Virus record (IMG/VR): IMGVR_UViG_3300000117_000120 | Coordinates: 1-33,472 of that record | Origin: a virus | Length of the DNA stretch: 33,472 nt | Strand: one strand, 5' to 3' | Shown here: positions 1-33,472 of the stretch, one piece after another | Layout: each line of letters opens with the position of its first letter | Numbering within the stretch: the stretch's first letter is position 1 | The notes under the pieces: model-generated | Seen by the model: only the letters and a program-made list of their open reading frames with translations | Databases searched by the model: none | What the model was told of the DNA's origin: nothing | Made by a program: the position numbers and the translations under genes

Positions 1-69
1 ATGCAAAATAGATTTGCCAAAGATTTTAGCAACGCCCTTGGGTCAGCGTCTGAAAGCCTTGCCTGGTAA
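1..69 (+). CDS. Short or partial ORF at the window edge
   Basis: A 22-residue frame begins with ATG at base 1 and stops at 67-69. The last nine bases of the window (ATG AAA AGT, 33464-33472) would extend it in frame to 25 codons if the molecule is circular. No family is recognisable. It may be a real small peptide, the tail of a longer gene cut by the window, or chance. Confidence 0.2.
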   Translation: MQNRFAKDFSNALGSASESLAW

Positions 70-147
70 GGGCTGCAGCGATGCCAACAAAATTAGTACA
101 CTTTTTTCTTGCGTATTAATTTTTTTGGTCGTAGTATAACGCGCACT

Positions 148-273
148 ATGCGAAAAAAAAATCTGCAAAGGTACGCAAGAATTCGATACGTTCGACACGC
201 TCAAATAAAAGTTATTAACATACCTTTGTTGATAAGTCAAATCAAATTCGGCGCAGAATTTCGTGAACTTTGA
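148..273 (+). CDS. Possible 41-aa basic peptide
   Basis: The ATG at 148 opens a 41-codon frame ending at TGA 271-273. The N-terminus is very basic (starts MRKKNLQRYARIRYVRHAQ) and is followed by a short hydrophobic stretch (INIPLLI). No family is recognised. The leader is A/T-rich as in neighbouring genes, but nothing else supports it, and the TAnnTTTG box at 221-228 lies inside it. Could be chance. Confidence 0.22.
   Translation: MRKKNLQRYARIRYVRHAQIKVINIPLLISQIKFGAEFREL
221..228 (+). promoter_or_regulatory. TAnnTTTG box, possible Bacteroidota -7 element
   Basis: The octamer TACCTTTG fits TAnnTTTG, the -7 element of Bacteroidota primary-sigma promoters. I see no good TTTG about 19-21 bases upstream, so this is a half-site at best. 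Confidence 0.22.
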
Positions 274-275
274 TA

Positions 276-283
276 TATCTTTG
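276..283 (+). promoter_or_regulatory. TAnnTTTG box, possible Bacteroidota promoter
   Basis: TATCTTTG fits the TAnnTTTG -7 consensus and lies just ahead of the CGGCAACGG repeats (297-558), so the repeats could act as operators downstream of the start site. Only a weak TTTC-like -33 match is seen near 259-262. It could drive the 625-1609 unit. Confidence 0.28.
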
Positions 284-296
284 CAACGTGTTGCGA

Positions 297-558
297 CGGC
301 AACCGGCTACCATTTGAAATATTGAAGTGTTGAGTGCCGGCAACGGTACACGGTCTAGACGGCCACAACGGCAACGGGTTAAGCCTGAAAATTTAAGCCG
401 CTTCGATACTAGGTAGAAAGTTCTTTGAAATTGGGTGAAGTAACGTACTTCGGAATTCCTTGTCAGGCAAGCGAATGAACCCCACAACCCGCGGACACTT
501 TCAACATTGGCAAGCGTTGAAATTTCGTCGGTTCGTAGATGATGCACCCCGGCAACGG
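297..558 (+). repeat. CGGCAACGG short repeats (four copies)
   Basis: CGGCAACGG occurs exactly at 338-346, 369-377 and 550-558, with a near copy CGGCAACCGG at 297-306. The first three start 41 and 31 bases apart, close to four and three helical turns. The 369 and 550 copies are followed by similar bases (GTTAAGCCT and TTAAACCCT), extending the match to about 17 bases. They may be protein-binding repeats. The same 9-mer also occurs by coding in the gene at 2949, so it is not unique to the leader. Confidence 0.4.
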
Positions 559-579
559 TTAAACCCTTTCGAGGGTTGA
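475..579 (+). CDS. Possible 34-aa peptide
   Basis: ATG 475 to TGA 577-579 encodes 34 residues starting MNPTTRGHFQHWQALKF and ending RLNPFEG. The last copy of the CGGCAACGG repeat and the TTCG-loop hairpin lie inside its 3' end. No family is recognised and there is no neighbour coupling. Weak. Confidence 0.22.
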   Translation: MNPTTRGHFQHWQALKFRRFVDDAPRQRLNPFEG

Positions 580-624
580 GCGTTCGATTCGTTCACCGGT
601 GGCAAATCTTTAAACCCTCTGTTT

Positions 625-696
625 ATGTTGTTATTTTCAATTTCAGCCGTTCTTTTTACGGCAATTTCTTTTGTATTAACCCTAATTTCTAAGTGA
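625..696 (+). CDS. 23-aa single-pass membrane micropeptide
   Basis: ATG 625 opens 23 codons ending at TGA 694-696. Almost every residue is hydrophobic (begins MLLFSISAVLFTAISF, ends LTLISK), so it would form one transmembrane helix with a single C-terminal lysine. The start follows a TTTAAACCCT leader (609-618), like other genes here. Its stop overlaps the ATG of the next gene (TGATG), the usual sign of translational coupling. No homolog is recognised and function is unknown. It could also be a coupling leader peptide rather than a functional protein. Confidence 0.45.
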   Translation: MLLFSISAVLFTAISFVLTLISK

Positions 697-995
697 TGAA
701 AAATTGTCAAATTCCCGTCGCTATTCGCGAACTTCAAATTCGCATCGACGATATTCTATTTTCCCTCGAATCTTCGGAAAATTACCAGGAATATATATGC
801 GGACTATTAGACCGTGAATTGATAACTGAAACGGCTTATAACCGGTTCACCGAATCAAATAACCGGGCTTATAAACATCACTGCAGACGGCTAGATGATG
901 CGTATTTAGCCCTAGAAATTGCGTCCGCTAATTTTCGAAAGTCCAATGATTTGGCAACCGAAAATTTCACGGACTTACATTCAAATCACCGTTAA
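696..995 (+). CDS. Unknown 99-aa protein
   Basis: I place the start at ATG 696, which overlaps the stop of the upstream micropeptide as TGATG; a GTG at 693 in the same frame is the alternative. The protein looks mainly helical with charged faces (segments IRELQIRIDDILFSLE and RRLDDAYLALEIASANF). No motif or family is recognised. Its stop TAA overlaps the ATG of a second hydrophobic micropeptide (TAATG at 993-997), so three frames are linked stop-to-start. Probably an early accessory gene. Confidence 0.6.
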   Translation: MKNCQIPVAIRELQIRIDDILFSLESSENYQEYICGLLDRELITETAYNRFTESNNRAYKHHCRRLDDAYLALEIASANFRKSNDLATENFTDLHSNHR

Positions 996-1051
996 TGAAA
1001 TTCGTTTTAACCCTCCTAATTTTGGCCGTGTTCACGGTCGCAAATCGATAA
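995..1051 (+). CDS. 18-aa hydrophobic micropeptide
   Basis: ATG 995 overlaps the TAA of the preceding gene. Eighteen codons encode MKFVLTLLILAVFTVANR, then TAA at 1049-1051. The sequence is one hydrophobic helix with a basic N-terminus, resembling a bare signal or membrane anchor. Both this and the 625 micropeptide contain FVLTL-like residues, encoded by the recurring TTAACCCT DNA motif. The frame may exist because of that motif, or the motif because of the peptide. No homolog is recognised. Confidence 0.35.
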   Translation: MKFVLTLLILAVFTVANR

Positions 1052-1093
1052 TTTTTAACCCGTGGCCGTGTGGCCACTTAATACCCTCAAACG

Positions 1094-1609
1094 ATGCTTA
1101 AAGTATCAATTTTTCAGTCCGTCGACACAACTACGACGGCAACCGCGCCCAAGGTGCGAAATGTCCGCAAGCGCGGAAATGTAGAGTGTGAACCCGCAAA
1201 GGACGTTCACCAAAGTAAGACCCCGGAATTGGTGACGCTGAACACGTCGACGGAATTTCAGGTAAATATGAATTCGAATCGTGCGGACGTTGGAAAGGTA
1301 GTCGGCACAATTCTGAATGAAGTATTCGCGACTATGGATTTATACCGGTCTTGCGGTTCGCGCTACCTATCCGCAACGGCACCGGTTCAAATTCGGTTCA
1401 ACCTTGGCCGAACGTCAATCGACACCGGCACAATTGACCGAAAGTTGCAAGCGCGGTTGAAAGTCGGATACACGGCGAAAGCGCGAAAGCGATTCGCCCA
1501 CGTATTATGGTCAATAGTTCAATGGACTTTGCGCGATGTTCAACCGGTCGATATCGACACGTTGAACGCTCAACTTGAAAAGCAAATTGAAGAAGCGTTG
1601 ACCGCTTAA
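1094..1609 (+). CDS. Unknown 171-aa protein
   Basis: The start follows an AATACCCTCAAACG leader. The N-terminal 60 residues are Thr/Lys/Arg-rich and probably disordered (includes TTTTATAPKVRNVRKRG). The C-terminal two thirds looks folded and helical, with YTAKARKRFAHVLWSIVQW near residues 130-150 and a final amphipathic helix LNAQLEKQIEEAL. I do not recognise a family. Its net positive charge is compatible with nucleic-acid binding (inference). It ends five bases before a strong terminator, so it is the last gene of the first transcription unit. Confidence 0.65.
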   Translation: MLKVSIFQSVDTTTTATAPKVRNVRKRGNVECEPAKDVHQSKTPELVTLNTSTEFQVNMNSNRADVGKVVGTILNEVFATMDLYRSCGSRYLSATAPVQIRFNLGRTSIDTGTIDRKLQARLKVGYTAKARKRFAHVLWSIVQWTLRDVQPVDIDTLNAQLEKQIEEALTA

Positions 1610-1614
1610 ACCTT

Positions 1615-1644
1615 AAGCCCGGGCGAAAGTCCGGGCTTTTTTTT
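1615..1644 (+). terminator. Rho-independent terminator
   Basis: AAGCCCGG (1615-1622) pairs perfectly with CCGGGCTT (1631-1638) around an 8-base loop. Eight T residues follow (1637-1644). It closes the 625-1609 unit. Confidence 0.92.
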
Positions 1645-1682
1645 GCCCTTTCTCTACCCCACGTATTGATTCTCTTTATACT

Positions 1683-1734
1683 CCTATTATTAACGCACGC
1701 GCGCGTTAATCATAGGAAGGGAATCGCGCGATTC
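1683..1734. repeat. Two adjacent palindromes (possible operators)
   Basis: CCTAT-T-ATTAACGC (1683-1696) pairs with GCGTTAAT-C-ATAGG (1703-1716): 13 pairs with one mismatch and a 6-base loop. It is followed at 1721-1734 by the perfect 14-base palindrome GAATCGCGCGATTC. Neither has a T-tract, so they look like protein-binding dyads or RNA structures rather than terminators. They lie between the terminator at 1615 and the hairpin at 1737, upstream of the gene at 1811. Confidence 0.6.
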
Positions 1735-1736
1735 TA

Positions 1737-1780
1737 AAAGGAAGTCGGAAGTGCCAGTATTGGCGCCGGCTTCCTTTCTT
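1737..1780 (+). terminator. Terminator-like hairpin directly upstream of a gene
   Basis: AAAGGAAGTCGG (1737-1748) pairs with CCGGCTTCCTTT (1766-1777) with one G-T pair. The loop holds a second small stem, GCCA/TGGC. A T-rich tail (CCTTTCTT) follows. The next start (1811) is 31 bases downstream, so this may attenuate transcription into that gene or protect its 5' end, rather than simply end the upstream unit. Confidence 0.55.
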
Positions 1781-1810
1781 GTTAAACCCTTTTTTCTAAA
1801 TTTTTTGACT

Positions 1811-1984
1811 ATGGCAAAGTTAGTTGCTACTTCATCTACGGGCGCTATTCGTAAACGCCCACGCCGTCGCATCGGCGAAATTTCCCGCGATGTTCAACGC
1901 GAACTCGACCGCCTGACAAAGTTCGAACGTGCGGACTTGTTAATGCGTGTTTCGTGCAAGCTACTACCGTCGATCGATGGGTAA
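1811..1984 (+). CDS. Unknown 57-aa basic protein
   Basis: I choose ATG 1811, after the T-rich leader with TTAAACCC. An in-frame GTG at 1751 lies inside the hairpin and is unlikely. The protein has a basic N-terminal half (RKRPRRR near residues 14-20) and a helical second half (ISRDVQRELDRLTKFERADLLM), a composition typical of small DNA- or RNA-binding phage proteins. No family is recognised. Its end overlaps the next small gene by eight bases. Confidence 0.55.
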   Translation: MAKLVATSSTGAIRKRPRRRIGEISRDVQRELDRLTKFERADLLMRVSCKLLPSIDG

Positions 1985-2099
1985 GTTTTCCGAACTCGAC
2001 ATTGAGCGCAAAATGCGTTTAACACGCCGGCAAAGTTGGCGTATGTATTGGCATGATTTCGTGTCAACCGTGTTGGATTGGTTACCGTACATCCACTAA
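1977..2099 (+). CDS. Unknown 40-aa protein
   Basis: ATG 1977 lies inside the end of the preceding gene and the frame runs to TAA 2097-2099. Two thirds of the sequence is charged (KFSELDIERKMRLTRRQSW) and the last part is aromatic and hydrophobic (FVSTVLDWLPYIH), possibly membrane-surface associated. The overlap suggests translational coupling with the 57-aa basic protein. No family is recognised. Confidence 0.42.
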   Translation: MGKFSELDIERKMRLTRRQSWRMYWHDFVSTVLDWLPYIH

Positions 2100-2119
2100 C
2101 GCAACGATGATGTACGGCA

Positions 2120-2185
2120 GCTGCTGTGAATGGTCACACGATGCAATGAACATCGTGCAAGGTTCGAGTCCTTGCAGTAGCTCCA
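2120..2185 (+). tRNA. tRNA-like structure with minimal D-arm and encoded CCA
   Basis: Acceptor strands GCTGCTG (2120-2126) and CAGTAGC (2175-2181) pair over 7 bp with one G-T. The T-arm is canonical: CAAGG, loop TTCGAGT, CCTTG (2158-2174). An anticodon-like stem CACGATG/CATCGTG (2137-2143/2151-2157) encloses a 7-base loop CAATGAA. T2182 would be the discriminator and CCA follows at 2183-2185. Only 10 bases separate the acceptor and anticodon-like stems; the best D-arm is GTGA/TCAC with a 4-base loop, sharing bases with its neighbours. Loop position 33 is A, not the usual T, and the formal anticodon would be ATG. It is therefore either a degenerate or non-canonical tRNA, or a tRNA-like element such as a remnant attachment site. 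Confidence 0.55.
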
Positions 2186-2238
2186 AGAATTGTATGAGCA
2201 ATTTTTGATAGATCTTTAACTTTTTAACCCCCTACCCT

Positions 2239-2517
2239 ATGGAAGAATCCTTTGACCAAGGCGCGGCAGCGTGCCGACAAATTGAGCGATTTATGGACTT
2301 GGTTGGTATCCAAGAATGTGACCGCGAAGAGCCGGTGTATCAAGAATACGACGGCAAGATTTACGTGGATTTGTCCGTCTACGAACTACGTGCAGAAAAG
2401 TTCGAAGACTTGTATAACCTCATCGCATTGACTTCGGAAGATATCTACGCGTACACGGCTATGGGTACTAACAAGTACCGTGGATTGACAAGAATCGAAA
2501 TCGAATATTATCAATAA
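2239..2517 (+). CDS. Unknown 92-aa acidic protein
   Basis: The start follows TTTTTAACCCCCTACCCT, the motif seen before several genes here. The protein is acidic and Tyr-rich (YQEYDGKIYVDLSVYELRAE near residues 33-52; ending RIEIEYYQ), likely a small alpha/beta fold. No catalytic motif is visible. It opens the long chain of small plus-strand genes and sits just downstream of the tRNA-like element. Such acidic small early proteins are often host-interaction factors, but nothing here proves that. Confidence 0.65.
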   Translation: MEESFDQGAAACRQIERFMDLVGIQECDREEPVYQEYDGKIYVDLSVYELRAEKFEDLYNLIALTSEDIYAYTAMGTNKYRGLTRIEIEYYQ

Positions 2518-2528
2518 ACCCAAGAATT

Positions 2529-2732
2529 ATGATTGGATTGAAATTTATTAAAGAAACGATTGACCTCGCAGCTAACGAGGTCGCAGTGTTGGACTACGAA
2601 TCCGGCAAGATTTACATCGTTGAAGCACCGTGGGATACCCAAGATATCCGACACGATAACGAAGAACTACTCGAAGAAGTCTTCGGGTTCAAGCCTACCG
2701 CAACGGAATTTATGATAGGATCTAATTACTAA
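2529..2732 (+). CDS. Unknown 67-aa acidic protein
   Basis: Preceded by AAACCCAAGAATT, with an 11-base gap from the previous stop. The N-terminal strand-like region (EVAVLDYESGKIYIVEAPW) is followed by an acidic helix (DNEELLEEVFGF). It shares the SGKIYIV/DGKIYVD pattern with the preceding gene, which may reflect a common fold or an old duplication (inference). No named family is recognised. Confidence 0.6.
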   Translation: MIGLKFIKETIDLAANEVAVLDYESGKIYIVEAPWDTQDIRHDNEELLEEVFGFKPTATEFMIGSNY

Positions 2733-2736
2733 GATT

Positions 2737-2946
2737 ATGTACTTTACAGAAAAGCATCAAGAATTGACTTCGGACAAATACATATCCAAGACCGACTTGG
2801 GTAACGTGTTCGATGACCTCAAAGAATGTGTTGGCACCAATGCGATGATTGAACACATCTACTATTGGCTACCTACCCAAGAATTACGTGAGTGGCTCGC
2901 AAGCTATTGTCACGAACTCTCCGACGGTGAAACCCAAGACGAATAA
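2737..2946 (+). CDS. Unknown 69-aa protein
   Basis: Starts 5 bases after the previous stop. It is helical and acidic, with tryptophans in the second half (YYWLPTQELREWL) and an acidic C-terminus (ELSDGETQDE). No motif is recognised. It is packed tightly between neighbours; the next ATG (2949) is two bases after its stop, so it is almost certainly co-translated with the Cys-rich gene downstream. Confidence 0.6.
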   Translation: MYFTEKHQELTSDKYISKTDLGNVFDDLKECVGTNAMIEHIYYWLPTQELREWLASYCHELSDGETQDE

Positions 2947-2948
2947 TT

Positions 2949-3689
2949 ATGAAACACAAGATACCGAAGCGCGTAGCTTGGATTCAAGACGAACTCCTCT
3001 ACGTTGTGACGCGTGGCAAGACTACCAATGCGAAGATTGCCGCGCCGCAAGAAATCGTCGTGCAAACGTATACTTACGATTTGCGACAGTATGCAATCGC
3101 AAACTGCGGTCGCAAGATTACTATGCAAGAGTTCTTCGCGCTCGACTCCAAGAACTGCTTGGACTGTCCGCTCTCGAGCAACTCCGGCAACGGTAAATGC
3201 TACACCCACAAGGTCAGGCAGTATACCGGCTTCCTCTCTCAGCTGCGTAGCCTATCCAAGAATCCCACGAGCATTTCGCACGAGGGCTTGACCCAAGACC
3301 TACGCAAGCAAATCTTCCGAATGTGCAACGGTGTGTACGTTCGCTTCGGTACGTATGGCGAACCGTCCTTGTTGCCCGTTGATCTTGTTCGGTCAATGGC
3401 CGTAGCTTCCAAGACTTGGACGGGCTACACGCACCAAGCTCACCAAGAGTGGGCGCAACCGTATGCGCTCTACTTCCAAGCCAGTGCGCACAGCGACGTG
3501 CAAGCTAAGATGCTCAAGACCTCGAGCGGTTGGCGCTCGTTCATTGTCATACCCAAGAACGCTACGAGCGATGCAGTGCAATGCCCTGCTAGCGCCGAAG
3601 CCGGCTACAAGAGCATATGCTCCAAGTGCGGACTATGCTCAGGCATCACCGGCAAAGGCTCTAAGAATATCAAGATACTCGAACACTAA
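2949..3689 (+). CDS. Cysteine-rich 246-aa protein, possible metal or Fe-S protein
   Basis: By far the largest gene of the small-gene chain. Nine cysteines fall in clusters: C53, C70 and C73 (NCLDCPLS), C84 (KCYTHK), C126, C212 and C224-C227-C230 (ICSKCGLC), a pattern suited to zinc or iron-sulfur binding. A central block VRFGTYGEPSLLP followed by TWTGYTHQ and GWRSFIV looks like a conserved enzyme core. I recall similar uncharacterised phage proteins with this Cys and FG-YGEP arrangement but cannot name the family with certainty. It carries no standard radical-SAM CxxxCxxC triad. Function unknown; a nucleic-acid-modifying or redox enzyme is possible. Confidence 0.75.
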   Translation: MKHKIPKRVAWIQDELLYVVTRGKTTNAKIAAPQEIVVQTYTYDLRQYAIANCGRKITMQEFFALDSKNCLDCPLSSNSGNGKCYTHKVRQYTGFLSQLRSLSKNPTSISHEGLTQDLRKQIFRMCNGVYVRFGTYGEPSLLPVDLVRSMAVASKTWTGYTHQAHQEWAQPYALYFQASAHSDVQAKMLKTSSGWRSFIVIPKNATSDAVQCPASAEAGYKSICSKCGLCSGITGKGSKNIKILEH

Positions 3690-3703
3690 TCAATCCATAT
3701 ACC

Positions 3704-3892
3704 ATGAGTAAACAAGAAAAGCCCACCCACAAAGTTGTGTCCTTGCACAACGCCCAAAGCGCCGTGCCAGGTGAGATGACCTGGCGTACCGGTACGCTCG
3801 AAGAATGCGAAGATTATGCACGCAAGTTCCGCATATATTTCGCTCGTACTTCTGATGTATTTGTTGTCCAACCAATCGATCAATTACCATGA
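3704..3892 (+). CDS. Unknown 62-aa protein
   Basis: Starts at ATG 3704 after TCAATCCATATACC. The sequence has a predicted strand (HKVVSLHN), a helix (TLEECEDYARKF) and a terminal strand (DVFVVQPIDQL), a compact alpha/beta mini-domain. No family is recognised. Its stop overlaps the following ATG (ATGATG at 3889-3894), showing translational coupling. Confidence 0.55.
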   Translation: MSKQEKPTHKVVSLHNAQSAVPGEMTWRTGTLEECEDYARKFRIYFARTSDVFVVQPIDQLP

Positions 3893-4095
3893 TGCCCACC
3901 TTTTCACGAACTATAGACGAGAACCTTCCGCTCGAAATCAGCAACGCATTCAGTGACACTGGTGCATACAAGGAATTGATGACTATTCTGTCAACGCGCA
4001 CGGACATACTCACAATCCAAGAGGTGGATGAGTTGGTTGACCGACTCGAAGCCTTTATTGCACAAGAAATCCAAGAAATAATTGACGAACGATGA
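3889..4095 (+). CDS. Unknown 68-aa helical protein
   Basis: ATG 3889 overlaps the previous stop by four bases; a second ATG follows immediately. The protein is mostly helical and acidic (YKELMTILSTRTDILTIQEV, LVDRLEAFIAQEIQEI). It ends with TGA overlapping the next start. No family is recognised; it may be a small protein-protein interaction factor. Confidence 0.55.
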   Translation: MMPTFSRTIDENLPLEISNAFSDTGAYKELMTILSTRTDILTIQEVDELVDRLEAFIAQEIQEIIDER

Positions 4096-4340
4096 TGCTA
4101 AAATTTAGAAAAGACCTAATTGAGTTCCATCTTCAGCGACTCTCGGACATGAGCTACGCTGCTATCACGCAAGAAGTCCTCAACCTCAGATACGAACGGG
4201 CTTTGCTTGAAGAGCAATCCGATTGGCTCGACCGACTTGCGGATGCCCTCCGTGACGAAGAAGACACTACAGATCTGACCAAGGATTACAAGGAAGCAAA
4301 GGCAAACATCAAACTTTATTACCTACAGCAAGATGTATGA
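4092..4340 (+). CDS. Unknown 82-aa helical protein
   Basis: Overlaps the previous gene by four bases. Predicted helix-rich, likely a coiled-coil hairpin (ITQEVLNLRYERALLEEQS then LDRLADALRDEE, ending KANIKLYYLQQ). No enzymatic motif. Coupled to the next short gene, whose ATG at 4333 lies inside its end. Confidence 0.55.
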   Translation: MMLKFRKDLIEFHLQRLSDMSYAAITQEVLNLRYERALLEEQSDWLDRLADALRDEEDTTDLTKDYKEAKANIKLYYLQQDV

Positions 4341-4467
4341 ACCCAAGAAGCAATCGACTGTGTATCCAAAAGACCCGGCTCGGAACTACGCCGAGTGGTG
4401 TCAATGGATGATACAGCGTTACAAGAATCAATGGAACAACCGTATGAACAAAAGCAAAGACGTATGA
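4333..4467 (+). CDS. Unknown 44-aa protein
   Basis: ATG 4333 overlaps the upstream stop by eight bases and the frame ends at TGA 4465-4467. The peptide is basic and Trp-rich (YAEWCQWMIQRYKNQWNNR). No family is recognised. Its stop overlaps the ATG of the next frame (ATGA at 4464-4467), which supports both this gene and the downstream start choice. Confidence 0.42.
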   Translation: MYEPKKQSTVYPKDPARNYAEWCQWMIQRYKNQWNNRMNKSKDV

Positions 4468-4619
4468 TAGATTTTGAAATAGTACCCAAGCTGTATAAGT
4501 GGGCAGTTCGCGTTGCCAAGAAAACGCAAGACCCCAACTTCGTTCTTCGCCCAGATGACCTCCTTCACGACATCTACGGCATCCTGTTAAACCAAGAACA
4601 CTTTCTCCCAAGACTATGA
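4464..4619 (+). CDS. Unknown 51-aa protein with faint sigma-region-2 resemblance
   Basis: I choose ATG 4464, forming an ATGA overlap with the previous gene; an upstream in-frame ATG at 4395 would give 74 residues. The sequence LYKWAVRVAKKTQDPNF followed by DDLLHDIYGILL resembles region 2 of ECF sigma factors, where a helix precedes a DLLQE-type motif. The protein lacks region 4 and is far shorter than any working sigma factor. If the resemblance is real it could be a sigma mimic or decoy; it may equally be chance. Confidence 0.45.
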   Translation: MIDFEIVPKLYKWAVRVAKKTQDPNFVLRPDDLLHDIYGILLNQEHFLPRL

Positions 4620-4762
4620 ATCAAGAAATCATTGACCGCCTCGTATATGTTTACGAAATGTATGCAGGCGAAATGGAACTCTGGCAAGACCCAGTGACCA
4701 CAAAGCTGTACCACGTACCTATCGAGATAATCCGCGATTGGGACAATGCAAGTCACCCTTAA
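4616..4762 (+). CDS. Unknown 48-aa acidic protein
   Basis: ATG 4616 overlaps the previous stop as ATGA; the frame ends at TAA 4760-4762. Acidic, with one helix (QEIIDRLVYVYEMYAGEMEL) and a short C-terminal strand and helix. No family is recognised. The overlapping junction and acidic composition match the neighbouring small genes. Confidence 0.42.
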   Translation: MNQEIIDRLVYVYEMYAGEMELWQDPVTTKLYHVPIEIIRDWDNASHP

Positions 4763-4774
4763 TAACTCTAACGA

Positions 4775-4975
4775 ATGACACGACAACCGATGAGCAAACA
4801 AGAACAAGGCGTATGCCCTAACTGCAATGCCGACCATGACATCAGCTACGGAGTGATGGAAATCTTAGACGGCAATAGCGTATACTTTTTTACTGAGTGC
4901 CACAACTGCGGCACTACATGGGAAGAACACTACACATTAGGGTTCGACTCACAAGAACAAATCGAAAAACCCTAA
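4775..4975 (+). CDS. Zinc-ribbon protein, 66 aa
   Basis: Two CxxC knuckles, C14-x2-C17 (CPNC) and C42-x2-C45 (CHNC), define a zinc ribbon. The Cys pairs are separated by a strand-rich stretch, and GTTWEEHYTLGF follows. Zinc ribbons of this size bind nucleic acids or RNA polymerase subunits in other phages and hosts; which applies here is not visible. An alternative start is the in-frame ATG at 4790 (MSKQEQ). It lies in the chain of small genes, six bases before the next. Confidence 0.6.
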   Translation: MTRQPMSKQEQGVCPNCNADHDISYGVMEILDGNSVYFFTECHNCGTTWEEHYTLGFDSQEQIEKP

Positions 4976-4980
4976 CACCA

Positions 4981-5199
4981 ATGAGTAAATACACATTTGA
5001 CGAAAAGGGTTTCATTCACTGCAATGAACTCAAGTGGGGCATCAACGATGTCAAGAGATTACTCGAGGACAATGACCTCGAGTGGACTGAAGAACAGATG
5101 CAAGAAGTCTTAGTGCGCACCTTCAAGCACAACGATGCTCTTATGGACTTCATCGAAACCACTATACTCGAGCATATTAATGAAATCGAACCACTATGA
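4981..5199 (+). CDS. Unknown 72-aa acidic protein
   Basis: I use ATG 4981 (MSKYTFDEKGF) because the upstream part of the frame overlaps the zinc-ribbon gene. The rest is helical and acidic (NDVKRLLEDNDLEWTEEQMQ, DALMDFIETTILEHINEI). No family is recognised. It ends in an ATGA overlap with the 23-aa frame that follows. Confidence 0.52.
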   Translation: MSKYTFDEKGFIHCNELKWGINDVKRLLEDNDLEWTEEQMQEVLVRTFKHNDALMDFIETTILEHINEIEPL

Positions 5200-5267
5200 C
5201 ACTTGAAGAACTACAAGACCTTTACGGTTTAGAATACGTTGATTACATCGAATACTTAGAACAATGA
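5196..5267 (+). CDS. 23-aa acidic micropeptide
   Basis: ATG 5196 overlaps the upstream TGA (ATGA), and its own TGA (5265-5267) overlaps the next ATG in the same way. The peptide (MTLEELQDLYGLEYVDYIEY then LEQ) is acidic and Tyr-rich. Stop-start overlaps on both sides make a coupled relay frame likely even if the peptide itself has no function. Confidence 0.42.
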   Translation: MTLEELQDLYGLEYVDYIEYLEQ

Positions 5268-5518
5268 AAGAACAAGAATCCCCAAGACTGCAAGACCCAA
5301 TAACGCCTCCCGGAGTTTATGTGCATACAGAAAACGACATCCTCGATTTTGCGGTGATCATTACTGAACACTTGCTTGACAAATGCCCCGGTTATTTGGC
5401 TACAAGAGTTCTCGAGCAAGACGGTGAGTACACAGAGTACACCTTTGACTTTCAAGACTTTGTTGAAGAAGCTGTGGCCAGGGCAGTGCATTCACGCAAA
5501 CGTCCACTCAAAAAATAA
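5264..5518 (+). CDS. Unknown 84-aa protein
   Basis: ATG 5264 overlaps the upstream micropeptide by four bases. The N-terminus is polar (MKEQESPRLQDPITPPGVYV). A middle helix (DILDFAVIITEHLL) and an acidic, aromatic segment (DGEYTEYTFDFQDFVEEAV) follow, with a basic tail RKRPLKK. No family is recognised. Confidence 0.52.
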   Translation: MKEQESPRLQDPITPPGVYVHTENDILDFAVIITEHLLDKCPGYLATRVLEQDGEYTEYTFDFQDFVEEAVARAVHSRKRPLKK

Positions 5519-5523
5519 GACAA

Positions 5524-5781
5524 ATGAAGAGATACGCAAGACAATGTGACGTCACAGGCGAAGGCATGAATGACGGTTATGTAATATGCGATGGCGCTAT
5601 GTACATCAAGTACAGCAAGCATCTCAGCGAGCACATCACAAATGAAACCGAATACGACACAGTCGAGGAAGCCTACGAGGAAGACTACTACTACTACACT
5701 GAGTGGGAAGACTTTAATGACGATGACTGCTGGGGTCCAGAGAAAACCGAAACATCTAACAACAATGAGCAAGATAAATAA
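5524..5781 (+). CDS. Unknown 85-aa very acidic Tyr-rich protein
   Basis: Starts after AATAAGACAA. The N-terminus RQCDVTGEGMNDGYVICDGA has a paired-cysteine pattern. The second half is strongly acidic (EEAYEEDYYYYTEWEDFNDD), a composition typical of DNA-mimic or decoy proteins. The similarity to DNA mimics is compositional only. It overlaps the following zinc-ribbon gene by 17 bases. Confidence 0.52.
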   Translation: MKRYARQCDVTGEGMNDGYVICDGAMYIKYSKHLSEHITNETEYDTVEEAYEEDYYYYTEWEDFNDDDCWGPEKTETSNNNEQDK

Positions 5782-5974
5782 TCAAATCAAGCTTGCACAA
5801 GAGATGCAAGCAAGCGGATTTAATGTGGTGACGTGTGGTCATTGCGGTACGGTAAACATCCACCGTATGAGCCAAGAAGAGATCGAGTGTTGGTGGTGCG
5901 GATATATCTCTGAGCCGTGCGACTTCCCCGACTACTTCTACGAAGGGATGCCAGAACAAACCAATGAAGAATAA
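5765..5974 (+). CDS. Second small zinc-ribbon protein, 69 aa
   Basis: I choose ATG 5765, preceded by CTAACAACA, rather than upstream ATGs that would run through the previous gene. Two Cys knuckles, C24-x2-C27 (CGHC) and C42-x2-C45 (CWWC), form a zinc ribbon, followed by an aromatic acidic tail (CDFPDYFYEGMPEQ). An N-terminal helix precedes it. It is a counterpart of the zinc ribbon at 4775, with a different spacing between the Cys pairs. Nucleic-acid or protein binding is likely; the partner is unknown. Confidence 0.55.
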   Translation: MSKINNQIKLAQEMQASGFNVVTCGHCGTVNIHRMSQEEIECWWCGYISEPCDFPDYFYEGMPEQTNEE

Positions 5975-5984
5975 CAGAACAACA

Positions 5985-6164
5985 ATGATGAAACTAACAG
6001 AACGCCAACTGCTCCACGCTATCGATATGGAGCAAGACCCGGAGACGGTCGAATACCTTGAAGCTATGTACGAGAAACACTACGGTGCTTTTGGATTGTA
6101 CAGGATTTCAAATTACATTGCAACCACAAACACAAACTTCATGAATGAGAAAGCAAGACTTTAA
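5985..6164 (+). CDS. Unknown 59-aa protein
   Basis: I choose the ATGATG at 5985 after AGAACAACA, the same leader as the preceding gene. ATG 5964, overlapping that gene, is the alternative (66 residues). The peptide is helical (ERQLLHAIDMEQDPETVEYL). No family is recognised. Its end overlaps the next gene by 20 bases. Confidence 0.5.
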   Translation: MMKLTERQLLHAIDMEQDPETVEYLEAMYEKHYGAFGLYRISNYIATTNTNFMNEKARL

Positions 6165-6453
6165 ACCCAAGACCCTCGACGAAGCGATAGAGATTGCCAA
6201 AGATATCCTGCTCGCTGATCATCTCGTTGACCTCGCGGCTGACTGGTCCAAGGAAGAGTTGCAATATATGAACCTGCCTACCGGTCAGCTACAAGATGCG
6301 ATGAAGATCCTGCACAACTCCAAGAATGATGTCTTTAATGACGTTAGGATTTGTGAAGACACTGGCAACTGGCAGGTGTGGCAACACCAAGATATTGGTA
6401 TCGCTGTATACAGCCACGTATTAGAAATAGACAATGAACTAAACATATTCTGA
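6145..6453 (+). CDS. Unknown 102-aa protein
   Basis: Starts at ATG 6145 inside the end of the previous gene. The protein is acidic and helical (LDEAIEIAKDILLADHLVDL), and its second half contains Trp and aromatic residues (NWQVWQHQDIGIAVYSHVL). No family is recognised. The final A of its stop, TGA, is shared with the DUF932 start (TGATG, 6451-6455), placing it as the translational leader of that gene. Confidence 0.6.
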   Translation: MRKQDFKPKTLDEAIEIAKDILLADHLVDLAADWSKEELQYMNLPTGQLQDAMKILHNSKNDVFNDVRICEDTGNWQVWQHQDIGIAVYSHVLEIDNELNIF

Positions 6454-7286
6454 TGAACATTAAAAAAACTGCACAAAAGTACAACCTCGATTGGGAGGTA
6501 GCCGTTGAGCCATTGACATTGGCTGACGGTACGCCGACAAGCTTTAACGCCGTGGTACGGCAAGACAACCGCGACACGTTTGCCTGTGTCAAGAAATACC
6601 AACCCTTCCAGAACCACGACCTGCTGCGCCTGGGTTATGCCCTGAGCGAAGAAAGCCACCTCGACGTAGGCAAGGTGATCAGCATCGATGGCGGTCGCAA
6701 GATTATGCTCCAGCTACGCAACAAACCGATTGAGAACATCGGCAAGAATAACGACACCATCGAGCAGTACATCACAGTACTCAACTCCCACGACGGTACG
6801 AGCAAGCTGCGATGGGGTCTCACCAATACCACGCTCTCGTGCAAGAATCAGTTCTTCACCATCGGCAAGAATATGCAGAGCGTTCGCCACACCAAGAATA
6901 TGATGGCTCAAGCGCACAATATGATTGACGAGCTAAACGCGATGAAGGAGGTGCAAGCTTTGCAGGAGGAGGTCTTGCGGGAGCTGACCTATATACCGGC
7001 TGACAAGAATAAGATTGATGACTTCCTTTACTCGATGACGGGATGCGACGATGACTCGCACGGCAAGACACATAGGAAGCACGACGAGCTATACGCTGCT
7101 ATCCGTGGAGAGATGGCGTACAAGGGCAAGAACCTATGGGCTTTGTTTGAGGGCGCTACCTATTACAGTACCCACCACGGCACACGCGAGAAGACTCGGG
7201 AGGTCAGTAAGATCCAAGGCTCGCTCAACAAGTGGGACCAGAAAGCTTTGCAAACTGTTAAACGAATGATGTTACAACATGTATGA
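6453..7286 (+). CDS. DUF932 family phage protein
   Basis: Matches the pattern of DUF932 / TIGR03299 phage-plasmid proteins: W14 near the N-terminus, VVRQDNRDTFACVKKYQPFQ at about residues 34-53, NDTIEQYITVLNSHDGTS at about 100-117 and TNTTLSCKNQF at about 124-134. The 277-aa length is typical. The biochemical function of the family is not established; members sit near recombination and replication genes in phages and plasmids. It overlaps the next gene by eight bases and lies upstream of the replication module. The family call is from memory of the motif pattern. Confidence 0.82.
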   Translation: MNIKKTAQKYNLDWEVAVEPLTLADGTPTSFNAVVRQDNRDTFACVKKYQPFQNHDLLRLGYALSEESHLDVGKVISIDGGRKIMLQLRNKPIENIGKNNDTIEQYITVLNSHDGTSKLRWGLTNTTLSCKNQFFTIGKNMQSVRHTKNMMAQAHNMIDELNAMKEVQALQEEVLRELTYIPADKNKIDDFLYSMTGCDDDSHGKTHRKHDELYAAIRGEMAYKGKNLWALFEGATYYSTHHGTREKTREVSKIQGSLNKWDQKALQTVKRMMLQHV

Positions 7287-7779
7287 TGAATCAAAACACC
7301 TAAGCAAGAGGGCGAACCACACTAGAAAGGTTCACCTAAGAGAAACTATCAGGGTAGCACACATCTACCTCAGCAGCATATTGATGCAAGTAACTCGAAT
7401 CCAGAACGAGCCTCTGTATGAAGATGAAGCTTTGTCTATACAGCAGTTGGAAGACAGAGAGCGAATAACCCGAATGGCACTGCAGGTGCTACCAAGAGTC
7501 ATAAGTAAGTTTAATGATATGCGCCTAGCAGTCAGGCCATCAGCTACGGTCGGAGACCTCCGGATGCAGGTCACTTTTGCTAAGATTGAGTGGAACAAGG
7601 TCAAAGAGATTGGTACCGTTTTAGGGTTGAGGTACAATGTTGAAGACCCGATACTCGGTGAAAGCATTCCGGATATGTGGTCCTTCATTGATCACCAGCT
7701 TGAAATAGCTGGCCACATCCGAGTGAACGGTGACAAGATTGAATGGGCGCAGGAAAGACTAAGGCAACAGCCTTTATGA
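7279..7779 (+). CDS. Unknown 166-aa helical protein
   Basis: Overlaps the DUF932 gene by eight bases, so it is translationally linked. The sequence is strongly helical and charged (IQQLEDRERITRMALQVLP, FAKIEWNKVKEIGTVLGL) with a basic N-terminus (KHLSKRANHTRK). No catalytic motif is visible. It is the last gene before the 7780-7945 regulatory gap, so it ends the second plus-strand block. Confidence 0.65.
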   Translation: MYDESKHLSKRANHTRKVHLRETIRVAHIYLSSILMQVTRIQNEPLYEDEALSIQQLEDRERITRMALQVLPRVISKFNDMRLAVRPSATVGDLRMQVTFAKIEWNKVKEIGTVLGLRYNVEDPILGESIPDMWSFIDHQLEIAGHIRVNGDKIEWAQERLRQQPL

Positions 7780-7818
7780 ACATTCTTTTGTTGATACATT
7801 ATGGGTTAGTGTATAGAA

Positions 7819-7847
7819 GTATGTAAGTTAGAGGGTAACTTGCATAC
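7819..7847. promoter_or_regulatory. Long intergenic hairpin (possible operator)
   Basis: GTATGTAAGTTA (7819-7830) pairs with TAACTTGCATAC (7836-7847) over 12 bp with one G-T, loop GAGGG. There is no T-tract, so it is not a simple terminator. A second palindrome, TGCAT-AC-ATGCA (7841-7852), overlaps its right arm. Together they look like a regulator-binding dyad in the only long gap of the plus-strand genes. Confidence 0.5.
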
Positions 7848-7893
7848 ATGCATTCTGTAAAAGAATCATTTCATCAGGTTTTGTGTTAGTCGG

Positions 7894-7930
7894 AAGCCCG
7901 GGAGACTCTAAAAGTTTCCTGGGCTTTTTT
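7894..7930 (+). terminator. Rho-independent terminator upstream of the DUF3310 gene
   Basis: AAGCCCGGGA (7894-7903) pairs with TCCTGGGCTT (7917-7926), ten pairs with one G-T, followed by six T residues (7925-7930). Only 15 bases separate it from the ATG at 7946, so it either ends the upstream unit very close to the next gene or acts as an attenuator of the downstream genes. Confidence 0.85.
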
Positions 7931-7945
7931 AATCCTTTAAACTCT

Positions 7946-8230
7946 ATGGACAGAGAACAAGCTCCTCAGCATTACGCAGGGTTGGAGATCCAGCCCGCAG
8001 ACTTTATCCTCAAGAATGGGTTGCCATTTCACGAGGGCAACATTATAAAATACATCGCAAGATGGAAAGAGAAAGGGGGGCTTGCGGATTTAGAAAAGGC
8101 AAAGTCTTATTTGGATGATTTAATTGCGCACGAAAAGAGCAAGGAAGAGAAGACATTAGTTCATCGCCCGGAGACGTATCAAGACCTCGAACATCGACCC
8201 ACACCGGCTTATCCAAAGCAATTGCGATGA
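7946..8230 (+). CDS. DUF3310 family protein
   Basis: I choose ATG 7946 after TTAATCCTTTAAACTCT; an in-frame GTG at 7883 lies ahead of the terminator and is rejected. The sequence has the DUF3310 signature: HYAGLEIQPADFI near residues 9-21, GNIIKYIARW at 31-40 and GGLADLEKAKSYLDDLI at 44-60. As I recall, this domain also occurs in T7 gp1.7, a nucleotide kinase, so a role in nucleotide metabolism is possible but unproven. The polar C-terminal tail is probably disordered. It overlaps the next gene by four bases. Confidence 0.85.
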   Translation: MDREQAPQHYAGLEIQPADFILKNGLPFHEGNIIKYIARWKEKGGLADLEKAKSYLDDLIAHEKSKEEKTLVHRPETYQDLEHRPTPAYPKQLR

Positions 8231-8517
8231 AAGATGTAGTCCTCCTCTCATTAAGAAATGACTTGACTGCAACGGCGGTCGTATTGCAAGATCAAATAAA
8301 AGAGCATGGTGATCAACTCACAGAAAGGCAGAAGCACAACTGGGCCAAGATTGCCTCGATATGCGAAGCTGCTCTTATGGTCACTCATATTATGGAAGAA
8401 GAGCAATACGTACTTGCAAACCGTATGGAAGCGATGGAGCGTCAGATTAAGCAACAACGACAAGTCATCGACAATTTGATGCAACTTCAACAAATAAAGT
8501 TCCCTTATGGCCACTGA
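8227..8517 (+). CDS. Unknown 96-aa coiled-coil protein
   Basis: ATG 8227 overlaps the DUF3310 stop as ATGA. The protein is almost wholly helical (LRNDLTATAVVLQDQIKEHG, MEAMERQIKQQRQVIDNLMQ) with heptad-like hydrophobics in the C-terminal half, so it probably oligomerises. No family is recognised. Its last codons overlap the following gene by 11 bases. Confidence 0.58.
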   Translation: MKDVVLLSLRNDLTATAVVLQDQIKEHGDQLTERQKHNWAKIASICEAALMVTHIMEEEQYVLANRMEAMERQIKQQRQVIDNLMQLQQIKFPYGH

Positions 8518-8791
8518 AACATATAAAGCTGACGGCTTTGACGATGCCATCGTTGGTATCGACATGACTACGATGCCCTTTCGGATTATGTACGATCGAC
8601 TAAAGATGGTCGAGATTCTTATGAAGGAAGGGGAAAGTGAAGAAGATGCCCTTGAGTATTTAGCATATAACACATGGTATGACCATGGTGATGGGTATCC
8701 GCGCTATGTAGAGCTGATGGATAAGGATATGGTGTTTGAAGAGCTTGATCACTTTTATGAAGCTCTAGGCGGTACAGGAGACATCGACTGA
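8507..8791 (+). CDS. Unknown 94-aa acidic protein
   Basis: Starts at ATG 8507 within the end of the previous gene. Contains FDDAIVGIDMTTMPFRIMYD, then a helical region with EGESEEDALEYL and an acidic C-terminus. The ESEEDALEYLA segment resembles a helical region seen in several uncharacterised phage proteins. No family is named. TGATG overlap with the next gene. Confidence 0.58.
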   Translation: MATETYKADGFDDAIVGIDMTTMPFRIMYDRLKMVEILMKEGESEEDALEYLAYNTWYDHGDGYPRYVELMDKDMVFEELDHFYEALGGTGDID

Positions 8792-8937
8792 TGTTTGTTT
8801 GGAGCAAAGAATTTCCTTGTCCAAAGGAATTGACGGGGTATCACGCTGACAAAGCTTTGAAAGGCATGGGCGTGGTGCGCTTCAAGAATAAGATATTAGA
8901 AAGACCAGAGATTACATGGCGAAAAGAAAAGCTATAG
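8791..8937 (+). CDS. Unknown 48-aa protein
   Basis: ATG 8791 shares its A with the previous stop (TGATG). The frame ends at TAG 8935-8937, inside the next gene by 22 bases. The peptide is basic (MFVWSKEFPCPKELTGYHAD then KALKGMGVVRFKNKIL) with one Cys-Pro pair. No family is recognised. The coupled start is the main support. Confidence 0.38.
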   Translation: MFVWSKEFPCPKELTGYHADKALKGMGVVRFKNKILERPEITWRKEKL

Positions 8938-9329
8938 ACGAAGAAACACGCGAGCTGTTCAAAAGCTTTGCAGACCGATTTGGGTTAGTACGCCAAGATT
9001 TCTTCGAGCTACACGGCGTTTACATCATCACGCGAAGAGGCATCGAGAAGATTGCCCGTGGCTGTCACGTCAGTGTGACCCTGGAGCCGGTGCCAGAGTT
9101 TACCAATGTCAGTGAAGACAAATACTGCATCAAAGCTACAGCTCGCACCCTAGAAGGAGAGAAGGTGGAGACCTTTGGGGAGAGCAGCGGCAAGAACACT
9201 AGGATTGCTTACCCGATCAGTATCGCCGAGAAAAGAGCAAAGGCAAGAGCCGTACTACAAATCAGCAAGCTGTACAGTCTCCCAGTTCACTCGGAAGACG
9301 AAGCCGATGAGTTCCAAGAAAAATCTTGA
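8916..9329 (+). CDS. Putative single-strand annealing / recombination protein
   Basis: The 137-aa sequence carries ITRRGIEKIAR (about residues 38-48), a strand-rich middle (YCIKATARTLEGEKVETFGE) and IAEKRAKARAVLQISKL (about 103-119). This arrangement of a beta-rich core followed by an AEKRA-type helix recalls phage Rad52/ERF-like annealing proteins. The neighbours fit: an SSB-like gene lies 600 bp downstream in the same unit, and a helicase beyond. No catalytic motif is expected for such proteins. A profile search is needed to confirm the family. Confidence 0.5.
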   Translation: MAKRKAIDEETRELFKSFADRFGLVRQDFFELHGVYIITRRGIEKIARGCHVSVTLEPVPEFTNVSEDKYCIKATARTLEGEKVETFGESSGKNTRIAYPISIAEKRAKARAVLQISKLYSLPVHSEDEADEFQEKS

Positions 9330-9630
9330 TTGGATCGATGAGATGTTTGACGGGGACGGGGACGATGTAGAGTTGTCCTGGTCAACGCAAACGTATCTCC
9401 TAAACAAGTTAGATAACAGCACCATCATTCAAGATGAGCATGCCTTCTTCGAAGACCTCATCATCAGCGGCAAGATGTCTAAGGGTCAGTTACAAGACCT
9501 CAAGATTTGCCTGGAAATGAATCAGCTCCCAGAAATTGAATGGTGGAACCCCAGCCAGAAAGCTATTTCAAAACATATAAATACCATATCAAAAGATGGC
9601 ATATACCGAAAAGATAACGGCGCAGATTAA
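9307..9630 (+). CDS. Unknown 107-aa protein between annealing and SSB-like genes
   Basis: I choose ATG 9307 (MSSKKNLDWIDEMFDGDGDD), inside the end of the preceding gene, because it avoids a long run through that gene. The sequence has acidic N-terminal stretches, QTYLLNKLDNSTI and a helix KMSKGQLQDLKICLEMN. The C-terminus is basic and polar. No family is recognised. It overlaps the SSB-like gene by 35 bases, so the three genes look like one recombination unit. Confidence 0.55.
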   Translation: MSSKKNLDWIDEMFDGDGDDVELSWSTQTYLLNKLDNSTIIQDEHAFFEDLIISGKMSKGQLQDLKICLEMNQLPEIEWWNPSQKAISKHINTISKDGIYRKDNGAD

Positions 9631-9871
9631 CGTCAACAATATCGACAAGAGCGCAATCTACAAAGGTGAGAAGGGCAACTACATTACCCTCACCATTGTC
9701 CCAACGCCAAACAATCCGTACAACGATTACATGGTCAAGCAGTATATCAAAGACAAGGAAGACCCTATCCTTGGAAACGGCAAAGACCTCATCTTCGAGG
9801 ACAAGAAAGAGGAGAGCCAAGCTGCACCTCAGCAGCAGCAGCAAGACGATAACGACGGACTGCCATTCTAA
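9596..9871 (+). CDS. Putative single-stranded DNA-binding protein (SSB-like)
   Basis: A 91-aa protein with a short beta-rich core (TAQINVNNIDKSAIYKG, GNYITLTIVPTPNN), a linker rich in Gln and acidic residues, and the C-terminal ending DDNDGLPF. An acidic tail closing on Pro-Phe is the hallmark of bacterial and phage SSBs, where it recruits replication and repair partners. The core is shorter than a typical OB fold, so the fold cannot be confirmed from sequence alone. Its place next to the annealing-type protein and upstream of the helicase supports the call. Confidence 0.6.
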   Translation: MAYTEKITAQINVNNIDKSAIYKGEKGNYITLTIVPTPNNPYNDYMVKQYIKDKEDPILGNGKDLIFEDKKEESQAAPQQQQQDDNDGLPF

Positions 9872-10276
9872 ATGAATCCATCTCAAGAAGTCTCAATTCG
9901 ATTTGTTCAACGCCTCATGGAAGAGATGTACACTTACATGAACGAGGCAGTATTGGCTTCGTTCTGTGATGTACGTGGAGACTTCTTATCACCCGATGCC
10001 GAAGCTTGTTATGAAATATTCATACAGGCTCGGCAGAGGGTCTTGGATCTTGCTGAAGAAGGAGAGATACTCAAACAGCTGAGTAATCAACACGACCCTT
10101 TTGAAAAGTATCTCGACAGAAACCGGAAGCAGCAGCGACCGGATTATACATTGCAAGAGATCCAAGTCAACTTACCCGTTGAGACACAGGTAGAGCTGTT
10201 GCAGTATCAGATTGAAATACTGCAAGACCAGATCATCACCAACGCCCGAAGAATAACTAAACTTGAAAACAGATGA
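9872..10276 (+). CDS. Unknown 134-aa helical protein
   Basis: Its ATG follows the SSB-like stop directly (stop ends 9871, start 9872). The protein is helical, with EACYEIFIQARQRVLDLAEE and a C-terminal coiled coil (VELLQYQIEILQDQIIT, ITKLENR). No enzymatic motif is visible. It may oligomerise and act with the replication genes around it. It overlaps the membrane protein downstream by four bases. Confidence 0.6.
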   Translation: MNPSQEVSIRFVQRLMEEMYTYMNEAVLASFCDVRGDFLSPDAEACYEIFIQARQRVLDLAEEGEILKQLSNQHDPFEKYLDRNRKQQRPDYTLQEIQVNLPVETQVELLQYQIEILQDQIITNARRITKLENR

Positions 10277-10437
10277 CAAGAGGACAACACCTGATAGCTG
10301 CATTTGTTCTAAGCTATCTTATGATGACCTTGACTGCAGCTGATGTAGTCGATTGGTCTCTCACTTTTTGCACCGCCCCGCTGTGGATTTTATTCTTAAT
10401 TGGACTCGGCATCGGTGTGTATGATGCATTTAAATAA
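10273..10437 (+). CDS. 54-aa protein with two transmembrane segments
   Basis: ATG 10273 overlaps the previous stop as ATGA. Two hydrophobic stretches, LIAAFVLSYLMMTLTA (residues 7-22) and APLWILFLIGLGIGVY (about 35-50), give a hairpin membrane protein with a short basic N-terminus. It is far from the lysis cassette, so it is probably not a holin; an early membrane-modifying or superinfection protein is possible. No family is recognised. Confidence 0.55.
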   Translation: MTRGQHLIAAFVLSYLMMTLTAADVVDWSLTFCTAPLWILFLIGLGIGVYDAFK

Positions 10438-10472
10438 CAAAATTGTCTGGCGTAGCAATCCAACGGCTAATT

Positions 10473-11906
10473 ATGTCCGCCACTTCATTAGAAGCGGAAC
10501 AGGTACGGGCATTGATTGATAGCGACTTTGACCCACGGCGAGTAGCCAGTGAGAAGCAAGCTGCTATCGTAGCTATGGGTATTATTGTTTACGCTAAGAC
10601 AGCCGGTCACCCAATAGTAAGCTTGGGAGGTACGATCCATTTGTGGGACGGAACTCACTATACCAAGATTTCAATGAACGCACTCGAGTCATTGAAGGAA
10701 ATATTTGCTATTGCTTGCGGATGGACAAAAGTTGACATCGCCATGTCAAGATTCCATAAGGAATTTTACAAGGTGCTACATCGTCAAGCCGACCCCAAGA
10801 TTCTGTTCGGTGACCAATACAACCCTATGCGCGGTATCCCGTTTGAAGACGGGGTGCTAACCATCGACCCAGAGGGTAGGGAAAAATTCATAGATGGGCA
10901 TAGGGAGACGGATCTAACGCTGTACTGTATCCCACATCGGTATCGCGCTGGAGAAGTCCTGAACGCGAGTTGGAACAAGTTCGTAGAGCAAGCACTTCCT
11001 AACGAGGAGGAGCGAGCCTACGTTCTTGCTTCCATTGCGAACAGCATAGCTCTTGACCCCTTAAGGGCGCAGAAGATGCTTATCCTCCTTGGAGCCGCTG
11101 GAGCTGGCAAGAGTACTTTGATTGAAGCAATCAGTGCCTTGATCGGCAACAACAACACCATGCGTATCGACACGCTAGGACAGCTGACTCAAGAAGATAG
11201 CCGCCACCGGATGAAGTTGGCCAGCAGTACGCTGTGTATCTGTGGAGATGCAAGCGACAAGCTTGGCAACAAAGACGTCTTAAAGCAGATAGTTTCCAAG
11301 GAGGAGATTACGGCACGCATGCTTTACTCCGAGCCTTGCTTAATTCAGCCCATGGCGAGCGTGCTAGTGGCAACCAACGAGATGGGTTTTAGCCACGCAC
11401 TTAGCGACCCAGGCATGGCACGTCGGCTGGATGTAGTGCTGTTTACTCGATCAGTAGATGAGAAGAGCCGAGATAGCGAATTGCACTTAAAACTCCAGGA
11501 TCAAAAAGCAAAAGCTGCAATCGGTTGGTCTCTGGCAAAAGCTTTACTAAATCACACTGCAATGCACGGCAAGAGGTTGGTTCGACCTGATCAGATGATT
11601 GAAAGCTTAAGAAGCCTGAAGGAGGACGGCGATAGTTTGTTAAGCTTTTTAGCCTCAGTAGGACTTACTTCAGACCGCAGTGGTCGGTCAGCCACCATTC
11701 ATCAAAACGAACTGTTTCGTGAGTTCAACTCATACTGTTATGAGAATGGCTTCAAGCCTATGAGCATGCGCCGTTTGAAAGGCAAGCTGCGAAGTATGAG
11801 CGCCGAGTTGGTGCCGTGCCAGGGGAGAAAGCACAAAGTGAAATTATATATCGAAGACGAAAAGCTGTATCGTCAGAAGTCGAAAATGCATATAAACGCG
11901 GAATGA
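10473..11906 (+). CDS. D5-type SF3 helicase, replicative
   Basis: I choose ATG 10473; an in-frame TTG at 10443 is the alternative. Walker A GAAGAGKST lies at residues 207-215, the Walker B-like region TLCICGDAS at 253-261, the sensor VLVATNE at 297-303 and an arginine-finger candidate ARRLD at 316-320, the order seen in D5/P4-type SF3 helicases. The N-terminal 160 residues (IHLWDGTHYTKIS) match the D5_N-type domain; no zinc or primase motif is visible, so it may lack primase activity. The C-terminal 100 residues look like a DNA-binding winged-helix region. It is the only replicative enzyme seen, so the phage presumably relies on host polymerase. Confidence 0.87.
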   Translation: MSATSLEAEQVRALIDSDFDPRRVASEKQAAIVAMGIIVYAKTAGHPIVSLGGTIHLWDGTHYTKISMNALESLKEIFAIACGWTKVDIAMSRFHKEFYKVLHRQADPKILFGDQYNPMRGIPFEDGVLTIDPEGREKFIDGHRETDLTLYCIPHRYRAGEVLNASWNKFVEQALPNEEERAYVLASIANSIALDPLRAQKMLILLGAAGAGKSTLIEAISALIGNNNTMRIDTLGQLTQEDSRHRMKLASSTLCICGDASDKLGNKDVLKQIVSKEEITARMLYSEPCLIQPMASVLVATNEMGFSHALSDPGMARRLDVVLFTRSVDEKSRDSELHLKLQDQKAKAAIGWSLAKALLNHTAMHGKRLVRPDQMIESLRSLKEDGDSLLSFLASVGLTSDRSGRSATIHQNELFREFNSYCYENGFKPMSMRRLKGKLRSMSAELVPCQGRKHKVKLYIEDEKLYRQKSKMHINAE

Positions 11907-12088
11907 AATTAGATATACGCTGCGATATACAACAACATGGAATAGAATACGAAGAATGCGAAATGATAGCCTATGCGATCCTTGAGAGCATGGGAGACGA
12001 AAAGGAACTGCACGTCGACTTTGGTTTACTGCAGTACTACCTACACAAAAACGATGATGAAGTCATTTGCACAATCTCAAACTCATAG
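11903..12088 (+). CDS. Unknown 61-aa acidic protein
   Basis: ATG 11903 overlaps the helicase stop as ATGA, which favours it over an upstream in-frame ATG at 11816. Sequence: an N-terminal strand (KLDIRCDIQQHGIE), an acidic helix (EECEMIAYAILESMG) and a terminal region with Asp and Glu. No family is recognised. Coupled to the helicase, it may be an accessory factor. Confidence 0.5.
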   Translation: MKLDIRCDIQQHGIEYEECEMIAYAILESMGDEKELHVDFGLLQYYLHKNDDEVICTISNS

Positions 12089-12666
12089 ATGTGAAAGATG
12101 CTCATTATTACCGGCTCAAGGAAACTAAGTACTTGACCACCACCGAGGTTCACCTTATGTGCTACCGCATGAAGGAGGAGCTACGGCTTGTTACCAATCG
12201 CACGCTCAGGAAATCTGAACGCGCTCTTATGGCTTGGTTTCTACGCGAGTACTGTTACTTGCCCTTTAGCTTGATTGCAAAGGTGCTGGGCTACCGCAAG
12301 AGCGCTAACTGCAGGGAGAGCGTAGTACGTATCACGAATCGATTCCGAGATAGGGGTACGTGGCCACCGCACGATCCAGAAACGCATGACTGCTTCGAGG
12401 TATTTATGTCCGTGGCTTCTGACGAATACGACATCGATAACGTATCCCTGAGCGACATGGTGCTTGAAGAAGACCAAGAACATGCTTTATGGGCCGCATC
12501 ACAAGTCTGTGGTCATACAGACAAACGCAGCAGTCCAGGATGCAAAGCAACGCCAAAGCACAGTCAGCTGGAGATGGTCGAGACGGCTGTATGGCAACTC
12601 AACCACACCATGGAAGACATCTACTCTATTTGCGAAAAATATTATCTACTGCCCCATGATTCCTAA
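12067..12666 (+). CDS. Putative DnaA-domain-IV-like HTH DNA-binding protein
   Basis: A 199-aa frame from TTG 12067; GTG 12091 is another possible start, as no ATG fits. Residues about 44-90 (RTLRKSERALMAWFLREYCY, then SLIAKVLGYRKSANCRESVV) resemble the helix-turn-helix of DnaA domain IV, where R/K-rich helices precede a G-rich turn and a recognition helix. The rest, including EEDQEHALWAASQVCG, looks helical with no recognised domain. It could bind an origin or activate late genes. It overlaps the neighbouring gene at its 5' end. Confidence 0.55.
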   Translation: MHNLKLIDVKDAHYYRLKETKYLTTTEVHLMCYRMKEELRLVTNRTLRKSERALMAWFLREYCYLPFSLIAKVLGYRKSANCRESVVRITNRFRDRGTWPPHDPETHDCFEVFMSVASDEYDIDNVSLSDMVLEEDQEHALWAASQVCGHTDKRSSPGCKATPKHSQLEMVETAVWQLNHTMEDIYSICEKYYLLPHDS

Positions 12667-13396
12667 GTCACATAAAAACAAGGCAAAGCGCAACGTAAGG
12701 ATTGCATCGCCAAGCAAGGTGTTGATACTATCTGACATCCATATTCCATACCACGACATCGATGCGTTACTGTCTGCCATAGAACACGGCAAGAAAGCCG
12801 GCGTAGACAACGTAGTACTCATGGGGGACACCATGGATTGCCACCTCGTTAGTACGCACCGGAAAAGCAAGGATGCCCCTGACCTCGTCGAAGAGATATA
12901 TGCCACTCACATGTTCTTGCGCCATCTGCGTAGCCAGTTTAAAAAAGCTGACATCTATATGATGGAGGGCAACCATGAGCTGCGACTGCAACGCTACATT
13001 GAGGACAACGCCGATCAGCTCGTGGGCATAACTGCCTTAAAGCTCGATTGCTTACTTGGATTAAATGAATTGGGCATCCAGTGGTTGACTACCGGTCAGC
13101 TCATCACAGCTGGAAACATGACCTTGCTCCACGGCCACGAGTTCTCAGTGTCCGGCATCAACCCAGCACGGAAGCTGTTTATGAAAACGAAACTCAGCAG
13201 CATGTGTGGACACCTGCACCGACCGGATACCTTCTTTACTCGCAACGCACGGGGGGAGGGCATAGAATGTCACGTCGTTGGAACGCTAGGCGAATTGCAC
13301 CCAGACTATGCCCCCAAAAACGATTGGCAGCATGGATATGCCATCTTAGATGTCAAGCGCAACGGCAAGTTCAAGGTGAACAACGTCAGGCTCTAA
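12656..13396 (+). CDS. Calcineurin-like metallophosphoesterase
   Basis: I choose ATG 12656 (MIPKSHKNKAK); earlier in-frame ATGs run through the previous gene. The metallophosphatase motifs are all present: SDIHI (D27, H29), MGDTMD (D58), EGNHE (N106, H107), LHGHEF (H159, H161) and CGHLHRP (H186, H188). The 246-aa length fits the family. The substrate is not visible: such phage enzymes act on nucleotides, DNA ends, RNA or cyclic nucleotides, so roles in nucleotide metabolism or removal of host signals are open. It is the last plus-strand gene; its stop abuts the convergent minus-strand gene. Confidence 0.88.
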   Translation: MIPKSHKNKAKRNVRIASPSKVLILSDIHIPYHDIDALLSAIEHGKKAGVDNVVLMGDTMDCHLVSTHRKSKDAPDLVEEIYATHMFLRHLRSQFKKADIYMMEGNHELRLQRYIEDNADQLVGITALKLDCLLGLNELGIQWLTTGQLITAGNMTLLHGHEFSVSGINPARKLFMKTKLSSMCGHLHRPDTFFTRNARGEGIECHVVGTLGELHPDYAPKNDWQHGYAILDVKRNGKFKVNNVRL

Positions 13397-13609
13397 TTAC
13401 TCTACCTTGTTTTTTGCCAGCAGCAGTTTGATCTCCTGGATGTCCTGGCATATTTGCTTTACGTCCGACTTGAACTCAGCATTGTCCGCTTCTAATGCGT
13501 GTACACGCGATGAAAGCTTGCTGTAGTCAGCTTGGAACTTGAGCCATTGACCTACTAATGCGCCGGCTACCATAAGAAATTCAAAGTGGCTTAAGTTTTC
13601 TGCATCCAT
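13397..13609 (-). CDS. 70-aa membrane-anchored coiled-coil protein, lysis-linked
   Basis: One hydrophobic segment at residues 10-26 (EFLMVAGALVGQWLKF) is followed by a coiled-coil region (DYSKLSSRVHALEADNAEFK, then KQICQDIQEIKLLLA). This resembles holin-associated or hemolysin XhlA-type proteins in architecture. It directly follows the holin gene in transcription order (shared base at 13609) and is the last late gene. An accessory lysis role is inferred from position and architecture. Confidence 0.6.
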   Translation of the reverse strand: MDAENLSHFEFLMVAGALVGQWLKFQADYSKLSSRVHALEADNAEFKSDVKQICQDIQEIKLLLAKNKVE

Positions 13610-14043
13610 TATTTCTTAGATTTTTCGATGGTGCGACCGGCGAAGTATGCTCCGAAGGCGGTGAGCATGAGGATTTGTAGTAAGTCGATGTAGGAGTCCT
13701 TGACGTTGAATGGCCAGTTGTCCATGCTGTCAAAAATCATGGTAACTGTGAAAATGGCCATAAGGCAAATGAGGGTCATAGGGCGAATCATCTTTGCGAG
13801 CTTGACATCGCTTGCCATATCAGCTTGCCACCGCGCCGTGACGTTGTCCTGGAATGCAATCTCAGCATCTATAACGGCCTTAGCTTCTTCTGCGCTTACT
13901 CCAGGCTCATTGCCGAGCAGTCGCTTCACCACGCCCAGCGTACCTCGATCTGGCAGCATATCGCCAACCAAACCAAGTACAGAAGGCGCTTTCTCCTTGA
14001 GGAACTCACCCAGCTTTGTGTCTTTGATTCTTGTGTTACTCAT
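13609..14043 (-). CDS. Holin, GTA/3TM type
   Basis: A 144-aa protein with an amphipathic N-terminus, a charged linker (SAEEAKAVIDAEIAFQ) and at least two membrane segments: MTLICLMAIFTVTMIFDS at about residues 89-106 and IDLLQILMLTAFGAYFAG at about 119-136, ending in a basic tail KSKK. This order and the NWPFNVKD loop match GTA-type 3TM holins, which make lesions in the inner membrane to release or trigger the endolysin. It lies between the VRR-NUC nuclease and the coiled-coil membrane gene, with one or a few bases of overlap. Confidence 0.78.
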   Translation of the reverse strand: MSNTRIKDTKLGEFLKEKAPSVLGLVGDMLPDRGTLGVVKRLLGNEPGVSAEEAKAVIDAEIAFQDNVTARWQADMASDVKLAKMIRPMTLICLMAIFTVTMIFDSMDNWPFNVKDSYIDLLQILMLTAFGAYFAGRTIEKSKK

Positions 14044-14428
14044 TGAAGTATTGTTTGATGACGTGTTCAGCTTGGTCGTAACCGTGTACGATGTGTGCTG
14101 ACCAACCTCTATCGTTTAGTGATCGTATCCATTCTTTTTGATGATCGCTTGCTCGGCCAGTTTTCGTCTTCACCTCCAGGGCCAAACCAAGGAACATACC
14201 TCGTGGCTCAAAGATGAGCATATCTGGAACGCCCTTGCTGTAACCTGCAGCTTTCATCTTCTTGGCGGTATGGATCGCCAATCGCACTCCTCCCACCGTA
14301 GCTGTGTACAGCGGCTTAGGTGTCATAGAATTTAGTAGCGCCACGAGCTTGACCTGGATGTCATGCTCCGGGCTTTTGTTTTTGCGTTTGGGTTTCTGTC
14401 CTAAGTAAAACGGCTGTGGATTAGACAT
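14036..14428 (-). CDS. VRR-NUC (PD-(D/E)XK) nuclease
   Basis: A 130-aa protein with the PD-(D/E)XK core: E21 (SPEHDIQVKLV), GVPDMLIF (D69), ALEVKTKTGR (E85, K87) and the Q97-containing helix DHQKEWIRSL. These are the VRR-NUC hallmarks, giving a metal-dependent endonuclease for structured DNA, likely a Holliday-junction or branch resolvase working before or during packaging. A basic N-terminal tail precedes it. It sits inside the lysis cassette between amidase and holin with overlaps, an unusual site for a resolvase. Confidence 0.82.
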   Translation of the reverse strand: MSNPQPFYLGQKPKRKNKSPEHDIQVKLVALLNSMTPKPLYTATVGGVRLAIHTAKKMKAAGYSKGVPDMLIFEPRGMFLGLALEVKTKTGRASDHQKEWIRSLNDRGWSAHIVHGYDQAEHVIKQYFNE

Positions 14429-14837
14429 AGTACCAAGTTTCTACATCAAAGCATGGGCAAGCCTTTGTTACCCCTGGCAAATCGCGATGCCCAGTCACGC
14501 AGCTGTTTGGGAACATGTGTACCAGGACATCAATCAAATTGCGCATAGCTTTCTTTTGTTCAGAAGTCCGATTGTCTTCTGGACTGTTGTCATCGCCCTT
14601 ACCGCCGATCCAGCATATACCGATGCTACTAGAGTTGTAACCCTTTGCGTGAGCGCCCGCCATATCGACATCACGTCCTGCTTCAATCGTACCGTCGCGC
14701 TTGATGACGAAATGGTATCCAATCCCTTTCCAGCCAAAACCTTTGTGAAGTTCGTCAATCCACGTTGCTCCGACGTTCATGCGTTCATAGGTGTCTGATG
14801 CATGAACCACGATGAGGTCAATGTGTCGTTCAATCAT
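14421..14837 (-). CDS. N-acetylmuramoyl-L-alanine amidase (endolysin)
   Basis: A 138-aa amidase_2 / T7-lysozyme-type enzyme. Zinc and catalytic residues are visible: H12 (VVHASDT), Y41 (GIGYHFVI), H117 (TGHRDLPG), K125 and C127 or C129 (ACPCF), matching T7 lysozyme H17, Y46, H122, K128 and C130. It cleaves the amide bond between MurNAc and L-Ala in peptidoglycan. There is no signal peptide, so export depends on the holin downstream. It has no separate cell-wall-binding domain, as is usual for phages of Gram-negative hosts. Confidence 0.93.
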   Translation of the reverse strand: MIERHIDLIVVHASDTYERMNVGATWIDELHKGFGWKGIGYHFVIKRDGTIEAGRDVDMAGAHAKGYNSSSIGICWIGGKGDDNSPEDNRTSEQKKAMRNLIDVLVHMFPNSCVTGHRDLPGVTKACPCFDVETWYYV

Positions 14838-15091
14838 AATCTACCGTATTCTCCAACTGGAATGTCGATTACAACATGAGTTCCATCAGGCTGCACATAT
14901 TCCATCTGTCTTGCTTCCATGACCTGCCAGGTTTTATAGGTGGCGTAGTACACCCCATCCTCAAATTCGCATTCTTCAATAGACTCTTGATCGTACATGA
15001 ATACCATGTTAGGTACGCGGCTGTCTACCCAGCCTTCGAAAAAATCCGTATTCTCGTCTACGGCTACTCTGTATGTGTTTTCTCTTACCAT
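14834..15091 (-). CDS. Unknown 85-aa protein
   Basis: Acidic and aromatic (ENTYRVAVDENTDFFEGWVD, VYYATYKTWQVMEARQME) with a terminal beta-like region, so probably a small folded protein. No family is recognised. It lies between the RCC1-like tail gene and the amidase with overlaps of one and four bases, so it may be a tail chaperone or lysis-linked protein. Confidence 0.6.
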   Translation of the reverse strand: MVRENTYRVAVDENTDFFEGWVDSRVPNMVFMYDQESIEECEFEDGVYYATYKTWQVMEARQMEYVQPDGTHVVIDIPVGEYGRL

Positions 15092-16284
15092 TATCCTGCT
15101 ACTAAAGCTCCGTTTCTTTGTGCTGCTGTTGTCGTGCCTGTTCGAACCTGATACCAGTTTTTGTTTACCGTTTGTCCAAACACCTCTTTAAATTCTTCAC
15201 TGTCCTCACCCCCAATCCAAAACGCACCGCTTTTGATACCTATACCTAAATGCTCACTTGTTGAGCCACTGTCGATGGCTGAGTCGTAATGTGTCCACCC
15301 TGAACCCGCGGAGGTCAACTGGTAACCACTGTTGCCTAACTTTTTGTCCGTAGTGCTGTTGTCGGGTCGCATATACGAACTTGCCTCACCGTTAAATCTG
15401 AGATAGCCGTCAGAATCGATGTGACAACCGCCGTGATAGCTGTGACCGCAAATCTTAGCGCAAACGTAATCTGTTGAGCTGTCAACAGCTAAAAGTGGCC
15501 CGTTGCTATCTGATGTTGTTGTTATCTGTGGGCCAGCGTAGCCGTTTGCATTATTACCTGTGAAATACACATCGCCACTGCTGTTCCTAAGCCATGCACA
15601 GCGATACCCACCTGCTGCTTCCACAATATTTGTCAGGCTGTTTTTTTCTCTTGTAAACGTAGAAATGGTACCAGTGCTTCCTTGACCTGTCATGTAGTCG
15701 TATCCATAGCCTGTAGAATATGCTTCTCCGCTGCTATTGATAGCCCACGTGTGGCGATAGCCGTGATGAATCTTCACCCAATTTCCCGCACTGTTCACAG
15801 TTGTCCAGTTACTCAAACTGCTAGTGCTTCCGTCACCGCGCATTCTTGCCCATGCACCACCTATATACATGATGTTACCATCTTTGATTGCGCCAAAGGA
15901 CTCTTGACCTGCGGTAATATCTGTCCAGTCAGTATCAGTTCCGTACTGCCTCCACGTGCTATCGTTCGTGAAATAAGAACTGCTTAGGTAGTTGTTTGTG
16001 TTTGACCAATACCACAAAGTTCCATCGCTTTTTATAGCGTGAAACTGTAAAGCATTCTGACGGGCCACGACCTTTGTAAACGTGTGAGTAGACGCTGGCC
16101 CAACATTGAAAGTTTTTGGAACGCTTGGATTTGCCCAGATTGAGGCACTGCCGTACATCTGCGTGCCTGTGTTGCTTACACTATTAGGTGTGATGCCTGA
16201 TCCACCACCGCCACCACTTTGTGTCGTAAAAAACCCATCGACGTTATCGATGTCTGCTGTAGGCACTCCTGAAATTTCTCCCAT
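15091..16284 (-). CDS. RCC1-repeat beta-propeller protein, probable tail receptor-binding
   Basis: The 397-aa sequence contains a run of about 50-residue RCC1-like units, each with a short W/Y-rich strand, a G-rich turn and patterns like WTDITAGQESFGAIKDG, WVKIHHGYRHTWAINSSG and IVEAAGGYRCAWLRNSSG. Together they should form a beta-propeller. The N-terminal region (GGGGGSG linker near residue 25) looks like an attachment segment. It follows the tail fibre gene by one base, so a distal receptor-binding role is likely. RCC1-type tail proteins are uncommon in characterised phages. Confidence 0.68.
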   Translation of the reverse strand: MGEISGVPTADIDNVDGFFTTQSGGGGGSGITPNSVSNTGTQMYGSASIWANPSVPKTFNVGPASTHTFTKVVARQNALQFHAIKSDGTLWYWSNTNNYLSSSYFTNDSTWRQYGTDTDWTDITAGQESFGAIKDGNIMYIGGAWARMRGDGSTSSLSNWTTVNSAGNWVKIHHGYRHTWAINSSGEAYSTGYGYDYMTGQGSTGTISTFTREKNSLTNIVEAAGGYRCAWLRNSSGDVYFTGNNANGYAGPQITTTSDSNGPLLAVDSSTDYVCAKICGHSYHGGCHIDSDGYLRFNGEASSYMRPDNSTTDKKLGNSGYQLTSAGSGWTHYDSAIDSGSTSEHLGIGIKSGAFWIGGEDSEEFKEVFGQTVNKNWYQVRTGTTTAAQRNGALVAG

Positions 16285-18272
16285 TATGAATCAATTTGTA
16301 CCCAATCTTGCGATGGGTTGAAATAACACATTACTTGCCCTCCTTGCAAGCTTGCTACAAAATAGCCAACAATTCGAGAATACTCGTCCGCCGTATCTGG
16401 TGCAGTTGCGCTGAACGCGCCCGAAGCACCCAACCATAATGGTGATCCTGCGCTTGCCCCGGATATAGAACCACTTGCATTGACCATGCCTTGCAAAACA
16501 CAAACCCCGCTACCTGTATGGAAACCCAAAAACTTCTTGGCGTTTGCGTTATTCTTTGCAGCCAAAGCATCGCCCATTATGTCAACAATCTTGTTTGAGG
16601 CCACGCTGACATCGGCGTTCATCGTCACGTTGGCCGACGTCGTAAATGCGTCGTAGTCATACGCAGTCGGTGAACCACCGCCAGTGGCTTGATTTGTCCA
16701 GCTTAATACACCGTTTCCATCAGTCTTCAGGACTTGATTTGAGCTTCCATTTGTCGTTGGCAGCGTGAGAGTGTAGTTTGCTTGTTCGGCGTGATCAGGG
16801 CTTTGTATCGTGACCCCGTGTGACCCTGCTTCGCACATCAGCTTAATTGCGCCTGGGTTCGTGTTGCCATTGACCTGCACTAAGCCTGTGCCGTTAGGGT
16901 CAAGTTCGATGTTACCGTTACTCGTGCTTGTAGTAATCTTCTGGGCCTTGACATCTAAGTCACCGCCAAGTTCAGGTGATGTGTCATCAATTACGTCTTG
17001 CAATGCGCTATCAGCAGTACTGCCTTGCGCTGCCGTAGCGTAATCAGATGAGTCGAACGCCTTGACCTGTGCAAGATTAGTCACCTCTGAATCCATCAGT
17101 GCCCCTGCCGCAGCTACGTTAGTCGTGTCCGTTACGTCTGCTCCCGTTTCAATGCCTGAAAGCTTTGTAGCATCTGCACTTGGGTAGCTGTTCTTTGCCG
17201 TATTCGCTGTTATCGCGTTAGCTTGAGCTGTAGATATTGTAGTCGTGTCACCTTCCAAAGCCGTTCCCGCTGACGTGCCGAACCCGGGGAAGGATGTCTT
17301 AGCCGTATTAGCTACTACCGCAGAATCGCTTGCAATGTCAGATGTCAGAGCCATGGTGCCTGTAGAGGCGGGAACAGTTATCAAGGTGTTGCCTGAGTTC
17401 GTGTTGCGAAACTTAGCTGTTGCGCTACTATTGCCCTCAATGGCTAATGACGTTCCTTGCTTGATGATAAAGTCGGCCTGACTTGCTGTAGTTGTGCCAT
17501 CAAGATGCATGGCCGTAAAAGCCGTTGAGCCTGCGGAGTCAGTGGCCACAATAAATTCAACATCGCCGGGCGAAGTTTCGCTGATTTCCAACCCGGTCGT
17601 GTTGACCTTAAGTGCGGCTGTAGTGGCTTCTAGCTTGACAAAGCCTTCTGTTTCGTCAGCATTAGTGGGTTCTGCTGTTAGGGTCTTGCTGGTTCCTGAC
17701 TTTAGCAGCGTGTATAGTTCTGTTAGTCTAGTTGAATCAACCCAATTTGATCCGTTCCAAAGCAAGACGTCATTAGTGGATTTACCAGTAGTGTCGACAT
17801 TACCAATGTCATCTAGGGTTGCTGTTGATCCGCCAGCATCGCCTGGCTGAAACTCATTTGCAGAGTCATTCCAAACTAGTGTCTGACCGTTTGTGGGTGC
17901 AGACGTAGTGATGTCCACGTCACTTAACACATCGATCGACTGTGCAGAAACAGATGTGGTATTCTCGACGTAGCTTACAAACACCTCCGAAGGCTGATGG
18001 CTTGTTCGCACCTTAAGCACATCACCGCTTTCTAATGGCAAAACGTCACCTATAAGGTCGGTCAATTCATTTTGACTCAAAGCAACCGTGTTCATGTCTG
18101 AACGTGTAGATGACCCAGACTTTGTAATAGACAATGTTGCCGATGAAGTGCCACTAGCGTGAACAACCCGTACCGATTTAATCAAGGTGGTACTAGCTGT
18201 GGCTGTGAATACATCTATGTCGGTAGATGCACTGGTTATGCTAGTCTGATCTGTATTAAACGAATTAGCCAT
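16284..18272 (-). CDS. Tail fibre / receptor-binding protein, 662 aa
   Basis: The protein is Ser/Thr/Ala/Gly-rich with a repetitive, fibre-like composition: blocks such as VDTTGKSTNDVLLWNGSNWV, SGNTLITVPASTGTMALTSD and YTLTLPTTNGSSNQVLKTDG. A C-terminal part with SGAFSATAPDTADEYSRIVG resembles a globular beta domain found at the tips of phage fibres. The N-terminus (SITSASTDIDVFTATASTTL) is likely the virion-attachment end. It is immediately downstream of the tail tip gene and upstream of the propeller gene, consistent with a host-recognition cluster. Confidence 0.72.
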   Translation of the reverse strand: MANSFNTDQTSITSASTDIDVFTATASTTLIKSVRVVHASGTSSATLSITKSGSSTRSDMNTVALSQNELTDLIGDVLPLESGDVLKVRTSHQPSEVFVSYVENTTSVSAQSIDVLSDVDITTSAPTNGQTLVWNDSANEFQPGDAGGSTATLDDIGNVDTTGKSTNDVLLWNGSNWVDSTRLTELYTLLKSGTSKTLTAEPTNADETEGFVKLEATTAALKVNTTGLEISETSPGDVEFIVATDSAGSTAFTAMHLDGTTTASQADFIIKQGTSLAIEGNSSATAKFRNTNSGNTLITVPASTGTMALTSDIASDSAVVANTAKTSFPGFGTSAGTALEGDTTTISTAQANAITANTAKNSYPSADATKLSGIETGADVTDTTNVAAAGALMDSEVTNLAQVKAFDSSDYATAAQGSTADSALQDVIDDTSPELGGDLDVKAQKITTSTSNGNIELDPNGTGLVQVNGNTNPGAIKLMCEAGSHGVTIQSPDHAEQANYTLTLPTTNGSSNQVLKTDGNGVLSWTNQATGGGSPTAYDYDAFTTSANVTMNADVSVASNKIVDIMGDALAAKNNANAKKFLGFHTGSGVCVLQGMVNASGSISGASAGSPLWLGASGAFSATAPDTADEYSRIVGYFVASLQGGQVMCYFNPSQDWVQIDS

Positions 18273-20989
18273 TATTTCTCAAGGAATATTTGAAACAGCT
18301 CTTGGTCACTGGTGTCACCGCCGAACTTATTTGTTGTGCCGACATCTGAAATCTGATCGGCGTTCAAAGGTGTAAAACCATTAGCTACAGTGAAGCCAGT
18401 AATCTCATCGCTGCTATTAAAACTAATTGATGCCATTTGTGGCCCGATTATATCCGGTAAGCCACCTGGATTGTAACTGCCGCCTGTGGCAGACCTTCCT
18501 GTTCTGCCCTTATCAGAATCAGTATGCGACCCGCCTACAGTAGTCACTGAGCCTCGCACCTTCATCATCGTCAAGCGTTGTTCCAGATCCCCAAACGACA
18601 ACGTCACACGGAAAGGGATAAATGTTTCTGAGCTGCCGGAGAGCTTGGTAGTTACCAATCGCTGCCATGGTTCAATTATCGTTGAATTAGGAATATATGA
18701 AAACATCGCACCTTCGACGATTTGGCGTGTGCGATCCCTGACCTGCATGACATTCTTGTTGACACGTTGAGTCATGCGTTCAACTGCATCAGATGAATCC
18801 CAAGCAGTGATCATCTTGAAGTTGTCTTCTCGCGCCGTCGGGTCGCTAAAACTGCTTACTAAGTAACGACCATACACATGGTTGCCAAAATTCACGAAGC
18901 TACCGCCTACGTGAGTTCTTGGGCTTCGGTATATCTCGTTGCCATAGACGTTGCTAGGAACAAAAATAGTTTGGTTATCAAATTCATTCGTTCCATCACC
19001 GTTGTATATCTCAATTCCGGAAAGCTGAAACATTTCAACCACCTTAGGACCATTGTTGAATGATGGGTTGAAAAAACCGTTTGCGCCGGTAGGTGACCTT
19101 TTAGTACGATAATTCGGGTTTCCTGTGTCGGTTCCTAAAGACAAGGCGTTACCCGAACTGTCGTAATACATGTCTGGCCCTTCGTCTGGTGCCCATTCAG
19201 TGACCCAAAACTCAGGCATTTCTATTTCATCAATGGTAGCACTGTTTTGAGGCATGTCTAGGACGTGATCAAAGCGGTATACAAAGAATCTGCGCTCGTC
19301 AGAGTTATCTTTCTTTAGTTGATTGTCTAAATCAGAACCTGTATCCAATGTCGTACCCGGCGGGGTATAAAATGCAAACGAAGGAAAGTCTTGAGTCAGA
19401 AAGGGCTGTGTAGTGCCAACACCATCAGCATTTAGCACACTTGGATCTGCACCAAGCATAACATCAACATATGCGGTGCTGTATCCGGAATCCGTTGAAG
19501 CTACCCACTCATAGTAATCCGACTCATAGAACTTGCCGTAGTAGTCATCACTCGTGCCGGTACCGCCCGAAATGTCGATAGCAAATTCTGTGCCTGTGCT
19601 AGTGTATTTTAGTGTTCTGACTCGGCGTTTTAAAGCATAGGAAACATCGTTAGTATCCTTGACAATAAACTTAAATGATAAAATCATCAAAGTACCGCAA
19701 GGATTGTTTACTCGAAAACGCTCGTAATCACAGTTGCCACTAAAATGCAGGCGAATAGCTCCATCATTTGCGCCATTGGCAATCTGCAAATCTGTGACAT
19801 TCGCATCACTATCCAAGCCCGTGATTCCTGACAGATTCCAAATCCCCCTGGTATTGTCGCTGGGCCACTCTTGTCCCGTGCCAGTGATGGCATAGCGGAA
19901 AAGCGCACCCGTCACCTCCGGATCAAAATACCCTATACCACTAGCAAACAGTAAATCGCTACCCGCATTGACATGGGTCTGACCTGCTCCGCGAAATGGC
20001 TGTAGTCCTCTTCGGACAATACCTCTTTTAAACTCGGCAGTAGTTGCGTCGATGTCAACGTCAATATCCTCGGTAAAAGTGCCACCTTCTAACGTGCCAG
20101 AACTAGTTCGAGCATACTGAATAACTGAAGCGGAGTTTAGGCTTGTCGTAGTGGCATCAAGGTGACAGCGATCAAAGATTCGCCATGTGCCTTCGGAAAA
20201 GCAGATAGTCGCTCCAAGCGAAGCCAAAATATCATGGAGAACCATCTTGCACGAAACAAAGCCTTCTTCTTTAGTTGTAGGATATCGCTCAAAATCATCA
20301 CCTCGTGGCTCTGGCTCTTGTGGGCGAAGGTACCAAGTGTTTGGGTCTACGTGCAGATAATCCAGCACCCCTCTCGTGATAGAATCAGAGCCTGTGTGAT
20401 TAAACGCGAAGCTGTCATCTGAGATAACAGGCTGATTAAGAAAATGCTCGTACATAAACACGCTACCGACGCCGGCATCTAAGTACCACAAGCCAACGCT
20501 AGGTATCTTCTTGAGGATGGCATAAATGTATGCCTGCACGCTGTACCGCTCTGTATAAACCGTGCCGTCAGTCTCCTTGAAGTCAATGTTCTCCAATTGA
20601 GCCAGACCATCAGAAGCAGTCATGTCGACATAGATGAGACCGTCCTCCACGCGTTCAATTATTGCTTCGCTATGGATCTGACCTACCCAGTAAATTTGTC
20701 CGGCCTTTCTAATTCTCACAATCAAGCGAAACTCGTCCGTACCGTAAGCCACGCTCATAATAGCCCCACGTTGGGTCTCGTTTACTATGATTGTAAACTT
20801 GCAGGCACTAGAAAGTAAGGGCTGAAACACGTTATTCTCGTCACCGTTCCAAGTGATTTGAAAACCGTTTACATCCATCTCGACAATGTAGTCAAGACCA
20901 AATGCATTCGATCCATTATCATACAGTTCGAGAGTCCATTCCGTCTCGTCTGCAGAAGTAAAAACAGTATTTACTAATCTTCTAGCCAT
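18272..20989 (-). CDS. Large tail tip / hub protein, 905 aa
   Basis: Positioned directly after the tape measure gene (eight-base overlap), the usual place of the siphovirus distal tail / tail tip protein. Early beta-rich segments (EWTLELYDNGSNAFGLDYIV, MSVAYGTDEFRLIVRIRKAG, IIERVEDGLIYVDMTASDGL) and many aromatic strands suggest a hub made of beta-domains. The long middle contains Asp/Gly-rich loops, and the C-terminus repeats strand-like stretches (ISFNSSDEITGFTVANG). I see no enzymatic motif (no lysozyme or NlpC/P60). Confidence 0.68.
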   Translation of the reverse strand: MARRLVNTVFTSADETEWTLELYDNGSNAFGLDYIVEMDVNGFQITWNGDENNVFQPLLSSACKFTIIVNETQRGAIMSVAYGTDEFRLIVRIRKAGQIYWVGQIHSEAIIERVEDGLIYVDMTASDGLAQLENIDFKETDGTVYTERYSVQAYIYAILKKIPSVGLWYLDAGVGSVFMYEHFLNQPVISDDSFAFNHTGSDSITRGVLDYLHVDPNTWYLRPQEPEPRGDDFERYPTTKEEGFVSCKMVLHDILASLGATICFSEGTWRIFDRCHLDATTTSLNSASVIQYARTSSGTLEGGTFTEDIDVDIDATTAEFKRGIVRRGLQPFRGAGQTHVNAGSDLLFASGIGYFDPEVTGALFRYAITGTGQEWPSDNTRGIWNLSGITGLDSDANVTDLQIANGANDGAIRLHFSGNCDYERFRVNNPCGTLMILSFKFIVKDTNDVSYALKRRVRTLKYTSTGTEFAIDISGGTGTSDDYYGKFYESDYYEWVASTDSGYSTAYVDVMLGADPSVLNADGVGTTQPFLTQDFPSFAFYTPPGTTLDTGSDLDNQLKKDNSDERRFFVYRFDHVLDMPQNSATIDEIEMPEFWVTEWAPDEGPDMYYDSSGNALSLGTDTGNPNYRTKRSPTGANGFFNPSFNNGPKVVEMFQLSGIEIYNGDGTNEFDNQTIFVPSNVYGNEIYRSPRTHVGGSFVNFGNHVYGRYLVSSFSDPTAREDNFKMITAWDSSDAVERMTQRVNKNVMQVRDRTRQIVEGAMFSYIPNSTIIEPWQRLVTTKLSGSSETFIPFRVTLSFGDLEQRLTMMKVRGSVTTVGGSHTDSDKGRTGRSATGGSYNPGGLPDIIGPQMASISFNSSDEITGFTVANGFTPLNADQISDVGTTNKFGGDTSDQELFQIFLEK

Positions 20990-23429
20990 AGATGCGATCG
21001 TTAGCAGTTACGCCTCTTCGTGTAGAAATAGCTAAATCATTTCCGCTTAATGTACCTACTTGCGTAGATCGAGTACCCCCTCCAAATCCAGCTATACCCA
21101 TACCTAAACCGGAAGACATAAATTGTCCAAAGTTCATCCCGGCAAATTGACCTGCTCCTGAACCCAATGTAGTGCCACCGCTTACGATTGCGAGTACGAT
21201 GTAGGCTACAATCAAGGCAGCGACCTTTGCAGCCACTACCGCCAAGGCATTAAGCAAATTGTTTTTCAAAGCATCAGCAAAGTTCTCTGTGCCTTGGATG
21301 GCTTGATTCAATGCGCTACCAAAGATGTCACCAAAGCCAATAGCAGCTTGAGACAGATCAAGTACCGAACGTCGCATCAATTCAACCTGGCTGATACCCT
21401 GCTCTAAAGAGGCTTGGAACTCAGGAGTAATAAGCTGCTCAATTGGCTCGACGAATTGTTCCGGACCAAAGAACTCTGCAAAAGTTACAGGCCCAATGTC
21501 AAACCCCTGATCGAACAAGTCCAGTCGCGCCTGATTGACTTGCCGCAACAAGTCAAGTTCTTCTTGTGTTGGAAATTCAGAAAAGAAATCTGGTGGCAAC
21601 AATGGTTCAATACCTCCCTCAACAGTCAAAGCTTTGATGCTCTTCTCGACGTTGCTAATAGCTTTGTCTACTTCGGCTAACTGATCGAGGTCTACGATAA
21701 AGTTCGCCGCACCGTCACCTGTAATCTTAGCGCGTAATTCTTGTAGCTCACGGAACTTGGCAATCAACTGCTCGAGAGAAGCTGTGCGGATATCCTCTAA
21801 GCCCAAATCTTTTTGACCCGCTTCTGCCGCCTTGCGAATCTTTTCCTCAAATATGGCGATCTGCTCGGCAATGATATCAACATTGGCCTGGGTTTCAGCA
21901 ATAAACCTTTCGAGTCCGATAACACCAAACTCTTGAGCCTGGATAGCATCAATGAGTTTCTGCTGCTCAATATCAAAGTTTTCACGCAGAGTCTGAAGGT
22001 TTTTCTGTAGGTCGGTAGTGCTTAACTCGACAGGTATGCCCTTCAAATTCTGTAGGCGTTTAGTCTCTTCTTGAGCCTCCTTTACCAGCTTATTGTATTC
22101 CTCTAGGTTTCTGTTCGCAGCTCCGACACCTTCAAATATTTTGTCGAAAGCAAACTTACCAACTGATATTACACCGAATATAGCAGCCAGGGCAGGACCG
22201 AGTTTAGCAAACCTTGCGAGAGAAGTAACTGCCCCACCGAGGCCCGTAATGCGACCAAGCCCTTTAATTACACCGAGAAAACCGGAACTGGAAATAACAA
22301 GGCCACCCATGACCAAGCTCAACGGACCGAGGACAGCTAAGAAAGCACCAATCGCAGAAACGGTCTTAATCGTTTCTTTGTCGAGATCGCGCAGAGAAAG
22401 CACAAATTCAGTGACACTGTCCAGAATGTCACTAATAGCTGGCTCTAAAGCTTCGCCAAATACCAAGGCCAATTCTTCGACGGCAGAGCGCAACCTACGG
22501 AACTTTGCGAACAAGGAATCATCAATGAGTTCTTGGAACTGATCAAGGAAGCCTGAGCTTTGTTCTAACTTAGCATTCAGCAGGTCATACTCCTCGCGTA
22601 AACCGGCAAGCGCAGAAGCAGAACCCGCTCCGCGCAAACCGAATTGTTCAAGTTGTCCTGCAAAATCTCTTGTGGAACTTAATAATTCCTGAATGGCCTC
22701 ATTGCCAGTAAATCCTTCTTGAGCAAGCTCACCAAGAATACGTCGCAAAGCAGTACCACCTCTTGAAGCTTCAAAACCTCTATTGGCCAATACAGCCAGA
22801 AGTGCAGTGCCATTCTGCAGACTAATTTCGAACTGCGCGAGTTCTGAACCAGTAAAGTTTAAGGAGCTTCTAAGCTTGTCTGCATCAATAGCCGATTCAG
22901 CGGCAGCCTTTGCAAAAAGGTTAGTTACGAACTCTGCTTGTGCAGCTGCATCACCGACGTTTTCTAGTTCGTCGGCAAATCGGTTCATGGTTTGAACAAC
23001 GAAAAGGCCAGACTCACCCAGATCCGTGTCCATGGCCTGAGCGAACTTAAGGACCGTACCTTGAATCTTCTGTATCTCGTCGTTGGTACGACCGAGCTTA
23101 CGCAAGTTCAACTGCAGCTCACCTACCTGCGTAGCAGTAAAGATGGTGGTTGCCCCTAATTGTCTTGCGGATTTCTCAAGAGCTGCAATCTTTCCGGTTC
23201 CGCCCAACGCACCAATCTTACGCTGGATAAGGTCGAAGTCTGTGGCAACCTTTAGAATTGTTCTGCCGGCAGCAGCCAAAGGCACCGTCAGTGCAAAAGA
23301 AAGGTCGCGACCTGTTCTGGTAAGTCGCTGGCCAAACTTTGAAAGTTTTGATTGCGCCCGCTCCAAAGCAGTGGTAAACTGCTTCGTAGATAGGGTTAGT
23401 ATCGCCTTAATTGTCGCGCTCTGTGCCAT
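20982..23429 (-). CDS. Tail tape measure protein
   Basis: The 815-aa sequence begins with a helical, basic region (ALERAQSKLSKFGQRLTRTG) and continues with TP901-type tape measure features: FTATQVGELQLNLRKLGRTN, a central hydrophobic stretch (TVSAIGAFLAVLGPLSLVM), long coiled-coil helices, a second membrane-like segment (ALAVVAAKVAALIVAYIVLA) and a Gly-rich C-terminus. Length predicts a tail of about 120 nm at 1.5 angstrom per residue (inference). It overlaps the frameshifted tail chaperone by 23 bases and the tail tip gene by eight. Confidence 0.92.
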   Translation of the reverse strand: MAQSATIKAILTLSTKQFTTALERAQSKLSKFGQRLTRTGRDLSFALTVPLAAAGRTILKVATDFDLIQRKIGALGGTGKIAALEKSARQLGATTIFTATQVGELQLNLRKLGRTNDEIQKIQGTVLKFAQAMDTDLGESGLFVVQTMNRFADELENVGDAAAQAEFVTNLFAKAAAESAIDADKLRSSLNFTGSELAQFEISLQNGTALLAVLANRGFEASRGGTALRRILGELAQEGFTGNEAIQELLSSTRDFAGQLEQFGLRGAGSASALAGLREEYDLLNAKLEQSSGFLDQFQELIDDSLFAKFRRLRSAVEELALVFGEALEPAISDILDSVTEFVLSLRDLDKETIKTVSAIGAFLAVLGPLSLVMGGLVISSSGFLGVIKGLGRITGLGGAVTSLARFAKLGPALAAIFGVISVGKFAFDKIFEGVGAANRNLEEYNKLVKEAQEETKRLQNLKGIPVELSTTDLQKNLQTLRENFDIEQQKLIDAIQAQEFGVIGLERFIAETQANVDIIAEQIAIFEEKIRKAAEAGQKDLGLEDIRTASLEQLIAKFRELQELRAKITGDGAANFIVDLDQLAEVDKAISNVEKSIKALTVEGGIEPLLPPDFFSEFPTQEELDLLRQVNQARLDLFDQGFDIGPVTFAEFFGPEQFVEPIEQLITPEFQASLEQGISQVELMRRSVLDLSQAAIGFGDIFGSALNQAIQGTENFADALKNNLLNALAVVAAKVAALIVAYIVLAIVSGGTTLGSGAGQFAGMNFGQFMSSGLGMGIAGFGGGTRSTQVGTLSGNDLAISTRRGVTANDRIYG

Positions 23430-23757
23430 TGCTTACGTTGAATGTTTTTACAAAATCCATAACTTCCTCCCTACTCTTAAATTCACCCTTTTTGTCAGAG
23501 ATTTCGTAGGGATGGAAATCATTGGGCTTGAATTTTTTGGACTTTGATGAGTTGACATTTGCAAGCAAACTCAACACAGAGGCGGTGTGATTCCAGCGAA
23601 GGCGATCAGCCATCTCCTGGCGTTTCACAATAGAAAGAGCTTCAGCCATGGTGTAATCCCAGAACGCCACGGGTTCCACACCCATGGTGATGCACTGATG
23701 GTAAAGCTCTTTCCAGGAAGTCGGAGCGGCGCTTACTTCGCGCCCTTCACGTTTCCC
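23407..23757 (-). CDS. -1 frameshift extension of the tail assembly chaperone (gpGT-type)
   Basis: The -1 frame is open from the slippery site (23751-23757) through 23407 and encodes RE...SAAPTSWKELYHQCITMGVE and so on. The chaperone-like coding continues well upstream of the first ATG (23685), so that ATG is not the real start. With the upstream gene it yields a fusion of about 224 residues: 110 from frame 0 plus 114 from this frame. In lambda, the GT fusion and the unshifted G protein load the tape measure during tail assembly; the same layout is seen here immediately upstream of the tape measure gene. Confidence 0.87.
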   Translation of the reverse strand, partial: GKREGREVSAAPTSWKELYHQCITMGVEPVAFWDYTMAEALSIVKRQEMADRLRWNHTASVLSLLANVNSSKSKKFKPNDFHPYEISDKKGEFKSREEVMDFVKTFNVSNGTERDN

Positions 23758-24080
23758 GACGTCTCTCCAAGTCCGTTATCCATCGCCGAAGCGATGTGTG
23801 AAGTAACTTCCTCGAGGTTGTTTGAGTCCAGTACTTCTGCTATGAATAGCTCCTTATTGACCGATTTACCCTTGGCCTGTGTTCGCAATCGGGAATTCAA
23901 ATAACCGTAGTACGCCAACAGCGGCATTGCCGTGAGCGGATCTCCCGACATGTATTTGTCAAATTCGTCAAGCTTAATTTTTTCGGCTTGGCTAAACATA
24001 CGCAAAGCGTTCAAGGTCAAAAGGCACTTTTCCTTTTTGTCCAGGATATTGAGTTCAAACTCTCCTCGTAAAGTATTCAT
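23733..24080 (-). CDS. Tail assembly chaperone (gpG-type)
   Basis: A 115-aa, mainly helical acidic protein (FELNILDKKEKCLLTLNALR, KIKLDEFDKYMSGDP, then TAMPLLAYYGYLNSRLRTQA) of the type found between the major tail protein and the tape measure in siphoviruses. Its last codons before the stop contain the GGGAAAC slippery heptamer, so a fraction of ribosomes extend it into the downstream frame. The start lies just after a terminator, so its transcription is downstream of the attenuated major tail gene. Confidence 0.82.
   Translation of the reverse strand: MNTLRGEFELNILDKKEKCLLTLNALRMFSQAEKIKLDEFDKYMSGDPLTAMPLLAYYGYLNSRLRTQAKGKSVNKELFIAEVLDSNNLEEVTSHIASAMDNGLGETSGNVKGAK
23751..23757 (-). promoter_or_regulatory. 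Programmed -1 frameshift slippery site GGGAAAC
   Basis: On the minus strand the frame-0 codons TCG GGA AAC contain G GGA AAC, the classical X XXY YYZ heptamer (lambda uses GGGAAAG). A -1 slip gives GGG AAA C, and the frame so entered is the one that stays open to 23407. Frame-0 codons lie at 23757-59, 23754-56 and 23751-53, so the phase is right. Confidence 0.9.
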
Positions 24081-24095
24081 TGAAGAAGATTATTT

Positions 24096-24129
24096 AAAAA
24101 AAGGGGATGGGCAGAAGCACCCACCCCCT
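24096..24129 (-). terminator. Terminator between major tail protein and chaperone genes
   Basis: On the minus strand AGGGGGTGGGTG pairs with GCCCATCCCCT-type bases over about 11-12 pairs with two or three G-T. A run of seven T residues follows (plus A at 24096-24102). The major tail gene (24154-24792) ends just upstream. It should reduce, not abolish, transcription into the tail chaperone and tape measure genes. Confidence 0.88.
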
Positions 24130-24153
24130 CATAGTATTACCAATAATTGAGAC

Positions 24154-24792
24154 TTAGCTCTCAGTTACCTGATTAGTCTGCTTGTAGAGATCGCCATAGC
24201 CCTGCAGAGTGCAGCTGTATGTAGCGATATCGTCAACACCACCGGTCATCGTAATTGAGCTGATCAAGGCTTGACCTACGTACTTAATAGTAGATTGATC
24301 GTTGCCTGATGAGACATCAGTGTCGAATTCTACGTGAACGTACTGTTGGTTACGCGCTACATCCGTGAGCGTAACAGCAGAACCCGTAGCTGCAGAGATA
24401 TCAAGCAAGCCGTCGATACTCACCGTCCAGCTCAATGAACCGGAAGCAATGAAGTTTGTAGACGAGCCAGAACCGTCGCGAGCAGCAACCTCGTTAATCG
24501 TGTTGCTTGCTTCGAGAGACGTGCTTGTAGCTGCAGCCAACAATACACGATTGTCAGCAGTGTCAGTTACAGTAAGAGCTGACGAGTTACCTCCGACTAC
24601 AGCGAGGCCGATAAGTTCGCCAGTATTACTTACTGCGTAACAATTATCGTCGACTGCAAGTCCAGCATCATTTAATGTGTCGTGAGAGACGCTACCGTAA
24701 GTGCCGTCTGATGAGGCTACGACCTCAAGAGGTGAAGTGATCCCGGGTTCTATGATGAAGACCCCGAGTTTATTTGATGAAATATTTGCCAT
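24154..24792 (-). CDS. Major tail (tube) protein
   Basis: A 212-aa protein rich in Ser/Thr/Gly/Asp and beta-strand sequence (GVFIIEPGITSPLEVVASSD, SLSWTVSIDGLLDISA, VRNQ-like loops, STIKYVGQALISSITMTGG). The length, the beta composition and the position between the HK97 gp10-like gene and the tail chaperones are as expected for the siphovirus tube protein. A strong terminator follows its stop, consistent with a highly expressed structural gene. Confidence 0.85.
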   Translation of the reverse strand: MANISSNKLGVFIIEPGITSPLEVVASSDGTYGSVSHDTLNDAGLAVDDNCYAVSNTGELIGLAVVGGNSSALTVTDTADNRVLLAAATSTSLEASNTINEVAARDGSGSSTNFIASGSLSWTVSIDGLLDISAATGSAVTLTDVARNQQYVHVEFDTDVSSGNDQSTIKYVGQALISSITMTGGVDDIATYSCTLQGYGDLYKQTNQVTES

Positions 24793-24794
24793 TT

Positions 24795-25280
24795 TTAGGG
24801 AAGGAATTCAGGATTTCTATTATTTTTTTGCAAAGCTTCGATAAGTATGCGCATGTTCAATGCGATGCGTATCGTTACTCCTCGATTCACGCTGCTATAT
24901 ACTTCTTGAAAGGGAATCTTGTATTGAGGATCCATCTTCTTTGCAGGTGTAGCAAAAAAGTGAACCCTCCAGCCGGCACCGCCCTTTTTACTAGGACCAC
25001 GCCGAGCGCCACTGGGACCAACCTGCGCACCCACACGACCGCTCCGCTTATCTTGATACTTGCGTATACCAATAGACTTCGCCATCTTGCCGGTACGACG
25101 TTGAACACTGAACGTGTACATCTTATTACGCATAGCTGCCTGCCAAGGCTTTACGGCACTCTTGCAGGCATCTATAATAAGCTTTTCACGATCTTCAATA
25201 CTTGCAATTCTCACCATCTGCTTCTTGAAGTCCGCGAGGCTCTTTGCATCAAATTCTATGTTACTTTTGAAGCTTGCCAT
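24795..25280 (-). CDS. HK97 gp10-like tail completion / neck protein
   Basis: The 161-aa sequence contains the family pattern: an N-terminal helix (DAKSLADFKKQMVRIASIED), the basic central part AMRNKMYTFSVQRRTGKMAK followed by GIRK and GAQVGPSGARRGPSKKGG, and a helical C-terminus. HK97 gp10-family proteins connect the head-tail interface to the tail tube. It shares one base with the upstream closure gene and stops two bases before the tail tube gene. Confidence 0.82.
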   Translation of the reverse strand: MASFKSNIEFDAKSLADFKKQMVRIASIEDREKLIIDACKSAVKPWQAAMRNKMYTFSVQRRTGKMAKSIGIRKYQDKRSGRVGAQVGPSGARRGPSKKGGAGWRVHFFATPAKKMDPQYKIPFQEVYSSVNRGVTIRIALNMRILIEALQKNNRNPEFLP

Positions 25281-25681
25281 TACGAAGTAGGAGCAGGGTT
25301 TGCGATGTGATCAACAGTAGTAAGGTCATCTCGAGCTTCGGCGCGAATCATGTAGAGTTCACGTCGGCCAATGATGTGGATGTCGTAGATGTCCCAGTCT
25401 GCACCGTCAAAGCGGATAACATCCTTGTAGTTGGGACCACGGTTGTTGCCCACACCATCGTTACCAAAGTATCGACACTTTAGCTCGATTTTAGTCTTAC
25501 CTGTGGTTTGGTTGTTCAGCTCTTCCTCTGAGGCACCAGCCGAAGGAGAGCCGATAAACTTTACGGCAGCCCACACGTCACTGCGAAAAGCAGATAACGA
25601 AGCAACACGATCGCCATATGAGTTGACCGTGTAGCTGGGTTCCATGAAGTTTACCCTGTAGTTGAATAACCCCGCTCTCAT
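25280..25681 (-). CDS. Head closure / head-tail joining protein
   Basis: A 133-aa beta-rich protein whose order matches the Phage_H_T_join family: NYRVNFMEPSYTVNSYGDRV, VWAAVKFIGSPSAGASEEEL, KIELKCRYFGN and DVIRFDGADWDIYDIHIIGR. These proteins form the ring closing the connector after packaging. It sits between the connector adaptor and the gp10-like protein with single-base overlaps on both sides. Confidence 0.83.
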   Translation of the reverse strand: MRAGLFNYRVNFMEPSYTVNSYGDRVASLSAFRSDVWAAVKFIGSPSAGASEEELNNQTTGKTKIELKCRYFGNDGVGNNRGPNYKDVIRFDGADWDIYDIHIIGRRELYMIRAEARDDLTTVDHIANPAPTS

Positions 25682-26271
25682 CAGAATTTCTGCATAGAAT
25701 TTAACAAGCGTTCAACACCCATCTTCACTTCCGTTGTGACCTGACCGATCACCTCTGATTCCCGTTGGTTATAAAAATGTCCAGTGAGCAAAAGCACTGC
25801 CTGGCCAAACTGATTTGGCAAGGAAGCCAGTGTTTCACCACCTTCAAAGGAAATCTTGTACACCTCTTTCTTGGTGTCCGTGTTAATGTCGCTGGGATTG
25901 AAATCGACAAATTCCAATAGAGCGGGGTAGACATCGCTTCTCAGCCGAAAATTGTCAGCTGGAACATCTGCATACGTGTTGTCAGTCTTATAGTATTGTA
26001 CAGATAGGTTCGTGGGTGGAGAAGCGAGTCCAGTGATCCCTCTAAAAAATACCGGGTACTTAGCTTCCTCGTGGTGAAGCAGTATAGTAAATGAGTTCGT
26101 AGACCCGATATTTCTGTTTGATAGAGCAACACAGTAATCAAGCGCAGCATTGATGTAATACGCAAGCACAGTATCTTCAGCACTGCCCAGTGACCGAACG
26201 TGGTACCGCGCAAGCTCGATACTGAACAAGTCAGTATAATCTAAAGCCGATTGAGTTTTGCTTACTATCAT
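25681..26271 (-). CDS. Head-tail connector adaptor (gp6-like)
   Basis: I place the start at ATG 26271 (MIVSKTQSALDYTDLFSIEL), not the upstream ATG at 26310, because the upstream stretch runs through the terminator hairpin at 26279-26307. The helical protein carries LARYHVRSLGSAEDTVLAYY, a beta-rich middle and QFGQAVLLLTGHFYNQRESE near the C-terminus, as in gp6-like connector proteins that bind the portal. The length (196 aa) is typical of the family. Confidence 0.8.
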   Translation of the reverse strand: MIVSKTQSALDYTDLFSIELARYHVRSLGSAEDTVLAYYINAALDYCVALSNRNIGSTNSFTILLHHEEAKYPVFFRGITGLASPPTNLSVQYYKTDNTYADVPADNFRLRSDVYPALLEFVDFNPSDINTDTKKEVYKISFEGGETLASLPNQFGQAVLLLTGHFYNQRESEVIGQVTTEVKMGVERLLNSMQKF

Positions 26272-26278
26272 CAGAGTG

Positions 26279-26307
26279 AAAAAGGGGCCAGGCCAATTCC
26301 CGGCCCC
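26279..26307 (-). terminator. Terminator after the protease-capsid gene
   Basis: On the minus strand GGGGCCGGG pairs with CCTGGCCCC (nine pairs, one G-T) around AATTGG, followed by five T residues. It lies between the capsid stop (26326) and the connector start. It would let capsid mRNA exceed downstream mRNA. Confidence 0.86.
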
Positions 26308-26325
26308 CATTTTAAGGATTAGTTA

Positions 26326-28206
26326 TTAGGCTGCAGTGAAATCGAAGTCAGACAATCCAGCGAATCCTGCACCGTTCAACACCTTAAAGTCTTTGTAGAC
26401 GTTAGTGATGATACGGACCACACCCTTCTCGGCGAAGGTGTAAGGATCCACCATAATGTTCAATCCACCCCATCCCGCTTGTACGCAGTTTGAGGCATCA
26501 GCCAAGTATACGTTCTCTGCAGTGCAGCTAGAGTTTACGATTGCTGGGTAGCCCATCAAGCTCAATCGCTCGAGTGGAGATGTAGCAGTCAACATGCCAG
26601 AACCTGTGTCCATGCTTACCTTACGAGCAACGCGGTATGCAGTAGAACCAGCGATAGCGCGGATGTTCTCGAGTGGAACATCAGCAGCCAACAAACCAGC
26701 TTCCAATCCGAGCAACGCATCCAAAGCGGCAGCGTTAGTTGCAGAGGCATCAGCAGTGATGGTTCCTCCTGCGGCAGTATCAGCAGCAGCATCGATAGCT
26801 GCGATAACGTCAGCGTTGAACTTCTCGTCGATCGCCTTGCGGATGTCAGCAGCGATGAACGCTCCCATGTCACCAGCAGACTGCGCCATCAACTGCTCAG
26901 AAACAGCAGTGTAGCAAGCGTAGCGTGTTGGAGACAAAGTAACCGCATTGAAATCTGGGTTATCGAGTGTAGCAGCTCGACCCTCTAGAGGCTTCGAAGC
27001 ATCGACTTCAGCATTTTGAACCTGGAATACGATGTTGCCAGAAACGCCACCTACGTTACGCGCACCCATCTGAGTAGCGATATCGTTGGGACGGAAGGCA
27101 GCAACCAATCCCTGGTCAACTGTGCCGATAGTACCACCGAACTGGTGCAAGTGAGTATCAGCAGTAGAACCAACACCGATTGGATCGTCAGTAGCACGGA
27201 GCATCATGCTAGGGACACAGAAGCCCTTGCTGATGTTTACCTGCGCAGACTTGTATTCGTTGCGGGCTTCTTGGTTCATTTCTGCTTCCAAACCAGACAA
27301 GTTGCCAGAAGCAGCTTCCTGGATTGCTTTTCCGAAGGAGTACCGCTTCTTTACGGTTCCCTCATTATCGCCCAAGCCTTGAATAATCGCCGGGGCAGGA
27401 TTTTTCTCTTTCATATTGTTTGAATTTGAGATGTTATTAGTACGAGCCTCCGGCTCAGGGTTTTCTTGTGAACGCATATCTTCTTCCTCTTCTTCTTCCT
27501 CCTCGTCTCGGTCTTCTTCTTCTTCTTCTTCTTCTTCTTCTTCTTCTTTGTAGTGGCCTGGTCGCTCCTCCATTTCTTCCTCTTCTTCTTCCTCTTCCAT
27601 GCGGGCTTCTACTTCTGTTTCGACTTCTTCAGCCACTTCCTCTTCCACCGCCGCGAATGCACGCGACTCCTCTTCAAGTTCTTCCAGTTCCTCTTCGACA
27701 GCAAACGCTTCCTCCATTGATCGCAGACCCACTTCCGTGGTGTCGTATGCGCCTTGCGTTGTTGGGCTAACGTCATACAGTACGTTCACTGCGTTGATTG
27801 TTCGGAGGTTGAGTCCGTCATCTCGCTTTTCCCAGCTATCGTCTTCGATAGTAAAGCCAAAGCTGCTTGTAGCGACAATGCCTTCGCGGATATTGATTGC
27901 GAGGTCTTTTGCGTATGATTGCTCTCCAAGTTCAAACCGGTATTTAAGTCCATTTTCGTCAACCTCTAGTTCCAATCCCTGACCCATACGGGCAAGTGGT
28001 TGGTTGTAGTCGTGATTGAAAAGTGCAACGGTTTGAGACATGTCTGCATTCTCGAACGCATTAGGGGCGATTCGTTCTGCAAAGCGGCCACCGATCGTAG
28101 TTTCTTCGTTGAAACGAGCAGCGTAGCCCTCTACGATAGTCTTACCATCTTCACTTGAACGAACCTCCATGTCGATCGAAATCGACCTTTTTTCTAAATT
28201 ATTCAT
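26326..28206 (-). CDS. HK97-type prohead protease fused to major capsid protein
   Basis: Residues 1-170 match the HK97-family (S78) prohead protease: IVEGYAARFNEE at 24-35, the histidine LFNHDYNQPLAR (H65) and the serine region EGIVATSSFGFTI (S114/S115). Residues about 164-255 form a very acidic, low-complexity region with runs of up to 11 glutamates, in place of a separate scaffold/delta domain. From about 265 to 626 comes an HK97-fold capsid region (VNISKGFCVPSMM, GNIVFQVQNAEVDASKPLEG, INVMVDPYTFAEKGVVRI-like end). Cleavage must occur at the junction; a free capsid could also come from an internal ATG at 27414. The total length, 626 aa, is close to the sum of both parts. Confidence 0.88.
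   Translation of the reverse strand: MNNLEKRSISIDMEVRSSEDGKTIVEGYAARFNEETTIGGRFAERIAPNAFENADMSQTVALFNHDYNQPLARMGQGLELEVDENGLKYRFELGEQSYAKDLAINIREGIVATSSFGFTIEDDSWEKRDDGLNLRTINAVNVLYDVSPTTQGAYDTTEVGLRSMEEAFAVEEELEELEEESRAFAAVEEEVAEEVETEVEARMEEEEEEEEMEERPGHYKEEEEEEEEEEEDRDEEEEEEEEDMRSQENPEPEARTNNISNSNNMKEKNPAPAIIQGLGDNEGTVKKRYSFGKAIQEAASGNLSGLEAEMNQEARNEYKSAQVNISKGFCVPSMMLRATDDPIGVGSTADTHLHQFGGTIGTVDQGLVAAFRPNDIATQMGARNVGGVSGNIVFQVQNAEVDASKPLEGRAATLDNPDFNAVTLSPTRYACYTAVSEQLMAQSAGDMGAFIAADIRKAIDEKFNADVIAAIDAAADTAAGGTITADASATNAAALDALLGLEAGLLAADVPLENIRAIAGSTAYRVARKVSMDTGSGMLTATSPLERLSLMGYPAIVNSSCTAENVYLADASNCVQAGWGGLNIMVDPYTFAEKGVVRIITNVYKDFKVLNGAGFAGLSDFDFTAA
27414..27414 (-). promoter_or_regulatory. 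Possible internal start for free capsid protein
   Basis: Met265 (ATG at 27414-27412) is preceded on the minus strand by TTCAAACAAT, the A-rich leader style of many genes in this window. Initiation here would give a capsid of 362 aa, near the usual HK97 capsid size, directly after the acidic region. Supported only by context and length. Confidence 0.35.
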
Positions 28207-28215
28207 CAGAGATTC

Positions 28216-28836
28216 TCACTTTTTGGTTGATAGTTTATGTCCCTTTGGGAATAGATCCGTATCGTGTTTACCGCTACGGAATCGTTCATTTTTCAAAGCA
28301 TACAGGAAGCTGTTCACCCGTGCATATGCCCATTGTTCTGGACTCTTCACGTTTGGTCGCACGCTTCCTGGATTTGTTTTGTACGCACCCACGCCACGGT
28401 TGAATACCGCTTTGAGCATGCGCATAGTAGCCTTCTTAGTTGGAGAGCTTACGCTTTCGTTGTGCTTCTCCATCTTGTTCTTCAAGCCCTCCTGTACGGC
28501 ATCGGTCATAGCACGCTTCTCGCTTTCACGATTGATGATGCGTTCGCACCAATTCTTCATGCTATCGCCACCCCAGGCTGCGTACATAATTGAACCGCAA
28601 ATGTCCTTGCCCTTATCATCTGTAAACTTGCCTTGATCATAAGTCTTAGCGCGAGACAGGAAAGAGAAAGTCCTCTTAATAGTTGACATGGTCAACTTTT
28701 TGTTTTGCGAAATTTGCGTAGCACGCCGCCAACCGACCGGGGTTCCACAGCTGGTATTCGTCTTCTCTTTGTGGCGTAAAGCGGCTTGCGCACGCTTGCG
28801 GGCAGTAGATGGGTAGTTGTTAAATGATTTAGCCAT
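28216..28836 (-). CDS. Unknown 206-aa basic structural-cluster protein
   Basis: The basic protein has STARKRAQAALRHKEKT near the N-terminus, the core GTPVGWRRATQISQNKK followed by LTMSTIKRTFSFLSRAKTYD and CGSIMYAAWGGDSMKNW, and a C-terminal SPEQWAYARVNSFLYALKN. This pattern is similar to uncharacterised phage proteins (I recall DUF5824-type) found next to portal genes, but I am not certain of the name. The place between portal and capsid, with an 8-base overlap with the portal, suggests a role in capsid assembly. No enzymatic motif is visible. Confidence 0.65.
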   Translation of the reverse strand: MAKSFNNYPSTARKRAQAALRHKEKTNTSCGTPVGWRRATQISQNKKLTMSTIKRTFSFLSRAKTYDQGKFTDDKGKDICGSIMYAAWGGDSMKNWCERIINRESEKRAMTDAVQEGLKNKMEKHNESVSSPTKKATMRMLKAVFNRGVGAYKTNPGSVRPNVKSPEQWAYARVNSFLYALKNERFRSGKHDTDLFPKGHKLSTKK

Positions 28837-30046
28837 TGCTACCTGTTACGTTACCTGCATAATCATCCATGGAACTCAGTGGGATCTGGTTAATTTGGAT
28901 GTGGTGGTTATCGCCTCCGTCTGTTGGACTTAGTCCCTCTTTCGCCCTAACCTCGTTAATAGAGAAGACACCCGAAGCGAGGAGAGTTCGATAGAACTCC
29001 GAACGGCTTGAGCTGTCCGCACGCAAAAGTCCGTCAACATTGAAACGACACTGTAGATTCTTTTCTTCATTGAGTAGCTTGCGTTCGACTTCGAGTTCGA
29101 TGCGCCGCACCCATGGCAGCACGCATCCTTGGAAAAATTGCAGCACTTGTTGTTCATAGTTCGAGTACGCCGTATTTCCTTCCAAACCGATCATTGCGGG
29201 TGGAACTTGGAAAATGCGTGCGATTTCCTCACTGGTGAATTTCTTCACCTGTGTAAACTGCAACTGATCTAATGGCACAGTAATAGGCTGGTAGTTGAAT
29301 CCACCACCAAGGATGGCTACCTTGTGGGCATTGGCCGAACCCATGTACTCCTGCTCCCAGCGAGATTGAGCTTCTCGCATCTGGTCAATGCTCAGGTGTT
29401 CCTTTGTGCTAAGGATACCACCCATCATGCCGCCGTTATTGAAAAAAGTCTGTGCAAAATCCTGAACCGACTTGGCAGTCTTTAGGTTTTGGAGCTGCGT
29501 GTATGTAGGAGAAAGGCCACGGAAAGCCTTGATCTCGAGCATCCGCTCTTGTGGAACGGGTGTAGGTGAGCCTGTATATGTGTAGAATCGACGGCCAGTG
29601 TCACGGTCTACTGTAAACGACACCTCTGTTGCAGGGATCCAGTACATCTCGGACTTGTCTGGAAGGATGACTGCGTGACCTTGACCGTACAGCAAAGCAT
29701 CACTAATGATCATTTGCCAAAACTCATAGGCACCCATGAATTCGTTTGGAGAACGACCTAGCAATTCTGTGTGACGGTGCTGTTGCAAAGGCACGCGGCT
29801 TCCATCCGCGCCCATCGACTCAACGCTCACGTCCATAGAGCAAATAGTGTCAGCGATACGGGAGACACAAGCGTAAACAGATGACAGCTGTAAGGTGTCT
29901 TGTCCGGCCTGTAAGCCACTGCGTGGAACTACTGAGGCGAACGGTGAACTGGTCAACCAGTTGGGGACAACACTACGCCGCTCTTCACCGCCTGGGCGAA
30001 AAGCAGATACGATTCTTTGGAAAATAGTACTTCTGTTGTCAGACAT
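28829..30046 (-). CDS. HK97-family portal protein
   Basis: The 405-aa sequence carries the portal pattern: SSVYACVSRIADTICSMDVS at about residues 54-73, LLGRSPNEFMGAYEFWQMII, GQGHAVILP, the stem-region PAMIGLEGNTAYSNYEQQVL and a helical clip and C-terminal part (FYRTLLASGVFSINEVRA). It forms the dodecameric vertex ring through which DNA enters. Next to TerL and the capsid fusion, this gene order is the standard HK97 packaging-head module. No Shine-Dalgarno precedes the start. Confidence 0.93.
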   Translation of the reverse strand: MSDNRSTIFQRIVSAFRPGGEERRSVVPNWLTSSPFASVVPRSGLQAGQDTLQLSSVYACVSRIADTICSMDVSVESMGADGSRVPLQQHRHTELLGRSPNEFMGAYEFWQMIISDALLYGQGHAVILPDKSEMYWIPATEVSFTVDRDTGRRFYTYTGSPTPVPQERMLEIKAFRGLSPTYTQLQNLKTAKSVQDFAQTFFNNGGMMGGILSTKEHLSIDQMREAQSRWEQEYMGSANAHKVAILGGGFNYQPITVPLDQLQFTQVKKFTSEEIARIFQVPPAMIGLEGNTAYSNYEQQVLQFFQGCVLPWVRRIELEVERKLLNEEKNLQCRFNVDGLLRADSSSRSEFYRTLLASGVFSINEVRAKEGLSPTDGGDNHHIQINQIPLSSMDDYAGNVTGSNG

Positions 30047-30081
30047 TCGCGCAAATGTGCGATGTCCGAAGGAGTTTTAAC

Positions 30082-31851
30082 TTACTTATCTCCGCCAACG
30101 ATGGCCATGAAAAACTCATAGCTCTGGTCTTCCTCTTTTTCCTCGAACGTAAGCATCTCTCCGATGCCCATGATAGCCGCAACCATGCCGTCAATCTTAT
30201 CTCCGGACTTGCCTTTGTCGGGTTTGATGTTGCCGCTGGGATCTACGCGCAAGGTCACGTTACCCATCATCCATCGCAACACCTCGTCTCCGCCATGAAA
30301 CAGCTTGCCGTCTAGTGCAGCCTTCTCTAATGCCTTGGAAGGAAAGCTCAAACTGGCGAAACCTTGACCAAAGGGGTCACACGGTACACCATCACCCTCC
30401 AAATCGCGTATCAAATTTAAACTGTTCCAACGGTCATACGCCACGCCCTTAATCATGTACTTCTCGCTCAGATTGTCTGGATCGTAGCAAACTTTGCCAT
30501 CTAAAACGTAATTTCCGCTCACTAAACGGCGAATTACGTCGTAATCCGTGACGTTTCCGGGCGTAATATGGACGTTTTCTAGCTCTTCAAAGCGGTTGTA
30601 TACGCTTGCTTCATCCCTTTCTAGCCTCTTTTGAACCGCTCTTTCCGGCAAAAAGTAGTGCATTTCAAGGCCATAACCCACGGAATCATCGCCAAAACAG
30701 ACCGCTAAAGCCGTAATATCGTCAGTAGCGGCAAGGTCGAGACCTAAATAAGCTAGCGGTTTTTCTGATTTTTCATCCAAAATATGGGCTGTAGATGGGG
30801 GTTGACAGTTCTCTTCACACATCCAGATGTCATCTTCAATCCAGATATCCTCCGATCCCACAAATATGTTCAGGTGCTTGACCATAAACTCGGTAATAGT
30901 GCGACCACCATAAAGCCTTGCATTCTTACACTGCTGCCGCAGGAACTCCATGCTAATGCTCGAACCTAAACCAGGGTTCGCCTTAATCCACACCTCCTCA
31001 TCATCCCACTTGTCATTCTCGTCTACCTCGTAGCAAACGAACAGCAGTCGCTCGTTGTCAGCTTTATTGTCCAGCACAGCTTTTCCGCCCTTGACAAATT
31101 GCATAGCCAAACCATCGACCACAAATCCCGCAGTACTGATGGCAAGCATGAGCGGATTCTTTCTTGAACCCATGGAACTAGCGAGTACCCTATAAAGGTT
31201 GCCGTCCTTGATCGCGTGCATCTCGTCGAGGCATGCCAAGTTCAGGGATTTACCATCGAGCGTAGAACTGTCTGAACTCAGAGGTACAATGGTTCCGTTG
31301 CGTGGTCCCAGTATCTCTGATCGATGAACCTTGAAACGCTTCAACAACAATGGACTGCTCTTGATGCACCGGGCAACTTCGTCCCAAACCTCACGGGCTT
31401 GATCGCGCTTTGTCGCTGCAGTCACAAACTGTGGCGCTCCATCTTCATCCAGCACAGCCATTGCAAGTATGATGGCACTGGCTAGTTGTGATTTGCCTGA
31501 CTTACGCCCTACAAACAGATGGGCTGTTGTAAATCTCCTGTAGCCTTGTGTCTTGTGTTTCCACCCGAATAGCTGTGCCAACAAAGCGACCTGCCATGCG
31601 CTTAGAAAAAATTTTTCTCCAGCTAACTCACCACGGGTGTGAACGCAAAACCTCTCTATGAAGTTTATGTACCTGGCGGCCTCCTCGGGATCGAATACCC
31701 ACTCGTAATCCTCAGACTCCGAGCTACGCAAATCACGTACAAATCGCTCATAGGCAAGTTTCACGTACTTGCCCACGACCACGCGACCTTCTAAAACGTC
31801 ATCAACGTAGCTCCATAATCTATCAAGTGCGGATATGTCGATCCCTGCCAT
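30082..31851 (-). CDS. Terminase large subunit, HK97-type
   Basis: The 589-aa ATPase-nuclease has a Walker A at residues 115-122 (GRKSGKSQ), Walker B LACLDE at 205-210, motif III region LMLAISTAGFV (about 234-244) and nuclease aspartates D372 (YLGLDLAATDD) and about D554 (GDKIDGMVAAI). It is the motor that pumps DNA into the prohead and cuts it at the end. It follows TerS in transcription order: TerS ends in TGA and the ATG follows one base later (TGAGATG). Confidence 0.95.
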   Translation of the reverse strand: MAGIDISALDRLWSYVDDVLEGRVVVGKYVKLAYERFVRDLRSSESEDYEWVFDPEEAARYINFIERFCVHTRGELAGEKFFLSAWQVALLAQLFGWKHKTQGYRRFTTAHLFVGRKSGKSQLASAIILAMAVLDEDGAPQFVTAATKRDQAREVWDEVARCIKSSPLLLKRFKVHRSEILGPRNGTIVPLSSDSSTLDGKSLNLACLDEMHAIKDGNLYRVLASSMGSRKNPLMLAISTAGFVVDGLAMQFVKGGKAVLDNKADNERLLFVCYEVDENDKWDDEEVWIKANPGLGSSISMEFLRQQCKNARLYGGRTITEFMVKHLNIFVGSEDIWIEDDIWMCEENCQPPSTAHILDEKSEKPLAYLGLDLAATDDITALAVCFGDDSVGYGLEMHYFLPERAVQKRLERDEASVYNRFEELENVHITPGNVTDYDVIRRLVSGNYVLDGKVCYDPDNLSEKYMIKGVAYDRWNSLNLIRDLEGDGVPCDPFGQGFASLSFPSKALEKAALDGKLFHGGDEVLRWMMGNVTLRVDPSGNIKPDKGKSGDKIDGMVAAIMGIGEMLTFEEKEEDQSYEFFMAIVGGDK

Positions 31852-31852
31852 C

Positions 31853-32314
31853 TCACAACAATTGGTCTATAGCATCACCCTCGGCAGATTTTGTCTTTGA
31901 GGATTCCACATTGTTCACCGCTCCCATAATCCGGGTGCGGTCCATGGGTGACAGTCCTAGCTTTGCGCTCAACTTCAGTACTTGGTCCTGCGCCTTGCTC
32001 AGTGCAGTAAAGGCACCGCTCACATTGCTGCTTCCGTTTTGGTAGACCTGCACCATATCGTCATAGTCGTGTACCTCGCGGGCGCACGTAATGTATAAGG
32101 CCAGGCTCTTAGCGAGCATGGTCACCGTGATCACGTCGACTTCAGCAATCAAGTCGCTCTTTTCAAGGTATTGTACTACACGGTAAAAAAGCTTCTCACC
32201 CTCCTCGTCCAAAGTGAATATCGGCTTTAGGTCTATGGACTCCTTGGCCTTTACCTCTTTGTCTTTCTTAGGTTGCTTCTTCAGCGCGTACTTCTCTTTG
32301 AGATCGTCTATCAT
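31853..32314 (-). CDS. Terminase small subunit, P27 family
   Basis: The 153-aa protein starts with a basic polar region (KEKYALKKQPKKDKEVKAKE), followed by helices with LFYRVVQYLEKSDLIAEVDV, ALSKAQDQVLKLSAKLGLSP and RTRIMGAVNNVES, the end typical of P27-family TerS. It recognises the packaging site and recruits TerL. The nearby cluster of GGGWGACATAG repeats, upstream of the HNH gene, is the best candidate site. Four-base overlap with the upstream gene. Confidence 0.83.
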   Translation of the reverse strand: MIDDLKEKYALKKQPKKDKEVKAKESIDLKPIFTLDEEGEKLFYRVVQYLEKSDLIAEVDVITVTMLAKSLALYITCAREVHDYDDMVQVYQNGSSNVSGAFTALSKAQDQVLKLSAKLGLSPMDRTRIMGAVNNVESSKTKSAEGDAIDQLL

Positions 32315-32724
32315 ATAGGTAGCTCTGATTCTACTCCGCTCATTTCAAACCACCGGCTATTAATAACGCCAGTCACTCCGTCTGTTTCCACTTCAACTTG
32401 CGTGCTAGTCAAAGTACACTGCATCAGGGTGTGATCGTCGTTGTAACCTTCGAGCGCCGTGAGCAGCTGGCTCATCTTTGCAGTTACGGTGCTGACCTTG
32501 TCACCATAGATGGCGTAGTCTACTTCGTGGATGATGGCCGCGTTGCCGGTTTGGACATTTACGCGATTAGAGTCATTGATGAAAATGCTCACCGATAAGG
32601 TGGCCGGGTCGATGCCCTGGGGTCTGTAGCCTTGGATGACATTGTCGGCAGAGATGCCTGTAATCTCTGAAGCTGTTATTGCATCGGTTACGACCTTACG
32701 TGCCTGGATTGATATTCTTTGCAT
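32311..32724 (-). CDS. Tail-terminator-like protein, upstream of TerS
   Basis: The 137-aa sequence has DUF3168-like features: an N-terminal helix (ARKVVTDAITASEITGISAD), YRPQGIDPATLSVSIFIND, HEVDYAIYGDKVSTVTAKMS and a terminal beta-rich part (QCTLTSTQVEVETDGVTG). Tail-terminator proteins of this type cap the tube and join it to the head, but they normally sit after the head closure genes. Finding it at the head of the packaging operon is odd, and the family call is moderate. Overlaps TerS by four bases (ATGA). Confidence 0.5.
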   Translation of the reverse strand: MQRISIQARKVVTDAITASEITGISADNVIQGYRPQGIDPATLSVSIFINDSNRVNVQTGNAAIIHEVDYAIYGDKVSTVTAKMSQLLTALEGYNDDHTLMQCTLTSTQVEVETDGVTGVINSRWFEMSGVESELPI

Positions 32725-33172
32725 TCTTCTTTTTTAAAAACTTAGCCCATTCTTCGAAGGTGTCAAAATGCACACCCTTGGCTTCGTATGATGCTCGTCG
32801 TGAATTACAGCTGCGGCAGCTACCGACGATGTTGCTCTGATCGTAGAACTCATAATCTGGTAATCGTCGTGATGGTATGACGTGGTCCGCCTCCGTACTT
32901 GGTGTCAGCTTACTCAACTCGAGACACCAAACGCACACGGGATCGCGCTGAAGCACGGCCTCCCTGGTAGCCTTCCATGACGGGCTGTGGTATCTGGGGT
33001 CTGTGGTATAGTTCATAAATGGTTTCTTCAACTTGCCGGTAGTCAGCTCGCGCTCGTTGCGACCCTTCTTCTTCGCCATCCATGGCTTCCTCCTACCGTG
33101 CCGTTTGATCTCCATCTCGCAAATGTGTGATGCAGCTGCGGATTTTAACTCGAGCATTTCCGTGAGTGACAT
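32696..33172 (-). CDS. HNH endonuclease, packaging-linked
   Basis: The HNH core is clear: DPVCVWCLELSK with two Cys, EADHVIPSRRLPDY (the D-H of the first motif), SNIVGSCRSCNSRRASYEAK with two more Cys, and FDTFEEWAKFLKK. HNH proteins next to TerS/TerL stimulate terminase cutting in HK97-type phages. The start could also be an internal ATG at 33079 (MAKKKGRNERELT), since the first 31 residues look less conserved. Its upstream region holds the GGGWGACATAG repeats, and it is the first gene of the late operon. Confidence 0.9.
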   Translation of the reverse strand: MSLTEMLELKSAAASHICEMEIKRHGRRKPWMAKKKGRNERELTTGKLKKPFMNYTTDPRYHSPSWKATREAVLQRDPVCVWCLELSKLTPSTEADHVIPSRRLPDYEFYDQSNIVGSCRSCNSRRASYEAKGVHFDTFEEWAKFLKKKNAKNINPGT

Positions 33173-33174
33173 GC

Positions 33175-33422
33175 GGGAGACATAGATTTCCCTATGTCAC
33201 CCATCGCTATCCCTTGCTGTCATTGACTTTGCGGGCTGCCGGGAGACTTAGTGACATGATCTGCTCTAAAAACTTTCACGGCACAAAATATTTCTGCGAG
33301 CGAATTTTTCTATTTCTATGTCTCCATGTCTCCCAAATCTCTGAGTGTATAGGTTTTACTGGCCTTACAGCGGGTGACATAGCCGATTTTACGTCACCCA
33401 AAAGTCTCCCTGGGAGACATAG
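33175..33422. repeat. Cluster of GGGWGACATAG repeats in both orientations
   Basis: Plus-orientation copies: GGGAGACATAG 33175-33185, GGGAGACTTAG 33241-33251, GGGTGACATAG 33372-33382 and GGGAGACATAG 33412-33422. Minus-orientation copies: CTATGTCACCC 33192-33202, CTATGTCTCC 33316-33325, ATGTCTCCC 33326-33334, GTCACCC 33393-33399 and GTCTCCC 33404-33410. 33175-33202 makes an 11-bp inverted repeat with one mismatch, and 33404-33418 is the palindrome GTCTCCC-T-GGGAGAC. Two units extend as ...AGCC...CGATTTTAC (33372-33392 and 33412-33435). No gene covers this 300-bp gap. Confidence 0.75.
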
Positions 33423-33472
33423 CCCCCGATTTTACCCCCCCTGCCGAGATATAGGTCGAGGGTATGAAAAGT

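Follow-up and report, generated by a model that had tools for sequence, protein, structure and literature searches.

The tailed-phage contig IMGVR_UViG_3300000117_000120, the whole of which (33,472 nt) is the window analysed here, ends to the right of its packaging genes in a region crowded with copies of a GGGWGACATAG repeat. Two questions are raised by this locus: (i) where does the phage genome end and (ii) are the repeats read by the packaging machinery, by a replication initiator or by a regulator of late transcription. An earlier note on this DNA had listed all three functions for the repeats.

Packaging genes and relatives

Searches with TerL, HNH and TerS returned >60 related contigs, and the order HNH, TerS, TerL, portal is kept in those long enough to judge, with inserted genes in the HNH–TerS interval of many. 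The genes past TerL encode the portal and then a protease–capsid fusion; in the window, the Peptidase_S78 prohead protease and the major capsid protein form a single 626-aa ORF (26326–28206, minus strand). The packaging order given in the earlier note (HNH, an ORF, TerS, TerL) stands; its 'tail terminator' label for the ORF at 32311–32724 found no match in Pfam or PHROG (Table 1). The HNH protein matches the fold of GVE2 HNH (5h0m, E = 8.5e-6), and an alignment of relatives puts its conserved start at M20 (33115) rather than at 33172, which extends the non-coding interval beyond the length stated before. For TerS, no convincing sequence match was found in the PDB; its predicted structure is of low confidence (pLDDT 66), and a PDB fold search with that structure was uninformative. 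No close relative was present among the phage records searched, and a scan of genome collections for prophages of this family returned only a distant HNH from Chloroflexi.

Table 1. Coordinates of the packaging genes, genome ends, repeat clusters and proposed readers in the window
Feature	Position	Strand	Remarks
Left end of record	1–20		Probably the other cohesive end, GC-rich overhang missing; inferred from the L034 junction
P4-alpha-type SF3 helicase, C-terminal Pox_D5-like region	10443–11906	+	DUF5906 4.9e-11; proposed iteron reader
HTH-like p12067	12067–12666	+	Adjoins helicase in 15/15 early-side genomes
TerL (large terminase)	30082–31851	-	phrog_9, PHROG common to HK97 gp2
TerS (small terminase)	31853–32314	-	Terminase_4, phrog_83
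ORF between HNH and TerS	32311–32724	-	No Pfam or PHROG match
HNH endonuclease, phage packaging type	32696–33172	-	Pfam HNH, PHROGs 589/144/2323
Cluster D: 33192–33202(-), 33175–33185(+), 33163–33172(+)	33163–33202		
Cluster C: inverted iteron pair GGGAGACTTAGTGACAT	33241–33257	+	Counterparts in relatives
AT-rich stretch directly past cluster B	33276–33315	-	Possible melting region
Cluster B: tandem iteron pair GGGAGACATGGAGACATAG, period 8 bp	33316–33334	-	
Cluster A: 33412–33422(+), 33402–33410(-), 33389–33399(-), 33372–33382(+)	33372–33422		Counterparts in relatives
G7 run (GGCA-GGGGGGG-T)	33435–33441	-	Six G invariant in 22/22 non-redundant relatives
31-bp spacer, genome end (33472 = +1, reading leftwards) to G run	33442–33472	-	Candidate TerS box by position

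The right end of the record

A distance of 31 nt separates the contig end from the G run both in the window and in L033, L042, L050–L052, L059, L061, L066, L069 and L029; in several more relatives it is 29–32 nt, and in 15 of the 34 non-redundant relatives it is 25–32 nt. Divergent relatives thus have contigs that terminate at the very base where the window does. The first bases from the right end are RTCTTTC-like. Contigs that cross this point (L017, L034, L038, L040, L065, L075, L082–L084 and L088) read GGAC-CGGCGGCGGGNG-RTCTTTC, with a GC-rich segment of 12–13 nt at the junction, and the 36-kb contig L041 ends exactly in ..GACCGACGGCCGGGGG and begins with GTCTTTC. L183 and L188, from the early side, begin with GTCCC and the far end of L060 reads ..GGAC, which indicates that early-side contigs stop across the GC-rich segment. 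The genome ends are fixed, in that contig ends coincide on both sides of this segment in divergent relatives. It is very likely that position 33472 is a cohesive end (cos), the simplest account being a single-stranded overhang of 12–13 nt, presumably a 3′ overhang, that would have been lost in library preparation. Assembled metagenome contigs alone thus suffice to place cos to the base. The earlier note had offered the repeats as a candidate cos or pac site; a cos does lie at this locus, with cosN at the contig end itself, ~50 bp outside them.

The junction in L034 reads ..GGCAATTCCAAT/CGGCGGCGTCCCA/GCTTTCC. The left end of the window, ..GGCAAATCTATTTTGCAT, fits the left flank of this junction, and the record is therefore probably an essentially complete linear phage genome minus the overhang. 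We also note that cosN and its flank (CGGCGGCGGGTGGTCTCGC) are tandemly doubled at positions 55–110 of L083 and that the far end of L041 carries a short duplicated end sequence; either an assembly artefact or a real duplication of cos would account for these.

The cos site of HK97 has a 10-nt 3′ overhang and its cleavage is HNH-stimulated; the small terminase site extends from +15 to +29 relative to the cut, with an A:T tract at 24–29 (PMC11331095). In our 31-bp spacer an A/T tract is conserved at +21 to +26 (T24/T25 in 20 and A21 in 16 of 22 non-redundant relatives), the same distance from the cut. Because this tract lies at the position of the HK97 small terminase site, the spacer is, by positional analogy, our best candidate for a terminase box. 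The likeness extends to TerL, which shares its PHROG with gp2, and to the HNH protein, whose PHROGs are shared with gp74, but not to TerS, which belongs to phrog_83 here and to phrog_5601 in the case of HK97 gp1 (hhalign probability 0.1%, homology not detected). The layouts also differ: in HK97, TerS starts at +50 and there is no iteron array, whereas here an array and the HNH gene come after cos.

Organization of the repeat array

Seven sites match GGGWGACATAG with at most one mismatch, at 33175(+), 33192(-), 33241(+), 33316(-), 33324(-), 33372(+) and 33412(+). All lie within 33175–33422, and there are none elsewhere in the 33,472-nt record. With a two-mismatch copy at 33389(-) and additional GWGAC half-sites at 33163–33172, 33251–33257 and 33402–33410, they make the previously described two-orientation repeat cluster real. 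When up to two mismatches are allowed, the window contains 19 matches against 11.2 expected across the entire 33,472 bp, and eight of the 19 fall inside ~250 bp where <0.1 would be expected. An 11-bp inverted repeat pointed out before (33175–33185/33192–33202) is present with 10 of 11 positions complementary, and in the 15-base palindrome GTCTCCC-T-GGGAGAC only the odd central base breaks the symmetry. Counting the motif across the genome and its relatives bears out its confinement to this locus, since exact GGWGACATAG occurs in 25 related contigs only in the interval before HNH. A cluster scan identifies the array as the densest repeat cluster of the window; a similar scan recovers crr and ori of P4. 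Rfam gave no match, and a scan for sigma-70 promoters found nothing.

Reading leftwards from the right end, the order is cosN, 31 bp, G7, array and HNH, with ~9–13 iterons between the G7 run and the HNH gene. This array and its layout are conserved in >30 non-redundant genomes. Of the 33 non-redundant arrays scanned, 32 have the tandem pair of cluster B, and AT content rises from 0.51 before this cluster to 0.66 after it (higher in 30 of the 32 pairs; Wilcoxon p = 3e-6). Across relatives, cluster A consists of units in reverse orientation, cluster B is a tandem pair in forward orientation and cluster C is a reverse tandem pair, often located 18 bp past an AAACTTT element, and the extra cluster D is seen in the window, L033 and L034. 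A palindromic element, CCAGTGTTTACTGG..TACAG, stands just before cluster B in the window (~33335–33370), L034, L053, L057, L072 and L088, and is also found upstream of cos in some genomes.

The iteron unit differs by lineage, with GAGAC, GTGAC, GAGAG/GTGAG and ATGAC forms. Some arrays are mixtures, but the units inside one array mostly agree, and this agreement points to a sequence-specific trans-acting factor that would read the array.

Covariation of the array with the helicase

Each of the 15 genomes for which the early side is available encodes an SF3 helicase. It aligns with residues 368–747 of P4 alpha (hhalign, 97%, E = 6.6e-11), from D5_N through the C-terminal Pox_D5-type domain, and phrog_864 is common to the two proteins. 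Most members of the helicase family have D5_N; the Pox_D5 match is weak for the window helicase alone (E 0.039).

Similarity between arrays correlates best with similarity between helicases (0.55), followed by p12067 (0.48), TerS (0.40), TerL (0.39) and HNH (0.35), and the helicase again ranked first with a second array metric. In partial Mantel tests, which are prone to false positives and here have n = 14–18, the correlation of the array with the helicase C-terminal region is 0.42, 0.38, 0.43 and 0.34 given HNH, TerS, TerL and p12067, respectively (all p <= 0.0035); the reverse tests, with the helicase C-terminal region controlled for, give -0.05, -0.05, -0.08 and 0.14, with p = 0.69 for TerS and p = 0.15 for p12067. 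L047 has the TerS and HNH of clade 2, yet its array is of the GAGAC type that belongs to the other clade. By these sequence comparisons, the iteron unit tracks the helicase and not HNH, TerS or TerL. Iteron variants matched to helicase variants constitute a natural series, and P4-alpha-type iteron recognition is thereby made testable.

The protein encoded next to the helicase, p12067, was assigned to no family by Pfam, PHROG and profile searches. The idea that its recognition helix follows array type was set aside, as the relationship is not significant with the helicase controlled for. It is possible that p12067 is an initiator partner or a late regulator.

A possible P4-type origin beside cos

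Because the repeats vary with the helicase and resemble the iterons of the P4 origin, we favor the interpretation that the array is a P4-type replication origin located beside an HK97-like cos, and give it about an even chance of being correct. An origin was among the functions listed in the earlier note, and it is the one to which the P4-like layout and the helicase covariation lend weight. We infer that the helicase would bind the iterons via its C-terminal domain and melt the AT-rich DNA next to the tandem pair, initiating replication. Concatemers produced from such an origin would then be cut at the adjoining cosN by TerL, TerS and HNH.

In the annotated P4 sequence, the type 1 repeats of ori and crr (GGTGAACA/TGTTCACC) occur in tandem every 9–11 bp and in both orientations, on either side of AT-rich DNA. 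The array described here similarly has short iterons with an 8-bp core, arranged in tandem and inverted next to AT-rich DNA, and a homologous alpha-type SF3 helicase is encoded in the same genome. P4 AAGGTGAACAGAGGTGAACAGTAAAATATAAAAAAAC resembles TTGGGTGAGAAGGTGAGATAATTTTTAAAAAAAGATATC of this family and closely resembles its GTGAG-form TTGGGTGAGAAGGTGAGATAATTTTTAAAAAAAG; a GGTGA core is present in some lineages, and nothing more of the P4 unit is shared. Indeed, the unit here is GGWGACAT/GGWGAG (GGGWGACATAG in the window) and not TGTTCACC/GGTGAACA, the array is <0.4 kb from cosN, and the helicase, at 487 aa, is shorter than P4 alpha, whose Zn-ribbon/Toprim primase part it lacks. PICI origins, with two iteron sets around an AT-rich region (PMC6092414), offer a second parallel. 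Like the array, those of PICI/SaPI elements are near packaging genes, but here the element is a full phage, the array is beside the phage's own cos and the rep gene does not adjoin it.

The P4-type origin interpretation is tempered by the small sample and false-positive risk of the partial Mantel tests and by the weak Pox_D5 match of the window helicase. Moreover, the array lies strictly next to cos in every relative, as a packaging element would too, and other early-side repeats of some relatives (TGTAGGA, CGACGAA and GTATAAA) could be the origin instead. Lineage-specific arrays of this kind are located on the early side of cos in L084 (~35301), L072 (~36251), L038 (~4151), L088, L071 and L262, with units TGTAGGA.., GTATAAA, CGACGAA and GTGTACTTTGGACACGATAT, and TTATCAACA is found in tandem in L038 and L202. 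These arrays are candidates for an alternative origin or an early operator.

Genome ends, cos and a probable origin are now defined for an uncultured phage family with >60 related contigs. If it is true that ori and cos share a 350-bp region, the family would provide a compact system for the handover from replication to packaging.

Packaging, regulatory and chance readings of the array

The order cosN-spacer-G7-array-HNH is fixed in all relatives, and where genes are inserted between the array and HNH (L063 and L076) the array is still with cos, as might be expected if it were a cosB-like packaging element, with TerS or HNH as the iteron-binding protein and an AT-rich bend that unites the inverted pairs. 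In lambda, cosB has three TerS sites, with R3 and R2 inverted around an IHF bend (PMC4669245). Its arrangement (R3-I1-R2-R1), in which oppositely oriented repeats lie on either side of a bendable segment between cosN and the terminase genes, fits the layout and cos linkage of our array, but there are 8–13 sites here instead of three, they do not track TerS, and the IHF site is known from lambda. Given the helicase, the array does not covary with TerS, TerL or HNH, L047 combines the packaging proteins of one clade with the array type of the other, and HK97 needs only a 15-bp site, at the position of which an A/T tract is conserved here, and has no such array. A cosB-like function is therefore unlikely, though it deserves real weight; the earlier suggestion that terminase recognizes the repeats is not supported, as they vary with the helicase and not with TerS, TerL or HNH. 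It is quite improbable that, in a fused cos–ori element, one array doubles as helicase-read origin and as a TerS/HNH assembly platform or timing switch, such that occupancy by the initiator decides whether a genome end is replicated or cut.

In many relatives a TAnnTTTG-like element precedes the HNH start by 12 bp, with cluster C a further 31 bp before it, and this makes a late-operon operator, also listed before, possible. An early HTH protein (e.g. 12067–12666) would bind the array and control transcription from HNH onwards, and an HTH-like protein is indeed encoded beside the helicase in 15/15 early-side genomes. However, in L063 and L076 the HNH start is ~760 bp from the array, the distance from cluster C to the start varies from 15 to 62 bp, and covariation between p12067 and the array is nonsignificant given the helicase (0.14, p = 0.15); we consider this function improbable. 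The unit is short and degenerate, and exact-pattern scans hit elsewhere by chance, but the conservation of array and layout in >30 non-redundant genomes leaves a vanishingly small probability that these are chance or low-complexity repeats without function.

Promoter-like elements and other repeats

TANNTTTGY is the Bacteroidota-type -7 promoter element. Five of its 15 matches in the record are within positions 1–284 of the window, on both strands, and this cluster suggests early promoters and possibly a Bacteroidota host. In L050, L042, L058, L040, L066 and others, the distance from the TAnnTTTG-like element down to the conserved HNH start is exactly 12 bp, a spacing that would imply a near-leaderless promoter.

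When viral contigs were scanned with the tandem-pair pattern for satellites or for arrays detached from such phages, most hits were due to chance. A dense GGAGAC array is located between an AAA helicase-like gene and packaging genes in L284 (IMGVR_UViG_3300047401_000128). This contig was rejected as a relative, being an unrelated lambda-type phage with a GpA-like large terminase and no HNH of this family nearby. In the window itself, the left intergenic region (296–559) contains 3–4 copies of CGGCAACGG.
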